A DNA stretch of 64,000 nucleotides from Mesorhizobium shangrilense (GTDB lineage: Bacteria; Pseudomonadota; Alphaproteobacteria; Rhizobiales; Rhizobiaceae), in the NCBI RefSeq assembly GCF_028826155.1, contig NZ_JAQGPN010000001.1, forward strand, positions 1,431,501 through 1,495,500, in the 5' to 3' direction. Each line of letters begins with the position of its first letter. The stretch's first letter is position 1. This document shows, piece after piece, positions 1 through 64,000 of this stretch. The translations under genes were made by a program, and so were the position numbers. The notes below the pieces were generated by a model, which searched no databases, had not been told where the DNA came from, and saw only the letters and a program-made list of their open reading frames with translations.

Positions 1-386
1 GCGAAATCCGGGAAGTTCGGGTCGAACCGCTCGAAGTGGTCCTCGTCGATCACGCGGAAGGAGACCGGGATAGTGTCGAACAGGATGGTGTCGGAGCAAC
101 TGAGCAGTGCGGTCATGCGATCGCCGTCGGCCTTGGTGCGCTGTGCTGTGCAGGATGCGTTCGGACCGCTGATCTTGTTGCCGGCGATGATGATGCCCGT
201 TGTAACCGAGCCTCCCTTGTCGACGAACTCCACGCCGTTGCCGGTCTTGCGGAAGGTCTGGTCGCACTCGGTGCCTTCCATGGTCCACGCGCCCTGCAGT
301 TCGTCGAGCGTCGCGGCGAGCACCGGATAGACGGCCGCGCCCGCCATCACTGCAACAACGGCCGCAACAATTCTTCGAGGTAGCAT
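1..386 (-). CDS. Secreted protein of unknown function (3' end outside window)
   Basis: The reverse strand reads an open frame from an ATG at 386 to the window edge, so the C-terminus is missing. The protein starts with a basic, hydrophobic signal peptide (MLPRRIVAAVVAVMAG, with a likely cut after VLA near residue 24), followed by a small soluble domain with two visible cysteines (ECDQ and ASCTA) and phrases such as GAWTMEGTECDQTF that recall small periplasmic beta-barrel proteins. An in-frame ATG at 392 is possible, but the purine-rich AGAGG lies about 6 nt before 386. A copy of the TGTAACCGT-type motif lies about 80 nt upstream. I do not recognise the family. The frame is judged coding from its signal peptide and continuous length. 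Confidence 0.7.
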   Translation of the reverse strand, partial: MLPRRIVAAVVAVMAGAAVYPVLAATLDELQGAWTMEGTECDQTFRKTGNGVEFVDKGGSVTTGIIIAGNKISGPNASCTAQRTKADGDRMTALLSCSDTILFDTIPVSFRVIDEDHFERFDPNFPDF

Positions 387-469
387 CGACATCCTCTTCG
401 GAAACCGGCGCTTGCTGGCCGGGAACACAACAACAGCAGACTATCGCCAATACGCGCCCGGAAGAAGCT

Positions 470-485
470 ACGATACGGTTACGAG
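470..485 (-). promoter_or_regulatory. GTAACCGTA-type operator-like motif, copy a
   Basis: On the reverse strand the site reads CGTAACCGTATCGTAG. It shares the core GTAACCGTA and a following CGT with the copies at 598-616 and 6419-6437. It points toward the secreted-protein gene, whose start lies about 80 nt downstream. It is the most divergent of the four copies. Confidence 0.45.
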
Positions 486-597
486 GCGCATCGATCATGC
501 GTGGAGATCGCCTTTCTATCGATCCCTGCGATGCGAGGTCGGGCGCGGAGTACGGGCGAACAGCTGGCGCAACGTCCGCACCAACTCCATGGCGGCA

Positions 598-616
598 ATG
601 TAACCGTTACGTACTG
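598..616 (+). promoter_or_regulatory. GTAACCGTTACG operator-like motif, copy b
   Basis: The sequence ATGTAACCGTTACGTACTG differs at only two of 19 positions from the reverse-strand copy at 6419-6437. It contains two tandem GTWAC units (GTAAC-C-GTTAC). It lies about 130 nt upstream of the FGE start codon in the same orientation. A binding site for a winged-helix regulator, perhaps the one encoded at 4221-5936, is an inference. Confidence 0.55.
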
Positions 617-748
617 TGATTTCGGCCGCCCTGGGACGAACGTGGGCGCAGCAGGCAGCCATCCTGTCGCTCCACAGTCGAGGTGTTGCATGAGTTCGGC
701 GACCGAGGACGCATCCACCAGGTTGATCGTCGCCTCGCGAGGCTGGTC

Positions 749-1732
749 ATGAACAAGCCGATGCGAAACCCAGTCGGCCACGCCGCGGAGCATGACGGGC
801 CGACTGGGCTGGCGTTCATTCCGGGCGGCGACTTCACCATGGGCTCGGACGCGCACTATCGCGAGGAAGCGCCTGCCCACAGGGTCCACGTCGACGATTT
901 CCTGATCGACATAGCGCCGGTGACCAACCGCAAGTTCAAGGAGTTCGTCAAGGACACCGGCTATGTGACCCTAGCCGAGCGCACACCCGACGCGAAGGAT
1001 TATCCCGGAGCGCTTCCGGAGATGCTGTTCGCCGGTTCCATGGTGTTCCAGAAATCATCGGGACCGGTCGATCTGGGCAACCCCAACAACTGGTGGGATT
1101 TTGTCCGGGGCGCCAATTGGCGGCATCCGGCTGGCGCGAACAGCGGGCTGTTCAAGCGCGACGCCCACCCGGTCGTGCATGTCGCCTACGAGGATGCGCT
1201 GGCCTATGCCCAGTGGGCCGGCAAGGACCTGCCGACCGAGGCCGAATGGGAATACGCGGCGCGCGGTGGGCTCGACGCCGCCGAATACGCCTGGGGCGAC
1301 GAGTTCGCGCCCGGCGGCCGGCAGATGGCCAACACCTGGCAGGGAGCGTTCCCCCACGAGAACCTGCTGGCCGACGGCTTCGAGCGGACTTCGCCGGCCG
1401 GGACGTTTCCGCCGAACGGTTACGGCCTCCACGACATGATCGGCAATGTCTGGGAATGGACCTCCGACTGGTGGAGCGACGGCCACACGGCCGACCCTGC
1501 CAGCCCGTGCTGCATTCCGCGCAACCCGCGGGGGGCGGACGAGGCGGGGAGCCATGATCCGCGCCTGCCCGGAATCCGCATACCCCGCAAGGTGATCAAG
1601 GGCGGTTCGCATCTCTGCGCGCCGAACTATTGCCGGCGCTACCGCCCGGCGGCGCGCCATGCGCATCCCGTCGACACGTCGACCAGCCATCTCGGATTCC
1701 GCTGCGTCATGAGGAAACGGTCGGGAATATGA
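749..1732 (+). CDS. Formylglycine-generating enzyme (FGE/SUMF1 family)
   Basis: This 327-residue protein matches the FGE-sulfatase fold throughout: FIPGGDFTMGSD near residues 24-34, an ERTPDAKD segment near 78, the LPTEAEWEYAARGG block at 161-174, GNVWEWTSDWW at 232-242, and the C-terminal GGSHLCAPNYCRRYRP. The last segment keeps both cysteines (290 and 295) that bind copper and catalyse oxidation of a sulfatase Cys to formylglycine in true FGEs. Related iron- or lectin-type paralogues lack this pair. No signal peptide is visible, so it likely acts in the cytoplasm. The start at 749 follows a GAGG about 7 nt upstream; an in-frame start at 683 would add 22 residues. No sulfatase gene lies in the window. 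Confidence 0.9.
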   Translation: MNKPMRNPVGHAAEHDGPTGLAFIPGGDFTMGSDAHYREEAPAHRVHVDDFLIDIAPVTNRKFKEFVKDTGYVTLAERTPDAKDYPGALPEMLFAGSMVFQKSSGPVDLGNPNNWWDFVRGANWRHPAGANSGLFKRDAHPVVHVAYEDALAYAQWAGKDLPTEAEWEYAARGGLDAAEYAWGDEFAPGGRQMANTWQGAFPHENLLADGFERTSPAGTFPPNGYGLHDMIGNVWEWTSDWWSDGHTADPASPCCIPRNPRGADEAGSHDPRLPGIRIPRKVIKGGSHLCAPNYCRRYRPAARHAHPVDTSTSHLGFRCVMRKRSGI

Positions 1733-1774
1733 ACGAAGAGCGACCATGCCGCATCGCACACGCGATGAACCCGG

Positions 1775-2035
1775 TTGGCCGGGGCTTTGGCGGCGCTGCT
1801 GCTCCGGGTCGGTGTTTCCACGCACGGCCTCTCGTTCGAAGTCCAGCAGCGCTTGTGGGACGACATTCTTGGCCGGCTTCACGGGCCGATGACGTCCCGC
1901 CTCTTCCTGCAGCCCGGCCTGGCGTTTCTCGTCGCCCTGTTCAAGGAATACCCGCCGGCCCAGCATACGGGCAGCTTCACCGTAGAGGATGTGCACGCGT
2001 CGATCAGCTCCGCGGCGAGCGGCGCAAACCAGTGA
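1775..2035 (+). pseudogene. Short membrane-protein-like ORF, probably truncated or frameshifted
   Basis: A TTG-initiated 86-residue frame begins right after a stop codon and encodes a hydrophobic start (AGALAALLLRVGV), then RLWDDILGRLHGPMTSRLFLQPGLAFLVALFKEY. The RLWDDI..RLxGPM..RLxLQP pattern resembles small proteobacterial membrane proteins that normally begin with a few polar residues and continue further after this helix. An ATG in another frame at 1746 (MPHRTRDEP) would supply such a start if one base were shifted near 1770. I read this as a decayed or shortened family member. The resemblance is recalled from memory and not verified. Confidence 0.4.
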
Positions 2036-2102
2036 CCGGGCGGTTGCGGGCGGGTGGAAGTTGCCGTCCGCTCACACTCTAAGAGAGGCAGGAGAGATTC
2101 TC

Positions 2103-2690
2103 ATGGCAAACACTGAAACAATCCGTCCCCCGCTTGACGGGCGTCCAATGCTTCATGCCCTGGCGAGGAACTGGTGGCTCCTCATGCTGCGAGGCATCTG
2201 CGCCGTGCTGTTTGGCGTCCTGACCTTCGTCTGGCCGGGGATTACGCTCATCACTCTGGTGCTGCTCTACGGTGCCTATGCTTTCGCCGACGGCGTGTTC
2301 TCGCTGTTCGCCGCGATCACGGGCGGAACACCGGCGCCGCGCTGGTGGCTGGCTGTGGTCGGCTTGCTCGGCATCGGGGCGGGGCTGGTGACGCTGTTTT
2401 GGCCGGGCATGACGGCGCTGCTGCTGCTGTTCTTCATCGCCTTCTGGTCGATCGCCATCGGTGTCATGGAGATCATTGGCGCGATCCGCCTGCGCAAGGA
2501 GATCGACAATGAATGGTGGCTGGTCGCGAGCGGCGCCCTGTCCGTGATCTTCGGCGCCATCCTGCTGTTCCGCCCCGGGGCCGGGGCGCTTGGACTGATC
2601 CTCGTCATCGGCGTCTTTGCGTTGATCCACGGCGTCATGCTGATCTCGTTCGCGCTACGCCTGCGGGGCCACAAGCATGCCGAGGCCTGA
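2103..2690 (+). CDS. hdeD: HdeD-family (DUF308) membrane protein
   Basis: The 195-residue protein has six predicted hydrophobic helices arranged as three repeated pairs, with the typical HdeD phrases GVLTFVWPGITLITLVLLYGAYA and WWLVASGALSVIFGAILLFRPGAG. In enterobacteria HdeD is an inner-membrane acid-resistance protein at high cell density; in rhizobia the role is mostly unknown. The ATG at 2103 follows an AGGAGAG ribosome binding site about 8 nt upstream, which decides against longer in-frame starts. The gene stands alone on the plus strand after the FGE gene and the ORF remnant. No motif copy was seen in front of it. Confidence 0.88.
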   Translation: MANTETIRPPLDGRPMLHALARNWWLLMLRGICAVLFGVLTFVWPGITLITLVLLYGAYAFADGVFSLFAAITGGTPAPRWWLAVVGLLGIGAGLVTLFWPGMTALLLLFFIAFWSIAIGVMEIIGAIRLRKEIDNEWWLVASGALSVIFGAILLFRPGAGALGLILVIGVFALIHGVMLISFALRLRGHKHAEA

Positions 2691-3042
2691 CCCGGCAGGC
2701 GGCGCGCTTTTCCCGGGGAAGGCCGGGCCGGCAAAGTGCTTTGCCTTCCATCCCACCGATGCCCCCGGGAAGAGAGGAAGGAACGGCTCGTCCTTGCAAC
2801 GGATCACGCCGTCTTCGTCATCGCGCTGATGGCGCTGGTCGTCATCGCGGCCGGAACCCGGAAGCGTGACCTCGCGGACGTGCGCGAGCGACAGCGCGCG
2901 GGGACGGAACAGCCGCCTGCCGTGCCGTAGTGTCGCCTCCGGCGAGCAGCTTGCCGAGCAATTCCACATTAGGCGGTGAACGTGGGCCAGCAGTCAATCG
3001 TGGGGCGGCCGAAGCCTGCCTTGCCCGATTTCCGGCCGCTCA
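2691..3042. other. Intergenic region between convergent hdeD and HAD genes
   Basis: This roughly 350-bp gap has no gene I can support. A 64-codon frame (2736-2930) contains one hydrophobic stretch (HAVFVIALMALVVIAAG) but lacks a clear ribosome binding site and sits in high-GC sequence where such frames are common. No terminator hairpin with a T-run is evident. Confidence 0.5.
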
Positions 3043-4050
3043 TCAGCCGGGAAACACGGATCTCCAATCCTGCTTCATGTCGACGAGAACCCAGCCCTTG
3101 GCCTTCGCCTCGTTAAGCGCCTTGTCAAGCCTGCCCACCGACGAGTCGCGGTCATAGGCATACTCGCGCTCCGCGTCAGTATGATGGACGATGCCCGCAA
3201 AGCGCGCTCCCTCACCGGCCGCGGTCCACTGCAGCATCTCCAGATCGCCATCCGAATTGCCGAAGGCGAAGATCGGACGCCGTCCGATGAAGCGGTTGAT
3301 GCCAACCGGCTTTCCGGGCCCGTCGTCCACGAACTCGACCTTTGCCTCCTTGATCAGACGAGGCGTTCCATCGGGACCCGTTTCGAACCTGACCACGCCG
3401 GACGACCCGATCACCTGTTCGGGCGGGATCCCGTATGTCTTCTCCGCGAACACGCGCATGAACTCGACGCCCCCGCCCGACACGATGAACGTCTTGAACG
3501 CGTTCGCCCGCAGATACGCCAAAAGCTCCAGCATCGGCTGGTAGACCAGTTCGGTGTAGGGGCGATTGAAGCGCTTGTCGCGAGCGGTCGCCAACCAGTC
3601 GGTCACGGCATCGGCGAACGCATCCGTCGTCATGCCGGCGTGCGTGGCCGCCATGATCTCCATCAACCCCTTCTGGCCGCTCGCCAGGAGCGCCTCGTTG
3701 TCGCCCTTCATCACCGCCTCGAAGGGCTCCTTGCCCCTCCACTCGGGATGCTCGGGGGCCAGCGCCTTCACACGGTCAAGAGCGAACACCAGTTGCGTAT
3801 AGGCCGGCTTTTCGAGCCAGAGCGTCCCATCGTTGTCGAAGACGGCGATGCGTTCGGCGGGCGCGACATGGTCAGGCGACCCGTCGCGAACGACACGTTC
3901 GACAAACTCGAGGATGGATTGCCTGGCCGTACCCTCGTTCCAGGAGGGCAGGGGGTCCGATTGGGCCTGGGCCCGCCGATCGAGACGGAACACAACGCCG
4001 GTAGCCAAGAGGGATTTGAGGAACTGTCGCCGACCAAGTCGCAGGAGCAT
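3043..4050 (-). CDS. Exported HAD-superfamily phosphatase
   Basis: The 335-residue protein opens with a twin-arginine-like leader (GRRQFLKSLLATGVVF), so export to the periplasm is likely. HAD motif I is FDNDGTLW (Asp72 and Asp74), motif II is in FIVSGGG, and motif IV is FGNSDGDLEML. This is the phosphoserine-phosphatase-like branch of the HAD family. The substrate is unknown. The start at 4050 has a GAGGTG site about 6 nt upstream; a longer frame to 4131 lacks one. A copy of the repeated motif lies 64 nt upstream (4114-4130), linking the gene to the FGE and regulator genes. It is transcribed convergently to hdeD. Confidence 0.85.
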   Translation of the reverse strand: MLLRLGRRQFLKSLLATGVVFRLDRRAQAQSDPLPSWNEGTARQSILEFVERVVRDGSPDHVAPAERIAVFDNDGTLWLEKPAYTQLVFALDRVKALAPEHPEWRGKEPFEAVMKGDNEALLASGQKGLMEIMAATHAGMTTDAFADAVTDWLATARDKRFNRPYTELVYQPMLELLAYLRANAFKTFIVSGGGVEFMRVFAEKTYGIPPEQVIGSSGVVRFETGPDGTPRLIKEAKVEFVDDGPGKPVGINRFIGRRPIFAFGNSDGDLEMLQWTAAGEGARFAGIVHHTDAEREYAYDRDSSVGRLDKALNEAKAKGWVLVDMKQDWRSVFPG

Positions 4051-4113
4051 CTCGCACCTCGTTCGCGGACTTCGATTGCTTGTGCAATCTTGGTGCGAAG
4101 GCGAGCCCGTCGA

Positions 4114-4130
4114 AGTACGTAACTGTAACA
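4114..4130 (-). promoter_or_regulatory. GTTACAGTTACGTAC operator-like motif, copy c
   Basis: The reverse strand reads TGTTACAGTTACGTACT and matches copy b at 15 of 17 positions. It again has two GTTAC units one base apart. It points toward the HAD phosphatase gene and lies 64 nt before its start codon. Confidence 0.5.
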
Positions 4131-4220
4131 ATTGCGCAGGTCGCAGCTTCGGAATGCCGAAACCGGGCCCTCGAGGGGCTCACCCGCGCGTCTGACCTCG
4201 GCAAGCCAGTCCGGATGCGG

Positions 4221-5936
4221 TCAGATGCCGATGCCTGCCTTGGCGAGGCCGGCCGCCAACATCGAAACGAGAGAAGGCGTATACTGTCGCTGGTTGAGGT
4301 CTTTGCGCGCCCTTGACTGGAAGTTGGGCTGCTCCCGCTCTATGACCTCGATTTCACGCAAGGCATCCGGCACGCGATCAAGTTGAGCCAGCGTGGCGGC
4401 CTTGAGAATATGGCGGACATAGCAATCTCTGGGCTCCGACTGCTCGAGCCGCAGAAGCGCTTCCGTGAAAGAGCCCAGGCGATAGGCATTGAAGGCCAGC
4501 GTGCCTTGAACTGCCGCGGTAGGCGGATAGCCCGACTGCTCTGCGCTCATCACAAGCGCGATGCCCTCGTCCCACCGTCCGAGTATGAAGAGAATGCGAC
4601 CCAATTCCGCCTTGGCGACCGGATTGTAGGGGTTCAACTCGAGCGCACGCCGGCCGGCAGCGATCGCAGCTTCGTGATGCCCGATACGAAACTGCGCCAA
4701 CATCTGGGCAATCTGGCTGCGGTCCACGTCGGGCGCGAGGGCCATCGCCCGGGCGGCGCTCTCGCCCGCGCTCTCGGCGAGGTAGGCGGATCTCTCCCGT
4801 GGCTCCTGCTTCAACAGGACGATAGCCAGCATGGCATGCGCGTCGGCGTCGGCCGGCCTCAGCTGCAGTGTCTTCCGGAGGCAAGTCTGCGCCTCGTTCA
4901 ACAATTCGGCCGATCCAGAGTCCACTGCCTGCAAGCTGCGCACAGTGCAGCCGTTGCCCAGGGAGGGGTGGGTGCGTTCCTCTTGCGCCTCCAACTGGTT
5001 GATCACGCCTTGCGCAGAGGCCAACCTTGCCGCAAGCCTCGTCCCGAGTTCGTTGGGCGTTGCACCCGCGTCGGGCAGCGTCGCTGCATGCTCCTCGCCC
5101 GCCTGCATCACCGTTCCGCGGCCGCGGTTCACGATCTGCCAGTAGACCGATCTGTGCCCGTCCATGACACGGTACTTCAGGGAAAGCGCATACCGGCTTC
5201 TCGTCGTCATTGGCAGAGCCGCTGTGGCGGAACCGGTGGCCAGCTGCGGGGGAACGTCTCGCAGAGCCTCGATCTGGACGGTGCGGAAGCGTGACAGAGC
5301 GATGGTGAGGGTGTCGCGAAACTGCCCGGCTTCGTCGCTGAGGGGAGCGGCAACGTCTTCCATCTCGATCGCCAGGCTCGGCCTTTCGCGAATGGCAGCC
5401 CTCTCATCGGGACCGGAAGGCCAGTTCACCCATGCCAACAGGGCCATCAGAAACCCTGCGGCGAAAGACCAGAGAGCGAGCCGACGTTGCGGTCGCTGCG
5501 GGCCGGCCAACTGCGCCGCGGAGTTCGGGGCAGATGCAGCGCGTTCCGACTGCTCCGTCGCCTCCGGTGCGTGGAAAACGGGTATGTAGTGGCCCTTCGG
5601 AAGCTCGATCCGGATCCGTCCCTCCTTGTCCTGACGGGCATAGTACTGACTGAGGGCTGCACGAAGACGGGTCGCCTCTATCCGAACGATGGGGTCGGTG
5701 ACAGGGTCGAAGCTGCTGGCGCGGCCGAACACGTCGACGGCGATGGCATAAGCCTTGATGGATCTTTGACGCCCTTCGAGCGTCGCTTCGGCGACAAAGC
5801 GCAGGAAACGCTTGTTGCGATCGGTGCAGGCAAAGTCGGGATCAGCAATCAGGCGGTCGAGCTCCGCCCTGGCTTCCTGCTCGGAAACCGCTTCCGCGGG
5901 AGACGCAACTTCCTTCGACCACCCCTCAGAATGCAT
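4221..5936 (-). CDS. Membrane-anchored winged-helix-like regulator with TPR domain (CadC/ToxR-like layout)
   Basis: This 571-residue protein has three parts. Residues about 20-121 (ARAELDRLIADPDF...DRNKRFLRFVAE...DPIVRIEATRLRAAL...LPKGHYIPVF) form the N-terminal domain common in rhizobial TPR/adenylate-cyclase-like regulators; its closing hairpin recalls an OmpR-type winged helix. One membrane helix follows at about 153-172. The remainder is presumably periplasmic and contains TPR-like helices from about 360 to 520 (AMALAPDVD, RALELNPYNPVAKAELGRILF). DNA binding across a single membrane helix is an inference from this layout. The start at 5936 has GAGGG 7 nt upstream. The gene is probably co-transcribed with the small gene at 6038-6301, whose promoter region holds motif copy d. 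Confidence 0.75.
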   Translation of the reverse strand: MHSEGWSKEVASPAEAVSEQEARAELDRLIADPDFACTDRNKRFLRFVAEATLEGRQRSIKAYAIAVDVFGRASSFDPVTDPIVRIEATRLRAALSQYYARQDKEGRIRIELPKGHYIPVFHAPEATEQSERAASAPNSAAQLAGPQRPQRRLALWSFAAGFLMALLAWVNWPSGPDERAAIRERPSLAIEMEDVAAPLSDEAGQFRDTLTIALSRFRTVQIEALRDVPPQLATGSATAALPMTTRSRYALSLKYRVMDGHRSVYWQIVNRGRGTVMQAGEEHAATLPDAGATPNELGTRLAARLASAQGVINQLEAQEERTHPSLGNGCTVRSLQAVDSGSAELLNEAQTCLRKTLQLRPADADAHAMLAIVLLKQEPRERSAYLAESAGESAARAMALAPDVDRSQIAQMLAQFRIGHHEAAIAAGRRALELNPYNPVAKAELGRILFILGRWDEGIALVMSAEQSGYPPTAAVQGTLAFNAYRLGSFTEALLRLEQSEPRDCYVRHILKAATLAQLDRVPDALREIEVIEREQPNFQSRARKDLNQRQYTPSLVSMLAAGLAKAGIGI

Positions 5937-6037
5937 GGCAAGCCCTCAACTTGCCTCCACGCCCCAAACGCTGCTCGCGTAAGGGTAGCACGCCCCGCCC
6001 GCCACTTCTAGGGCGAGGCGATCGGGCGAGCGCGGCC

Positions 6038-6301
6038 CTACCGTGTGTTCATGCACAGCGCGATGATGTCATCCTCAATCTCCCGGCACAGAACCTCATA
6101 CTCGACTATGGATTCCGGCGGCGCTGTCCCGGCAGACTTCCTCAAACTCTCCAGGGTGGAGCTCGCTTCTTCGAAGGCGCCACACAGGCTGCGCAGATCT
6201 TCGCTTCGTGCACTGAGCAATTGCAGCTCGCCGCGCAGGGCAGGCATCTTGAGCATGAGCCTGATCAGCCCTCGGCGGCTTGTTCCTGCGTCAGTTGACA
6301 T
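6038..6301 (-). CDS. Small helical protein of unknown function
   Basis: An 87-residue frame from ATG 6301 reads MSTDAGTSRRGLIRLMLKMP and continues with amphipathic helices (ELQLLSARSEDLRSLCGAFEEAS, SIVEYEVLCREIEDDIIALC). It carries three cysteines and no membrane segment. An upstream TTG at 6328 is possible but less likely. It sits 101 nt before the membrane-regulator gene on the same strand, so the two may form an operon. I do not recognise the family; a partner of the regulator is only a guess. Confidence 0.6.
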   Translation of the reverse strand: MSTDAGTSRRGLIRLMLKMPALRGELQLLSARSEDLRSLCGAFEEASSTLESLRKSAGTAPPESIVEYEVLCREIEDDIIALCMNTR

Positions 6302-6418
6302 TGTTTGCTCGCGGCGGACTGAGAGCAACGAGTGGCCGAGGGTTGTTACCCTTCGGCGGTGCCTGGCCCATGCGCTGGCTTTTCAGCGCCAGATATTCGC
6401 TTCATTTTTGGCTTAGGC

Positions 6419-6437
6419 CAGCACGTTACGGTTACAT
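6419..6437 (-). promoter_or_regulatory. GTAACCGTAACG operator-like motif, copy d
   Basis: The reverse strand reads ATGTAACCGTAACGTGCTG, 17 of 19 identical to copy b. It faces the small gene and regulator pair and lies about 118 nt before ATG 6301, so the regulator could control its own operon. Confidence 0.55.
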
Positions 6438-6496
6438 GCCTCATCGGCGTCGCGGCCGACCCGCGATCGCCCTCGGCTGCATACGGACGCGCTGGG

Positions 6497-7306
6497 CTAT
6501 CGAACGCCCTGCGCCTTCAGCGCGCCAAGCTTCGCATCGAGGCTCTCGCGCGAAATCTCGCCCAGATGAACGTTGGAGAGCATCCCGTCGCCATCGATGA
6601 ACAGCGTCGCGGGAAGTCCCGGAACGTTGTAATGCCGACCCAGTTCGCCCAGCCGGTCGAGAAGGGCTACCGGCAGGTCCAGCCCCTCCTTGTCGAGATA
6701 GGCAGTGACCCGGCCGGCGTCCTCGCCCTGATTGGCGAAGATGAACGAGACGTCCCGGACCTCGTGCGAGTAGGCCTCCAGCATGGGCATTTCGCGACGG
6801 CACGGGGGGCACCAGGATGCCCAGAGGTTGATGATCATGGGCCGGCCGATGCTGTCGGTCAGTTTGATCGGGTCTGCCGACAGGGCCTGGAACCGAGTGT
6901 CCGGGAGCGCAACCGGTTCGACCGCAGAGGTCAGCTGATCGGCGACGTTCCAGATGAACAAACCTGCAGCGACAGGCGCCAGCGCCGCCAGCCTCGCCTG
7001 CGCGCCGCGCAGGAAAAGCGGTATCGCGGCGAGCGCGACCAGCAGGCCGAATGGCCAGAAGAAGCCGCCCTGCCAGACTGCGAAGGCGCGCAGGGGCTCA
7101 TCCTTGAAGCTGTCCCAATGGATCGCGACATGGCCGACGCGGGCCGCCACTATCCCCGCCACAAGCGCCCAGAACGACCATCGCCTGATGTCGGGGTCGA
7201 CGCGGCGCGCCAGCATCCCCGCCACGAGCGTGAACGCGAAGATGCCGATCAGCGCGGCGGCGCGATCCGCCGCGAGCATCAGGGGGCCTACGGATATCGC
7301 GTTCAT
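6497..7306 (-). CDS. TlpA-type membrane-tethered thioredoxin with Lgt-like membrane domain
   Basis: The 269-residue protein has about four N-terminal membrane helices (residues about 8-32, 45-63, 82-99, 106-122) resembling the prolipoprotein diacylglyceryl transferase fold. A periplasmic thioredoxin domain follows with the redox motif WCPPC (Cys166 and Cys169), preceded by IINLWAS and followed by the cis-Pro segment GLPATLFIDGDG. It likely reduces or oxidises envelope disulfides, receiving electrons from DsbD encoded just upstream. The start ATG 7306 overlaps the dsbD region (dsbD stop at 7308-7310), a sign of translational coupling; a GTG at 7315 is the alternative. Confidence 0.88.
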   Translation of the reverse strand: MNAISVGPLMLAADRAAALIGIFAFTLVAGMLARRVDPDIRRWSFWALVAGIVAARVGHVAIHWDSFKDEPLRAFAVWQGGFFWPFGLLVALAAIPLFLRGAQARLAALAPVAAGLFIWNVADQLTSAVEPVALPDTRFQALSADPIKLTDSIGRPMIINLWASWCPPCRREMPMLEAYSHEVRDVSFIFANQGEDAGRVTAYLDKEGLDLPVALLDRLGELGRHYNVPGLPATLFIDGDGMLSNVHLGEISRESLDAKLGALKAQGVR

Positions 7307-7307
7307 G

Positions 7308-9077
7308 TCACCCACCCTTGGCCGCGGACGTCACCAGTGAATCGACGTCGATCGTGCCGATGAGACGCGTGCCCTCGATCTCGCGCTTGTCGCCATGGAA
7401 GAACACCATTGACGGGGGCCCCGCCACGCGCAGCGCCTTCATCAGCTCCTCACGCCTGGGGTCGAGCTCCGTGATGTCGACTTTGACGAGGCGGTACGAC
7501 GCGAGGGCCTCTTCGATACGCGGATCGGGCAGGACGGAACGCTCTATCTTCCGGCAGATGACGCACCAATCGGCCGTGAAGTACACCATCAGGGGCCGCT
7601 TCTGGCCATCGGGATCGTCGAAGCGGGCCAGGAGGTCGGGCAGGGTGGCGACCTCTTCGAAGGCGAGCGCGGATTTGCTCTGGGGAGGGGACTTCAGCAC
7701 GATCCGCGCCTGCGCCTGAAAGGGCCGGTCGCCTCCGGATGCCGCAGTCAGCCCCATGACGGCGGCGTAGACGGAAAACACGCCGGCCGTCGCGCGCAAG
7801 GCGCGCCGACGCCAGCCCTTCGCCGCGCGGCCGAGAAGCCAGCCGGCGGCGGCGATCAGGAGCAACGCCCAGAGCACGGATAGGACGACATCGGACAGGA
7901 GCGGGGATGCGAGCCAGATCGCGACGCCCAGAAAGGCGAAGCCGAACGCCTTCTTGACGCTCTCCATCCACGCTCCGGCGCGCGGCAGAAGATGACCGCC
8001 GAAGCCGGCCAGTGCGATCAGCGGTAGGCCCTTGCCCAATCCGAGAGCGAAAAGCGCGGCCGCGCCGAGCTTCCAGTCGCCTCCCTGCGCGACATAGATG
8101 AGCGCTCCGGCAAGCGGTGCGGTGACGCAGGGCCCGACGATCAGTGCCGAGGAAAAGCCGAGGGCCGCGGCCGAGGTGATCGAGCCGCGCCCGGCGTTCC
8201 TGCCGGCGAAACGGGATGTCCAGGCGGACGGCAGCTGGAGCTCGAACAGGCCGAACATGGAGAGCGCCAGCAGGACCAGGATGGCTGCGCTGGCGGCGGT
8301 CGTCCATGGCGACTGGAGCGCGATCTGCATGTTGTGGCCGCTCCATGCCACGATGGCGCCGACCAGCGCGAAGGCGAAGGCGAGGGCGACGACATAGACG
8401 GAGGCCAGCGTGAAGCCCCGCGCCGCGGTCAGGCTCTCGCCCTGACGGCCAAGCATGCCGGCGACGATCGGATACATCGGCAGCACGCATGGCGTGAACG
8501 CCAGCAGCAGCCCGAAACCGAGAAAGCCTGCGATCACCCACGGATAGGCGCCGTCGGCGAGCAGCCTGGCAGCGCCGCCCTGATCCTCGGCAAGTATCAG
8601 CCCGGAATCGGCGGCTTCAACGGGCGGCGGCGCGTCCTGCGCCGGCGTCGACCACGCCACCGTCGGTCCGGCGTCCGAAATCGCAAGCGTCGCCGGATCG
8701 ACCTGGCGCGTCTCCGGCCGATAGCAGATGCCGTCTTCCTGGCATCCCTGATAGGTGACCTTCAGGGGCTGCGCGACCGGACCGGCGATCGCGACGCGTG
8801 CTTGCCTGTAGATGACCTCGACCGATCCGAAACTCGGATCGTCCTTCACCTCGCCTCGTGACGAGGTAAAGGGAACCGGCTCTGCGGCGTGCACCTCGAA
8901 GTGATCGCGATAGAGGTAGTAGCCGTCGGCGATCTCCCATCTGAGTTCGATGCCGTCGCCGCCGCGCACCGCCGTCATGCGGAATGCGTCGTCGGCGGCA
9001 AGCGGCTCGGCGCTGGACGCCACCGAGAGAGCCATCAGCGCCAGAAGCGCGGAAACGAACCCGACTATCGCCTTCAT
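7308..9077 (-). CDS. dsbD: Thiol:disulfide interchange protein DsbD
   Basis: The 589-residue protein has all three DsbD modules: a signal peptide (about 1-22), an N-terminal alpha domain with the cysteine pair in YQGCQEDGICY, a central multi-helix membrane domain starting near FLGFGLLLAFTPCVLPMYPI and including IVGPCVTAPLAGAL, and a C-terminal thioredoxin domain with WCVIC (Cys505 and Cys508). It passes electrons from cytoplasmic thioredoxin to periplasmic proteins. It forms an operon with the TlpA-like gene. A perfect CTTAAG-N5-CTTAAG box lies 52 nt upstream, in the gap shared with the two-component genes. Confidence 0.95.
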   Translation of the reverse strand: MKAIVGFVSALLALMALSVASSAEPLAADDAFRMTAVRGGDGIELRWEIADGYYLYRDHFEVHAAEPVPFTSSRGEVKDDPSFGSVEVIYRQARVAIAGPVAQPLKVTYQGCQEDGICYRPETRQVDPATLAISDAGPTVAWSTPAQDAPPPVEAADSGLILAEDQGGAARLLADGAYPWVIAGFLGFGLLLAFTPCVLPMYPIVAGMLGRQGESLTAARGFTLASVYVVALAFAFALVGAIVAWSGHNMQIALQSPWTTAASAAILVLLALSMFGLFELQLPSAWTSRFAGRNAGRGSITSAAALGFSSALIVGPCVTAPLAGALIYVAQGGDWKLGAAALFALGLGKGLPLIALAGFGGHLLPRAGAWMESVKKAFGFAFLGVAIWLASPLLSDVVLSVLWALLLIAAAGWLLGRAAKGWRRRALRATAGVFSVYAAVMGLTAASGGDRPFQAQARIVLKSPPQSKSALAFEEVATLPDLLARFDDPDGQKRPLMVYFTADWCVICRKIERSVLPDPRIEEALASYRLVKVDITELDPRREELMKALRVAGPPSMVFFHGDKREIEGTRLIGTIDVDSLVTSAAKGG

Positions 9078-9128
9078 TGTGTTGATTACCTCTTCAGCGC
9101 GTTGTCGGAGCCGGGGTCGACCGCATTC

Positions 9129-9145
9129 CTTAAGGCAGCCTTAAG
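9129..9145. promoter_or_regulatory. PmrA/QseB-type box CTTAAG-N5-CTTAAG
   Basis: Two perfect CTTAAG hexamers separated by GCAGC form a direct repeat with 11-bp period, the arrangement bound by PmrA/QseB-type OmpR-family regulators. It sits in the divergent gap between dsbD (52 nt) and the response regulator gene (45 nt). The same box recurs at 12671-12687. Confidence 0.8.
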
Positions 9146-9189
9146 CCTGCGGGCCAAGAGCTGGAGCCGGAAAAGATGTTGAACTGCCG

Positions 9190-9852
9190 ATGCGTGTACT
9201 GATTGTCGAGGACGACCCCATCTTGCGCGACGGATTGTCGGTGGGCCTGAAACTCGCCGGCTTCATTCCGGACGCGGTGGCGACGTGCGGCGATGCCGAT
9301 GCGGCCCTGCGGGCGAGCGAGTACGACGCGGTGGTCCTCGACGTCATGCTCCCCGACGGCTCGGGTCTCGACCTGCTGGCGGAGCGACGACGCCTGAAAG
9401 ACCCGACGCCGATCCTCCTGCTCACCGCACGCGACCAGATCGCGGATCGGATCGCGGGCCTCGATGCCGGCGCGGACGACTATCTGGGCAAGCCCTTCGA
9501 CCTCGACGAGCTGGCCGCGCGCGTGCGGGCGATCCTTCGGCGGGGCTCCGGCCGGGCCTCCTCCGTCCTGCAATGGGCCGACGTGACGCTCGATCCGGCC
9601 ACATTGACGGTTCGCCGCGACGGGCGGACGGTTCCGCTGACGCGGCGCGAGTTCACTTTGTTGAGAGCATTGATGGAGCGGCCCGGGACCGTCCTCGGCA
9701 AGTCGGCGCTCGAAGAGGCCCTTTACGGCTGGCAGGAAGGCGTCGAGAGCAATGCGGTGGAAGTCCACATCCACCACCTGCGCAGCAAGATCGGGCCGGG
9801 CGTCGTGGAGACGGTGCGCGGCGTGGGCTACCGGGTCGGGACCGAGATCTGA
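9190..9852 (+). CDS. OmpR-family response regulator (QseB/PmrA type)
   Basis: The 220-residue protein has an N-terminal receiver with acidic pocket residues VEDD, phosphoacceptor Asp51 (VVLDVMLPDGSG), the conserved TAR segment and Lys in LGKPFDLDE, and a C-terminal winged helix (LTRREFTLLRALMERPG...VEVHIHHLRSKIG...VRGVGYRVG). Its stop codon overlaps the start of the kinase gene (ATGA), so the pair is translationally coupled. The CTTAAG box 45 nt upstream suggests autoregulation and control of the adjoining dsbD and DsbA/L,D-transpeptidase genes, which is an inference. Confidence 0.93.
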   Translation: MRVLIVEDDPILRDGLSVGLKLAGFIPDAVATCGDADAALRASEYDAVVLDVMLPDGSGLDLLAERRRLKDPTPILLLTARDQIADRIAGLDAGADDYLGKPFDLDELAARVRAILRRGSGRASSVLQWADVTLDPATLTVRRDGRTVPLTRREFTLLRALMERPGTVLGKSALEEALYGWQEGVESNAVEVHIHHLRSKIGPGVVETVRGVGYRVGTEI

Positions 9853-11216
9853 TGAAGTCGATACGCGCACGGCTCCTCGCCATCCTGCTTGCGACGACCG
9901 GCGCGGTCTGGCTCTCCGCCGCCGTGTGGATCTACACGAACACGCAGGCCGAGGTGGAGAGGGTGCTGGACGCGCGGCTGAAGGAGGCGGCGCGGATGGT
10001 CAACTCGCTGATCACCGATCATCGGGTCGAGGTGGCGATGGCCGCTGCAACGGCCTCGCCTCCGTTCAAGCCGGCTCCGCTTGCCGACGACCCCTCCTAC
10101 AACCACCAGCTGTCCTGCCAGATCTGGTCGCTTTCGGGCGCTCTCGTGGGGCGGTCGGAAAGCGCACCTGAGCAACGGCTGTCCCAGACACCAAACGGCT
10201 TCTCGGACACGGTCATCGACGGGGAGACATGGCGCGTCTACGCGGTCGAGAACGCCGCGCTCGGCGTCCAGGTTCTGGTGGGCGACAATCTCCAGATCCG
10301 CGACGGGCTGGTCAACGACGTCATCAAGGGCCTGCTGCTGCCGCTCGCCCTCATAGTTCCGTTTGCCGGAGCGCTCATCTGGTTCAGTGTCCGCCGCGGG
10401 CTGTCTCCCCTGGATCGCATGGCGGAGGCGCTGTCGGGGCGGTCCGCGGACGACCTGCGGCCCATCGTGGCCGCCGATGCGCCCACCGAGATTGCGCCCG
10501 CGCTCCACGCGCTCAATGGCCTGTTCCGGCGCGTGGACGACGCGCGGCAGCGCGAGCGGAGTTTTACGGCCTTCGCCGCCCATGAGCTGAAGACGCCGCT
10601 TGCCGGCATCAAGACGCAGGCCCAGATCGCCCTTGCCAGCGACGATGCGGACACCAAGGCCCACGCGCTGGCCCAGATCGCCAGCGGCGTCGACCGGTCG
10701 GCGCGGCTGGCGCGCCAACTCCTCGACCTCGCCTCGGTGGATGCGGCGGACACATGGCCGGAAAGGAAGGAAGTCGACCTGCACGGCGTCCTTGCGGGTG
10801 CGGCGTCCGGCCTGAAAGCGCTTGCCGATGTCCGCGCTGTCTCGATCGATCTGGCGAATTGTGATCGGCCGAGGATCGTGGCTGAGCCGGTCTTCGTCGG
10901 AATGGCCGTGCGCAACGTGGTCGAGAACGCCATCCACCATGCGCCCCCCGGCACGACGGTAAGGATTTGCCTCGCGCGAAACGAGGAGACGGTTGCCGTC
11001 ATCATCGAAGACGAAGGCCCGGGCATGAGCGACGAGGAACTCGCGCACGCGACCGAACGCTTCTATCGCGGCCGCAGCCGGCTGGAGACCGGCAGCGGCC
11101 TGGGGCTGGCCATCGTCGAAACCGTCATGAAGCGCTGCGGCGGCAATCTCGCCATCGCCAACCGCACGCCCCAAGGCCTGCGCGTCCGGCTCACATTCGA
11201 CGCCGCTGCCGCATAG
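9852..11216 (+). CDS. Sensor histidine kinase (QseC type)
   Basis: The 454-residue membrane kinase has a first helix at about 7-27, a periplasmic sensor region of about 130 residues, a second helix near 160-180, a HAMP-like linker, the dimerisation helix with phospho-His244 (FAAHELKTPLAG), and the ATPase boxes N (VVENAIHHAP), G1 (DEGPGMS) and G2 (GSGLGLAIV). It presumably phosphorylates the preceding regulator. Genes around it act on envelope thiols and peptidoglycan crosslinks, so the signal may be envelope redox or wall stress; this is not shown by sequence. Its 3' end is 18 nt from the convergent L,D-transpeptidase gene. Confidence 0.92.
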   Translation: MKSIRARLLAILLATTGAVWLSAAVWIYTNTQAEVERVLDARLKEAARMVNSLITDHRVEVAMAAATASPPFKPAPLADDPSYNHQLSCQIWSLSGALVGRSESAPEQRLSQTPNGFSDTVIDGETWRVYAVENAALGVQVLVGDNLQIRDGLVNDVIKGLLLPLALIVPFAGALIWFSVRRGLSPLDRMAEALSGRSADDLRPIVAADAPTEIAPALHALNGLFRRVDDARQRERSFTAFAAHELKTPLAGIKTQAQIALASDDADTKAHALAQIASGVDRSARLARQLLDLASVDAADTWPERKEVDLHGVLAGAASGLKALADVRAVSIDLANCDRPRIVAEPVFVGMAVRNVVENAIHHAPPGTTVRICLARNEETVAVIIEDEGPGMSDEELAHATERFYRGRSRLETGSGLGLAIVETVMKRCGGNLAIANRTPQGLRVRLTFDAAAA

Positions 11217-11234
11217 GGGCAGGGCGTCGAAGCC

Positions 11235-11915
11235 TCACTTGACGATGACCTTCGCGCCCTTGCCGACGCGGTCGTAGAGGTCGATCACATCCTGGTTCAG
11301 CATGCGGATGCAGCCAGCCGACACCGCCTTGCCGATGCTCGACGGTTCGTTCGTGCCGTGGATGCGGTAGAGCGTGTCGACGCCGTCCTGGAACAGATAG
11401 AGCGCGCGCGCGCCCATCGGGTTGCCGGGGCCGCCGTCGACGCCGCCGGCGTGCTTGCCGTAGCGCTCGGGATTGCGCTTGATCATGTTCGGCGTGGGGG
11501 TCCAGCGCGGCCATTCGCGCTTGTAGGCGAGGTCGGCCGTGCCCGAGAAGGCGCGTCCGGCTGCGCCCACGCCCACACCGTAGCGCAGAGCCTTGCCGCC
11601 CGGCTGGACGAGATAGAGAAACCGGCTGCCTGGATCGACGATGACCGTGCCGACCGGCTCGGCGGTCGGATAGTCGACGGTCTGCTTGTGAAACTGCTTC
11701 GGTATGCGGCCCATGTCGACGTCGGGAACCGGAAACTTCTCCTGGCGGGGCGGTGTCTTGCGTTTTTCGACAAGCGCCAACGCAGGCGCGCTTGCGCCTG
11801 CATTGGCTGAGTTGGGCGGCGGGCCGGACGTGGCGCAGCCCGCGATCGTGAGGCAGACGAGGGAGGTCGCGAGAAGACGCGCGAGGGGGCCGGTCTCGGG
11901 CCGGGACATTGGCAT
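11235..11915 (-). CDS. L,D-transpeptidase lipoprotein (YkuD family)
   Basis: The 226-residue protein begins with a signal peptide ending in a lipobox (LTIAGCAT), so it is likely lipid-anchored. The YkuD catalytic block is complete: His186 in YRIHGTNEPSSIGKAVS and Cys202 in AGCIRML. Such enzymes make 3-3 peptidoglycan crosslinks or attach proteins to peptidoglycan. It lies 24 nt downstream of the DsbA-like gene on the same strand, which suggests an operon. The catalytic cysteine could depend on the redox proteins encoded nearby. An in-frame ATG at 11909 is an alternative start. Confidence 0.92.
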   Translation of the reverse strand: MPMSRPETGPLARLLATSLVCLTIAGCATSGPPPNSANAGASAPALALVEKRKTPPRQEKFPVPDVDMGRIPKQFHKQTVDYPTAEPVGTVIVDPGSRFLYLVQPGGKALRYGVGVGAAGRAFSGTADLAYKREWPRWTPTPNMIKRNPERYGKHAGGVDGGPGNPMGARALYLFQDGVDTLYRIHGTNEPSSIGKAVSAGCIRMLNQDVIDLYDRVGKGAKVIVK

Positions 11916-11939
11916 CGGAGTCTCGATTTCGGAGGAGAA

Positions 11940-12623
11940 TTACTGCTGGACGCTTTCGCGGGCGTCCTTGACGACCTGGCGGAAGCCCATTTCATCGAGC
12001 GCGGAGGCGACCATGAAGGGTCCGATGAGATAGACGGGCGTGCCCTGCAGACCAAGCGCATCGGCCTGCGCGCCGTTGCGGCGGATCAGCGCCGTGATCT
12101 CCGCGTCGTGCTTCTTGGCGTCGCCCTCGAGCCGGGTCATGTCGACGCCCGAGGCCTCGATGGCTTGACGCATCCGCTCCTCGCCAACGCGTCGACCCTC
12201 GATGCTCATGAGGGCTTCGTGGACCGCCTCGTACTTGCCCTGGTAGTGGGCCGCCAACGCGGCCTTCGCGCCGTAGACCGAGGCCTCGGTGAGGATCGGC
12301 CAGTCCTTATAGACGAGCCGGATGTTCCCGTCCGACTTCATGACACTGGCAAGCGGCGCCATGGCCTGCTTGCAGAAGGGGCAGTTGTAATCGAAGAAGC
12401 TGACGATGGTGACGTCGCCCTTGGGGTTACCGCTGGTCGGCGCAGCCGGATCGTTGAGGATCATCTCGCGGCTCACATCGTCGGCGCTCGCCGACGGCGC
12501 GAGGCCGACCAGCGCTCCGGCCATGACGCCTCCGATCAGGGCGCGCCGTGTCACGATTCCGCAGGCGTGCGCGGGCGCAGCCTCGCGGAGCGCGTTTCCT
12601 TCGGCCGGTCTCTCGATGAACAT
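11940..12623 (-). CDS. DsbA-family thiol oxidoreductase
   Basis: The 227-residue protein has a twin-arginine-like export signal (TRRALIGGVMAGALVGLAPSASA), a thioredoxin fold with the active site CPFC (Cys81 and Cys84 within FFDYNCPFCKQ) and the cis-Pro loop LQGTPVYLIG. It belongs to the DsbA/thioredoxin_4 group of periplasmic oxidases or isomerases. Together with DsbD and the TlpA-like protein it gives the region a full envelope thiol pathway. The second perfect CTTAAG box lies 48 nt upstream of the start codon. Confidence 0.9.
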   Translation of the reverse strand: MFIERPAEGNALREAAPAHACGIVTRRALIGGVMAGALVGLAPSASADDVSREMILNDPAAPTSGNPKGDVTIVSFFDYNCPFCKQAMAPLASVMKSDGNIRLVYKDWPILTEASVYGAKAALAAHYQGKYEAVHEALMSIEGRRVGEERMRQAIEASGVDMTRLEGDAKKHDAEITALIRRNGAQADALGLQGTPVYLIGPFMVASALDEMGFRQVVKDARESVQQ

Positions 12624-12670
12624 TCGTACCCCTTCGATGACGATGAGTTGAAGGCATCGGCCCCGGCGAC

Positions 12671-12687
12671 CTTAAGCCAGCCTTAAG
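12671..12687. promoter_or_regulatory. PmrA/QseB-type box CTTAAG-N5-CTTAAG
   Basis: This is a second perfect copy of the box, with spacer CCAGC. It lies in the divergent gap between the DsbA-like gene (48 nt) and the second L,D-transpeptidase gene (about 47 nt to ATG 12734). It predicts control by the two-component system encoded at 9190-11216. Confidence 0.8.
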
Positions 12688-12733
12688 GTCGAGTGGTGTT
12701 TTGGGCCGCATGCCTGAAAGCCTGGAAAGATTC

Positions 12734-13477
12734 ATGTCCGACGCCAGCCACAATCATCAGACCGCAACGACCGGTGGCGGCGTCAGCCGCCGGGGATTGC
12801 TCCTTGGAGCAGCCGCTCTCGCCCTGTCCGGGTGCACGACGGCCCGCCAGGCCATGCCGACCGCGCCGGCACCCTCCAAAAGGCCCCCGGTTCCCGAGAC
12901 GCCGCCAATGTACTACGCCATGCCGAACGAGCGTTTCCCCATCCCGGAGGTCGACGTCTCGAAGGTGGACCAGAAATTCTGGCGCCAGGAGGTCGACTAT
13001 CCGACGTCCGAGGCGCCCGGCACGCTGATCGTCGATACGCCCAACAAACACCTCTACCATGTGCAGCCCGGGCAACGGGCGGTGCGCTACGGCATCGGCG
13101 TCGGCAGGGACGGCTTTTCCTGGTCCGGTCGCGCCATCGTCGCCTACAAGCGCGAGTGGCCGGTATGGACGCCGCCGGACGAGATGGTCGCGCGCCAGCC
13201 GCAGCTGGAGCCCTATTCGATACTCAACGGGGGCATGCCGCCCGGCCTCAACAATCCGCTCGGTGCAAGGTCCCTCTACATTCACAAGGATGGACGCGAC
13301 ACGCTCTATCGCGTGCACGGTTCTCCAGAGGCGCATTCGATCGGCAAGGCGGTGTCCTCAGGCTGCATCCGCCTGCTCAATCAGGACATCATTCATCTTC
13401 ACGGAGCGGTTCGCGACGGAAGCACCATCATCGTGATTCCCGATCCGCTGATGGGGCAGCAGCAGTCCTTCGCATGA
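12734..13477 (+). CDS. L,D-transpeptidase lipoprotein (YkuD family), second copy
   Basis: The 247-residue protein carries a Tat-like leader with a lipobox (SRRGLLLGAAALALSGC, lipid Cys34) and the YkuD catalytic residues His195 (RVHGSPEAHSIGKA) and Cys211 (SSGCIRLL). It is clearly paralogous to the enzyme at 11235-11915. The segments RFPIPEVDVSKVDQKFWRQEVDYPT and KFPVPDVDMGRIPKQFHKQTVDYPT align closely. I chose ATG 12734 because GGAAAG lies just upstream; ATG 12710 and TTG 12701 are in frame. Confidence 0.9.
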   Translation: MSDASHNHQTATTGGGVSRRGLLLGAAALALSGCTTARQAMPTAPAPSKRPPVPETPPMYYAMPNERFPIPEVDVSKVDQKFWRQEVDYPTSEAPGTLIVDTPNKHLYHVQPGQRAVRYGIGVGRDGFSWSGRAIVAYKREWPVWTPPDEMVARQPQLEPYSILNGGMPPGLNNPLGARSLYIHKDGRDTLYRVHGSPEAHSIGKAVSSGCIRLLNQDIIHLHGAVRDGSTIIVIPDPLMGQQQSFA

Positions 13478-13852
13478 CGCGGCAGCCGACCGGTCGAATT
13501 CCTTGCTGGAAATCGCCCGACAACTGAAACCCTGTGACGGGCCCAGATCGTATCTTGGGTGAAGGCCCGACCGACACACCCGGATCGCCGGGCTCGCTCG
13601 GGCGAAAATACCACACTACGTCCCGGATGCTCTTTCGCTGATCGTTTTCGAGCGGGCGTGATGGTCGTGGTGTGGTATGTTTCGAATCACCCTCATGGAA
13701 AGTGAGGGTTGGAGACTGATCACCGGAGGTTGGCTTCGCGTGGGAGGTTGGAGGCGAGGCTATGTTCTCCGGGATGTGAAGGAACCACTACGCCGTTCAC
13801 TAAGTTGAAGACACACCGGCACATGCCGGATCGACTAGGGCGCGAGGGTATC
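13478..13852 (+). promoter_or_regulatory. Long structured leader upstream of prkA
   Basis: No gene is supported in these 375 bp. They hold a perfect 9-bp inverted repeat (ATACCACAC 13608-13616 and GTGTGGTAT 13670-13678), a 7-bp hairpin (ACCCTCA 13689-13695, TGAGGGT 13703-13709) and a direct repeat GGAGGTTGG at 13725-13733 and 13743-13751. I find no canonical promoter with confidence. The density of repeats suggests regulation of the downstream starvation operon. Confidence 0.45.
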
Positions 13853-15802
13853 ATGCCTGAGAAAGCATCCGACGTCTTTGGCCTGTTTTCGGAGATATAT
13901 ACCGATACGGCCCACGAGGAGATGAGCCTCCAGCAATATCTGCTAGCCTGCGCCGAGGACAAGTCGATGTATGCATCGGCGCCCGAGCGCATGGTGGCTG
14001 CGATCGGCGAGCCTACGCTGATCGACACAAGCAAGGACGAGCGATTCGGCCGCATCTTTGCGAACAGGACGATCAAGACATACGCCTCCTTTGCCGACTT
14101 CTATGGCATGGAAGACACGATCGAGCGCATCGTCGGCTATTTCCGCTATGCCTCGCAGGGCCTCGAGGAGCGCAAGCAGATCCTCTATCTCCTCGGCCCG
14201 GTCGGCGGCGGCAAGTCGTCGCTCGCCGAACGGCTGAAGAAGCTGATGGAGAAGCGGCCGATCTACACGCTGAAGGTCGGGAAGGAGATAAGCCCGGTCT
14301 TCGAGTCCCCGCTGGGGCTCTTCCATCCCGACCGCATGGGGGACCTGCTGGAGGAGAAATACGGCATCGCCCGCCGCCGGCTGAACGGCCTGATATCGCC
14401 ATGGGCCGCGAAACGGCTCGACGAATTGTCCGGCGACATCTCAAAATTCAGCGTCGTCAGGCTGATGCCGTCGAGACTGCGCCAGATCGCCATCGCCAAG
14501 ACCGAGCCCGGCGACGAGAACAATCAGGACGTTTCCGCGCTGGTCGGCAAGGTCGACATCCGCAAGCTCGAGAACTTCAGCCAGAACGATCCGGACGCCT
14601 ACTCCTACAGCGGAGGACTGAACCGGACGACCCAGGGCCTGCTGGAGTTCGTCGAGATGTTCAAGGCCCCGATCAAGGTGCTGCATCCCCTGCTCACGGC
14701 CACCCAGGAAGGCAGCTACAACGGTACCGAGAGCTTTGGAGCGTTCCCCTACCAGGGCATCATCGTGGCCCATTCCAACGAGTCGGAATGGCTACAGTTC
14801 AAGAACAACAAGAACAACGAGGCGTTCCTCGACCGCATCCTGGTGGTCAAGGTGCCGTATTGCCTGCGGGTCACCGAGGAACGGCAGATCTACGAGAAAC
14901 TGTTGCGGGAAAGCGAACTGGCCGACAGCCCGTGCGCTCCGGAGGTGCTGGACATCCTCAGCCGCTTCACCGTGTCGACCCGCCTCCACGAGCACGACAA
15001 CTCGCCGCTCTACACCAAGATGCGGGCCTATGACGGCGAGAACCTGAAGGACGTCGACCCCAAGGCGAAGTCGGTCCAGGAGTACCGCGACGCCGCAGGC
15101 GTGGACGAAGGCATGACCGGGGTCAGCACCCGCTTCGCCTTCAAGATCCTGTCGCAGACGTTCAACTACGACACCAATGAGGTGGCCGCCGATCCGGTGC
15201 ACCTGATGTACATCCTTGAGGAGGCGATCAAGCGCGAGCAGTTTCCGAAGGAAACCGAGGCGGCCTATCTCAACTTCATCAAGTCGGAGCTGGCTTCCCG
15301 ATACGCGGAGTTCATCGGCCACGAGATCCAGAAGGCCTATCTGGAATCCTACAGCGAGTACGGCCAGAACCTGTTCGACCGCTACATCGCCTATGCCGAC
15401 GCCTGGATCGAGGATCAGGACTACAAGGATCCCGACACCGGCCAGATCCTGAACCGCTCGGTTCTCGACACGGAACTGTCGCAGATCGAGAAGCCGGCCG
15501 GAATCGCCAACCCGAAGGATTTCCGCAACGAGGTGGTCAAGTTCACGCTGCGGGCGCGCGCCAAGAATCACGGTCGCAACCCGTCCTGGACGAGCTACGA
15601 GAAGCTGCGTGAGGTGATCGAGAAGCGGATGTTCGGCCAGGTCGAGGACCTGCTGCCCGTCATCAGCTTCGGCTCCAAGCAGGATAGCGTGACGGAAAAG
15701 CGTCACACGGAATTCGTGCAGCGCATGGTGAAACGCGGCTACACCGAGCGGCAGGTGCGGCGGCTGGTGGACTGGTACATGCGGGTGAACAAGGCTGGCT
15801 GA
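13853..15802 (+). CDS. prkA: PrkA/YeaG family serine protein kinase
   Basis: The 649-residue protein matches PrkA (about 640 residues): an N-terminal AAA+ module with Walker A GPVGGGKSS (115-123) and the C-terminal PrkA domain. In enterobacteria YeaG is a cytoplasmic kinase expressed under starvation, and in Bacillus PrkA acts in sporulation. ATG 13853 is chosen because GAGGG lies 5-9 nt upstream; an in-frame ATG at 13823 is less likely. It is the first gene of the conserved prkA-yeaH-spoVR operon. Confidence 0.95.
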   Translation: MPEKASDVFGLFSEIYTDTAHEEMSLQQYLLACAEDKSMYASAPERMVAAIGEPTLIDTSKDERFGRIFANRTIKTYASFADFYGMEDTIERIVGYFRYASQGLEERKQILYLLGPVGGGKSSLAERLKKLMEKRPIYTLKVGKEISPVFESPLGLFHPDRMGDLLEEKYGIARRRLNGLISPWAAKRLDELSGDISKFSVVRLMPSRLRQIAIAKTEPGDENNQDVSALVGKVDIRKLENFSQNDPDAYSYSGGLNRTTQGLLEFVEMFKAPIKVLHPLLTATQEGSYNGTESFGAFPYQGIIVAHSNESEWLQFKNNKNNEAFLDRILVVKVPYCLRVTEERQIYEKLLRESELADSPCAPEVLDILSRFTVSTRLHEHDNSPLYTKMRAYDGENLKDVDPKAKSVQEYRDAAGVDEGMTGVSTRFAFKILSQTFNYDTNEVAADPVHLMYILEEAIKREQFPKETEAAYLNFIKSELASRYAEFIGHEIQKAYLESYSEYGQNLFDRYIAYADAWIEDQDYKDPDTGQILNRSVLDTELSQIEKPAGIANPKDFRNEVVKFTLRARAKNHGRNPSWTSYEKLREVIEKRMFGQVEDLLPVISFGSKQDSVTEKRHTEFVQRMVKRGYTERQVRRLVDWYMRVNKAG

Positions 15803-15821
15803 GGCCGGAATCGGGGCCGCC

Positions 15822-17132
15822 ATGCCGACATTCATCGATCGCAGACTGAATCCGAAGGACAAGAGCCTCGACAACCGTCAGCGCTTTCTGCGGCGCGCGC
15901 GCGAGGAGCTGAAGCGGACCATCCGGGACCAGATCCGCACCGGCAAGATCGCCGATGTGGACGCCGAGCACTCCGTTTCGATGCCCCGGCGCGGCACCAG
16001 CGAGCCGAGCTTCGATGCGGCCCGGGACAGCGGTCGACGACAGCACATCCTTCCGGGCAACAAGCAATTCGGAACCGGAGACCGCATCCCCAAGCCAGGG
16101 GAAGGGGAGGCTGGCCGCGGCGGCCCCTCTCGCCAGCCCTCGGAGGACGATTTCCGCTTCGTGCTTTCGCGGGAGGAGGTGCTCGACCTCTTCTTCGAGG
16201 ATCTCGAGTTGCCCGACATGGTCAAGCTCAATCTCAAGGAGATTCTTGCCTTCAAGCCGCGCCGGGCGGGATTCACCGCGACGGGCACGCCGACCAACAT
16301 CAATGTCGGCCGCACCATGCGCAACAGCTTCGGCCGCCGCATCGCGCTGCGGCGTCCCAAGCGGGAGGAGGTGGAAGCGCTCGAACGGGAAATTGCCGAG
16401 CTCGAGGCGGCTCCGCCCGGTCCCGCGGCGCCAGAGCGCCTCACCGTGTTGCGCGAAGAGGTCGAGCGGCTGAAGCGACGCCGCAGGGTGATCGCCTATG
16501 TCGATCCGGTGGACATCCGCTTCAACCGCTTCGAAGCCCAGCCAATCCCCAATGCCAATGCCGTGATGTTCTGCCTGATGGACGTCTCCGGCTCCATGGG
16601 CGAGCGCGAGAAGGACATGGCGAAGCGGTTCTTCGTACTGCTCCACCTGTTTCTCAAGCGTCGGTATGACCGCACCGAGATCGTCTTCATCCGCCACACC
16701 CACGAGGCGCAGGAGGTGGACGAGGACACGTTCTTCTACAGCACGCAGAGCGGCGGAACGATCGTCTCCACCGCGCTGGAAGAGATGCAGCGCATAATCA
16801 ACGAGCGGTATCCAAGCCGGGAATGGAACATCTACGCGGCCCAGGCCTCCGATGGCGACAACTTCGCCAACGATTCGGAGCGCTGCATTGCCCTTCTCGA
16901 CGGCGAGATCATGCGCATGTGCCAGTACTTCGCCTATGTCGAGATCATCGACGAGCGCGAGAGCCATATCTTCGGATCGACCGAGAACGGGACCTCACTC
17001 TGGCGGGCCTACAGCGCCGTCGACGTGAAATGGTCGAATTTCCAGATGGCGCGCATCGCCAAGGCGGGCGACATCTATCCGGTCTTTCGCCAGCTTTTCA
17101 CCAAGCAGGCGTCCGTGCAGAAGAGCGGCTGA
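15822..17132 (+). CDS. yeaH: YeaH/YhbH family protein (DUF444, von Willebrand A-like)
   Basis: The 436-residue protein has a charged N-terminus (FIDRRLNPKDKSLDNRQRFLRRA), a coiled-coil-like segment (RPKREEVEALEREIAELEA) and a C-terminal VWA-like fold with the metal-site motif DVSGSMGEREKDMAKRFF near residue 253. YeaH works with the PrkA/YeaG kinase in enterobacterial nitrogen-starvation responses. The biochemical role is unclear. It starts 19 nt after prkA and is followed 11 nt later by spoVR, so the three are almost certainly co-transcribed. Confidence 0.93.
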   Translation: MPTFIDRRLNPKDKSLDNRQRFLRRAREELKRTIRDQIRTGKIADVDAEHSVSMPRRGTSEPSFDAARDSGRRQHILPGNKQFGTGDRIPKPGEGEAGRGGPSRQPSEDDFRFVLSREEVLDLFFEDLELPDMVKLNLKEILAFKPRRAGFTATGTPTNINVGRTMRNSFGRRIALRRPKREEVEALEREIAELEAAPPGPAAPERLTVLREEVERLKRRRRVIAYVDPVDIRFNRFEAQPIPNANAVMFCLMDVSGSMGEREKDMAKRFFVLLHLFLKRRYDRTEIVFIRHTHEAQEVDEDTFFYSTQSGGTIVSTALEEMQRIINERYPSREWNIYAAQASDGDNFANDSERCIALLDGEIMRMCQYFAYVEIIDERESHIFGSTENGTSLWRAYSAVDVKWSNFQMARIAKAGDIYPVFRQLFTKQASVQKSG

Positions 17133-17143
17133 GGGCGATCCGG

Positions 17144-18694
17144 ATGGCTGGTCAAGCGAGCAAATCCGGCCTGCTGTTTTCCGGCTCCGACTGGAATTTC
17201 GGCACCCTGTCGCGCATCTACGAAGCCGTCGAGGCGGTCGGCAGGGAGGAACTGCACCTCGACATCTATCCCGTGCAGATGGAGATCATCTCGTCCGAGC
17301 AGATGCTCGACGCCTATTCCTCCGTCGGCATGCCGCTGATGTACAATCACTGGTCGTTCGGCAAGCATTTCGTCTATCACGAGTTGATGTACCGCAAAGG
17401 CGGCCGCGGGCTCGCCTACGAGATCGTCATCAATTCCAATCCGTGCATCGTCTACCTGATGGAGGAGAACACCGCGGCCCTGCAGGCTCTGGTGACCGCG
17501 CACGCGGCTCTCGGCCACAACCATTTCTTCAAGAACAACTATCTGTTCCGGCAGTGGACGGATGCCGGCGCAATCCTCGGCTATCTCGACTTCGCAAAGC
17601 GCTACATCGCGCGCTGCGAGGAGCAGCACGGCGTCGCCGCGGTGGAGTCCATCCTCGACGCGGCGCACGCGCTGATGGAGCAGGGCGTCTTCAAGTACCG
17701 CCGTCCGCCGCGGCTCAGCCCAGAGAGGCAACGCGAAATCGTCCGCGAGCGCCTGGAATACGAGGGGCGTTCCTATAATGATCTGTGGCGAACACTGCCG
17801 CGTTTGAAGGAGGCGGAAAAATCCGGCCAGCTCGACCGCGAGGCGGCAGAGCGCAAGAAGACGCTCAACCTGCCCGAGGAGAACCTCCTCTACTTCCTGG
17901 AGAAGAACAGCCTTATCCTGGAGCCGTGGCAGCGCGAGATCCTCCGGATCGTCCGCGTGGTCGCCCAGTATTTCTACCCGCAGCGGCAGACCCAGGTGAT
18001 GAACGAGGGCTGCGCCACCTTCGTGCACTACACCATCGTCAACGCGCTCTACGACCGGGGCAAGCTCGATGAAGGCGCGATGCTCCAGATCCTGCAGAAC
18101 CATTCGAACGTCATCTTCCAGCCGGGTTTCGACGATCCGCGCTATTCCGGCATCAACCCCTACGCGCTGGGCCTGGACATGATGCAGGACATCCAGCGCA
18201 TCTCGACGAACCCGACGGCGGAGGACCGCGACTGGTTTCCCGACATCGCGGGCAACGGCAACTGGCGGGAAACGCTGCTCGACGCCTGGGCCAACCACCG
18301 TGACGAGTCTTTCGTCCGCCAGTTCCTCAGCCCGGCGCTGATCCGGAAGTGGCGGCTGTTCGTCCTGGCTGACGCAGCCAACGAGCCGCACTACGAGGTT
18401 GCGTCGATCCACAATGAGCGCGGCTACGAGAAGATCCGGTCGGCGCTGGCCGACAGCTACGACGTTGGAGCGAGCCGGCTGGACATCCAGGTGGTGGATC
18501 TGGATCTTCTGGGCGACCGCCAGCTCCGGCTGCAGCACACCGTCAAGAACGGCATCGTGCTGCAGGAGGAGAGCCGCGACGCGACACTGCGCCACATCCG
18601 CAAGCTGTGGGGCTACGAGGTCAGCCTGCTGGGGGTGGATGCGGAGACGGGCGCCAGGGTCTACGAACGCTCGACCAGCCAGATCGAAGCCTGA
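17144..18694 (+). CDS. spoVR: SpoVR family protein (YcgB)
   Basis: The 516-residue protein matches SpoVR/YcgB in length and sequence, for example the N-terminal DWNFGTLSRIYEAVEAVGREE, MYNHWSFGKHF, and MNEGCATFVHYTIVNALYDRG. Its molecular function is unknown. In Bacillus it affects spore cortex formation, and in proteobacteria it travels with prkA and yeaH. The ATG at 17144 is preceded by GAGGG; the longer open frame upstream runs through yeaH in another frame and is not used. It ends the operon. Confidence 0.94.
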   Translation: MAGQASKSGLLFSGSDWNFGTLSRIYEAVEAVGREELHLDIYPVQMEIISSEQMLDAYSSVGMPLMYNHWSFGKHFVYHELMYRKGGRGLAYEIVINSNPCIVYLMEENTAALQALVTAHAALGHNHFFKNNYLFRQWTDAGAILGYLDFAKRYIARCEEQHGVAAVESILDAAHALMEQGVFKYRRPPRLSPERQREIVRERLEYEGRSYNDLWRTLPRLKEAEKSGQLDREAAERKKTLNLPEENLLYFLEKNSLILEPWQREILRIVRVVAQYFYPQRQTQVMNEGCATFVHYTIVNALYDRGKLDEGAMLQILQNHSNVIFQPGFDDPRYSGINPYALGLDMMQDIQRISTNPTAEDRDWFPDIAGNGNWRETLLDAWANHRDESFVRQFLSPALIRKWRLFVLADAANEPHYEVASIHNERGYEKIRSALADSYDVGASRLDIQVVDLDLLGDRQLRLQHTVKNGIVLQEESRDATLRHIRKLWGYEVSLLGVDAETGARVYERSTSQIEA

Positions 18695-18754
18695 ACGAGG
18701 CGGACCGGCCAAGGGGAGGGCGCGACCCTGAACAGTCGCGCTCCGGAATGCGCG

Positions 18755-19162
18755 TCAGCCGCGCGGCTCGACCTTCTCGACGTCGCCACCGGCATTGCGC
18801 CACGCGGTGAAGCCACCGGCGACGTGGGCGACGGGAGCGAGTCCCATGTCCTGCGCAGTCTTCGCCGCCAGTGCCGAGCGCCAGCCAGACGCGCAGTAGA
18901 ACACGAAGGTCTTGTCCTCCTGGAAGATCGGCTTGGCATAGGGGCTTTCGGGATCGATCCAGAATTCGAGCATGCCGCGCGTGCAGTGGAACGCCCCGGG
19001 GATCTTGCCCTCGCGCGTCAGCTCGCGGGGGTCGCGCAGGTCGACGAAGACAACATCGTCGCGGCCCTTCAGCGCCACAGCCTCTTCGGGCGCCAGCCCG
19101 CGGACGGCGGCGTTGGCCGCTTCGAGCATCGCCTTGTAACCCTGTGTGATCTTCGAAGGCAT
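18755..19162 (-). CDS. Rhodanese-like domain protein
   Basis: The 135-residue protein is a single rhodanese domain with VVFVDLRDPRELTREGKIPGA and the catalytic loop YCASGWRSALA (Cys90). Such proteins carry persulfide sulfur. No signal peptide is visible, so a cytoplasmic location is likely. It is encoded convergently to spoVR, 60 nt away, and divergently from the ABC transporter genes. Confidence 0.9.
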   Translation of the reverse strand: MPSKITQGYKAMLEAANAAVRGLAPEEAVALKGRDDVVFVDLRDPRELTREGKIPGAFHCTRGMLEFWIDPESPYAKPIFQEDKTFVFYCASGWRSALAAKTAQDMGLAPVAHVAGGFTAWRNAGGDVEKVEPRG

Positions 19163-19441
19163 TCAGGTCTCTCCTTGTCTTCCATCATGCATCGCGCCGG
19201 GCGACATATCCCAATTAGCGCTTCTTGACCGACGAACGCCATCCGGTCCACAGGATGAGCTTGCAGCCGGGACGCGGTATTGCGACGGCACATGGCTTGC
19301 TGGCCGAGGCTGACGCCGCCGCCGTGCGGCGACAATACGACCTCGCTTCGGAGCTGGCTTGCCGATGCCGGATCCGGAACGGGGCAGGCGCAGGCTGAAG
19401 ATGACCGATCGCAGTTCATTGATTGGAGACTGGCCGCGACG

Positions 19442-20452
19442 ATGAGCAAGGTTCTGTGGCGTCTGCTCGGCGCCATCCCGACGCTTTTCGGCGTGGTGCT
19501 GGCGACCTTCTTGCTGACCAGGGTGCTGCCCGGCGACCCGGCGGTCTTTTTCGCCTCCAACCCGTCGATGACGGCCGCCGACATCGAACAGGTCCGCCAG
19601 TCGCTGGGGCTGGACAAGTCGTTGCCCGAGCAGTTCCTGATCTATCTCGGCTCCCTGCTTCACGGCGATCTGGGCAAGTCCATCTCGACGGGCCTGCCGG
19701 TATCGACCGAATTGATGAACCGGCTTCCGGCCTCCGCAGAACTGACCATCTTCGCCTTCATCCTTGCAATCGCGGTGGCCATTCCGCTCGGCGTGCTCGC
19801 CGCGCTGCGTCCGGGCTCGGCCATCGACCATGCCTGCCGTCTCATCGCGACGCTCGGCGTGTCGATGCCGACCTTCGTGACCGGCCTGCTGCTCATCTAC
19901 CTGTTCTATTACCTGCTTGGCGTCGCTCCCGAGCCGATCGGCAGGCTGGACCCGTTCCTCGTCAATCCGCCCGCAATCACGCGGCTGATCACCGTCGATG
20001 CGCTGATCGCGAGCGACCTCGAAACTTTCTGGGCGGCGCTGCGCCAGCTCGTCCTGCCGGGCGTCACCATGGCGCTGTTCGCACTGGCGCCGCTGGCGCG
20101 CATGACGCGCGCCGCCATGCTGGGGGCGCTGTCGAGCGAGTTCGTGCGGACGGCGCGGGCGAACGGCCTCAGGCGGCGCACGGTGATCTTCACCTACGCC
20201 TTCCGCAACGCCATGCTGCCGCTGGTGACGACACTCGCCATGACCTTTTCCTACATGCTCGGCGCCAACGTGCTGGTCGAGCGCGTGTTCGCCTGGCCGG
20301 GCATCGGCGCTTTCGCGCTCGACAGCCTGATCTCGCTCGACTACGCGCCGCTGCAGGGTTTCATGCTCCTGATGGCGGGCATCTTCCTCCTGGTGAACCT
20401 CGTCGCGGATCTCGCCATTGCGGCGATCGACCCGCGGGCAGGGCTGAAATGA
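19442..20452 (+). CDS. ABC transporter permease, DppB/OppB type
   Basis: The 336-residue membrane protein starts with RLLGAIPTLFGVVLATFLLTRVLPGDPA, the typical DppB N-terminus, and has about six helices and the EAA loop (FVRTARANGLRRRTVIFTYAFRNAMLPLVT). It forms the inner-membrane channel of a peptide- or opine-type importer with the following permease. ATG 19442 is used since the longer upstream frame lacks membrane-protein character. Its stop overlaps the next start (ATGA), so the four genes are translationally linked. Confidence 0.92.
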   Translation: MSKVLWRLLGAIPTLFGVVLATFLLTRVLPGDPAVFFASNPSMTAADIEQVRQSLGLDKSLPEQFLIYLGSLLHGDLGKSISTGLPVSTELMNRLPASAELTIFAFILAIAVAIPLGVLAALRPGSAIDHACRLIATLGVSMPTFVTGLLLIYLFYYLLGVAPEPIGRLDPFLVNPPAITRLITVDALIASDLETFWAALRQLVLPGVTMALFALAPLARMTRAAMLGALSSEFVRTARANGLRRRTVIFTYAFRNAMLPLVTTLAMTFSYMLGANVLVERVFAWPGIGAFALDSLISLDYAPLQGFMLLMAGIFLLVNLVADLAIAAIDPRAGLK

Positions 20453-21321
20453 CATCCGGCGTCCTGTCCTTGACGATGCGCGAGCGGCTGCGCGCGATGC
20501 GCTATGCGCTTGCCGAAAACCCCGTGAATCTGCTGGCTTTCGCCCTGTTCGGCCTGCTGGTGCTCGCGGCCTTGTTCGGGCCGTTGCTGGCGCCGCACGA
20601 CCCGCTGGCCACGAATGCCTCCGACGCCCTCCAGGCGCCGTCGGCCCGCTACTGGTTCGGCACTGATCAACTGGGCCGCGACGTGTTTTCGCGAGTGCTG
20701 GTTGCGACTCGGCTCGATCTAGGAATCGCGCTTGGCGCGGTGCTGATCTCCTGTGCCGTCGGCTCGGCGATCGGCGCCGTTATCGGCTATTTCGGCGGCG
20801 CGCTCGACGCCACGGCGAGCCGGGTCGTGGACGTGCTGATGGCGTTCCCGCTGTTCGTGCTGGCAATGGCGCTGGTGGCCGCACTCGGCAACACGGTGAT
20901 GAACGTCATCTACGCCACGGCCATCGTCAACCTGCCCTTCTACATCCGGCTGGCGCGCGCCGAGGTGAACGTGCGCCGCAATCTCGGCTATGTGGAAGCG
21001 GCCCGGGTCGGCGGTTCCAGCCATGCGCGGATCCTGTTGGTGTTCCTCCTGCCCAACATCCTTTCGCCCCTGGTCATCCAGGCGTCGGTCAACCTCGGCT
21101 GGGCGGTGCTGAACGCCGCCGGGCTTTCCTTCCTCGGGCTCGGCGTGCGGCCGCCGACGCCGGAATGGGGGATCATGGTCGCGGACGGCGCCCGCTTCAT
21201 CGCTTCGGGGGAATGGTGGATCGCGCTGTTCCCCGGCCTCACCCTGATGACCGCGGTTTTCGCCTTCAATCTGCTCGGCGACGCACTACGGGACATGCTG
21301 GACCCGAGGATGCGCACATGA
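20449..21321 (+). CDS. ABC transporter permease, DppC/OppC type
   Basis: The 290-residue protein shows the DppC features: an early helix (LLAFALFGLLVLAALFGPLLAP), the HWFGTDQLGRDVFSR-like segment (RYWFGTDQLGRDVFSR), and the EAA loop (YVEAARVGGSSHARILLVFLLPNI). It pairs with the preceding DppB-type permease. Start and stop codons overlap both neighbours by 4 nt. Confidence 0.92.
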   Translation: MTSGVLSLTMRERLRAMRYALAENPVNLLAFALFGLLVLAALFGPLLAPHDPLATNASDALQAPSARYWFGTDQLGRDVFSRVLVATRLDLGIALGAVLISCAVGSAIGAVIGYFGGALDATASRVVDVLMAFPLFVLAMALVAALGNTVMNVIYATAIVNLPFYIRLARAEVNVRRNLGYVEAARVGGSSHARILLVFLLPNILSPLVIQASVNLGWAVLNAAGLSFLGLGVRPPTPEWGIMVADGARFIASGEWWIALFPGLTLMTAVFAFNLLGDALRDMLDPRMRT

Positions 21322-22289
21322 GCGCCGCGCCATTGCTCTCCGTCAAAGACCTGTCGGTCGATTTCCGCACCCGCAGTGGCGCCGTGGCGGTGCTCGACCG
21401 CGTGTCCTTCGACGTCGAGCCCGGCGAGATCGTCGGCGTGGTCGGCGAGTCCGGCTCCGGCAAGTCGGTCACCGCCTCCGCCATCATGGGCATCCTCGAC
21501 AAGGCGGCCGAGATCACATCGGGGGAGATCCTCTTCGAGGGGCGCAACCTGCTCGCCATGGGCGAACGCGAGCGCGATGGCTGGCGCGGCGGCGAAGCAT
21601 CGATCATCTTCCAGAATCCGCGCACGGCGCTCAACCCCATCCGCACGGCCGGCGAACAGATCGGCGACGTCATCGCCCGCCATGTTCCCGCTGCCGCGGC
21701 CGCCATCCGCGCCAGGGTGCTCGACGCGCTACGGCAGGTGCGCATCCCCGACCCCGAGACACGCGCCAGGGCCTATCCGTTCGAGCTGTCCAGCGGCATG
21801 TGCCAGCGCATCGGCATCGCAATGGCGCTCTCCTGCTCCCCAAAGCTGTTGATCGCCGACGAGCCGACCACCAGCCTCGATGTCACCACGCAGGCGGTCA
21901 TCATGGACCTGATCCGCGACCTGGCGCGCGAACGCAACCTGGGCGCCCTGATCATCACCCACGACCTCGCGCTCGCCGCGGAATATTGCGACAGGATCGT
22001 GGTGATGCATGCCGGGCATGTCGTCGAAACGGCGGGGGTGGCCGAGCTTTTCGCACATCCAAGGCACCCCTACACGACGAAGCTGATGAGAAGCGTGCCG
22101 TCGATGGCGGATGACCTCTGTGAACTGCAGGCAATCGCAGGCTCCATGCCCGATCTCAGCCGCAACGATCTGCCGCCGTGTCGCTTTGCCGAGCGCTGCG
22201 AGCGGCGACTGCCGGCCTGCGACGCCGCACCGCTGACGCTCGAACCCGCCGGCCCCTTCCATCTTGTAGCTTGCCGAAACCCGCTATGA
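21318..22289 (+). CDS. ABC transporter ATPase, DppD/OppD type
   Basis: The 323-residue ATPase has Walker A GESGSGKS (43-50), the Q-loop in IIFQNPRTALNP, signature ELSSGMCQR, Walker B LLIADEPTT and the switch His in ITHDLALAAEYCD. The C-terminus has the oligopeptide transporter extension with cysteines (PPCRFAERCERRLPAC). The signature reads LSSGM where LSGGM is usual, a small change that should still work. It powers import with the partner ATPase. Confidence 0.92.
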   Translation: MSAAPLLSVKDLSVDFRTRSGAVAVLDRVSFDVEPGEIVGVVGESGSGKSVTASAIMGILDKAAEITSGEILFEGRNLLAMGERERDGWRGGEASIIFQNPRTALNPIRTAGEQIGDVIARHVPAAAAAIRARVLDALRQVRIPDPETRARAYPFELSSGMCQRIGIAMALSCSPKLLIADEPTTSLDVTTQAVIMDLIRDLARERNLGALIITHDLALAAEYCDRIVVMHAGHVVETAGVAELFAHPRHPYTTKLMRSVPSMADDLCELQAIAGSMPDLSRNDLPPCRFAERCERRLPACDAAPLTLEPAGPFHLVACRNPL

Positions 22290-23275
22290 ACGAGACGCCG
22301 GTCATCGAGGTGGAGAATGTCGAAAAGCGCTTCGAACTGACGACGCGCGGGCCGTTTTGGCGGCGGCTGGCGCAGGCGCTGCACGCGGTGGACGATGTCA
22401 GCCTCGAGATCCATCCCGGGGAGGCCGTGGGTCTCGTCGGCGAATCGGGCTGCGGGAAGTCGACGCTCGCGCGCGTCGTTTCGCGGCTGGTCGATCCGAC
22501 CGCCGGTCGCATCCGGATGAACGGGCGCGACGTGACAGGTCTGAAGACCTCCAGCTTCACCAAGTCGCCGCTGCGGCGCGAGATCCAGATGGTGTTCCAG
22601 GATCCGACGGAGAGCCTGAACCCGCGCTTCACGGCCTTCGACCTGATTGCCGATCCGATTCGCCAGCTGATGCCTCCAGCCGGTCGCGGGGAGCTGCAGG
22701 CCAGGGTCGAGGCGGCGGCTGATGCGGTCCGTCTGCCGCTGGCGCTGCTCACGCGGTATCCCCACCAGCTCTCCGCGGGCCAGAAGGCGCGCGTCGGCAT
22801 CGCCCGCGCGATGGCGGTCGAGCCGAAACTGCTTGTGCTGGACGAGCCGACCTCGGCGCTGGACGTTTCTCTGCAGGCGACCGTGCTGCAACTGCTCGAC
22901 CGGCTGCGCCGCGAGGCCGGGGTGGCGCTGTTGTTCGTCAGCCACGACCTCAACGTGGTGCGGCTGCTTTGCGAGCGCATCCTCGTCATGTATCTCGGGC
23001 AGATCGTGGAAAGCGGGACGACCAAGCAGCTCTTCGGTGATCCCCGCCATCCCTACACGCGGGCGCTCATCTCCGCCATTCCCACGCTGCGGGAGGGAAA
23101 GCGCGAACGCATAAAACTCCCCGGCGAGCCGCAAAGCCCGGTCAATCCGTCGCCCACCATGTGCCGCTTCTATGGCCGCTGCGGGCGCCAGCAGGACCGC
23201 TGCCGGCAGGTGGCGCCGCTGCTCGTCGACGAGGCGGACGGGCGCGAGCTTCGCTGCCATTTCCCGCACGGTTGA
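22286..23275 (+). CDS. ABC transporter ATPase, DppF/OppF type
   Basis: The 329-residue ATPase has Walker A GESGCGKS (52-59), Q-loop MVFQDPTESLNPR, signature LSAGQKARVGIARAM, Walker B LLVLDEPTSALDVS, the His switch SHDLNVVRLLC and a C-terminal cysteine cluster (CRFYGRCGRQQDRC). It is the last gene of the four-gene cassette and is followed by a terminator hairpin. The longer frame upstream of 22286 overlaps dppD-like sequence and is not used. Confidence 0.92.
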   Translation: MNETPVIEVENVEKRFELTTRGPFWRRLAQALHAVDDVSLEIHPGEAVGLVGESGCGKSTLARVVSRLVDPTAGRIRMNGRDVTGLKTSSFTKSPLRREIQMVFQDPTESLNPRFTAFDLIADPIRQLMPPAGRGELQARVEAAADAVRLPLALLTRYPHQLSAGQKARVGIARAMAVEPKLLVLDEPTSALDVSLQATVLQLLDRLRREAGVALLFVSHDLNVVRLLCERILVMYLGQIVESGTTKQLFGDPRHPYTRALISAIPTLREGKRERIKLPGEPQSPVNPSPTMCRFYGRCGRQQDRCRQVAPLLVDEADGRELRCHFPHG

Positions 23276-23320
23276 GACGGCCGCGCCGAACCTCGCTCGC
23301 CCGGCGCCGAAAAGCGCGGA

Positions 23321-23343
23321 ACCCCGCCTGGTCGAGGCGGGGT
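23321..23343. terminator. Hairpin terminator between convergent ABC genes
   Basis: A perfect 9-bp stem (ACCCCGCCT 23321-23329, AGGCGGGGT 23335-23343) with loop GGTCG is followed by GTGTTGTTG. It lies between the ABC ATPase gene and the convergent binding-protein gene and could end transcripts from both sides. The T-run is poor. Confidence 0.65.
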
Positions 23344-23384
23344 GTGTTGTTGCGTGCGGCGACTAAGTCGCCGGCGGCCCAGAT

Positions 23385-24980
23385 TCAGGTCCGAGACAGC
23401 GTCTTCATTTCGAGCTGGCGATGGAAGGCGAAGCTGTAGCCTTCGATGTTCTTCTGCATTCCCGTGTCGAGCGCCGGATGCCACAGCAGGATGATCGGGA
23501 TGTCCTGCTTGACCAGCGTGATCATGCGGCTGACATCGGCGTCATAGACGGCCTGATCTGTCTCGTAGCGGGTCTTTTCGACGAGGGAGGCAAACTCGGG
23601 GTTCTTGTAGGAGCCGAAGTTCCAGCGCGTGTCGCCGTGATAGAAGATGCGGAAGAAATAGTCCGGGTCGGCGAGATAGGAGATCGAACCCTCGAAATAG
23701 AAGGGAACCTTCTTGTCCTGGAGGAGGGTTCCAAGCTGACCGGCCGGAACCTTCTCGATCTCCACCTTGATGCCGACTTTGCCGAGCGCCTCCTGCAGCA
23801 GCAGCGCGACCGGCTCGGCGATCGAGGCGAGGGACAGTTCGTAGGAGAAGGTGGTCGCGAAACCCTCTGCGTGGCCCGCCTCCGCCAGCAGCGCCTTCGC
23901 CTTCTCCAGGTTGGTAGAGTAGCCCAGTGGCTGCGGGAAGCGGGTGGTGGTCGGCTCGCCCGGCTGGCCTCCGAAGAGGGGTTCGCCACGGCCGAAGAGC
24001 GCCGCCTTGAACATATCGTCATAGGGCAGCGCATAGGCGATCGCCTGGCGCACGCGCACGTCGTCGAAGGGCGCAATATCGCCGTTCATGCCGATGAACT
24101 GGAAGCTCGAGGTCGGCACGCCGACGACCTTGATGTCAGGATTGGCGTCCAGCGCGACGGCGTCTTTCGGCGGGATGTCCTGGACGATGTCGGCGTCCTT
24201 GCGGACCAGCGACGCGATGCGCGATTCCGCCGCCGGCACGGTCTGCCAGAGCACCCGCCTGATCTGCGGCAGCGGGCCGCTCTTCCACTCGTCGAAACGC
24301 GAGAACAGGATGCGCTCGCCCATCGCCGCGTTCTCGATCCTGAAGGCCCCGCCGCCGGCGGCGTTGGTCTTCAGCCACTCCATGGCGAACGGATCGGCCT
24401 CGGTTGCGTGCTGCTTGGCGAGCCTGGAGTTGACGATTATCGGATAGGTCAGCGCGAAGTTGGGCAGCGCGAAGCGGTCGGGCTGGGGTAGGTCGATGCG
24501 CACGGTCTGGGCGTCGACGACGACGAATTGGGCGGGATCGGTCATCGAGCCGGTCTGGAACTGCGCCTTGCCGACGGGGCTCGCCACGACGCGGTCGAGC
24601 GACCACTTGACGTCCTCGGCCGTCACCGGCGAGCCGTCATGGAACACGGCGTCCTTGCGCAAGTGGAAGGTAATGGACTTCTTGTCGTCGGCGACCTCGT
24701 AGCTCTCGGCCAACTGCCCCTGAATGTCGAAATAGTCGTAGTAGGGCGTGCCATCCTCGCGCGGCTTGTAGGCGAAGGTGACCAGGCGGTCGTAGACGTT
24801 CCAGCTGACCTGGATCGAGTTGCGATTGACGCCGACTGAGAAGGAATCGAAGGAGTTGGCGGCGCCCTCGCTGAGCACGCGGATGCTCTCCTCTCGCGAC
24901 TGAGCGCGGGCCCAGCTTGCGGGCAGGGCGGACGCTGCCGTCAGAGCCGCGAAGCCGGCAAGAAGATCACGTCTGTTCAT
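23385..24980 (-). CDS. ABC transporter substrate-binding protein (SBP_bac_5, peptide/opine type)
   Basis: The 531-residue protein has a twin-arginine leader (MNRRDLLAGFAALTAASALPASWARA) and the family-5 binding-protein body (VSWNVYDRLVTFAYKP, TFHLRKDAVFHDGSPVTAEDVKWSLDR). It captures a peptide-like ligand in the periplasm and presumably serves the permease/ATPase set at 19442-23275. It is unusual in being encoded on the opposite strand, tail to tail with that cassette, so it must have its own promoter. AAGGA lies about 11 nt before the start. Confidence 0.9.
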   Translation of the reverse strand: MNRRDLLAGFAALTAASALPASWARAQSREESIRVLSEGAANSFDSFSVGVNRNSIQVSWNVYDRLVTFAYKPREDGTPYYDYFDIQGQLAESYEVADDKKSITFHLRKDAVFHDGSPVTAEDVKWSLDRVVASPVGKAQFQTGSMTDPAQFVVVDAQTVRIDLPQPDRFALPNFALTYPIIVNSRLAKQHATEADPFAMEWLKTNAAGGGAFRIENAAMGERILFSRFDEWKSGPLPQIRRVLWQTVPAAESRIASLVRKDADIVQDIPPKDAVALDANPDIKVVGVPTSSFQFIGMNGDIAPFDDVRVRQAIAYALPYDDMFKAALFGRGEPLFGGQPGEPTTTRFPQPLGYSTNLEKAKALLAEAGHAEGFATTFSYELSLASIAEPVALLLQEALGKVGIKVEIEKVPAGQLGTLLQDKKVPFYFEGSISYLADPDYFFRIFYHGDTRWNFGSYKNPEFASLVEKTRYETDQAVYDADVSRMITLVKQDIPIILLWHPALDTGMQKNIEGYSFAFHRQLEMKTLSRT

Positions 24981-25311
24981 GTCGAGCTTTTTCCTTCTGG
25001 AATTTTCGTGTGTGGTCCCCGGACCGCCATTCAGGTGTCTTCGCGCCGCGCGAAGGCAGGAGGTTCCACGCCCAGATCATGGAAAGTCCATCCAATCAAG
25101 GCGCAAGTTTGAAGGGTTCCCCGGCGCTTTCCCGCCGATCTCTGATGGAACCTCGCGTTCGTTCTTCTCGACGCAAAGAGTGTCTTTTTGGTAGCGAGGC
25201 GGGCAATGAGGAGAGCGCCCGGTATGCACACGGCGCGCGGACAGCGATGATCCGACGAGACGTCAGGCGCGATCAAACTCTTCTCGACCAGTTCGCGTCC
25301 GCCAGCTGTGG
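24981..25311. other. Intergenic region upstream of the binding-protein gene
   Basis: This 331-bp gap presumably holds the promoter of the substrate-binding-protein gene and the 3' end of the RTX gene. The overlapping short frames have no ribosome binding site or protein character. I see no clear operator or hairpin. Confidence 0.5.
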
Positions 25312-26457
25312 CTAAACGAACGCGAACAGATCCTGTCCCAGCATCATCGATTGTCCATCGGGATAGACGTCTGCGAGCAGTTCATCGATCGCTTCTGCAT
25401 AGGGGCCAAGACCGCTTTTGACGGCTTCGTTCAGGACCGAGCCGATGGCGACGATCTTGGTTGCATCGTCAAGGTCGACGCCGGGCCGAACAACGCGTTG
25501 CTCCGCGACATCCTCATAGAAGCCATGAGCGTTCATGAAGAAGTTGTAGGCTCCGCCGGTCAGCGGCTTTCCCATGATCTCTTCATAGGCGAGCGCTACG
25601 GCCTGCTCGAAGCTCAACGAGCCGAATTCGGCATCGAACCACGACTTTCCATCGCCGGCCGTCCCGAGATTGCTCGCGAAGTTGATATAGCGGTTCTCGG
25701 TGTTGAAGTGCGCATAGTAGGCGTCGGAGAGATCAGCCTGGTTGTCCGGGGAGGAGATGAGGTAGGCAAATCCGCCTGAATTCGGGACCCAGCCGAGGAA
25801 GAACTGATAGGTCGCGGCGACAATCTCGACGTTGGAGGACAGCTGATGCCATGCCGGCCTTGGCGCAAAATCCGACAAGAGCACGGAAGTTCCGTTTGCA
25901 AAGTGGAGAGCCTCGACGTCGTAGAGGATGTCATATCCTTCGCTGCCGTTGGACAGGTTCACGTCGACAACATGAAAAACGCCCGGGGCGGCCGGGGTGA
26001 TCTGATAGTCGCCAAGGCTGCCGCTGAGATAGACCGTATCGAAGCCGGCTCCGCCGTAAACATCATCGTCGCCCGACCATGGATCAAACCAGTCATCCCC
26101 CGCATAGCCAGCGAGCCGGTCGCTGTAGGCGGACCCGTAGATGTCATCGTTGCCGGCCAGGGCATAGGAGAACAGGCCGACCGGATCTCTGGTGAGGATT
26201 TCCTCCGCCACGATCGGCGCGTGGGCATTGAAACCGTGGCCTTCGAACGCGACGGCTCCGCCATAGGTAACAACGTAGCTCGTCACGATGCCGCCGGTAA
26301 CGTAGCTTCCGGCGTAGGTGAACCCATGGCCGCGGATAGAGGTCTCCGCGTTGCCGTCCGAGATGACGACTTCGGACGAGGTTGCTCTCGTGACGTAACC
26401 GCTCGGCAGCTGCCCATGGATCATGTCCGTGGGTGCGTATGCTCTGATGACCGCCAT
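25312..26457 (-). CDS. RTX-type calcium-binding repeat protein with DUF4214-like C-terminus
   Basis: The 381-residue protein has no signal peptide. It contains a block of glycine/aspartate repeats (LAGNDDIYGSAYSDRLAGYAGDDWFDPWSGDDDVYGGAGFD, here described by its pattern) typical of RTX nonapeptides, then a VEALHFANGT segment often seen after such repeats, and a C-terminal region (YQFFLGWVPNSGGFAYLI) resembling DUF4214. It ends with DLFAFV, a hydrophobic tail compatible with type I secretion. No dedicated secretion genes are nearby. The start at 26457 has a strong GGGAGGG site; the longer frame from 26502 is not needed. The exact role is unknown. Confidence 0.75.
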   Translation of the reverse strand: MAVIRAYAPTDMIHGQLPSGYVTRATSSEVVISDGNAETSIRGHGFTYAGSYVTGGIVTSYVVTYGGAVAFEGHGFNAHAPIVAEEILTRDPVGLFSYALAGNDDIYGSAYSDRLAGYAGDDWFDPWSGDDDVYGGAGFDTVYLSGSLGDYQITPAAPGVFHVVDVNLSNGSEGYDILYDVEALHFANGTSVLLSDFAPRPAWHQLSSNVEIVAATYQFFLGWVPNSGGFAYLISSPDNQADLSDAYYAHFNTENRYINFASNLGTAGDGKSWFDAEFGSLSFEQAVALAYEEIMGKPLTGGAYNFFMNAHGFYEDVAEQRVVRPGVDLDDATKIVAIGSVLNEAVKSGLGPYAEAIDELLADVYPDGQSMMLGQDLFAFV

Positions 26458-26663
26458 TGTTCCCTCCCCAAGCCGCGGCCAGGAGAGCAGTTGCCCGTGC
26501 ACGTGTCAAACGTGGGGAGTGTGCGCGGGCGCAGGCGCCATTGGCGCCAATTGGCCCCGTCAATTTTGCACGATGCGAGGCACGCCGCATCAGTTGCGAT
26601 CGCAGCAGGGAACAACAAACGTCCGGAAAAATGCAGAGATTACAATTCTCTACGAGAGCCGAC

Positions 26664-26753
26664 TGGCGGAGAGGGAGGGATTCGAACCCCCGATACCCTT
26701 GCGAGTATGCCGCATTTCGAGTGCGGTGCATTCAACCACTCTGCCACCTCTCC
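26664..26753 (-). tRNA. tRNA-Ser (CGA)
   Basis: The reverse strand folds as a class II tRNA of 90 nt including an encoded CCA. The acceptor arms are GGAGAGG and CCTCTCC, the anticodon loop reads CTCGAAA giving anticodon CGA, there is a long variable arm, and the T arm contains GGTTCGAAT. It decodes UCG. Confidence 0.95.
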
Positions 26754-27200
26754 GCGGGGCGTGGTCGCCTGGCCGGCGCGGCGCAGTACATAACGGTTGA
26801 TCTGTCGACCGACAAGGCCATTCTCGGGAAAATTCAACAGCAGAATCCAAGTCGCATGCGCCGCATCGCCGCGGTGCGGTTTGCTGCGGGTCGCGCAGCA
26901 CGCCGTCTGTTTCATCCGATCGACGTGATCCGGTCGGCGAGGGCTGGCATGCATGGGGCAGCCGGGGTGGACATGCTTCGTGCGCAACCGCTGCTCGACA
27001 TTGTAGCGGTGACAAGTTTCCGCTACCGCTGGGCGATCCTTGCCTTGACTGGCTTTGCGGCTTCGGGTAGTGACCCGCACCACGGCGTGGAGGAATCCGC
27101 GCCGCTTTGATTTTTGTAGAAACCCGTACGACTGACAAAAAGACGGCCCGGACCGCCCAGTGCGTTCCAACAAGGCCGACCGAACAGCGAAAGGTAAAAA
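26754..27200. other. Intergenic region upstream of rplU
   Basis: These 447 bp contain no supported gene. A TTGACT at 27045-27050 followed 17 nt later by TAGTGA is a weak candidate promoter for the ribosomal genes. The longer reverse-strand frames that cross this gap lack protein character. A leader structure for ribosomal autoregulation is not obvious by eye. Confidence 0.4.
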
Positions 27201-27812
27201 ATGTTCGCAGTCATCAAAACGGGCGGCAAGCAGTATCGCGTCGCCGCCAACGACCTCCTGAAGGTCGAGAAGGTCGCCGGCAATGTCGGCGACATCGTGG
27301 AATTCGGCCAGGTTCTCGCTTTCGGCGAGGGCGACCAGGCAACCGTCGGCGTTCCGTTCGTCGATGGCGCGCTGGTCACCGCGGAAGTGGTGGAGCAGGG
27401 CCGTGGCGAGAAGGTCATCGCCTTCAAGAAGCGCCGCCGGCAGAATTCGCGCCGCAAGCGCGGCCACCGGCAGCTGCTGACGACCGTCAGGATCACCGAG
27501 ATCCTCACGGGCGGCGCCAAGCCTTCGAAGAAGGCGGCGACGAAGGCCGTGAAGGCGGATGTCGTCGACGACATCGCGCTGATCGGCGGCATCGGCGAGG
27601 TGCTGAAGGAAAAGATGACGGAAGCGGGCTTCGGCACGCTGAAGGCGATCTCGAAGCTGAAGAAGGCCGACATCGCCAAGCTTGATGAGGAACTGAGCCT
27701 CGGCGGCCGCATCGAGCGCGAAGAGTGGGTCGAGCAGGCCAAGGAACTCCTGGCCGGTAAGCCGCCGCGCGCCAAGGTTGACCAGGAAGCCGCTGCGGCG
27801 GATAAAGAGTAA
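27201..27812 (+). CDS. rplU: 50S ribosomal protein L21 with C-terminal extension
   Basis: Residues 1-103 are canonical L21 ([25 protein letters not shown]...[17 protein letters not shown]). A further 100 residues follow a lysine/alanine linker and include a helix-hairpin-helix-like unit ([31 protein letters not shown]). E. coli L21 ends at 103 residues; the extension is common in Rhizobiales and its role is unknown. The gene starts with AAAGGTA upstream and is followed by rpmA after 26 nt. Confidence 0.97.
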
Positions 27813-27838
27813 CGTTCGAGGACTGAAGGAGTAATCCT

Positions 27839-28108
27839 ATGGCACACAAGAAAGCTGGCGGTTCATCGCGCAACGGTCGTGATTCCGAATCCAAGCGCCT
27901 CGGCGTGAAGAAGTTCGGCGGCGAGAAGGTTCTCGCGGGCAACATCCTTATCCGTCAACGCGGCACCAAGTGGCACCCCGGCGTCAATGTCGGCATGGGC
28001 AAGGACCATACGCTTTTTGCGCTCGAGCACGGCGCAGTCGCATTCAGCAAGAAAGCCAACGGCCGAACCTACGTATCGGTCAATCCGATCATGGACGCAG
28101 CGGAGTAG
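27839..28108 (+). CDS. rpmA: 50S ribosomal protein L27
   Basis: The 89-residue protein is a full-length L27 ([35 protein letters not shown]). Its N-terminal tail reaches the peptidyl transferase centre. GAAGGAG precedes the start by 6-9 nt. It is co-transcribed with rplU and ends before a strong terminator. Confidence 0.98.
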
Positions 28109-28183
28109 CCGGTATCCGCACTTCAACACCGGCGCCCCATCTCGGGAACCGGTGTCTGGAGCGAAGAATCCAGGAAAGGATCA

Positions 28184-28222
28184 GGGGAGATGGGTCGCCA
28201 TCTCCCCTTTTTATTTTTCTTT
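28184..28222 (+). terminator. Strong Rho-independent terminator after rpmA
   Basis: A perfect 10-bp stem (GGGGAGATGG 28184-28193, CCATCTCCCC 28198-28207) with loop GTCG is followed directly by a T-rich run (TTTTTATTTTTCTTT). It ends only 14 nt before the next start codon, so the acetyltransferase gene must use read-through or a promoter overlapping the hairpin. Confidence 0.92.
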
Positions 28223-28236
28223 GACTGGAGGATCAC

Positions 28237-28827
28237 ATGGTTGCCGAAACGGAAGACACCGAAGACGAAAGTCTGCGGATCGAACGTCCGATCCTGAAGA
28301 CGGAGCGCATGGTCATGCGCCCGCCGCACGAGGGCGACGTCGCGGCGCTGGCCGAACTGGCGGACAATCGCGCGATCGCCGAGATGGTGGCCCGCATGCC
28401 GCATCCCTATGGCGAGGCGGAAGCCCGTGCGTTCGTCGCCATGGCGTCGCGCCCGAGCCAGGCCGGCGCGGTCTACGCGCTTACCCTGGCGGGCTCGGGC
28501 GAACTGGTCGGTTGCGCCGGGCTGAGCGCTACCGAGCGCGGCCTCGAACTGGGCTACTGGGTCGGCGAACCATACTGGAACAAGGGCTACGCCACCGAGG
28601 CGGCGCACGCGCTGGTCGATCTCGCCTTCCGGGCGACCTCGATCCATGTGCTGCACGTCGCCTGCCGGGTCATCAATCCGGCATCGCGGCGCGTCGTCCA
28701 CAAGTGCGGGTTCCAGTATGCCGGGCAGGGGATGATCGATTCGATCGTCGCCGGCCGGGTTCCGGTCGAGCGCTACCGGCTCGACCGCAAGGCCTGGACC
28801 AGCCTGCGCAACTGGGCGCGGCTATAG
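28237..28827 (+). CDS. GNAT-family N-acetyltransferase (RimJ/RimL-like)
   Basis: The 196-residue protein has the GNAT layout of RimJ/RimL enzymes: LKTERMVMRPPHEGDVAALAELA, then GLELGYWVGEPYWNKGYATEAAHALVDLAF around the acetyl-CoA site, and NPASRRVVHKCGFQYAG near the end. It likely acetylates a protein N-terminus or a small molecule. A CTGGAGG site precedes ATG 28237. It occupies the usual rhizobial position between rpmA and obg. Confidence 0.9.
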   Translation: MVAETEDTEDESLRIERPILKTERMVMRPPHEGDVAALAELADNRAIAEMVARMPHPYGEAEARAFVAMASRPSQAGAVYALTLAGSGELVGCAGLSATERGLELGYWVGEPYWNKGYATEAAHALVDLAFRATSIHVLHVACRVINPASRRVVHKCGFQYAGQGMIDSIVAGRVPVERYRLDRKAWTSLRNWARL

Positions 28828-28863
28828 CTGCGGCTGAAGGCCGGCGGCAGGTGGACATGCCCA

Positions 28864-30610
<1,747 letters not shown>

Positions 30611-30668
30611 TCGCGATGGCCGCATCGACTGCGACCCCCCTCTGGCCTTTTTGCGAGATCGCATTCGC

Positions 30669-31814
30669 ATGACAACTCTATCGCTCCAGAAATATCGCCG
30701 CATCACCGTGAAAATCGGGTCGGCGCTGCTGGTCGACCGTGGTTCCGGGCTGAAGCGCGACTGGCTGACCGCATTGGTGGACGACGTGGCCGACCTGATC
30801 GAGGGCGGGGCCGAGGTGCTGGTCGTTTCCTCCGGGGCGATTGCGCTTGGCCGAACGATCCTCGGGCTTAAGCAGCGCGCCCTGAAGCTCGAGGAGAGCC
30901 AGGCGGCGGCGGCGGTCGGGCAGATCGCGCTGTCCAGCGCCTGGTCGGACGAACTCAACCGCAAGGGACTCCGCTCGGGGCAGATCCTGGTGACGCTCGG
31001 CGACACTGAGGAGCGCCGCCGCTATCTCAATGCGCGCGCCACCATCTCGACGCTGCTCAAGATGGACGCCGTGCCGATCATCAACGAAAACGATACGGTG
31101 GCGACCACGGAAATCCGCTACGGCGACAACGACCGGCTGGCGGCCCGGGTCGCCACAATGATGGGCTCGGACCTCCTGGTGCTGCTGTCGGACATCGACG
31201 GGCTCTACACGGCCTCGCCTGCCGTCGATCCGAACGCGAAATTCATCCCGGTCGTGGACCGCATTACGCCTGAGATCGAGGCGATGGGCGGCGGCGCCGC
31301 GTCGGAACTGTCGCGCGGCGGCATGCGCACGAAACTCGACGCGGGCAAGATCGCCACGCTGGCGGGGACCGCGATGATCATCGCATCCGGCACCCGGCTG
31401 AACCCGCTTTCCGCAATCGAGCGGGGCGAGCGCGCGACCTTCTTCAAGCCGAGCGCGCGGCCGGTGAAGGGGTACAAGACCTGGATCGCCGGCAATCTGG
31501 AGCCGGCCGGGCGGCTCACCGTCGATGCCGGCGCGGTCGGCGCGCTGATGTCGGGCAAGTCGCTGCTGCCGGCCGGGGTGAAGCTCGTCAGCGGGACGTT
31601 TTCGCGCGGCGACACGGTTGCGGTGCTGACGCCGGACGGCCATGAGGTCGCCCGCGGGCTGATCGGCTACGACTCGGCGGATGCCGTGCGGATCGCCGGG
31701 TTGAAGACGGCTGAGATCGAAGCGGTGCTGGGCTACCAGTCGCGCTCCGCGATGATCCACCGGGACGATCTGGTGCTGGGAGCGGTTGCGGCCGAATTGC
31801 CTGCCGCCGGTTGA
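30669..31814 (+). CDS. proB: Glutamate 5-kinase
   Basis: The 381-residue protein has the amino-acid-kinase domain ([52 protein letters not shown]) and a C-terminal PUA domain. It makes glutamyl 5-phosphate, the first step of proline synthesis. The gene lies 58 nt after obg and 60 nt before proA. Confidence 0.96.
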
Positions 31815-31874
31815 GTTGCCGTTGCGTCCTTTGCGGTGTAAGCGGGCAGTCGATCGAATGCCTGCGAGGCGCAT

Positions 31875-33161
31875 ATGCTGACTGCCAATGAGAATTCCCG
31901 CGAAGACACTGCCGCGCTGATGGCCGCCATCGGCCGCAAGGCGAAGGCTGCCGCGCGACCATTGGCGGTGGCTTCCGCGGAACGCAAGCACGCCGCCCTG
32001 GTGGCGATGGCCGACGCCGTCATCCGCAACCAGGACGCCATTCTCGACGCCAATGCGCTCGACATGAGGAACGGCGAGGAGAGCGGCCTGTCGTCCGCAT
32101 CGATGGACCGGCTGAACCTGACGCCCGCCCGCATCCGCGACATGGCGAACGGCATCCGCGCCATCGCCGACCTGCGCGATCCCGTCGGCGAGGTGATCGC
32201 CGAATGGGATCGGCCCAACGGCCTTCGCATCGAGCGCGTGCGCACGCCGCTCGGCGTCATCGGCGTCATCTACGAGAGCCGGCCCAACGTCACGGCGGAT
32301 GCCGGAGCGCTCTGCCTTAAGGCCGGCAATCCGGTCATCCTGCGCGGCGGCTCGGACTCGATCAATTCATCGCTCGCCATCCACGCCTGCCTGGTCGAAG
32401 GGTTGAAGGCCGCAAAACTGCCCGCGGAAGCGATCCAGCTGGTGCCGACCACGGACCGCGCCGCCGTCGGCGAGATGCTGAAGGGGCTTTCGGGCAATCT
32501 CGACGTGATCGTGCCGCGCGGCGGCCGCAGCCTGGTCGAGCGCGTCCAGAACGAGGCGCGCGTGCCGGTCTTCGCTCATCTGGAAGGGCTGTGCCACGTC
32601 TACATCGACCGTTCGGCCGATCTCGACATGGCGGTGAAGGTCGTCGTCAACGCCAAGATGCGGCGCACCGGAATCTGCGGCGCGGCCGAGACGCTGCTGA
32701 TCGACCGCGCCGTGGCCGGGACGCACCTCGTGCCGATCCTCGATGCGCTCGCCAAGGCGGGCTGCGAAATCCGCGCCACCGATGAGGTGCGCTCGGCGTT
32801 CCCCACGGCAAAGCCGGCGAAGGAGCAGGATTGGGCGACGGAGTATCTCGACGCCATCATCTCGGTGAAGCTGGTCGACGGCATCGGCGAGGCGATCGAG
32901 CACATCGAGACGCACTCTTCGCACCATACCGAAGCGATTATCGCCGACGACGCGTCGGCCGTGGAACGCTTCTTCAGCGAGATCGACTCGGCCATCCTGC
33001 TGCACAACGCCTCCACCCAGTTTGCCGATGGCGGCGAGTTCGGCATGGGGGCGGAGATCGGCATCGCGACCGGCAGGATGCATGCGCGCGGACCCGTCGG
33101 GGTGGAGCAGCTCACCTCGTTCAAGTATCGCGTGCGCGGGGCAGGGCAGGTGCGGCCATAG
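31875..33161 (+). CDS. proA: Gamma-glutamyl phosphate reductase
   Basis: The 428-residue protein is a ProA of the aldehyde dehydrogenase superfamily: [24 protein letters not shown], the catalytic Cys in [13 protein letters not shown], and [30 protein letters not shown] near the end. It reduces glutamyl phosphate to the semialdehyde. It follows proB and precedes nadD by 26 nt. Confidence 0.97.
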
Positions 33162-33187
33162 CCGAACGCCCGCTCCACCAGGGGGAG

Positions 33188-33904
33188 ATGTCCGGCAGCA
33201 TGCACGGGGCTGATCGGAGTGATGCATCGGCGGGGGGCGCGACCCTCCTGTCCCGCTACCTTCACATGCCGCACGCCGAGAAGGGCATGCAGGTCGGCCT
33301 GTTCGGCGGATCGTTCAACCCGCCGCATGCCGGCCACGCGCTGGTCGCGGAGATCGCGCTGAGACGCCTGGCGCTCGACCAGCTCTGGTGGATGGTCACG
33401 CCCGGCAATCCGCTCAAGAGCACGCGGGAACTCGCGCCGCTCGCCGAACGGTTGAGGCTGTCCGAGGTCATCGCGGAGGATCCGCGCATCAAGGTGACAG
33501 CCTTCGAGGCGAGCTACAGCGTGCGCTTCACGGCCGACACGCTGGCCCTGGTCAAGAAACGCAACCCCGGCGTGGATTTCGTCTGGATCATGGGTGCCGA
33601 TAATCTCAGCGATTTCCACCGCTGGCAGCGGTGGCGCAAGATCGCGACGACCTTTCCGATCGCCGTGATCGACAGGCCGGGGTCGACGCTCTCGTTTCTG
33701 TCCTCGGTGATGGCCAAGACCTTCGACCATGCGCGGATCGACGAAGCCGACGCGCCGCGGCTCGCCCACATGAAGGCCCCGGCCTGGACCTTCATCCATG
33801 GCCCGCGCTCCTCGTTGTCGTCGACCGCACTGAGGGAGAAGGCGAAAGGAGAGATGGATTCCGCATCCGAGACGCCGTCGTCTCCGTTACGAAAGGCCAG
33901 ATGA
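33188..33904 (+). CDS. nadD: Nicotinate-nucleotide adenylyltransferase
   Basis: The 238-residue protein carries the nucleotidyltransferase motif GLFGGSFNPPHAGH (about 37-50) and the C-terminal SSTALREK equivalent of ISSTxxR. It adenylates nicotinate mononucleotide in NAD synthesis. Its N-terminus is about 30 residues longer than minimal NadD. ATG 33188 has GGGGGAG very close, and starts at 33200 or 33266 remain possible. The family order proA-nadD-rsfS-rlmH is typical for Rhizobiales but is here interrupted by the mechanosensitive channel gene. Confidence 0.93.
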   Translation: MSGSMHGADRSDASAGGATLLSRYLHMPHAEKGMQVGLFGGSFNPPHAGHALVAEIALRRLALDQLWWMVTPGNPLKSTRELAPLAERLRLSEVIAEDPRIKVTAFEASYSVRFTADTLALVKKRNPGVDFVWIMGADNLSDFHRWQRWRKIATTFPIAVIDRPGSTLSFLSSVMAKTFDHARIDEADAPRLAHMKAPAWTFIHGPRSSLSSTALREKAKGEMDSASETPSSPLRKAR

Positions 33905-33928
33905 TGCGGCTTGTCCGAAGCGCGGCCT

Positions 33929-34828
33929 CTACTGACGCACGGGTTCCGGCGCATCTCGGTGGCGATGCTGCGCCGGGCTGGGCCGTTCTGGCGCGTCGTC
34001 CTGCTGCGCCGGAACGTTGGCAGCTGGCGAGAAGGGCGTGCCGGCCTGCTTTAGCCGCGTCAGCGCGCGCCGCATCAGGTCGATCTTCACCCCCCAAAAG
34101 TCCTTGTTCGAAGTCCAGTAGCGCAGGCTGATCGCCATTGAGGCGTCAGTCAGATTGCTGATGAAGGCGCTGGGCGCAGGCAGCCTGCTGACGCGCGGAT
34201 CCGTTGTTGCCAGGTCAACGAGCAGTTTCATGGTGGCGTCGAGGTCGGCGGCGTAGGACAGGTTGAACGTGATGTCGCTGCGACGCGTGCCGTTGCGGCT
34301 CGCGTTTCGCACCGGCTCCTTCCAGAGCTTCGAATTGGGCGCCAGGATATAGCTGCCGTCCGCCGCGCGCAGCCGCGTGGCGAACAGTCCGATTTCCTCG
34401 ACATCGCCGGCAATGGCGCCAACCTCGATGGACTCCCCGATCCGGAAGGGCCGCAGGATCAGCAGCATGATGCCCGCCGCGATGTTCTGCAGCGTGCCCT
34501 GGAGCGCAAGACCTATCGCCAGGCCGACCGCGCCGATGGCGGCGATGATGGACGCCGTCTGCACGCCGAATTGCCCCAGCACCATCACCAGGACCAGGGC
34601 GAGGACGACGTAGCGCGCGAGCTGCGAGAAGAAGTTGCGCAGGGTGGCGTCGAAACCGTGGATGTTGCCGAGTCCGGCCCTTATCCCCCTCTCGACGAGA
34701 CCTGCGGCCAGATAACCTCCGATGATTAGCACGATCGCGCCTATCACCGAGAAGGAGTATGCCACCGCGAGCGCCGAGAGTGCTCCCCAACTGCTCTGGA
34801 GGCTCGCCCACGCTGCGTCCAATTCCAT
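33929..34828 (-). CDS. Small-conductance mechanosensitive channel (MscS family)
   Basis: The 299-residue protein has three membrane helices, with the third, glycine/alanine-rich pore helix QTASIIAAIGAVGLAIGLALQGTLQNIAAGIMLL, followed by the MscS middle beta domain (RPFRIGESIEVGAIAGDVEEIGLFATRL) and a C-terminal domain. It opens on membrane tension after osmotic downshock. ATG 34828 is preceded by GAGGAAAG. It lies on the opposite strand inside an otherwise collinear housekeeping row. Confidence 0.92.
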   Translation of the reverse strand: MELDAAWASLQSSWGALSALAVAYSFSVIGAIVLIIGGYLAAGLVERGIRAGLGNIHGFDATLRNFFSQLARYVVLALVLVMVLGQFGVQTASIIAAIGAVGLAIGLALQGTLQNIAAGIMLLILRPFRIGESIEVGAIAGDVEEIGLFATRLRAADGSYILAPNSKLWKEPVRNASRNGTRRSDITFNLSYAADLDATMKLLVDLATTDPRVSRLPAPSAFISNLTDASMAISLRYWTSNKDFWGVKIDLMRRALTRLKQAGTPFSPAANVPAQQDDAPERPSPAQHRHRDAPEPVRQ

Positions 34829-34954
34829 GAAGCTTTCCTCGTTTTCTTGGAGGTTGCTAAACCGATCGGGCACAAAAGGGTTCCGGAACACCCTTCGGAC
34901 GTCTTGAAACTGGCAGGGAACTCTGCCTATGTTCGTTGTGCATCGCGGGAAGCG

Positions 34955-35398
34955 ATGATTTGGTTGTCCGGATCGAAAGGAAAGACGCTGAGAACAGCAC
35001 TACGGAAGAAGGCGGATTCTCTGCCTTCGCCGGCTGGGATGAGCCGCGAACTGGATGCGTCCCAAGCCATTGAAACGGTCCTGGCCAGTCTTGAAGACTC
35101 GAAGGCCGAAGATATCGTCTCCATCGACATCAGACGCAAATCGTCCCTGGGCGACTACATGGTCGTGGCCTCCGGGCGATCCCATCGTCATGTCGCGGCC
35201 GTGGCCGAGCACCTGATCAAGGCTCTCAAGGATGAGGGTTTTGGGCAGGCGCGGGTCGAGGGGCTGCCGAGCGCCGACTGGGTTCTGATCGATTCGGGCG
35301 ATGTCATCGTGCATGTTTTCCGACCCGAAGTGCGGGAGTTCTACAACATCGAAAAGATGTGGCAGGCGCCCGACCTCGAGGACGAAACGGTCCACTGA
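34955..35398 (+). CDS. rsfS: Ribosomal silencing factor RsfS
   Basis: The protein has the RsfS core (VLASLEDSKAEDIVSIDIRRKSSLGDYMVVASGRSHRHVAAVAEHL...GLPSADWVLIDSGDVIVHVFRPEVREFYNIEKMW). It binds L14 and blocks 50S/30S joining during starvation. From ATG 34955 it is 147 residues, with a 35-residue basic N-terminal tail (TALRKKADSLPSP) that seems conserved in rhizobia. ATG 35039 would give a 119-residue form closer to the E. coli length of 105. Confidence 0.93.
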   Translation: MIWLSGSKGKTLRTALRKKADSLPSPAGMSRELDASQAIETVLASLEDSKAEDIVSIDIRRKSSLGDYMVVASGRSHRHVAAVAEHLIKALKDEGFGQARVEGLPSADWVLIDSGDVIVHVFRPEVREFYNIEKMWQAPDLEDETVH

Positions 35399-35434
35399 TC
35401 GGGATGCCGCGCGGCTGACGTCGCCGGAGCGCGA

Positions 35435-35917
35435 ATGAAGATTCATGTCCACGCCGTGGGCCGCATGAAGGCTGGCCCCGAGAAGGAGCTTGCCGAGCGC
35501 TATCTCGACCGGTTCGCCAAAGCGGGTCTGCAGCTCGGCTTCGATTTCGCTGGCGTGGCGGAGCTGATGGAAAGCCGGGCGGCGTCGCCTGCGGAACGCC
35601 AGCGCGAGGAGGCGGAACGGCTGAATTCGCAGTTTCCCGCGGGTTCGGCGATCATACTCCTCGACGAGCGCGGCAAGAACGTCTCTTCGCAGCAGTTTGC
35701 CGATCGGCTGGCGGGCTTCCGGGACGCCGGTCACAAGGCGCTGGCCCTGGCCATCGGCGGCCCCGACGGACATGCCGCCGGCCTGCGCGACAGGGCGGAC
35801 TTCGTCCTGTCCTTCGGCGCACTCACCTGGCCGCACCAGCTGGTGAGAATCATGCTGGCGGAACAGCTCTACCGGGCCGTCACGATTCTGTCCGGCCACC
35901 CCTATCACCGGGCCTGA
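35435..35917 (+). CDS. rlmH: 23S rRNA pseudouridine-1915 N3-methyltransferase RlmH
   Basis: The 160-residue protein is a SPOUT methyltransferase: MKIHVHAVGRMKAGPEKELAERYLDRF at the start, ALAIGGPDGHAAGLRD at the knot, FGALTWPHQLVRIMLAEQLYRA and the C-terminal SGHPYHRA. It methylates position 1915 of 23S rRNA on mature ribosomes. It lies 36 nt after rsfS. Confidence 0.96.
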   Translation: MKIHVHAVGRMKAGPEKELAERYLDRFAKAGLQLGFDFAGVAELMESRAASPAERQREEAERLNSQFPAGSAIILLDERGKNVSSQQFADRLAGFRDAGHKALALAIGGPDGHAAGLRDRADFVLSFGALTWPHQLVRIMLAEQLYRAVTILSGHPYHRA

Positions 35918-35983
35918 CAAGCAAGCCGAATTCAGACACATTGCGTTGCGATGCTTTTGCCTCGCGGAACCGCTTCGGTATGG

Positions 35984-36002
35984 TTGACAGTTCGTTAACG
36001 AA
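35984..36002 (+). promoter_or_regulatory. TTGACA element abutting a 12-bp palindrome upstream of envC-like gene
   Basis: TTGACAG (35984-35990) is directly followed by the perfect palindrome TTCGTTAACGAA (35991-36002), 48 nt before the start of the EnvC-like gene. This looks like a promoter -35 element with an overlapping operator. No good -10 hexamer is seen. The binding protein is unknown; the core TTAA is only half of a CtrA site. Confidence 0.4.
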
Positions 36003-36050
36003 GGGGCCGCTAGGATCGTACGCCGCTCAATTCCGAGACGCATTCGCTTG

Positions 36051-37385
36051 ATGACGAGACAGAAGCCGAGGCTGGTTCTGCCGATCGTCCTGGCGCTGGC
36101 ATTGCCAGCGGCGGGAGGGGTGGATGTCGTGCGGGCCGAACAACCCGATCTGACCGCCTCCCCCGATCTGACCGCCTCCATCGAAACCCGCCGTCAGGTG
36201 GGACTGGCGGAGTACGAGCGGGTGTCTCGCGAGATAACACTATCCAGCGAGAAGCTGGCCGAGCTTGCCGCCGACATCGCAACCGTCAAGAAGGAAAGCG
36301 TCGCGCTGACGGCGGCGCTGATCCAATCGGCCAAGACCGAGAAGAAGTTCTCAGAGGATATCGAGGAGATCGAGGCGCGCCTGTTCACCCTCAAGGAGCA
36401 GCAGGCGCAGGCCCAGCAGTCATTGGCCGCGCAGCGCGACGTGATGGCCGACGTGCTCGGCGCGCTGGAGCGGATGGGACTCAATCCGCCGCCCGCCATC
36501 CTGGTCCGGCCGGAGGACGCCCTCTCCTCTGTGCGTAGCGCCATCCTGCTAGGGGCGGTGGTGCCGGAGCTGCGGGAACAGACCGACGTGCTGCTGGCCG
36601 ATCTCCAGAAGGTATCGCGGCTCGCCGCATCGATCGCGGCGGAACGCGACGGGCTCAAGGAGGCGGTCTCCGCCCAGCTCGTGGAGAAGCGCAAGCTGGA
36701 GATCCTGATCGAGGAGAAGCGGCGCCTGCGGCACGAGAGCGAGGCTTCGCTTGCGGAGGAACGCAAGAGAGCCGCCGAGCTGGCCCTCCAGGCCGGCAGC
36801 CTGAAAGAGCTGGTCGAAACGCTGGAAGCGGAAGCCAAGAAGGCGCAAAAGCAGACGCCTGCGCCCGCCCCCGACGCCCAGACCGAGCAGGTGGCGATGC
36901 CGCTGCCCGACGCCAATCTGCTACTCGGACCGGCGCCCTTCGATACGCTGCGGGGGCAGGTCGCAACCCCGGTTTCCGGCCGCTTCGTCAAGCGTTTCGG
37001 CAAGGCCGACGATAACGGCGGCGTGATGCTTGGCGACACGGTTGCGACACAATCCGACGCGATAGTCACCGCTCCGGCGGACGGTAGCGTACTTTATGCG
37101 GGGCCTTTCCGGTCTTATGGTCAACTCTTGATCCTGAACGTGGGCAGCGGCTATCATGTCGTGCTTGCCGGGATGAGCAGAATCAATGTTGCTCCGGGCC
37201 AGTCCGTCTTGGCGGGTGAGCCGGTCGGAGCAATGGGAGATGCCAGGGTGGCCAGCGCGGACGGGAGCGCGATTGGAAATGCCGGCCCGGAACTCTATAT
37301 CGAGTTCCGGAAAAACGGGAAGCCAGTCGATCCGGCGCCTTGGTGGGCAAGTCGTCTTTCTGGAAGGACAGGAAATGATACGTAA
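36051..37385 (+). CDS. EnvC-like murein hydrolase activator (degenerate M23/LytM)
   Basis: The 444-residue protein has a signal peptide (about 1-30), a long coiled coil (about 40-270: REITLSSEKLAELAADIATVKKES, RLRHESEASLAEERKRAAELALQ) and a C-terminal LytM domain (GRFVKRFGKADDNGG...VTAPADGSVLYAGPFRSYGQLLIL). Zn-binding residues of active M23 enzymes are missing: the HxxxD region reads GGVMLGD and the HxH pair reads YIEF. This suits an activator of amidases at division, like EnvC. It overlaps ctpA by 11 nt. A TTG directly before the ATG is the only other start nearby. Confidence 0.9.
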   Translation: MTRQKPRLVLPIVLALALPAAGGVDVVRAEQPDLTASPDLTASIETRRQVGLAEYERVSREITLSSEKLAELAADIATVKKESVALTAALIQSAKTEKKFSEDIEEIEARLFTLKEQQAQAQQSLAAQRDVMADVLGALERMGLNPPPAILVRPEDALSSVRSAILLGAVVPELREQTDVLLADLQKVSRLAASIAAERDGLKEAVSAQLVEKRKLEILIEEKRRLRHESEASLAEERKRAAELALQAGSLKELVETLEAEAKKAQKQTPAPAPDAQTEQVAMPLPDANLLLGPAPFDTLRGQVATPVSGRFVKRFGKADDNGGVMLGDTVATQSDAIVTAPADGSVLYAGPFRSYGQLLILNVGSGYHVVLAGMSRINVAPGQSVLAGEPVGAMGDARVASADGSAIGNAGPELYIEFRKNGKPVDPAPWWASRLSGRTGNDT

Positions 37386-38700
37386 GTTGTCGCTTCTGTT
37401 TGCGGGCGCGCTCATGGGCGCCACGGCCATGGGTCTCGTCTATGGAGCGGCCGGCATTCCTGCGAATGCGGCGGGATCCGAGACGTATCGCCAGCTTGCC
37501 ATCTTCGGCGACATATTCGAGCGCGTGCGCGCCCAGTATGTGACGCCGCCTGACGAGAAGACGCTGGTCGAAAACGCGATCAACGGCATGCTGACGTCGC
37601 TCGATCCGCATTCGTCCTACCTCAACCAGGAAGCCGCGAAGGATATGCGGGTCCAGACCAAGGGCGAGTTCGGCGGCCTCGGCATCGAGGTCACCATGGA
37701 AAACGAGCTGGTCAAGGTGATCACCCCGATCGACGACACGCCGGCCGCCAAGGCCGGGGTGCTGGCCGGCGACTACATCTCCAAGATCGACGGCGAGGAG
37801 GTTCGCGGCCTGACGCTGAACGACGCTGTCGAGAAGATGCGCGGTCTCGTCAACACGCCGATCAAGCTGGAGATCCTGCGCGAGGGCGCGGACAAGCCGA
37901 TCGAGCTGACCATCGTGCGCGACATCATCAAGGTGAAGGCGGTGAAGTACCGGGTCGAGGAAGACATCGGATACATGAAGATCACCTCGTTCACCGAAAA
38001 GACCTATGACGACCTGCAGGACGCGATCACCAAGATCAAGACCGAGATTCCGGCGGACAAGCTGAAGGGCTATGTGCTCGACCTTCGCCTCAATCCGGGC
38101 GGGCTGCTCGATCAGGCGGTCAGCGTTTCGGACACCTTCCTCGATCGCGGCGAGATCGTTTCGACGCGTGGCCGCGATCCGAAGGACATTTCGCGCTTCG
38201 ATGCCCGCTCGGGCGACATGATCGACGGCAAGCCGCTGATCGTGCTGGTCAACGGCGGCTCGGCGAGCGCCTCCGAAATTGTCGCGGGCGCGCTGCAGGA
38301 CCATCGCCGGGCGACGGTCGTCGGCACGCAATCCTTCGGCAAGGGATCGGTGCAGACCATCATCCCGCTGCCGGAGAACGGCGCGCTGCGGCTCACCACG
38401 GCGCTCTATTACACGCCCGCGGGCAAATCGATCCAGGGCAAGGGCATCACGCCCGACATCAAGGTCGACCAGCCGCTGCCTGACGAGCTGAAGGGCCGCG
38501 ACGTCAGCCGTGGCGAATCCGATCTCAAGGGTCACATCAAGGGCGTCGAAGAGAGCGATGACGGCTCCGGCTCGGCAGCCTACGTGCCGCCGGACCCGAA
38601 AGACGACCTGCAGTTGATCCACGCCGAGGAGCTGCTGCGGGGTCTGAAGACCGATCCGGCCTTCCCGCCGAATCCTGAGAAGGCGGTTTTCAACCAGTAA
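37375..38700 (+). CDS. ctpA: S41-family C-terminal processing protease CtpA
   Basis: The 441-residue protein has a signal peptide or anchor (about 1-33), an N-terminal dimer segment, a PDZ domain (GLGIEVTMENELVKVITPIDDTPAAKAGVLAGDYI) and the S41 core with catalytic Ser in VNGGSASASEIVAGAL and Lys in TQSFGKGSVQTI. It degrades envelope proteins in the periplasm. ATG 37375 follows AGGACAGGAA and lies inside the end of the EnvC-like gene. EnvC-CtpA pairing at the cell wall is conserved in alphaproteobacteria. Confidence 0.96.
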   Translation: MIRKLSLLFAGALMGATAMGLVYGAAGIPANAAGSETYRQLAIFGDIFERVRAQYVTPPDEKTLVENAINGMLTSLDPHSSYLNQEAAKDMRVQTKGEFGGLGIEVTMENELVKVITPIDDTPAAKAGVLAGDYISKIDGEEVRGLTLNDAVEKMRGLVNTPIKLEILREGADKPIELTIVRDIIKVKAVKYRVEEDIGYMKITSFTEKTYDDLQDAITKIKTEIPADKLKGYVLDLRLNPGGLLDQAVSVSDTFLDRGEIVSTRGRDPKDISRFDARSGDMIDGKPLIVLVNGGSASASEIVAGALQDHRRATVVGTQSFGKGSVQTIIPLPENGALRLTTALYYTPAGKSIQGKGITPDIKVDQPLPDELKGRDVSRGESDLKGHIKGVEESDDGSGSAAYVPPDPKDDLQLIHAEELLRGLKTDPAFPPNPEKAVFNQ

Positions 38701-38809
38701 GCTCGAGGCGGCCGGAACGGGGCGGCCGCCGGTTCGAAGCGCGTATCCGCCGCGGCCGGTGCTTCGGCGGGCTCTCGCAAGAGTCTGTTCCGCCGAAAGA
38801 GGGGGCGGT

Positions 38810-40015
38810 TTGTCGCTCGCGAACAAGGACCTCGATCGTCCGCTCGGCCAGCCGACATCACCCCGGCCGCCGCGTTCCCCACGCTTTTCCTTGCGGATGC
38901 GGCCCGTTCTGATGGCGGTGGCGGCGCTGGCGATTGTCGGCATCTCCGGCGTCATTGCCGTGCAGGACCGCGGCTTTCGCAATCCGTCGGTCGTCGCGAT
39001 CGCCACGCCGGAGGCCAAGGAACCCTCCGCAGCGCCGGGCGCAGCTGCGGCTCCTCCCAAAAAAGCGGGTGAAGCTGCAGCCGGTCGCGTCACCAGGGAG
39101 GACGTCCAAGACGGTCCCTCTATCATCAGGGTATCGCCTCCCGACGCGGCCGAGAGTAGCGGGCAAGGAGTCATTGTCATCCGCGATCCATCCGCCATGG
39201 GGCAGGATCTGCGGGTCGCCCACCTGCCGGACCGGGCGCTCTTGTCACAGTCCGAGGCTGGCGCGCTCCCGGTGCGCGCCGCCGACGGACGGCGTCCGTT
39301 CGACGTCTATGCGCGTGCCTGGTCAGGCGCGCGAGGCGCCCGGGTGGCGATCGTCATCGGCGGGCTGGGATTGTCGCAGACAGGGACGCAGGCTGCCATC
39401 GAGCAACTGCCGGGGGAGGTGACGCTGGCGTTCGCTCCGCAAGGCAACAGCCTCGACCGATGGATGCAGGCGGCGCGTAGGAAGGGGCATGAACTCGTGA
39501 TGCAGGTGCCGCTGGAGCCCTTCGACTATCCGAATGTCGATCCGGGCCGCAACACGCTGACCGTGGCGGCAGACGCGGACGAGAACGCCCGCAAACTTCA
39601 CGCGTCGCTGGCGCGGACCACCAATTATACTGGCATCATGAACTATATGGGCGCACGCTTCGTCGCCGATCAGAGCGCCATGGAGCCGCTGATGGAGGAG
39701 CTTGGCGAGCGTGGGCTTCTCTACCTCGACGACGGCACCTCGGCGCGCAGCACGGCGGCTGACCTCGCACTCAAGAACCGCGTTCCATTTGCCGCCGCCG
39801 ATACGACGATCGACGGCGCGCGCGACCGCGGCTCGATCCTGAAAAAACTCGATGAACTGGAGCGGATCGCCCGTGCGCAAGGCTTTGCCCTTGGCGTCGG
39901 CTCCGCATTCGAGGACACTGTCGCTGCGGTGACGTCCTGGGTTGCCGAGGCAAAGAAGCGCGGGATCGAGATCGTCCCCGTTTCCGCGGTGGCGACCGAC
40001 CCCGAGCAAGGCTGA
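38810..40015 (+). CDS. Divergent polysaccharide deacetylase family protein
   Basis: The 401-residue protein has one N-terminal membrane helix ([21 protein letters not shown], about 31-51), a proline/alanine-rich linker, and a C-terminal domain of the divergent polysaccharide deacetylase family ([93 protein letters not shown]). A role in the envelope is inferred. I chose TTG 38810 because AGAGGGGGCGG precedes it; a GTG at 38759 lacks this. It sits between ctpA and rppH as in related genomes. Confidence 0.9.
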
Positions 40016-40022
40016 TTCCGCC

Positions 40023-40559
40023 ATGACAAAGTCCCGGAAGAGGATCGATCCCGAGAGCCTGCCCTATCGCCCCTGCGTCGGCATCATGGTGCTGAACAGC
40101 CAGGGACTGGTCTGGTGCGGGCGGCGCATCGCCGAACCGGACAGCGAGTTCGAAAACACCGAGATGCGATGGCAGATGCCCCAGGGCGGCATCGATGACG
40201 GTGAGGATCCGCTCGAGGCGGCACGGCGCGAGCTATACGAGGAAACCGGCATGCGCTCGGTCGCGCTGATCGGCGAGGCTGCGCGATGGATAAATTACGA
40301 CCTTCCGGCGCATCTCGTGGGTGTGGCGTTCAAGGGCAGGTATCGCGGACAGACCCAGAAGTGGTTCGCGTTCCGCTTCGAGGGCGACGAGGGCGAGATC
40401 CAGATCGATCCGCCGCCCGGTGGACACAAGCCGGAATTCGACAACTGGGCCTGGACCGAAATGAACGATCTTCCCGGCTTGATCGTACCTTTCAAGCGCG
40501 CGGTGTATGAGCAGGTCGTCGCCGAATTTGTTCATCTGACTGCTGGGACGCCGCGCTGA
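40023..40559 (+). CDS. rppH: RNA pyrophosphohydrolase RppH (Nudix)
   Basis: The 178-residue protein has the Nudix box [22 protein letters not shown] and RppH features ([34 protein letters not shown]). It removes pyrophosphate from 5' ends of RNA and triggers mRNA decay. It begins 7 nt after the deacetylase gene and ends the long plus-strand row. Confidence 0.96.
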
Positions 40560-40573
40560 CGCACGGTCCGGGA

Positions 40574-41593
40574 CTACACGATCTCGTAGTTGGCCTCCGG
40601 AACGAAAAGCCGGTAGGAAACGCGGCCGCTCGCCAGGTCGAGCGTTGCGCTGCCGTCAAGGGCAGCCGGGACGACGCGCTCGAGCGCCACGCTTCCGAAG
40701 CGCTTTTCATCTGCCGGCCGGGCCGGCGAAATTCGTTCCTTCCAGATGATCTCGAGGCCGGAGCGTTCGCCCTTGTGGGCGAGGACGACCTCGATGTCGA
40801 TATGGCCGTCGAGATGCGCCAGGGCGCCGTAGCTGACGGAATTGACGGCCAGCTCATGCAAGGCAAGGCCGATATAAAGCGTCGCATTGGGGTTGAGGTA
40901 GGGGCTTTCGCCCTTCATCCGGATGTTCTGCCGCGGATCCGTGCAGTAGCGACCGACCTGATTCTTGGCGAGTTGCTGGAGGTCGGCGCCCCGCCAGTTC
41001 GACAACGTCACAAGATCCTGCGACGAGGCGAGCGATTGAATTCGACCGCGGAAGCGAGCCACGAAGGTGTCGATCGTCTCTGAATAGCGGCTTGTCTGGC
41101 TGGCAATGCTGAGGATGATCGCAAGCAGGTTCTTCGACCGGTGGCTCACTTCGCGCAGCAGCGCCCGCAGGGTCTGCTCGCGGCGCCTCTGGTCGGTGGT
41201 TTCTACCGAAGTGGTGACCAGCCCGACCGTGCGGTTCTGCTCGTCACGGTCTGCGTCGATCCAGACAACGAAGCAACGTACTCCATCGTTCGTCCGCAGT
41301 TGCAGTTCGACGGCCTGCTGTTCGCCGGTCGTCAGGACTCCCGTTCGGGCGTCAGCCAGCTGCCGACGGCCTTCCGGCCCGAGCAGCTTGCTGTCCTCGG
41401 TCCCCGAGAAGGGATTTCGCGACCACGGTGAGGGGACGTTGAGCGACCACATCTCGTTGCCGGCGACGTCCTGGTAAAGCACCGAAACGTCAGCGTTGGA
41501 GATTGCCCGCCTTAGGCTCCTGGAGAATGCAGGCCCGCGCCGGAGTCCGGCGCCGGGATTCTGGACTGATGTGCGCGATCGTTCGTCCGTCAT
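40574..41593 (-). CDS. HWE/HisKA_2-family sensor histidine kinase, EcfG-controlled
   Basis: The 339-residue soluble kinase has a PAS-like N-terminal domain (ISNADVSVLYQDVAGNEMW...VELQLRTNDGVRCFVVWIDADRDE) and the HWE-type transmitter with phospho-His151 in LREVSHRSKNLLAIILSIASQ, LGLALHELAVNSVSYGAL in the N box, and a truncated C-terminal ATPase. Kinases of this family phosphorylate PhyR in related bacteria. The gene lies next to phyR and has a canonical EcfG promoter 29 nt upstream, so it may form a feedback loop. The frame upstream of 41593 is not coding. Confidence 0.9.
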   Translation of the reverse strand: MTDERSRTSVQNPGAGLRRGPAFSRSLRRAISNADVSVLYQDVAGNEMWSLNVPSPWSRNPFSGTEDSKLLGPEGRRQLADARTGVLTTGEQQAVELQLRTNDGVRCFVVWIDADRDEQNRTVGLVTTSVETTDQRRREQTLRALLREVSHRSKNLLAIILSIASQTSRYSETIDTFVARFRGRIQSLASSQDLVTLSNWRGADLQQLAKNQVGRYCTDPRQNIRMKGESPYLNPNATLYIGLALHELAVNSVSYGALAHLDGHIDIEVVLAHKGERSGLEIIWKERISPARPADEKRFGSVALERVVPAALDGSATLDLASGRVSYRLFVPEANYEIV

Positions 41594-41621
41594 CTCTGAC
41601 CACTCTGAACTTCTGCGGCTG

Positions 41622-41646
41622 AACGTCGACGGAGGGCGCCCGTTCC
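41622..41646 (-). promoter_or_regulatory. EcfG promoter of HWE kinase gene
   Basis: The reverse strand reads GGAAC, 16 nt, CGTT, matching the alphaproteobacterial general stress sigma factor consensus exactly. It leaves a short leader before the start codon at 41593. Confidence 0.85.
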
Positions 41647-41784
41647 TCCCATTGGCAAAAAGGCTCACCCTGAAAAAGTTCCGCCGGGCGACGGATTCCG
41701 AAGAATCACGAGCCCGGCGGCCACCGAAAGCCGGTTGAGGGGTGCGGCTCCCGGTTTCGAAGCCCGGCCTTTCGGCCGGGACTG

Positions 41785-41952
41785 TTACGAAGCCCGCCTG
41801 AAAAGTCCGGCGATGAGAGAAATCACCAGGAAGGCCAGGAAGATGAAGAACAGTATCTGGGCGATACCGGCCGAGGTCCCCGCAATACCGCCGAAGCCAA
41901 GTGCGCCGGCGATGACCGCAATCACCAAGAAAACAAGGGTCCAATACAGCAT
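41785..41952 (-). CDS. DUF1328 small membrane protein (YtjA family)
   Basis: The 55-residue protein ([53 protein letters not shown]) has two membrane helices joined by a glycine-rich turn and ends with a basic tail. It is a classical DUF1328 protein, often induced in stress; its function is unknown. AAGGAG lies 7-8 nt before ATG 41952. An EcfG promoter lies 28 nt upstream. Confidence 0.93.
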
Positions 41953-41979
41953 CACAGCTCTCCTTCGCGTTTCCAAATG

Positions 41980-42005
41980 AACGCGAGAACTCTCCCTGTA
42001 GTTCC
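41980..42005 (-). promoter_or_regulatory. EcfG promoter of DUF1328 gene
   Basis: The reverse strand reads GGAAC, 17 nt, CGTT, within the accepted spacing for EcfG. It is placed just upstream of the small membrane protein gene. Confidence 0.82.
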
Positions 42006-42046
42006 ATGCGATGTCTTGGTATTTACATGAAAAAACATGGATTGGC

Positions 42047-42844
42047 TCAAGCTGCTGCCGCACGGGCCTGGCGGTCGAAGAACAGCGCCTGGCTGATCAA
42101 CGCCTTGACCATGTCGGGATTGAACGGCTTGGTGACGAGGAAAGCCGGCTCCGGCCGCTCGCCGGTGAGCAGGCGCTCAGGAAACGCGGTGATGAAGATC
42201 ACCGGCACCGAGGCCGTAGCCAGGATCTCGTTGACGGCATCGATCCCCGAGCTGCCGTCGGCCAGCTGGATGTCGGCCAAGACGAGCTTCGGGTTGGTCT
42301 TCTCGAACAGCGCCGTCGCCTCCTTGTGGGTGCGCGCGGTGCCCACGACCCGGTGCCCCAGGCTCTCGACCATCTCCTCGATGTCCATCGCGATCAGGGG
42401 TTCGTCCTCGATGATCATGACATCGGTCGCGACCTGGCGCGAAATTTCGACGCTGGCCTGCGACAGAAGTTGCGCAAATTCGTCGGGGTCGGCGTCCAGG
42501 ATCTCGGCCGCCTCGTCATCGCTAAAGCCTTCGACGGCGATCAGCAGGAAAGCCTGGCGCTGGCGCGGTGCGAGCGAGGACAGGTTCGCCGCGGCGCGTC
42601 GCTCCCACAGAGCCGCAGGCGTCTCGTGGGGTATTCGCAGGGCCACCGATGTGAAGAGCTTGGCGTAGAGCTTATAGAGCGCCACCCGCTCATTGGATGC
42701 GTCCGGAAAAACCGACGTATCGGCAATGATTGCTTCAAGGGTGGCTGCAACCAGTGCGTCTCCGCTCGTCTGGGAACCCGATACTGCTCGCGAGAAGCGT
42801 CGCAGAAACGGCAGATGCGGCGCAATTCGTGCTGACAAATTCAT
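42047..42844 (-). CDS. phyR: General stress response anti-anti-sigma regulator PhyR
   Basis: The 265-residue protein has the PhyR layout: an N-terminal sigma-like domain (residues about 1-135, with [30 protein letters not shown] as the region 4 mimic) and a C-terminal receiver ([17 protein letters not shown], phospho-Asp191 in [14 protein letters not shown], Lys in LVTKPFNPD). When phosphorylated, the sigma-like domain binds NepR and frees EcfG. It is divergent from nepR-ecfG and has its own EcfG promoter, a known autoregulated arrangement. Confidence 0.96.
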
Positions 42845-42908
42845 TGGAAAGCGTCTCCCTCACAGGACGTTCAAGGCTGATACTAGAGTAGACATACGTC
42901 CGCTACCC

Positions 42909-42933
42909 AACGATTCCAGCCAAAAAAAGTTCC
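42909..42933 (-). promoter_or_regulatory. EcfG promoter of phyR
   Basis: The reverse strand reads GGAAC, 16 nt including seven T, then CGTT. It is located 65 nt before the phyR start. Its -35 element is only 9 bp from the -35 element of the divergent nepR promoter. Confidence 0.88.
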
Positions 42934-42942
42934 CGACGCGGC

Positions 42943-42967
42943 GGAACTAAATTAGGAAACCGGCGTT
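42943..42967 (+). promoter_or_regulatory. EcfG promoter of nepR-ecfG
   Basis: The plus strand reads GGAAC, 16 nt, CGTT, about 90 nt before the nepR start. It gives positive feedback on the sigma factor operon. Confidence 0.88.
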
Positions 42968-43057
42968 CTTGGCCTGGTCGGACCACGGGCCGAACAAGAA
43001 GCACGCGAACGGATGGTCCAGAAATTGATCGGTTTGCAGGGCGTTGGGATAGGGCGG

Positions 43058-43261
43058 ATGGATAGAATGACAAAACCAGTGGGCGCTGGCCCGAATTCAC
43101 TACGGAGGGACAGGCGCGCCGAGCCATTGGGGGCCAACAGCGAGATAGCCCGGAAACTAAAGCAATATTACGACGATCTTGTCAGCGACGACATTCCCGA
43201 TCGCTTTGCGGAACTGCTTGCTCAGCTCGAGCAGGCTGAACGGCCCCAAGGCAAGGATTGA
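43058..43261 (+). CDS. nepR: Anti-sigma factor NepR
   Basis: The 67-residue protein has the conserved NepR core NSEIARKLKQYYDDLVSDDIPDRFAELLAQLEQAE, which binds EcfG and, in the released state, PhyR. The flanks are disordered. ATG 43058 is preceded by AGGGCGG; ATG 43067 and an upstream start at 43013 are in frame. It ends 4 nt before ecfG, so the two are co-translated. Confidence 0.93.
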   Translation: MDRMTKPVGAGPNSLRRDRRAEPLGANSEIARKLKQYYDDLVSDDIPDRFAELLAQLEQAERPQGKD

Positions 43262-43265
43262 AGCG

Positions 43266-43817
43266 ATGGCGGTGTCTCCCGGGTTTAAAGCGGATCTGAT
43301 CGCCGCGATACCAAGCTTGCGCGCGTTCGCAGTCTCGCTCTCGCAGAATGCCGACAAGGCCGACGACCTCGTCCAGGAGACCCTGGTCAAGGCGTGGGAC
43401 AAGCACCAGAGCTTTCAGATGGGCACGAACATGAAAGCCTGGCTCTTCACCATCCTGCGCAACGAATTCTACTCCCAGATGCGCAAGCGGGGCAGGGAGG
43501 TCCAGGACACTGATGGCGCGATGACGGCGAGGCTGGCGGTGCATCCCAGTCAGCAGGGCAAACTCGACCTGCAGGATTTCCGCGGGGCGCTGGAGCAACT
43601 CCCGGAAGATCAGCGCGAAGCGATCATCCTCATCGGCGCCTCGGGCTTCTCCTATGAGGAGGCGGCCGAGATTTGCGGATGCGCGGTCGGCACGATCAAG
43701 AGCAGGGTGAGCCGCGCGCGCACCCGGCTGCAGGATATCCTCAAGGTGTCAGGCGAGGCCGAGTACGGACCAGATGCGATATCTGCCCAGGTGATGGGGT
43801 CGTCAGTTGTTGCCTGA
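43266..43817 (+). CDS. ecfG: ECF sigma factor EcfG (general stress)
   Basis: The 183-residue protein has sigma region 2 (IPSLRAFAVSLSQNADKADDLVQETLVKAWDKHQSFQMGTNMKAWLFTILRNEFYSQMRKRGRE) and region 4 (LEQLPEDQREAIILIGASGFSYEEAAEICGCAVGTIKSRVSRARTRLQ), here quoted only as landmarks. It directs transcription from GGAAC-N16/17-CGTT promoters, several of which surround it. Its last 15 nt overlap the end of the convergent receiver gene. Confidence 0.95.
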   Translation: MAVSPGFKADLIAAIPSLRAFAVSLSQNADKADDLVQETLVKAWDKHQSFQMGTNMKAWLFTILRNEFYSQMRKRGREVQDTDGAMTARLAVHPSQQGKLDLQDFRGALEQLPEDQREAIILIGASGFSYEEAAEICGCAVGTIKSRVSRARTRLQDILKVSGEAEYGPDAISAQVMGSSVVA

Positions 43818-44183
43818 GCTCAGCCCTATGGCGGCGGTGAGCGCATCAATGAGGTCCTGTCCGCTGTAGGGCTTTCCGACAATGGCAATGTCGGGGAATG
43901 CGGCCGCTATGTCGTCTCTGTCGGTATAGCCGGAGGCGAAGATGAAGGGGACGCCGTTCTGACGGAGGCTGTCCGCGAAGGACAGCGTGCTCTCCCCACC
44001 CAGCATCACATCGATGATCGCGGCGTCGTAGTTGGCGCCGCCGTCGAGCGCCTCGATCAGATTTTTACAGATGACGACATCGGTTGCGCCGTGGTCGCGG
44101 CAAAGCTGTTCCACATCCATCGCAATCAAGAACTCGTCTTCCAGAACCAGCAGGCGCGCACCCGCCAAGCGAAGATGGGACAA
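43803..44183 (-). CDS. Single-domain response regulator
   Basis: The 126-residue protein is a lone receiver (ARLLVLEDEFLIAMDVEQL, phospho-Asp58 in AAIIDVMLGGES, FIFASGYTD, Lys in IVGKPYSGQ). It has no output domain, so it may act as a phosphate sink or protein-binding switch for nearby HWE kinases. TTG 44183 is favoured by GGAG 6 nt upstream; a GTG at 44252 would give 149 residues but lacks a ribosome binding site. Its 3' end overlaps ecfG by 15 nt. Confidence 0.85.
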   Translation of the reverse strand: MSHLRLAGARLLVLEDEFLIAMDVEQLCRDHGATDVVICKNLIEALDGGANYDAAIIDVMLGGESTLSFADSLRQNGVPFIFASGYTDRDDIAAAFPDIAIVGKPYSGQDLIDALTAAIGLSSGNN

Positions 44184-44267
44184 TGTAGACTCCGGAGCAA
44201 TTGACAGACACTTGTTGCCTCGGACAACCGCTTCGTCATTTAAAAAAGACACAGGCTGCGCGCAACA

Positions 44268-44285
44268 ACCAATCTATGAATTGGT
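44268..44285. promoter_or_regulatory. Inverted repeat ACCAAT-N6-ATTGGT
   Basis: A perfect 6-bp inverted repeat with a 6-bp spacer lies 30 nt before the Crp/Fnr-family gene. The symmetry suits a dimeric regulator; autoregulation is a guess. Confidence 0.35.
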
Positions 44286-44315
44286 CTGAACCAGGCGAAC
44301 AGAGCCTCTGAGGGG

Positions 44316-45086
44316 ATGCTCACGATGAGAGACCGGCGCGACAGACCCAGGAACGTCAAGCAGGTGCCCTGCGAGAAGTGCCCGCTCCGTCCGTTGCCGA
44401 TATTCAGGGAGTTCGAACGGTCCGAACTCGACTTCGTCAGCACCTTCAAACGGGGCGAGCTTTTCGTTGAGCGGGGCGCGACAGTGCTGCTGGAGGGAAG
44501 CCACAGCGCTCACCTCTACACGGTGCTCTCGGGCTGGGGCTTCCGCTACAAGCTTCTGCCCGACGGTCGCCGGCAGATCCTGAACTATCTGGTGCCGGGC
44601 GACCTGATCGGCCTCCAATCCAGCCTGCTGGGCGTCATGGAGCACTCGGTGGAGGCGCTTTCGGCCATGGTGCTGTGCGTGTTCGAACGGGAAAGGCTGA
44701 GCGAGCTCTACGAGAACTTTCCAGGCCTGGCGTTCGACGTCACCTGGATTGCATCGCGTGAAGAGCAGATGCTTGACGAAAACCTGCTGAGCGTCGGGCG
44801 CCGCAGCGCGGTCGAGCGCGCCGCATATGTGCTCGCTTTCCTCGGCGCGCGCGTCCGTTCGCTCGGCCCCGAAGCGGCGGGACCCATCACGATTCCGATC
44901 ACCCAGCAGCACATTGCCGACACGCTCGGCCTGTCGCTTGTCCATACCAACCGGACGCTCAAGAAGCTTGCCGATCGCCGCCTCATTTCCTGGCGGGACG
45001 GGGCATGCGAAGTCAGGGATCCTGATGCCCTGGCGGCTATCGCGCGCTGGAGCGGGCTCGGCGAGAGCCGTCGTCCACTGATCTGA
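44316..45086 (+). CDS. Crp/Fnr-family transcription regulator
   Basis: The 256-residue protein has an N-terminal cysteine pair (PCEKCPLRPLPIF), a cyclic-nucleotide-binding-like beta barrel (GATVLLEGSHSAHLYTVLSGWGFRYKLLPDGRRQIL) and a C-terminal helix-turn-helix (ITQQHIADTLGLSLVHTNRTLKKLADRRLISW). Only two cysteines are present near the N-terminus, too few for a typical Fnr iron-sulfur cluster by themselves. The signal is unknown. An inverted repeat ACCAAT-N6-ATTGGT at 44268-44285 is a possible operator. The end overlaps the convergent AI-2E-type gene by 50 nt. Confidence 0.9.
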   Translation: MLTMRDRRDRPRNVKQVPCEKCPLRPLPIFREFERSELDFVSTFKRGELFVERGATVLLEGSHSAHLYTVLSGWGFRYKLLPDGRRQILNYLVPGDLIGLQSSLLGVMEHSVEALSAMVLCVFERERLSELYENFPGLAFDVTWIASREEQMLDENLLSVGRRSAVERAAYVLAFLGARVRSLGPEAAGPITIPITQQHIADTLGLSLVHTNRTLKKLADRRLISWRDGACEVRDPDALAAIARWSGLGESRRPLI

Positions 45087-46209
45087 AGCCCGTTATGCGG
45101 GCCCTGATGGTGCGGTGTGCAGGTAGTGAGAGCCAGTCGACGCCCGGCAGGATGTTGCGGACGACAGCGTAGAGGATGAGAAGCGCCGGGATGGCGATGA
45201 AGCCGCCCAACGCGCCCCACGCCCAGATCCAGAAAGCCAGCCCCAGAAGGACGATGAACGGATTCATCGTCATCGTCCGGCCGATCACCAGGGGGGTGAC
45301 GAACTGTCCCTCGATCGTATTGATGACGAGGTAGATCGCGGCCGGCAGGAGGCTGCCGCCCACCGTGTCGAATTGGGTCAAACCGATGACGAAGAGAAGC
45401 ACCGTCACGAAGGCGGGGCCTATGAAAACGATGAAGTTCGCGATGGCTGCCACCGCCCCCCAGAGGATCGCCGAGGGGACGCCGATCAGCCAGAGCCCCA
45501 GCGCGAGGCTGGCACCTTCCGCCAGATTGATCAGCGCGATCGACAGCAAGTAGCGCGATACCATGGACTCGACGTCCCTGAAGATGTGCGCGACACGCCA
45601 GCGCAACCGGCGGCTGAAGCACAGCGACAGGATCGCGGCGCGGGTTTCATGGCGTGTCGCAACGAAGAAGTACAGGCTGGCGAAGAACAGCAGGATCTGT
45701 CCCAGAAGCGCCGGCGCCAGCGTGGCGAAGCTCTCCACCGGCACGCCCTCGTCGACGGTGACCTTGAGACCGGCGCTCCCGGTTACCTCTCGCAGTTCGT
45801 CGCGGATGCCGCCCAGCGCGTCCAGGGGCCCTTTCAGGTTGGACAGTTGCTGCTGGAGTTGCGCCCAGAGCTGGGGCAAGCGGTCGATCCAGAACGACAA
45901 GGGCGCGGCCACCACCGCCGCAAACGCGCAAACGATCGCGATGAACAGCACCGCGACGAGAAGGGCTGAGAGACCGCAGGGGACACCCCTCCGTTCCAAC
46001 GCGGCCGCGATCGGCCCCAGCATCAGACCGACGACAATGCCGAGCGTGATCGGGGCCAGTATGTATTCACCCGCCTTGAGAGCGAACACGAAACCTATGA
46101 TGCCGAGGAAAACGGTCGCCACCTGCGCTGAGCGCGTCAGCAGAACTTCGGCGTTTGATTTCAGCGGAAGCCGGACGACCGGCGCCTTCTTAGCAGTCCT
46201 GTCGGACAT
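45037..46209 (-). CDS. AI-2E family transporter (YdiK/PerM-like), EcfG-controlled
   Basis: The 390-residue membrane protein has the typical PerM layout: paired N-terminal helices (VATVFLGIIGFVFALKAGEYILAPITLGIVVGLML), a soluble loop (DRLPQLWAQLQQQLSNLKG), and C-terminal helices with AILWGAVAAIANFIVFIGP and TIEGQFVTPLVIGRTMTMNPFIVLLGLAFW. Despite the family name, few members are shown to move AI-2. ATG 46209 follows AGGGGATC, and a perfect EcfG promoter lies 27 nt upstream, so the gene belongs to the general stress regulon. Confidence 0.9.
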   Translation of the reverse strand: MSDRTAKKAPVVRLPLKSNAEVLLTRSAQVATVFLGIIGFVFALKAGEYILAPITLGIVVGLMLGPIAAALERRGVPCGLSALLVAVLFIAIVCAFAAVVAAPLSFWIDRLPQLWAQLQQQLSNLKGPLDALGGIRDELREVTGSAGLKVTVDEGVPVESFATLAPALLGQILLFFASLYFFVATRHETRAAILSLCFSRRLRWRVAHIFRDVESMVSRYLLSIALINLAEGASLALGLWLIGVPSAILWGAVAAIANFIVFIGPAFVTVLLFVIGLTQFDTVGGSLLPAAIYLVINTIEGQFVTPLVIGRTMTMNPFIVLLGLAFWIWAWGALGGFIAIPALLILYAVVRNILPGVDWLSLPAHRTIRARITGFRSVDDGSRRARSSAR

Positions 46210-46235
46210 TTCGATCCCCTGCGGCACGCGATTTA

Positions 46236-46260
46236 AACGATTTGCGTCGGCCACGGTTCC
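46236..46260 (-). promoter_or_regulatory. EcfG promoter of AI-2E-family gene
   Basis: The reverse strand reads GGAAC, 16 nt, CGTT, followed by TAAAT. It fits the general stress consensus exactly. Confidence 0.87.
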
Positions 46261-46314
46261 AGGGATCTCAGGGTTGGCGAGCGGGTCGTCGGTCCGATAG
46301 GCCCAAGGCTGGCC

Positions 46315-47865
46315 TCAGGCAGCGGGCGATTCCAGCGGCAGCGAGATTTCCGCGCGGACGCCGTCCGGCAGGAACTCGTGCTTCACCTTGCTGGCGAGGA
46401 TCTTGTCGAGGCTGCGGCGGATGAGAATCGAGCCAAACCCGCTGCGGTCCGGCTCCGATACCTGGGGGCCCCCGCTTTCAACCCAGGACAGCACGATACG
46501 CCGGTCGTGGGCGGGGCCACGCAACTGCCAGGCGACGTCGACGCTGCCTTCGGGAACCGACAAGGCGCCGTATCGCATTGCATTGCTTGCCAGTTCGTGG
46601 AGGATCAATCCCAGCCCGACCGCCGCATCCGGCATAAGCCAGACCGCCGTTCCCGTCAGGTGGATCCGCGACGCGCGGGCGTCATCGAAGGGTTGCACCT
46701 GCTGCAGAATGAGTTCGTGCAGATCTATTCCGCGCCACTCATAGTCGGACAGGAGACCATGGGCGCGACCCAACCCTTGAAGTCTCGCGCTGAAGGCATC
46801 GAGGAAGTCGCGCGGCTGGCGCGCGTGGCGGACGGTCTGCGATGCCAGAGCCTGCACAGTAGCCAGCGTGTTCTTGACCCGGTGGTTGAGCTCCCGCAGC
46901 AGTCGGCGTTGGCTCTCCTCGGTGCTCTTGCGCCCGCTGATGTCATAGCTCACTCCGATGACGAGCCGGGGCTTGCCGTCGGCGTCTCGTTCGATGACGC
47001 GGCCTCGCGTTGCCAGCCAGCGTGCGGGGCACACGCCCCTGACACGGTACTCGCCGGCATAGTCGTCGTCGACTTCGATCGCCTTCATCAGTTCCCGGTC
47101 GCTCTGCCGCAGGTCGCGCCGGTCTATCGAGAAGAAAAGGTGGCGCGCCTTTACCCGGGTGGCCGGCTGAAGATTGAAAAGCTGCGGTAGCAGCGCGTCG
47201 CAATCGACCATGCCCGACCGCACGTCCCATACCCAACTGGCGATGGTGGCGGCTTCGAGCGCGAGCTTGTGGCGCTTTTCGGCGCGAACCAAGGCGGCCG
47301 CGGCGATGCTGCCCTTGCGGGCGTTGTCCTTCAGGACGAAGAGACTTGCAGCCAGCGCGGCAAGTTGCTCCAACTGCACGACCGCGGCAGGATCCGGCAG
47401 CGGATGCGGGTCCTCGTTGATGACGCACAAGGTGCCGATCTTCTGCCCGTGCACGATGATGGGCGCCCCCGCATAGAAGCGGACGCCGCCTTCTCCGGAC
47501 GGGGTTGCGGAGTCCGGGAAACGTGGGTCGCCCAGCGCGTCCGCCACCACCAGAATCTGCCCCTCCGCCGTGATCGCGTGGGCACAGAACGAGAAGCAGG
47601 TGGGGTGTTCGCGCCCTTCGAGCCCATGGCTGGACTTGAACCACTGCTTGTCCACGTCGATGAGGCTGATCAACGAGACAGGGGCGTTGAACCCGGCGGC
47701 GGCCAGTGCCGTGAGCCGGTCGAAATCCGGATCGCTGCCACCGTTCAGCAGGCTGATGCGGCTGAGGACCTCCCTGCGCGCAGGATCGGCGATCCGCTGC
47801 GCGACGTGCGGCGGAAGCGCGGCGAAGGGTGATGCGCCCAGCTGTCTCAGTGTACCCAGACCCAT
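46315..47865 (-). CDS. GAF-PAS-HWE sensor histidine kinase
   Basis: The 516-residue soluble kinase has a GAF domain (about 45-175: FDRLTALAAAGFNAPVSLISLIDVDKQWF, with CFSFCAHAI and FYAGAPIIV), a PAS domain (about 195-315) ending in YDISGRK, and an HWE/HisKA_2 transmitter with phospho-His328 (LLRELNHRVKNTLATVQALASQT) and LGLILHELASNAMRYGAL. GAF domains of this kind often sense redox or light chromophores. It may feed PhyR or the nearby receiver. No EcfG promoter is seen before it. Confidence 0.9.
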   Translation of the reverse strand: MGLGTLRQLGASPFAALPPHVAQRIADPARREVLSRISLLNGGSDPDFDRLTALAAAGFNAPVSLISLIDVDKQWFKSSHGLEGREHPTCFSFCAHAITAEGQILVVADALGDPRFPDSATPSGEGGVRFYAGAPIIVHGQKIGTLCVINEDPHPLPDPAAVVQLEQLAALAASLFVLKDNARKGSIAAAALVRAEKRHKLALEAATIASWVWDVRSGMVDCDALLPQLFNLQPATRVKARHLFFSIDRRDLRQSDRELMKAIEVDDDYAGEYRVRGVCPARWLATRGRVIERDADGKPRLVIGVSYDISGRKSTEESQRRLLRELNHRVKNTLATVQALASQTVRHARQPRDFLDAFSARLQGLGRAHGLLSDYEWRGIDLHELILQQVQPFDDARASRIHLTGTAVWLMPDAAVGLGLILHELASNAMRYGALSVPEGSVDVAWQLRGPAHDRRIVLSWVESGGPQVSEPDRSGFGSILIRRSLDKILASKVKHEFLPDGVRAEISLPLESPAA

Positions 47866-47915
47866 TTCACACTCGTTACCCCAAAACCTCTCTCCTGCCG
47901 AATCCTGGTGCGGGA

Positions 47916-47940
47916 GGAACCATCACCTGCGAGACGCATT
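47916..47940 (+). promoter_or_regulatory. Near-consensus EcfG-type promoter
   Basis: GGAAC, 16 nt, CATT differs from the consensus in one -10 base. It would serve the small membrane protein gene. It is listed with low confidence. Confidence 0.3.
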
Positions 47941-47982
47941 GTCCGCAATCGGGGGCTTCAGCCGACACATGTGAGGATGACC

Positions 47983-48147
47983 ATGGACCAGAAAACGATT
48001 CCGCCGGAGAAAGCGCGGCAGGGCAGGCGGGGCTGGCACGTTCTCGCGATTCTGGTGGTTGGGTTGGCGCTCGCGCTGGTCGCCTGGTATGCGGCGGAAT
48101 GGAGCGCCCCTCCGGTAACGCCGCCCGCGGAGGGAACGGCGAACTGA
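47983..48147 (+). CDS. Small single-helix membrane protein
   Basis: The 54-residue protein has a polar N-terminus (MDQKTIPPEKARQGRRG), one membrane helix (WHVLAILVVGLALALVAWYAA) and a short proline-rich tail. GAGG lies 6 nt before ATG 47983. GGAAC-N16-CATT at 47916-47940 is one base off an EcfG promoter. The family and function are unknown; its setting suggests stress control. Confidence 0.7.
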   Translation: MDQKTIPPEKARQGRRGWHVLAILVVGLALALVAWYAAEWSAPPVTPPAEGTAN

Positions 48148-48579
48148 CCACGTGGTGGGCGGGCGTCGACGCCGCAGCGCGCTGCGTGCTTCCGGCTCCT
48201 GCAGGCGAAGCCGTATCTAAAATCTTCCCGATGGCAGGATTGCTGCGCGGATGTCGCGCCGACCGCATCGATTGAGACGCCATGTCCCTCTTTGCTGAGC
48301 TTTACCGTGGAATGACGCCAGGCCCGCTCAGCCCTCTCCAATTACCCTCTCAAGGGCAGCACCACGTCGGCGGAACGTCCCAATCCGCGAAATGTTCCAT
48401 CGGTCGCGTGGAAGATTTTGAACGGCAGACGCGGGACATCAACCCGCCCTGATCCTTTCCCCCGAGCGGAACAACACGGGCATGTCGACGTTGTCAAAGG
48501 GTCGAAGCCGCGCCCGGCCTTCGCTTGGATGGTTCGGGTCGGGCGCGGCATGCACGAAGTTTACAAGGAGTAGGTTATC
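48148..48579. other. Intergenic region upstream of PRC-barrel gene
   Basis: This 432-bp gap has no supported gene. It contains a perfect EcfG promoter at 48468-48492 and an off-consensus copy (GGAAC-N16-TGTT) at 48372-48396. The open frames crossing it are continuations of frames from neighbouring genes. Confidence 0.6.
48468..48492 (+). promoter_or_regulatory. EcfG promoter of PRC-barrel gene
   Basis: GGAAC, 16 nt, CGTT matches the general stress sigma factor consensus and lies 88 nt before the start codon. Confidence 0.85.
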
Positions 48580-49560
48580 ATGATCCGCAATCTCTTGGCC
48601 ACCACGGCTGTCGCGACCCTTCTGGCCACCGGCGCGATGGCTCAGGAAAGCACGCAGCCCGCGCCCGCCATGCCGGCGCAGAACGAGACCATGCCTGCCG
48701 ACACCATGAAGGCGCCGGCCGCGGTCCAGCCTGCGTCCGGACATCTGGCGACGAACCTGATCGGTGAGAACGTCTACAACGGAACCGGCGACCAGGCGCA
48801 GAACATTGGCGACGTCAATGACATCGTGATCAGCAACGAAGGCATGGTCGAAGCCGTCGTCGTCGGCGTCGGCGGATTCCTCGGCATCGGCGAAAAGAAC
48901 GTCGCCGTCGACTACAAGCAGATGAACTGGGCCGAGCAGAACGGCGACCGCTGGCTGGTGATGGAGACCACGAAGGAGGCGCTGGAGTCGCTCCCGAACT
49001 TCGATCGCAGCGCCTATGAGCCGGCAGCCCCTGCCACGGCGACCGACACAACAACCCCGGCGCCTGCCGACCAGACCGCGACCGCTCCGGCCACGCCTGT
49101 CGCGCCGGCTGACCAGGCTGCCCAGGCGCCTGCGCCTGCCGACCAGACGGCCCAGGCTCCGGCCCCGGCCGACCAGAATGCCACCGAAACCGACACCATG
49201 AAGACGGGCGCCATCGACAAGTCGACGCTCAACCCGTTCGATACGTCGAACGTGCGCGCCGAGGACCTCATCGGTACCACCGTCTACGGCGCTGAAGACG
49301 CGAATGTCGGCGAGATCGGCGACGTCGTCATGACGCCGGACGGCAAGGTCGACGCCATCATCATCGACGTTGGCGGGTTCCTTGGCGTCGGCGAGAAAGA
49401 GGTCGCCGTCGGCATGGACAAGCTGGCCTTCCTGACCGACAAGGACGGTAACAAGTACCTGTACACGGCGTTCACCAAGGAGCAGCTCGATGCGGCTGCG
49501 GCCTATGACAAGAGTTCCTGGGCCGAGAAGCGCGACGAGCAGCGTCTGATGGTTCAGTAA
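48580..49560 (+). CDS. Secreted double PRC-barrel protein
   Basis: The 326-residue protein has a signal peptide (MIRNLLATTAVATLLATGAMAQ) and two PRC-barrel domains with near-repeat sequence (NIGDVNDIVISNEGMVEAVVVGVGGFLGIGEKNVAV and EIGDVVMTPDGKVDAIIIDVGGFLGVGEKEVAV as landmarks). They are joined by a low-complexity Ala/Pro/Asp/Gln linker with repeated APADQ units. PRC-barrel proteins of this type are common stress-induced envelope proteins in rhizobia. AAGGAG precedes the start. A terminator follows. Confidence 0.92.
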   Translation: MIRNLLATTAVATLLATGAMAQESTQPAPAMPAQNETMPADTMKAPAAVQPASGHLATNLIGENVYNGTGDQAQNIGDVNDIVISNEGMVEAVVVGVGGFLGIGEKNVAVDYKQMNWAEQNGDRWLVMETTKEALESLPNFDRSAYEPAAPATATDTTTPAPADQTATAPATPVAPADQAAQAPAPADQTAQAPAPADQNATETDTMKTGAIDKSTLNPFDTSNVRAEDLIGTTVYGAEDANVGEIGDVVMTPDGKVDAIIIDVGGFLGVGEKEVAVGMDKLAFLTDKDGNKYLYTAFTKEQLDAAAAYDKSSWAEKRDEQRLMVQ

Positions 49561-49587
49561 ATCGCTGTCTGACAGTACGTCGAAAGG

Positions 49588-49614
49588 AAGAGCCCGCGCA
49601 TCGCGCGGGCTCTT
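49588..49614. terminator. Hairpin terminator after PRC-barrel gene
   Basis: A perfect 12-bp stem (AAGAGCCCGCGC 49588-49599, GCGCGGGCTCTT 49603-49614) with loop ATC is followed by CTGCTTT. It separates the stress locus from the convergent sugar-acid genes. Confidence 0.8.
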
Positions 49615-49652
49615 CTGCTTTGATCAGGACTCGGTTCGCTCGCTGGCCGAGT

Positions 49653-50438
49653 TCACTCCTTGCGGGGCGATCCGCTCAGCCGCGCGAGCATGCCGCCGTC
49701 GACCCGCACCACCTCGCCAGTGACGAAGGAGGCCGCGTCGGATGCCAGAAACGCCACCACCTCGGCGATCTCTTCCGGACTCCCGATGCGGCCGAGCGGA
49801 TGCATGTGATTCAGCGTGTCCCAGATGGCGTCCGGATTTTCATTGAGCGCTACGGAGGCGCGAAGCATGGGCGTGTTTATGGCCCCCGGGGCCACCGCGT
49901 TCACGCGCACGCCGAATGGCGCGTAGTCGACCGCCATGGAGCGGGCCATGCCGATCAGCCCGTGCTTGGCCACCGAATAGGCCAGCACGCCTTCCTGGCT
50001 GGCGAGGCCCTGGACCGACGCCATCAGAACGATCGATCCGCGGCTCTCGCGCAGCATCGGCATGACCGCCTGGGACAGCAGGTAGGCAGCCTTGAGGTTA
50101 ACGTCCATCACCTCGTCCCAGCCCTCCTCGGTCGTCGTCTCGACGGTGCCGTAGCGCTGGATGCCGGCGTTGTGGGAGAGGATGTCGAGCCCGCCGAATT
50201 TTTCCTTCGCAAGGTCTGCGGCCGCGACGCAGGCCTTCCGGTCGGCGACGGAGCCGACGACGGTATGGACCTGTGCGCCCTGCTCGGCGAGCGAAGAGGC
50301 GACGTCATTCAGTGCGTCCTCGGCTAGGTCGAGGAGGGCGAGCGATGTCCCATCCTGCGCCAGGCGTTCTGCGACCGCCCGGCCGATGCCCATCGCCGCA
50401 CCCGTCACCAGGGCGCGCTTTGCTGTGCCGTTAGCCAT
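49653..50438 (-). CDS. SDR-family oxidoreductase
   Basis: The 261-residue protein is a classical short-chain dehydrogenase: cofactor motif TGAAMGIG (12-19), HNAG at 89-92, catalytic Ser141, Tyr154 and Lys158 (YSVAK), and the C-terminal [11 protein letters not shown]. Given the mannonate dehydratase directly upstream on the same strand (68 nt), it may oxidise or reduce a sugar acid such as mannonate/fructuronate; that substrate is inferred. Confidence 0.9.
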
Positions 50439-50506
50439 TTCCGTCCCTCCGGATCACGTCGACCTCCCACTTTGTCCGCTGCGCGCGCGGCGCGGCGGAT
50501 GCGCCC

Positions 50507-51706
50507 TCACATCTCGTAGCCGCGCTGGCGCGCCAGCGTCGTCATCACGCCGCGCAGTTCCGCCAGTCCGCGCAGGCGTCCGATCACCGTATAGCCCGGA
50601 TGGGTCTGCCGCGCCCCGTCGTCGATCAACTCATGGCCGTGATCGGGCCGGAAGGGCAGCAGCGAGCGCGGCAGGCCCTCCTTGCGGCGGCGCTGCTCTT
50701 CCTCGACCAGCACGTCGATAAGGGAAACCATGTCCACGTCGCCACCGAGGTGGTCGGCCTCCATGAATGAGCCGTCCGGGTCCTTGGTCACGTTGCGCAG
50801 GTGCGCGAAGAAGATTCTTGGAGCGAAGCAGCGGGCGATGGCGGGAACGTCGTTTTCCGGATTGGCCCCGAGCGAGCCGGAGCAGAGCGTCAGTCCGCTG
50901 TTGGGCGAGGGGACCGCATCGAGGATGAAGTCGATGTCCTTGGCGTTCCTGACAATGCGCGACAGGCCCATAAGGTCACGCGGCGGATCGTCCGGATGGA
51001 TGCACATGGAGACGCCGGCCTCTTCGGCGGCGGGAAGCACGTTCTCCAGGAACTGCACCAGGTTGGCGCGCAGCCGTTCATGCGTCATCGTCGCCTGCGC
51101 GGCGACCACCTCGCGCAGCTCCTCGATGCCGTAGCGCTTGAACGCGCCCGGCAGGCCGGCCATGATGTTGGCGAGCAGCCTGTCCTTCGCCGCGTCCGGC
51201 GTCTCGTCCATCCACCGGCTCGCCCGTTGCAGCACGTCCGGCGTGTAGTCGCGTTCGGAGCCCGGTCGCTGCAGGATGTGGCAGTCGAAGGCCGCCAGCT
51301 CGTGCACGTTCAGCTTCAGCGCGCGGCCGCCGCCCGGAAGCCCCACGGCCAGGTCGGTGCGCGTCCAGTCGAGCACCAGCATGAAGTTGTAGCAGACAGT
51401 GCGGATGCCGCAGGCGCCGAGGTTGCGCAGCGTCTGGCTGAAGTTTGCATAGAGCTGCTTGAGGTCGTCGCCCTTGCCGTACTTGATGTGGTCGTGGACG
51501 GGCACGCTCTCGACGACGCTCCAGCGCAGCCCGAGCGACGGATCGGCCTCGATCTCGGCCTTGCGCTGCCGGATGGCCTCGATCGGCCACACCTCGCCAT
51601 AGGGTATGTCGTGCAGGGCGGTGACGATTCCGGTCGCGCCGGCCTGCCTGGCGTGCGCCAGCGTCGCCGCGTCCCTTGGCCCGAACCAGCGCCAGGTCTG
51701 TTCCAT
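50507..51706 (-). CDS. uxuA: Mannonate dehydratase
   Basis: The 399-residue protein matches UxuA (MEQTWRWFGPRDAATLAHARQAGATGIVTALHDIPYGEVW; MCIHPDDPPRDLMGLSRIV; TLCSGSLGANPENDVPAIARCF; FAHLRNV; HGHELIDD). It dehydrates D-mannonate to 2-keto-3-deoxygluconate. ATG 51706 is preceded by GGGAGGA. It starts an operon with the SDR gene and is divergent from the lactonase gene. Confidence 0.94.
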   Translation of the reverse strand: MEQTWRWFGPRDAATLAHARQAGATGIVTALHDIPYGEVWPIEAIRQRKAEIEADPSLGLRWSVVESVPVHDHIKYGKGDDLKQLYANFSQTLRNLGACGIRTVCYNFMLVLDWTRTDLAVGLPGGGRALKLNVHELAAFDCHILQRPGSERDYTPDVLQRASRWMDETPDAAKDRLLANIMAGLPGAFKRYGIEELREVVAAQATMTHERLRANLVQFLENVLPAAEEAGVSMCIHPDDPPRDLMGLSRIVRNAKDIDFILDAVPSPNSGLTLCSGSLGANPENDVPAIARCFAPRIFFAHLRNVTKDPDGSFMEADHLGGDVDMVSLIDVLVEEEQRRRKEGLPRSLLPFRPDHGHELIDDGARQTHPGYTVIGRLRGLAELRGVMTTLARQRGYEM

Positions 51707-51768
51707 GCGATCCTCCCGCCGCGGGCCGACGTCGAGCGGTTTGACCCACGGAACCAGCGAGGTGTACG

Positions 51769-51784
51769 TAGACAGCGCTACCAT
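51769..51784. promoter_or_regulatory. LacI-like operator candidate between uxuA and lactonase genes
   Basis: The reverse strand reads ATGGTAGCGCTGTCTA, centred on AGCGCT, and matches about 10 of 14 positions of a generic LacI-type operator (TGTTAGCGCTAACA). It lies in the divergent promoter gap. No LacI-family gene is visible in the window, so this is tentative. Confidence 0.35.
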
Positions 51785-51811
51785 AGTCAACAGCGACGGT
51801 CGGGAGAGTTG

Positions 51812-52702
51812 ATGGCGGGCGCGAGGCTGGTGCGGGACTGCCGCAACATCGTGGGCGAAAGCCTGATCTGGGTCGCGGAGGAGGGAGCGCTCTACTGGGT
51901 CGACATCGGCGGCAGGTCGATCTCGATGCTGCGCCCTGCCGACGGCGGTTTCGAGAGCTGGGCGACTCCCGATTTCCCCACCTCCATCGGCTTGCGCAAG
52001 GATGGCGGGTTCATCGTCGGGCTGACGCGCGACATCTGCTTCTGGCGGCCGGGCGAAGAGTTCCAGATTGTGGCGCGTCCCGAGCCGGAGCTTACGGGCA
52101 ATCGGCTGAACGAAGGCGTGGTGGCGCCCGACGGCTCGTTCTGGGTCGGCTCCATGGACAACAATTTGAACCCGGATGGCTCGCCGAAAAAACAGACCTC
52201 CGCCAGCGGCGGCTACTACAGGCTTGCCCCAGACCTTTCCCTGCGGCAGCTGACCCCAAACGAGTACGGAATCACCAACACGATGGGCTGGCTCGCCGGC
52301 CAGCGCTTCGTCACCGCTGACACGCTCGCGAACACGCTGTACCAGTTCGATGTCGAGCCCGATGGTTGCATCGGCAATCGCCGGGTCTTCGCAGCCGGCT
52401 TCGAGCGCGGGTTCCCGGACGGGTCCTGCGTCGATGGCGAGGGGTATCTATGGAACTGCCGTGTCGCCGGCGGTTCCTGCGTGGTGCGGTTTTCTCCGTC
52501 GGGCAGCGTCGACCGGGTTGTGGAGCTGCCATGCTCGTGGCCGACGAGCTGCGCATTCGGTGGTCCCGAACTCGCAACGCTCTACGTGACATCAGCCCGC
52601 TTCACCATGAGCGCGGAACACCTCGCCGCCAATCCGCAGGAAGGGGGGCTGTTCGCAGTCGACGTCGCGGTCCGCGGCGTCCTGCCCAACAGGTTCGGCT
52701 GA
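51812..52702 (+). CDS. SMP-30/gluconolactonase family protein
   Basis: The 296-residue protein is a six-bladed propeller lactonase (NIVGESLIWVAEEGALYWVDIGGRSI with the metal Glu, NRLNEGVVAPDGSFWVGSMDNN, FPDGSCVDGEGYLWNCRVAGG). It likely opens a sugar lactone that feeds the uxuA pathway. The start at 51812 has GGGAGAG. The propeller ends slightly early compared with longer relatives, but the catalytic metal residues remain. Confidence 0.9.
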   Translation: MAGARLVRDCRNIVGESLIWVAEEGALYWVDIGGRSISMLRPADGGFESWATPDFPTSIGLRKDGGFIVGLTRDICFWRPGEEFQIVARPEPELTGNRLNEGVVAPDGSFWVGSMDNNLNPDGSPKKQTSASGGYYRLAPDLSLRQLTPNEYGITNTMGWLAGQRFVTADTLANTLYQFDVEPDGCIGNRRVFAAGFERGFPDGSCVDGEGYLWNCRVAGGSCVVRFSPSGSVDRVVELPCSWPTSCAFGGPELATLYVTSARFTMSAEHLAANPQEGGLFAVDVAVRGVLPNRFG

Positions 52703-52847
52703 ACATCACCGCAATTGGCGTCCAGGTCGCGCCCGCGACCTAGAGTCTCCGCAAGATTAAGGGGTCGCGCGAACAGACTCTTGGGGCTATAGAGGCCTGT
52801 CATTTCGGGGAGCGCCGAGACTTGCGCTCCAATGCTGGGAAGATTTC

Positions 52848-54146
<1,299 letters not shown>

Positions 54147-54209
54147 TTTTTCGCACCCCGCCGCGAGCTGCTTCGTGCGGCGTTTCGGGGAATCACAGGT
54201 CAGGCAGGA

Positions 54210-55895
54210 ATGGCGGATTTCGTAGCGGTTCTGAGGAAGACACTGGATGGTCTGGGCGAGCCCACGCCGGAGATGCGCGAGCGCGTCTACGACAAGGCGC
54301 GCGCGACCGTTTCGGCCAAGCTTGCGGCGATCAATCCGGCTCCGCCGCCCGCCGTCGCCGAGCGCCAGACCAAGGCGCTTGAAGACGCCATTGCGATGGT
54401 GGAATCGGAATACGCCCCGGCCAAGCCGGCTTTCGATGATCCTCTGGAGGAACTCGAGAACGTCTTTGCGGCGCTGAAGGAAGGCAAGCCGATCGCGCCC
54501 GCGAAGGCTCCAGCAAGAACCTTGGCGACCCCGACGGTACCCAAGGCTGCGGCCCTCGAAGAGGCGCCAGCCGCGGCGGAGCCTGTTCCGGTCGACGCGA
54601 AACCTGAGGAAGACATGGCCTCTCCGCAACTGCGGGGACCATCAACTGACTTCCAGATTCGGGAGGAGCCGCCGCTCGTTGACGACGAGCCGCCGTTGCG
54701 GATGGAGGCGCCGCCTGCGATCAACGACGATGCGGATGTCTTCTTGGCTGACGATCGTCCCTTCGAGGACGACGTTTCGATTCCGCCGCACAAGCGCAGC
54801 TATCGCGGTGCGATAGCTGCCGTCGTCGCCCTCCTGATCGCCGCTGGCGCTGGATACGGCATCTGGTCGAACCGCGACGGATTGAGCGACATGCTCGGCT
54901 TCAACGGTGCGCCGTCCAGTCCCGAAGTACCGGCCGCGGATCAGCCGGAAACGCCTGCGTCGCAGGAGACGGATGTCGCCGAGGCGCCTCCTGCCGAGGC
55001 GCCGCAGCCGAATGGCCAGCCGGCGTCGCAGGACGAGCCTAAATTCACGCAGCGCCTCAACGCCGATGGGACCGAGATCGACGGCGGTCCGGCCGGCGGC
55101 GAGCAGACCTATGGCGAGGGAACCTCGGTTGCCGCGCTGACGGCGCCGGTCGCCGCAGATCAGCAGGCTACGACGCCTGCGGTCGGGGTGAGCGATGAGA
55201 CCGCTCCGACGCAGCCGGTCGATAGTCCGGCGCCTGGCGCCGTTCCGCCGTCAGCCGACGGCGCAACCCCCGGCGCTGTCGCCGGCATGCCGGCCACCGG
55301 CACGACGCCTCCTTCCGGCGACACGGCCTCCTCGTCACTGGCGGTAGGGCAGCGAGCGATCTTCTACGAGGAGCGCACCAATGTCGCGCAGGGCTCTGCC
55401 GAGCCCGGCACGATCGTGTGGTCGGAGGTGCAGGAATCGCCGGGCGGAGACCTGCCGCCCGAGCCGGCAATCCGCGCCGAGGCCACCATCCCGGGCAAGG
55501 AGATCCAGCTGCGGATGACGATCCGCCGCAACGGCGACAAAACGCTGCCGGCCAGCCACATCATCGAGATGATCTTCCTCACGCCTGACAATTTCGAGGG
55601 CGGCGGCATCGACAACGTTCTGCGCATCGCGCTCAAGGGCTCGGAACAGGACGCCGGCAGCCCGCTGATCGGCATTCCCGCCAAGATCGCGGACGGCTTC
55701 TTCCTGGTCGCGCTGAACGACAACAAGAACGAGATGGCAACCAACCTGGGCCTGCTTCAGCGGCAGAGCTGGATCGACATACCGATCGTCTACAAGAACG
55801 GCCGCCGCGCGCTCTTCACTATGGAAAAGGGCATCCCGGGCGAGAAGGTGTTCGACGCGACGCTGAAGGCCTGGGAACCGAAGACGGCCGGATAG
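54210..55895 (+). CDS. Membrane-anchored protein with proline-rich linker (unknown function)
   Basis: The 561-residue protein has a cytoplasmic N-terminus with helix-rich start (MADFVAVLRKTLDGLGEPTPEMRERVYDKARATV), acidic/proline-rich segments, one membrane helix (YRGAIAAVVALLIAAGAGYGIW, about 198-218), a long Ala/Pro/Glu-rich linker and a C-terminal globular domain (AIFYEERTNVAQGSAEPGTIVWSEV...LRIALKGSEQDAGSPLIGIPAKIADGFFLVAL) that is probably periplasmic. The family appears limited to Rhizobiales, next to purA; its role is unknown. It ends at a terminator shared with rpoH. Confidence 0.85.
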   Translation: MADFVAVLRKTLDGLGEPTPEMRERVYDKARATVSAKLAAINPAPPPAVAERQTKALEDAIAMVESEYAPAKPAFDDPLEELENVFAALKEGKPIAPAKAPARTLATPTVPKAAALEEAPAAAEPVPVDAKPEEDMASPQLRGPSTDFQIREEPPLVDDEPPLRMEAPPAINDDADVFLADDRPFEDDVSIPPHKRSYRGAIAAVVALLIAAGAGYGIWSNRDGLSDMLGFNGAPSSPEVPAADQPETPASQETDVAEAPPAEAPQPNGQPASQDEPKFTQRLNADGTEIDGGPAGGEQTYGEGTSVAALTAPVAADQQATTPAVGVSDETAPTQPVDSPAPGAVPPSADGATPGAVAGMPATGTTPPSGDTASSSLAVGQRAIFYEERTNVAQGSAEPGTIVWSEVQESPGGDLPPEPAIRAEATIPGKEIQLRMTIRRNGDKTLPASHIIEMIFLTPDNFEGGGIDNVLRIALKGSEQDAGSPLIGIPAKIADGFFLVALNDNKNEMATNLGLLQRQSWIDIPIVYKNGRRALFTMEKGIPGEKVFDATLKAWEPKTAG

Positions 55896-55923
55896 CAGCC
55901 CGCACCCAGTCCCGAAAGCAAAA

Positions 55924-55944
55924 CCGCCGCCCAATGGGCGGCGG
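55924..55944. terminator. Bidirectional hairpin terminator between convergent genes
   Basis: A 9-bp stem (CCGCCGCCC 55924-55932, GGGCGGCGG 55936-55944) with loop AAT has ACTTGTTT on one side and, read from the other strand, TTTTGCTTT. It can end both the unknown membrane-protein gene and rpoH. Confidence 0.8.
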
Positions 55945-55975
55945 ACTTGTTTCATGCGCGTGCAGTCATTTCTGC

Positions 55976-56884
55976 TTACTGAGGGCGAGCCTCGATGGTG
56001 CGCAGCGCCGAAGCCTGACGCTTGGCGGCGGCCTTCACCGCATCCTGCACCTTCTCGAAGGCGCGCACCTCGATCTGGCGCACGCGCTCGCGGCTGATGT
56101 CGAACTCCGTGGACAGCTCTTCCAGCGTCAACGGATCCTCGGACAGCCTGCGCGCCTCGAAGATGCGGCGTTCGCGGTCGTTGAGCACCGACAGGGCGCC
56201 CGCAAGCATGCCGCGCCGGTTCTCGAGCTCGTCCTGCTCGATCAGCATCTCTTCCTGGCTCTCGCTGTCATCGACCAGCCAGTCCTGCCATTCGCCTGAT
56301 TCGCCTTCGGTGGCGCGGATCGGAGCGTTCAACGACGCGTCGCCCGACAGGCGGCGGTTCATCGAGACGACTTCCTCTTCGCTTACGTTGAGGCGGGTGG
56401 CGATCTCGGTGATCTGCTCGGGCTTCAGGTCGCCGTCGTCCAGCGCCTGGATCTTGCCCTTCACCTTGCGCAGATTGAAGAACAGCCGCTTCTGGTTGGC
56501 GGTCGTTCCCATCTTCACCAGGCTCCACGAGCGCAGGATGTATTCCTGAATCGAGGCCTTGATCCACCACATGGCGTAGGTCGCCAGGCGGAAGCCGCGC
56601 TCCGGTTCGAACTTCTTCACGGCCTGCATGAGGCCGACATTGCCTTCCGAGATCACCTCGCCGATGGGCAGGCCATAGCCGCGATAGCCCATCGCGATCT
56701 TGGCGACGAGACGCAGATGGCTGGTGACGAGCTTGTGCGCCGCGTTGGTGTCCTGATGCTCCGCGTACCGCTTGGCGAGCATGTACTCTTCCTGCGGCTG
56801 GAGCATCGGAAAGCGGCGGATTTCTTCCAGGTAGCGGCTGAGGCCGCCTTCGCCGGAAACGATACTGGGTAGTGACTGGGCCAT
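55976..56884 (-). CDS. rpoH: RNA polymerase sigma-32 factor RpoH
   Basis: The 302-residue protein has sigma-32 regions 2 (AAHKLVTSHLRLVAKIAMGYRGYGLPIGEVISEGNVGLMQAVKKFEPERGFRLATYAMWWIKA), 3 with the RpoH box (NQKRLFFNLRKVKGK) and 4 (LEELSTEFDISRERVRQIEVRAFEKVQ), here cited by landmarks. It controls heat-shock genes. GAGGAGGG lies 6-9 nt before ATG 56884. Rhizobia often have two rpoH genes; only one lies here. Confidence 0.97.
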   Translation of the reverse strand: MAQSLPSIVSGEGGLSRYLEEIRRFPMLQPQEEYMLAKRYAEHQDTNAAHKLVTSHLRLVAKIAMGYRGYGLPIGEVISEGNVGLMQAVKKFEPERGFRLATYAMWWIKASIQEYILRSWSLVKMGTTANQKRLFFNLRKVKGKIQALDDGDLKPEQITEIATRLNVSEEEVVSMNRRLSGDASLNAPIRATEGESGEWQDWLVDDSESQEEMLIEQDELENRRGMLAGALSVLNDRERRIFEARRLSEDPLTLEELSTEFDISRERVRQIEVRAFEKVQDAVKAAAKRQASALRTIEARPQ

Positions 56885-57061
56885 AAAGCACCCTCCTCTC
56901 TCTATTCATGCCCCCTGAATGAGGCGGGCATATGCCGTCGCACCCCAACGTGGCTGCGAGCTTGAACGGCAACCTGCTTATATGGGAACAAAACAGGAAA
57001 ATCAAGCAAATTGTTCAAGCCGGAACAGATTGCACGCCGACCCGAACAAGCGCCAGTCAAA

Positions 57062-58069
57062 CTATTTTGACGTCGGATCAAGTTTCCGAAAGCTGTCGAC
57101 CAGTAGCGCCATGTCTGCGGGCAGGGGGGATTCGAACCGCATGACCTGATCCTGCGTCGGATGGCGGAAGGCCAGCAGGCGGGCATGAAGCGCCTGACGG
57201 GGAAACGCCCTGGTCAGCGTCTGCAGCGGCTCGGGCAGCCGGTTGGCCTTGGTCCTGAACCCGACGCCATATTCGGGGTCGCCGATCAGAGGATGCCCAA
57301 TATGCGTCAAGTGCACCCGGATCTGATGCGTCCGCCCCGTTTCCAGCCGGCACTCCAGCAGCGACGCCGTCACCTGGTCTACCGCGCCGAACCTTTCCTT
57401 CACGACAAAGTGTGTGACGGCATGCCTAGCGTCCTCGCGGCTCGCACTCACCACAGCTCGCTGGGTGCGGTCACGCGTGCCGCGGCCAAGGGGCGCGTCG
57501 ATGACGCCCTTGTCCCGGTTCGGCGTGCCCCAGACGAGCGCTGTGTAGGCGCGCTCGAGTTCTCCCTCGCGGCCATGATCGGCGAAGGCGTCGGCCAGGG
57601 CGCGATGCGCAGTGTCCGTCTTGGCCACGACCATGACGCCGCTGGTGTCCTTGTCGAGCCGGTGCACGATGCCCGGCCGTCGAACGCCGCCGATGCCGGA
57701 CAGGCTGTCGCCGCAATGATGGATCAACGCGTTGACCAGCGTGCCGGTCCAGTTGCCTGCTCCCGGGTGCACGACCAGTCCGGCAGGCTTGTCGAGGACG
57801 ATCAATTGATCGTCCTCGTAGATGACGGCGAGGGGGATGTCCTCGCCCAGCGGTTCGGCGGGCTCCGGCTCCGGCAGCGCCACCTCCGCGCGCTCGCCTG
57901 CCTGCACGCGACGCTTGGTCTCGGCTACCACCTCGCCGTCCACCCGCACCGCCCCCTGGCGGATCAACTGCTGGACACGGTTGCGCGAGAAATCGTCGCC
58001 GAGCGCCGACGCTAGCCATTGGTCGAGACGCTGGCCGGCGGCGGTCGGTTCGGCCGTGACCACTTTCAT
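57062..58069 (-). CDS. rluD: 23S rRNA pseudouridine synthase RluD family
   Basis: The 335-residue protein has an N-terminal S4 domain (QRLDQWLASALGDDFSRNRVQQLIRQGAVRVDG) and the RluA-type catalytic core with the Asp in IVHRLDKDTSGVMVVAK and the RTHQIRVHLTHIGHPLIGDPEYG segment. It makes pseudouridine in 23S rRNA helix 69. ATG 58069 has GAAGG upstream; the frame stays open to ATG 58102. It is divergent from the next small gene. Confidence 0.93.
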   Translation of the reverse strand: MKVVTAEPTAAGQRLDQWLASALGDDFSRNRVQQLIRQGAVRVDGEVVAETKRRVQAGERAEVALPEPEPAEPLGEDIPLAVIYEDDQLIVLDKPAGLVVHPGAGNWTGTLVNALIHHCGDSLSGIGGVRRPGIVHRLDKDTSGVMVVAKTDTAHRALADAFADHGREGELERAYTALVWGTPNRDKGVIDAPLGRGTRDRTQRAVVSASREDARHAVTHFVVKERFGAVDQVTASLLECRLETGRTHQIRVHLTHIGHPLIGDPEYGVGFRTKANRLPEPLQTLTRAFPRQALHARLLAFRHPTQDQVMRFESPLPADMALLVDSFRKLDPTSK

Positions 58070-58126
58070 TGGGCTTGCGCCTTCGCTATCAGGATCGTCC
58101 ATGGGAATGCAGATGTGAGTTCAGGA

Positions 58127-58510
58127 ATGTCAGGGCCGGTCATCGACGACAACCAGGAAAAGCCGCTCGACCCGGCGACCGAACGCGTGCGCCGCAAGCT
58201 TGTGCGCTTCGTCGCGATCAATCTGGGCCTCTTGTTCGCGGCTGTTATCGTCGTGATGGGCGCCGTTGTCTACAAGTCGATGAAGGAGAGTGCGCCGCCG
58301 CCCGTCGCCGCTTCGGATGTTGCCGTTCCCACGGGCGAGATGATCGAGGCCACCATCTCGGTTCCCGCAGGGGCGCGCATTGTGTCGCAGTCCCTCTTCG
58401 GCAACCGCGTGTCGCTCGAACTCGAACTGCCCAATGCCGCGCGTGAGATCCTGGTCTACGATTTTGGCGAGCGGCGCATCATCGCTCGCCTGCACGTGGA
58501 ACCGGAGTGA
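58127..58510 (+). CDS. Small membrane-anchored protein of unknown function
   Basis: The 127-residue protein has a charged N-terminus, one membrane helix (FVAINLGLLFAAVIVVMGAVVY, about 28-49) and a soluble C-terminal beta-rich part (GARIVSQSLFGNRVSLELELPNAAREILVYDFGERRIIARL). Many rhizobia carry such a gene beside rluD (recalled, not checked). It overlaps the next gene by 4 nt (GTGA), so the two are translationally coupled. A GTG at 58115 is another possible start. Confidence 0.82.
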   Translation: MSGPVIDDNQEKPLDPATERVRRKLVRFVAINLGLLFAAVIVVMGAVVYKSMKESAPPPVAASDVAVPTGEMIEATISVPAGARIVSQSLFGNRVSLELELPNAAREILVYDFGERRIIARLHVEPE

Positions 58511-58935
58511 GCCAGTCGCGTCGCGAAACCGGCGATCGCCGCCGCATCGCGACGCTCGCAGTCGTCGTCGCCGACTATGACGAGGCGATCGCGTGGTACA
58601 CCGGCAAGCTCGGCTTCAGCCTCCTGGAAGACGTGCCGCTCGGCGAGGACAAGCGGTGGGTGACGGTGTCTCCCGGCAAGGGCGGCGCCCGGCTGCTGCT
58701 CGCCAAGGCCGCCGACGCGAATCAGCGGGCCGCGGTCGGCAAGCAGGCCGGCGGCCGTGTGTTCCTGTTCCTGGAGACCGACGACTTCGCGCGCGATCAC
58801 GCGGCGATGCTCGCGGCGGGCGTGGACTTCCGCGAGGAACCACGGCGCGAGGCGTATGGCACGGTTGCGGTGTTCGGCGATCTCTACGGAAATCTGTGGG
58901 ACCTGATCGAACCTGTGAAAACAACCGAAGAATGA
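58507..58935 (+). CDS. VOC-family (glyoxalase-like) protein
   Basis: The 142-residue protein has the two-repeat vicinal oxygen chelate fold (IATLAVVVADYDEAIAWYTGKLGFSLLEDVPLGEDKRWVTVSP; GRVFLFLETDDFARDHAAMLAAGVDFREEPRREAYGTVAVFGDLYGNLWDLIEP). The EPRxExYGTVAVFxDxxGNxWDL ending is common to uncharacterised members. The reaction is unknown. It starts at GTG 58507 inside the preceding stop codon region. Confidence 0.9.
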   Translation: MSQSRRETGDRRRIATLAVVVADYDEAIAWYTGKLGFSLLEDVPLGEDKRWVTVSPGKGGARLLLAKAADANQRAAVGKQAGGRVFLFLETDDFARDHAAMLAAGVDFREEPRREAYGTVAVFGDLYGNLWDLIEPVKTTEE

Positions 58936-58979
58936 CGGTTGCAATTTCCCGAACCGCAGACTATGTGAGCGCATCGGCT

Positions 58980-59054
58980 GCGCCCATCGTCTAGCGGTCA
59001 GGACGGCGCCCTCTCACGGCGCAAACAGGGGTTCGATTCCCCTTGGGCGTACCA
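58980..59054 (+). tRNA. tRNA-Glu (CTC)
   Basis: The 75-nt sequence includes an encoded CCA. The acceptor stem pairs GCGCCCA with TGGGCGT (one G-T pair), the anticodon loop reads CCTCTCACG around anticodon CTC, and the T arm has GGTTCGATTCC. The phage-derived module starts right after it, so its 3' end is a likely integration site. Confidence 0.95.
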
Positions 59055-59376
59055 ATATTTTCAAGTACTTAGCCTTACTACCTTCTCCCCGTCGAATATC
59101 CATCAAATAAACAACTGCGAACGCTTGCGCCAAACGGTGAACCGGCGCTCGGCTTATCGCGCAGCAACGAACACCGCTGGCCTGTTGTTTGGCCGGGTGT
59201 GTTCTCTGTGCCACAACCGGCAACATTGTTGTGCCAGACAGAGTGTTCGCGGTTGTTCACAGCCGCACGAGAAAGTTCGAGACGGTAAATTTACTCAATA
59301 AGATCAAATAGTTATTAGGTTGAACGGCTCTCCTCTCCAGCTTATGACCGATGCGGACAACTTGGAGATGGACTGC
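59055..59376. other. AT-richer junction with nested inverted repeats
   Basis: No gene is supported between the tRNA and the first phage gene. Two adjacent nested hairpins are visible: GAACAC 59169-59174 pairing with GTGTTC 59199-59204, with inner GGCC 59179-59182 and 59191-59194; and CTCTGT 59204-59209 with ACAGAG 59238-59243, with inner CACAAC 59212-59217 and GTTGTG 59228-59233. They may form part of an attachment or regulatory region. Confidence 0.5.
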
Positions 59377-59733
59377 ATGACCGACGAACCTGCCCTCAAG
59401 CCTGAAGCCCGCATCGTTTCCTCGAAGCCGCGCTCGATGACCGTCGCGCTGGATCACCCTGTCGAATTCGACGGCACGCTCTACGAAAGCGTGACCATCC
59501 GTCGTGTCACCGGCAAGGAGGTCGATGAGTTCATCCGCGCCAGTGCCGGGCTAAAGGAAGGCGAGCGCCAGCCGCAGCTTCCGGTCCTCGATTTTCCCCG
59601 CGAAGTGTACGACGAGATGGACGATGACGACCGCCTGCGGGTGGAGGAGGCCCTCCTCCCTTTTTTGCCCCGTCGGTTGACGCTGGGGGCCGCGTTAGTC
59701 CGCGAGACGTCCGCCACTACGTCCGAACAGTAG
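59377..59733 (+). CDS. Phage tail assembly chaperone (gpE-like, Phage_TAC_7)
   Basis: The 118-residue protein resembles phage tail chaperones of the P2 gpE/Mu gp41 group: VALDHPVEFDGTLYESVTIRRVTGKEVDEFIRA near the start and an acidic C-terminal half. Such proteins hold the tape measure protein during tail assembly. ATG 59377 has GGAG about 10 nt upstream; ATG 59344 and 59320 are in frame. Within its 3' part lies a T_TTT_TTG slippery site from which a -1 extension of about 70 residues can be made. No tail tube or sheath gene precedes it. Confidence 0.8.
   Translation: MTDEPALKPEARIVSSKPRSMTVALDHPVEFDGTLYESVTIRRVTGKEVDEFIRASAGLKEGERQPQLPVLDFPREVYDEMDDDDRLRVEEALLPFLPRRLTLGAALVRETSATTSEQ
59661..59667 (+). 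other. Programmed -1 frameshift slippery site T_TTT_TTG
   Basis: In the chaperone frame the codons are CCT TTT TTG, giving heptamer TTTTTTG at 59661-59667. I recall the same heptamer from the P2 tail E/E+E' frameshift. After a -1 slip the frame continues without stops to 59876. This is a strong match to the conserved tail-chaperone frameshift. Confidence 0.85.
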
Positions 59734-59876
59734 CCCGCCGCTATAGCACGCCGATTCCGGACGTCCTGGAAATGGACTGGCTGGAAATCATCGAACACGC
59801 GCTCGCGGCGCAGCACGAGGAGTACCTGGAAACGGTGTTCCGCGTGAGGCTGGCCGGCGCCAAACTCATCGGGTGA
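59667..59876 (+). CDS. Tail chaperone -1 frameshift extension (gpE'-like)
   Basis: From the slip site the -1 frame reads about 69 residues, including SPRDVRHYVRTVARRYSTPIPDVLEMDWLEIIEHAL, overlapping the end of the first frame and running to TGA 59874-59876. The TxxxVLxMDWxExxxH region matches the short P2-type gpE' proteins. Internal ATG 59772 could give a separate 34-residue peptide, but the fusion of about 166 residues is the expected product. The tape measure gene starts 4 nt later. Confidence 0.75.
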   Translation, partial: APSVDAGGRVSPRDVRHYVRTVARRYSTPIPDVLEMDWLEIIEHALAAQHEEYLETVFRVRLAGAKLIG

Positions 59877-59880
59877 ATGA

Positions 59881-62019
59881 ATGGCCAGGACGCTTGTAGG
59901 CCAATTAGTCATAAAGCTTCGCTCCGAGGGACTGGGCGAAGCCGACAAGGTGACGCGCACAATGCGCGACATCGAAACTGCTGCGAGCGCCCTCGGAAAG
60001 ATGCGTTCCGGTGATTGGGGAGCGGCTTTCGGCAAGCAGTTGGCTCAGTTGAAGGCGACGCCTGCCGAGCTCGAAGCGATCCGGCGCTCCTGGGGCGCGC
60101 TGCACGCTGATTTCGACAGCAAGAATGTCGCTGCAGCGCTGCGCAAGCAAAGCATCTCCACGTGGAAGGCAGCCACTGTCTCACACCTGGCGACAGTACG
60201 GGCCGAGGCGCAGGAGACCGAAAAGCGCATTCTGGCCATGAACCGCAGCATTGGCATGGGGCTCAAACCCTTCATGGTGATGGGAGGCGCCTACACAGGC
60301 GCGTACATGAGCGGCGTCCTGGGTCGTGAGGCGCTGATTTCCGCTTCGAATGAACGCCGGGTGGAAGCGGAAGCAAAATACGCCGGCCTGTCGTCCGATG
60401 AACGCGGCAAGATCGATACACGGGCTGATGATCTGTCCGGCCGCTTTCGGCTCTCCAAATCCCAAATCTACGAGGTGATGAAAGAGGCATCGCTGTCGAT
60501 GCCTTCAACAGATGCGGCCCTGGCCGTCTCCGAAGAGATGGCGAAGGCCTATCTGGTCCTGTCCAACGTGATGGGACCGGAGGGCGCGATTGCCGGTCTC
60601 CGGCAGTTCAACAAAGCGCTCGACAATATCGAACGCGTTACACCCGACGAGTATCGGTTTGGCATCGAGAACTACCTGAAAGCCCAGCAGGTCGTTGGGA
60701 AGGATATGGACCCGACCGCCTTCGCGGAGGCCATCAAATTTGCCCGGGCGGGCGGCAAGGTCTTCGGCGACGATTTTCTATTCAAATGGCTGCCCATGCT
60801 CATCGCCGAAAGCGGCGGCTCTGATAGCGGCACCCAACTGCGGGCTGCGTTCGATCAGTTCATTGTCGGACGTGCGTCCAAGAAGGCCCTCGGCGAGCAG
60901 AAGGCCTTGGGTCTCCGCGACGATGCTGGGCGGCTCCTCAACCAGGAAAAGTTCACGGAAAATCCCCTGACGTGGATTTGGGACACAATGTTGCCCAAGC
61001 TGCGCGAGCGGGGCGTCGACACTGAAAATGAGACCGAGCTGGCGCGCGTCGTTGGCCAGCTCACGAACAACCGTTTGTCCTCCGACCTCATCCTTCGGGC
61101 AATCCTCTCCATGCAGCAGTATCGCCGCCTGGTCGAGGGGCGCTTACCGAACGCGCTCGGGCTCGATGCGGCCGACAAGATCCAGATCGACAATCCCTTC
61201 GCGGCTTGGGAGGGCTTCAAATCCAGCCTCGAAAACCTGTCGGCAGCGGTGTTGCCGATGTCATCCATCACCAGCGGGCTCAACAGCCTCGCCGATGGCA
61301 TCAACGCCTTCCAGAAACGCATTCGGGAAGGCGACCCTACCATCACCTATGGCGCTGCTGCCGCGGCTGGGGCTGGAGGCCTCTGGACCACCTACAAGGT
61401 CACTACGGCGATAACGGGCCTCATATCCGCCGGCACAAACCTCAATCTGGCGGCAACCGCGTTGCAGCGTGCAGCAGTCCTGCAGGCCGGCGGGGACATC
61501 GCAGACGTCGGAGGGACCGGGAAGAAGAAAGGGCTGTTCGGCTTCATCACCGACCCACGCGTAATGGCGGCCGTGGCCGCGGCCTTGTCCGCTCAGAAGA
61601 TCGTCACCGACTTCTCGGCGTCCAATGCCAAGGATCAGAAAGGACCGCCTCCGAACTACTACGAGCACCCCGAAGCCGCTGTGAACGCCGCGAACGCACA
61701 CCGCTTTCACGGGGTTGCTTTCGAAGGCGGTATGCACCGCGCCGGACTTGGCGCCGGCCCGATGCCAGGCATTGAGAGCGCTCTCACGGATCTCGACAAT
61801 CTCCGCGCTAAGGCGGCCCAGACAGGCAGCGATGTAGAGACCTCGCTCGGCGTTACCGTGCGGCCGGACATCGACAGCTCAGCGATCGACACCTTGATTT
61901 CTAAGGTGCGCACGGCCCTGTCGGAGTTGCAACGGCTCGGATCTGCAATTTCAGACGCGAACGACAACACCGACCGCCAGCTACGCCGCGCCATGGTGGA
62001 CTACGGAGTGTCGCCATGA
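59881..62019 (+). CDS. Phage tail tape-measure-like protein
   Basis: The 712-residue protein follows the tail chaperone directly, as tape measure genes do. It is rich in helices (REALISASNERRVEAEAKYAGLSSDERGKID), has glycine/alanine-rich hydrophobic segments in the centre and C-terminal third (ITYGAAAAAGAGGLW, MAAVAAALSAQ), and ends with another helical stretch. If it is the ruler, 712 residues would mean a tail of roughly 100 nm by the general rule of 0.15 nm per residue; this is an estimate. Its stop overlaps the next start (ATGA). Confidence 0.8.
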   Translation: MARTLVGQLVIKLRSEGLGEADKVTRTMRDIETAASALGKMRSGDWGAAFGKQLAQLKATPAELEAIRRSWGALHADFDSKNVAAALRKQSISTWKAATVSHLATVRAEAQETEKRILAMNRSIGMGLKPFMVMGGAYTGAYMSGVLGREALISASNERRVEAEAKYAGLSSDERGKIDTRADDLSGRFRLSKSQIYEVMKEASLSMPSTDAALAVSEEMAKAYLVLSNVMGPEGAIAGLRQFNKALDNIERVTPDEYRFGIENYLKAQQVVGKDMDPTAFAEAIKFARAGGKVFGDDFLFKWLPMLIAESGGSDSGTQLRAAFDQFIVGRASKKALGEQKALGLRDDAGRLLNQEKFTENPLTWIWDTMLPKLRERGVDTENETELARVVGQLTNNRLSSDLILRAILSMQQYRRLVEGRLPNALGLDAADKIQIDNPFAAWEGFKSSLENLSAAVLPMSSITSGLNSLADGINAFQKRIREGDPTITYGAAAAAGAGGLWTTYKVTTAITGLISAGTNLNLAATALQRAAVLQAGGDIADVGGTGKKKGLFGFITDPRVMAAVAAALSAQKIVTDFSASNAKDQKGPPPNYYEHPEAAVNAANAHRFHGVAFEGGMHRAGLGAGPMPGIESALTDLDNLRAKAAQTGSDVETSLGVTVRPDIDSSAIDTLISKVRTALSELQRLGSAISDANDNTDRQLRRAMVDYGVSP

Positions 62020-62183
62020 TCGGCGCCCTGGACATCCTTGCCACCGTCATCGGCGCCGCCCTGCTCTACGGCACATTCAGCCGCGGAAAATGGGACCGTG
62101 CGAACGCGCTGGCCTACAGCCTCTGCGCCCTCGGCGTGACGTGGCTGCTCATCCGCCTTTGGGCGCCGCAAATCCCTCTTTGA
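62016..62183 (+). CDS. Small two-helix membrane protein in phage module
   Basis: A 55-residue frame from ATG 62016 reads MIGALDILATVIGAALLYGT, then SRGKWDRANALAYSLCALGVTWLLIRLWAP. It has two hydrophobic segments with a short basic loop. It overlaps the tape-measure gene by 4 nt and precedes the protease gene by 17 nt. A holin-like or membrane-anchoring role is possible, but no homologue is recognised. Confidence 0.7.
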   Translation: MIGALDILATVIGAALLYGTFSRGKWDRANALAYSLCALGVTWLLIRLWAPQIPL

Positions 62184-62200
62184 TCGAACTGGAGAATTCG

Positions 62201-63343
62201 ATGGAAGTGAAAGAACTCAACGTTGGCCCGCCGACCCCGACGATCTTTTACGATCTCAATATGGGCAGCGCCTGGGCGCTCGCCGAAAATGCGCTCGACA
62301 GCCTCATGAGCGCCGGGGAAACCGCCTTTGAGCGTTTTGCACGAGGTGAGTTCCTCGAGCCGGAAGCGCTCGAAGCATATCGCGCAACACACCTGCCGGG
62401 AACGCGGCGCATCGGTGTGCGTGGTCGCGACACCGCAATTGTCTACCTGGAAGGGACGCTCGTGAAGCGCGAAAGTTGGCTGTCCCAGCTGCTCGGGCTC
62501 CCCACGTACGAAACCGTATTCCGGGATCTGCACGTCGTCGCCAACAACGACAACATCAAATCGATCGTCCTCTACATCGACTCGCCCGGCGGTGAAGTAC
62601 ACGGCTGCGGTGCTCTCGCCGAGGCCGTGTATGCACTGCGTGGCAAGAAGCCCGTCACCGCCTACGTCAGCGGCCAGGCCTGCTCAGCCGCATATTGGAT
62701 CGCCAGCGCTGCGGAACGTGTCGTTGTCAGCGACTCCGCCATGTTGGGCAGCATCGGCGTATCGATGACGCTAACCGACACGTCGAAGGCGGACGAAAAG
62801 CGAGGCATCAAGAGGTTCGAGTTCGTTTCTTCCAACGCGCCCAACAAGCGGCCGAAGCTCGATACGGAAGCCGGCAGGTCCGTCGTCCAGAAGATCGTGG
62901 ACGATCTCGCGGATGTTTTCATCAAGAGCGTCGCGAAACACCGCCGCGTCAGCACTCAGACTGTGGTCGACAAATTCGGCCAAGGCGGAGTTGAGGTTGG
63001 CGCCAATGCCGTCAAGGCAGGAATGGCGGACAACGTCGACCAATTCGAGAATGTCCTGGCAAGCGCACAGCGGCGGGCTGCGCCTCCAAGGGCGGCCGGC
63101 AGCAGCGGCCGCCAATCGCACCAATCGACGGACGCCAACGAGCCGACAGCAGCCGCGTCAGCCGTTCCTCACCGCTCCCCTGAAGAGGTCGCGAAGATGA
63201 TTGCCGATCACAAGGCGGCTCAGGCGGCCGAAGCTGCCCGGATTGAGGCGGAGAAGAAGACGAGGATCGACGCGCTTTGGAAGGCGGCAGTTGATCGCGT
63301 GAACGAAGGAATGGGGCCGCACGCAGTGAAATCCGATCACTAA
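62201..63343 (+). CDS. S49-family phage protease (SppA-like, capsid maturation type)
   Basis: The 380-residue protein has the S49 core: IKSIVLYIDSPGGEVHG, the Ser nucleophile region SGQACSAAYWIASAAERV (Ser in CSAAYW), and the Lys-containing segment SMTLTDTSKADEKRGIKRFEF. In phages these enzymes (lambda C-like) cleave scaffolding and portal proteins of the capsid. The C-terminal 100 residues are Ala/Gln/Glu-rich and coiled-coil-like (HKAAQAAEAARIEAEKK). CTGGAG precedes the start. Placement after tail genes is unusual, since capsid genes normally come first. Confidence 0.88.
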   Translation: MEVKELNVGPPTPTIFYDLNMGSAWALAENALDSLMSAGETAFERFARGEFLEPEALEAYRATHLPGTRRIGVRGRDTAIVYLEGTLVKRESWLSQLLGLPTYETVFRDLHVVANNDNIKSIVLYIDSPGGEVHGCGALAEAVYALRGKKPVTAYVSGQACSAAYWIASAAERVVVSDSAMLGSIGVSMTLTDTSKADEKRGIKRFEFVSSNAPNKRPKLDTEAGRSVVQKIVDDLADVFIKSVAKHRRVSTQTVVDKFGQGGVEVGANAVKAGMADNVDQFENVLASAQRRAAPPRAAGSSGRQSHQSTDANEPTAAASAVPHRSPEEVAKMIADHKAAQAAEAARIEAEKKTRIDALWKAAVDRVNEGMGPHAVKSDH

Positions 63344-63368
63344 CAACACAATCCATACGGAGAACGAA

Positions 63369-63542
63369 ATGAACCACCTCGAGAAGTACCTGCCGAAGCC
63401 GAAAAACCCGTCGGCTCAAGCTGTCCAGCGCGACCGCGATCTCTGGGACAAGGCCGTCTCCAGGGTGAACGGAACTCCCCGTGACACTGCCAAGGATGAA
63501 GCCCGGAATGACGACGGCACCGGCCGTCTCAACAACCGCTAA
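63369..63542 (+). CDS. Small charged protein in phage module
   Basis: A 57-residue frame (MNHLEKYLPKPKNPSAQAVQ, then RDRDLWDKAVSRVNGTPRDTAKDEARNDDGTGRLNNR) starts with GGAG upstream and ends 30 nt before the next gene. It is highly charged and probably partly disordered. The phrase DKAVSRVN resembles WKAAVDRVN at the end of the preceding protease, hinting at a split or duplicated module. Function unknown. Confidence 0.65.
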   Translation: MNHLEKYLPKPKNPSAQAVQRDRDLWDKAVSRVNGTPRDTAKDEARNDDGTGRLNNR

Positions 63543-63572
63543 TCGCCAATAGGACAAAGGAGAGCTCCCAAA

Positions 63573-64000
63573 ATGTCCCTCATCGATAATCTCATCCCAA
63601 AGCGCCGTGGCCGTCCGTCGAAGGCGGTCGCAGATGCCAATGCCGCCGTCGAGCGGCTGAGCAAGGATCTCGACAGGCTACAGGCCAAGCGCGAGGAACT
63701 GGCGTCTCGCTATGACGAGGCGCGGGCGTCCCTCGACAGGGCGAAAGAGCAACGGCGTGCCGCACTGGCGTCAGAGCCGACCGCCGACGTCACCTCGCTC
63801 TCGCGGACGGTGCGTGACGCCGAGGATCAGACCCAAATGTACGCGGATGCGCTTAGCGACGTCGAGAACCAGATCTCAGCCGTGACCGCCGAGCGCGAGG
63901 CGCAAGATCTGGCCGGGAAGCGCGAGCAGGTCGCGAACCACTTCGAGGGTATCGCCGACGCGGTGGACGAAGCCGCGGCAGAACTCGAGAAGGCGGTCAC
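63573..64000 (+). CDS. Coiled-coil protein in phage module (3' end outside window)
   Basis: From ATG 63573, with AAGGAG about 9 nt upstream, the visible 142 residues begin MSLIDNLIPKRRGRPSKA and continue as a long coiled coil (VERLSKDLDRLQAKREELASRYDEA, LSDVENQISAVTAEREAQD). Position after an S49 protease suggests a scaffolding or head-related protein, but the charged GRPSK tract also recalls DNA-binding AT-hook-like basic motifs. The frame is open at the window end. Confidence 0.7.
   Translation, partial: MSLIDNLIPKRRGRPSKAVADANAAVERLSKDLDRLQAKREELASRYDEARASLDRAKEQRRAALASEPTADVTSLSRTVRDAEDQTQMYADALSDVENQISAVTAEREAQDLAGKREQVANHFEGIADAVDEAAAELEKAV

Follow-up and report, generated by a model that had tools for sequence, protein, structure and literature searches.

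OmpR/PhoB-family response regulators use tandem direct-repeat operators near −35, and regulators of the HilA and SARP types, which are soluble, combine a winged helix with a TPR/BTAD part and bind direct-repeat sites near −35. The candidate regulator described here, encoded in the window (the whole 64,000-nucleotide stretch of Mesorhizobium shangrilense DNA that was analysed), has the same predicted DNA-binding fold as the OmpR/PhoB family, and it resembles the HilA/SARP types in joining a winged helix to a TPR-like part, with direct-repeat sites near −35. It differs from the former in lacking a receiver domain and in carrying a DNA-binding domain that is N-terminal and membrane-anchored, and from the latter in being membrane-anchored at all, although one helix-free relative (L097) comes closer to their layout; the NCBIfam HilA/EilA model weakly matches the G036 protein (E 0.018). 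Its layout is likened to that of the one-component ToxR-like activator CadC of E. coli. The available text of one CadC study gives the site as TTAxxxxT in AT-rich DNA (PMC5430869), compared with an operator of 17 bp over −35 here; the regulator in the window also differs in matching no Pfam winged-helix model, in its TPR sensor, in the larger regulon proposed for it and in having its cysteines at other places. With FGE/type I sulfatase systems the proposed regulon has families in common (PF03781 and PF00884). The literature searched yielded no regulator or operator shared by FGE and sulfatase genes and no description of the present operator or regulon, while the accessible part of one report names a LysR-type regulator for a Shinella formylglycine sulfatase (PMC11500405).

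All four copies of an operator-like motif lie where a sequence-only reading of the window had placed them (Table 1). The motif, TGTWACNGTWACGTRCT, consists of three GTWAC-like units in tandem whose starts are spaced 6 and 5 bp apart; because GTRCT, the third unit, shows about the same conservation as the other two, a simple two-unit palindrome was rejected. Copies b, c and d have no mismatch to TGTWACNGTWACGTRCT in its 17-letter frame, and the identities earlier counted for b/d and b/c hold, each pair differing at 2 of 17 letters. Copy a, with 4 of 17 mismatches (2 of 15 against a shorter pattern), is by its letters alone not above background; at up to 2 mismatches, the genome of the window has 15 matches compared with 58 for a reversed control. 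Copy a is supported by its place, as judged from homologous loci: two homologues of its secreted protein were seen, and a perfect copy lies 67 bp upstream of the G036 homologue and none in front of the homologue at Bosea locus L101. The observation itself is confirmed, copy a being weak when read alone. At up to 3 mismatches the 18-mer given in that reading has 3 matches in the window, where 0.02 are expected, and across the 5.5 Mb genome TGTAACNGTWACGTR has 6 matches at up to 1 mismatch, of which 3 fall within the window. As also claimed, the window holds no further copy at up to 2 mismatches, and each copy points toward a gene at about 64–134 bp. The third unit, a fixed −10-like element downstream and a larger regulon go beyond what had been noticed before.

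Table 1. Features of the window discussed in the text; distances run from each motif copy to the start of the gene it faces.
Feature	Position	Strand	Description
Small secreted protein	1-386	-	Runs beyond window start; no Pfam family
Putative operator copy a (weak)	467-483	-	CGTAACCGTATCGTAGC; toward secreted protein (ATG 386, about 80 bp); −10-like A-N3-T at +39/+43
Putative operator copy b	599-615	+	TGTAACCGTTACGTACT; toward FGE (68 bp to GTG 683 or 134 bp to ATG 749); −10-like A-N3-T at +40/+44
FGE-type sulfatase-modifying enzyme	683-1732	+	PF03781, E 2.9e-82; contains LCAPNYCRRYRPAAR
DUF308 membrane protein	2103-2690	+	Downstream of FGE
HAD hydrolase	3043-4050	-	PF12710; twin-arginine-like signal RRQFLK
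Putative operator copy c	4114-4130	-	TGTTACAGTTACGTACT; toward HAD hydrolase (64 bp); −10-like A-N3-T at +40/+44
Candidate regulator, 571 aa	4221-5936	-	Winged helix (residues 19-125), membrane helix (153-171), alpha/beta + TPR part
Predicted winged-helix DNA-binding domain	5562-5882	-	Residues 19-125; predicted fold
Small helical protein	6038-6301	-	In front of regulator; start ATG 6301 by homology; helical by sequence look
Putative operator copy d	6420-6436	-	TGTAACCGTAACGTGCT; toward small protein + regulator operon (119 bp; start picked by homology); A-N3-T at +39/+43

Consistent with the expectation that the motif would not be scattered at random, exact TWACNGTWACGTRCTY occurs four times in the genome of the window, and of 397 genomes from the order 391 have no copy at all; class-wide, any match is found in 6 of 385 genomes, with more than one in this genome alone. 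Among 199 genomes of the family, 3–8 exact matches are present in exactly the eight that encode a close relative of the regulator (at least 248 bits, scored over at most 6 candidates per genome), and the other 191 have 0 or 1 each, a co-occurrence of 8/8 versus 0/191 (Fisher 2e-14). That four short sequences are alike by chance, as copy a on its own would allow, is refuted for copies b, c and d and has negligible probability for the set, since three or more exact matches occur in none of the 191 genomes without a close relative and the sites are found repeatedly in front of the same kinds of gene. The named loci trace back to 41 genomes; 18 of these have 2–17 matches, and in three more the operator is present in a jointly drifted version. 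The 20 genomes reached via Devosia-type or other more distant members of the regulator family have no exact match, and at the loci of such members no site precedes any of 946 unlabelled genes; Devosia loci L152 and L155 bear the label "motif" in our regulator tree only through a 1-mismatch match, their genomes having 0 exact matches. One operator used by the whole regulator family is therefore not seen. Sequence comparison places the copies in a real, larger set spanning about two dozen related genomes.

The same promoters keep the motif in related species, as the regulon idea demanded. At the first 27 named loci, fetched through the regulator, copies precede 8 of 9 FGE genes and 13 of 15 small-protein genes, compared with 4 of 394 other genes. 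In a wider set the operator stands before FGE (12/15), small-protein (19/22) and sulfatase genes (15/29; Pfam PF00884) and before 7 of 573 others; this set comprises the window, 22 named loci picked after the first results and 19 site- or regulator-holding stretches (L236 and L089 being one genome, G561 = G967), and its seeds were genes behind sites, so the 27-locus count is the fairer one. The FGE protein itself matches the PF03781 profile and carries the paired active-site cysteines (LCAPNYC, within the two-cysteine active-site motif given in Table 1). The DUF308 gene, whose product is presumably HdeD-like, shows no operator of its own in the window scan. Together with the non-random distribution and the co-occurrence with the regulator, these promoters support the regulon reading. 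Such a conserved regulon would join FGE, sulfatases and DUF1254/DUF1214 proteins and would give genes without known function a shared context.

Site flanks were aligned for 65 of 68 sites after duplicate removal, 61 of them with full flanks (L160_20168, a false frame, is among the 65 and not the 61), and five further near-duplicates were dropped for the −10 spacing. There is no conservation at +20 to +30 after the motif in this alignment, and conservation resumes at +39 to +44 with a sigma70-like A-N3-T, whose distance varies by no more than about 1 bp between genes and between genomes. Because of this fixed distance, the operator probably covers the −35 region as a class-II-type activator site. 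The −35 elements of ECF sigma factor promoters often contain AAC, and the sites, like such promoters, have a direction and lie ahead of genes; we rejected this very improbable reading, however, because the conserved block of 17–18 contiguous letters exceeds a −35 box and no second conserved box follows 16–17 bp further on. A repressor bound at the same place could also block polymerase, and autoregulation fits both modes, but a spacing this constant is needed for activation and not for repression, and CTTCC, found where a −35 box would lie, is a poor match to the sigma70 consensus, which makes repression improbable.

We therefore consider it probable that a CadC/ToxR-like one-component regulator acts through all four sites as operators of a single regulon, by class-II activation over −35. 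The regulator, previously labelled only as a repeat protein, would have its OmpR/PhoB-type winged helix in the cytoplasm and, beyond a single membrane helix, an alpha/beta + TPR sensor in the periplasm. It would bind TGTWACNGTWACGTRCT about 21 bp upstream of the −10-like hexamer and recruit RNA polymerase in class-II fashion, and the sites would therefore have a fixed direction. It would control the operon that encodes it together with the small protein, and also the genes for the FGE maturase, type I sulfatases and some HAD, DUF1254/DUF1214, outer-membrane-type, SH3 and MoxR proteins; the regulator most likely switches on sulfatase and envelope genes via a shared operator.

As in the CadC/ToxR-like class, an OmpR-type winged helix is predicted at the N-terminus, with PrrA, SaeR, GlnR and PhoB among the first matches listed. 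No Pfam or NCBIfam model matches this domain (Trans_reg_C, PF00486, gives no match to the regulator at E ≤ 0.01 in Pfam-A), Foldseek returns no confident fold match for it, and a PDB sequence profile search returned nothing. One predicted membrane helix follows the winged helix in 23 of 24 rows, the window's protein included (19-residue hydropathy 1.75–2.71), and two cysteines lie in the TPR sensor part of 23 of 24 relatives; L097, an intact 499-aa frame, has neither (hydropathy 1.12), an exception that makes the proposed reading and the thiol-sensing idea below slightly less likely. The conserved cysteines, 330 and 352, probably make a switchable disulfide. For the C-terminal part, Foldseek places CadC periplasmic entries at ranks 2–5, with an rmsd of about 18 and a list filled by TPR arrays.

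The small protein has no convincing Pfam match. Its strongest matches fall in nine genomes, the eight motif genomes and G480, which has the regulon, the small protein and the operators and in which a search for the TPR regulator detected none. Operators bound instead by the small protein or by an unlinked regulator, with the TPR protein a mere member or modulator, would account for this genome and for the nine-genome pattern, and among the weak Pfam matches of the small protein is a BldD-like C-terminal domain, which at E 0.078 falls well short of the cut-off. However, its co-occurrence with the motif is expected because the small protein itself lies behind an operator. The drifted operators, moreover, pair with regulators on their own branch in two of three genomes (L094 and L112; tree of 78 of 93 labelled regulators after a length and domain filter, with L086, L097, L100, L101, L103 and L160 left out), and in 4 of 16 single-match genomes (G288, G512, G577 and G872) the distance between the match and the first aligned residue of a regulator-family gene is 76–155 bp. 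We accordingly judge binding by another factor unlikely.

With the TPR protein as the predicted activator, one branch of the regulator family gains a candidate operator, and a comparison of this operator with its drifted form could readily probe how the winged helix reads DNA. Tentatively, and rather less likely than not, the family may be a large, unrecognised group of membrane-anchored activators, with a winged helix lacking a curated profile and often a small helical partner, of which this branch could read the periplasmic thiol state via its two conserved cysteines, coupling it to formylglycine sulfatases and their maturase. Where members of the family have been given a name, it is TPR protein, TadD, adenylate cyclase or hypothetical, so that a family annotated as TPR or hypothetical proteins would become one of predicted transcription activators.

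The four operator copies proposed in the sequence-only reading are confirmed at their positions in the window. As a set they are uneven: copies b, c and d are perfect matches, while copy a is weak by its letters. The own genome measures 5.5 Mb, and the window is G000:C1:1431501-1495500. Six places in this genome match TGTAACNGTWACGTR with one mismatch or none, and three of the six lie within the window; allowing two mismatches yields 15 places versus 58 for the reversed control, so copy a is not supportable by letters alone. Its backing is positional: a homologue of its secreted-protein gene in genome G036 carries a perfect copy 67 bp upstream. Upstream of a second homologue, in the Bosea locus L101, no operator copy was found.

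Operator sites and associated genes in the window, the own genome (G000) and two related loci
Feature	Location	Strand	Details
Copy a, secreted protein	window 483-467	-	4 mismatches to TGTWACNGTWACGTRCT, 17-letter frame
Copy b, FGE	window 599-615	+	TGTWACNGTWACGTRCT, 0 mismatches, 17-letter frame
Copy c, HAD hydrolase	window 4130-4114	-	TGTWACNGTWACGTRCT, 0 mismatches, 17-letter frame
Copy d, small protein and regulator	window 6436-6420	-	TGTWACNGTWACGTRCT, 0 mismatches, 17-letter frame
Candidate regulator	window 4221-5936	-	571 aa
Thioredoxin-like and DsbD-like genes	window 6497-9077	-	
Site upstream of sulfatase	L063		PF00884
Site upstream of DUF1254/DUF1214 protein	L243		
Site upstream of putative outer-membrane protein	L064:4924-4944 (G000:C1:984925)		TGTAACAGTAACATG / TGTTACTGTTACATG; no Pfam match for the protein
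Site upstream of methyltransferase	L065		PF13578
Paralogous regulator	G000:C1:4086318-4087916		winged helix 45%
Second small-protein homologue	G000:C1:4091617-4091790		3.7 kb from paralogous regulator
Regulator orthologue	L097:9595-11094		499 aa
G480 gene cluster	L321 (G480:C1:84000-103999)		operator variants (TGTAACNGTWACATRCT)

In a matrix of 61 sites the three units (GTWAC N GTWAC GTACT) are followed by a T and about 20 weakly conserved letters, beyond which come an A (+40) and a T (+44). Of 56 non-redundant sites, 48% have A-N3-T at +40 and 30% have it at +39 (some in both); the average over all offsets is 6%, and none of 5000 shifted sets reached 48%. The corresponding values are 47% and 20% for thirty additional sites, and 32% and 26% for 19 sites of a drifted form, in which one unrelated offset reaches 21%. 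All four window copies have A-N3-T at +39 or +40; it is missing there in two of the four other own-genome sites. Were this the -10 hexamer, the site centre would fall at about -43 with its 3' end over -35, a placement that, by established promoter architecture, fits class-II activation. This placement would also explain the shared direction of the sites.

Orthologous promoters carry the sites as well, which supports the proposed regulon. In the first 27 named loci, fetched via the regulator with none omitted and genes labelled by homology, we counted sites with at most 2/17 mismatches, within 300 bp upstream and oriented toward the gene. Such sites precede 8/9 FGE and 13/15 small-protein genes, 5/13 sulfatases, 4/10 SH3 proteins, 2/4 MoxR genes, 3/8 members of four outer-membrane-type families and 1/13 DUF1254 genes, with none for HAD (0/7), the secreted protein (0/1) or directly before the regulator (0/31), whose gene comes after the small protein. 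Many siteless labelled genes are an operon's second gene. Other genes have a site in 4/394 cases (4/1254 across all 80 loci). A mixed set of chosen loci, the window and fetched stretches is consistent with these counts and holds no labelled gene with solely an outward-pointing copy. An unseeded count of 10-mers in front of 35 FGE and small-protein genes, those of the window left out, ranks GTAACGTACT and its overlaps first, in 17 regions; 20 resampled sets gave at most 4.

The motif and the regulator also travel together. Exact GTAACNGTWACGTR occurs in 4/101 genomes, the own included, with three copies inside 6 kb in G036, which also encodes the regulator's closest relative among 61 genomes searched (43% identical, almost full length); three same-genus genomes have neither a copy nor a match to the winged-helix part. 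Among 199 family genomes, exact TWACNGTWACGTRCTY occurs repeatedly in eight (G000 4, G036 6, G494 3, G561 8, G465 5, G543 8, G032 5, G575 4) and a single time in each of eight more; the remaining 183 have none. Exactly those eight multi-site genomes score at least 248 bits for the regulator; the next-best, a genome without sites, scores 194 (Fisher 2e-14, or 2e-13 with G480 counted against, shared descent ignored). Matches occur in 6/397 genomes at order level and 6/385 at class level, there more than once only in the own genome. A named-genome scan with the regulators of the window and of G036 as queries gave 80 loci, 42 of which led to 41 genomes: 18 have 2-17 matches, 124 in total including some strand-overlapping pairs (the two in G975 are one place), with none for the reversed control, and 23 have no exact match. 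Loci of full-length orthologues from Rhizobium, Ensifer/Sinorhizobium, Ochrobactrum and further Rhizobiales mostly contain the motif; those of Devosia-type family members lack it. Separately, G590, of the same class, has 62 regulator-profile matches, many to the TPR part only, at 7% contamination.

Three of the 23 genomes carry a drifted pattern, TGTWACNGTWACNNNCT, found 12 times behind L094, five times behind L112 and twice behind L101; ten control genomes have none, and the reversed pattern occurs once each in six of them. Where genes could be called, drifted copies again precede FGE, small-protein and outer-membrane-type genes, so the operator has changed in concert inside those genomes. 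A tree of 78 regulators has a supported 25-row clade to which the window's protein belongs, and 20 of its rows have a site no farther than 10 kb away (one mismatch in 15 allowed). Of the other five, three come from genomes whose sites lie elsewhere (G036, G494), and L094 and L112 have the drifted form; on the tree's other side, 2/51 rows have a one-mismatch site.

The case that the window's winged-helix protein is the regulator acting at these sites is strong but unproven. It is predicted to work like a CadC-type activator, and fold and topology place it with that kind as a variant. We did not find such a regulon described, nor DUF1254 and DUF1214 treated together, in a search of mainly open-access literature; motif strings occur in 13 papers, and the 12 of these that were listed have titles on unrelated subjects. 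Against the assignment stands G480, where FGE, small protein, outer-membrane protein, MscS and aquaporin genes cluster with several operator variants, and no winged-helix regulator of the window's family was found in the genome. Either the regulator is absent from the assembly, or it has been replaced, or the regulator assignment is incomplete.

The small protein precedes the regulator in many orthologous loci, with the operator upstream of both. Its nine strongest matches in the 199 genomes are the eight motif genomes and G480; the next, G340, has no exact site. It may be a partner protein, since 15/29 matches have a listed regulator-family gene no more than 5 kb away, in many cases divergent. 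In four of 16 single-match genomes (G288, G512, G577, G872) the site lies 76-155 bp from a regulator-family gene's first matched residue, and in three of them it also precedes a small protein that either shows a loose alignment with the window's or, in G577, is nearly identical to one that does. Distant SLCEEY-type small proteins in other genera and families (L248, L249, L245) each lie behind a single operator copy.

Within the own genome, the L064 site reads almost equally well on both strands; the gene for the putative outer-membrane protein lies on one side of it and a divergent gene on the other. At the paralogous regulator (L062), the window's operator was not found at up to two mismatches. 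The L097 orthologue, in a locus with operators, lacks the membrane helix and the two conserved cysteines and is possibly a natural soluble form. Directly before the window's small protein and regulator operon lie genes for a thioredoxin-like protein with an LGT-like membrane part (Pfam) and, by its sequence, a DsbD-like protein, noteworthy given the regulator's two conserved cysteines.
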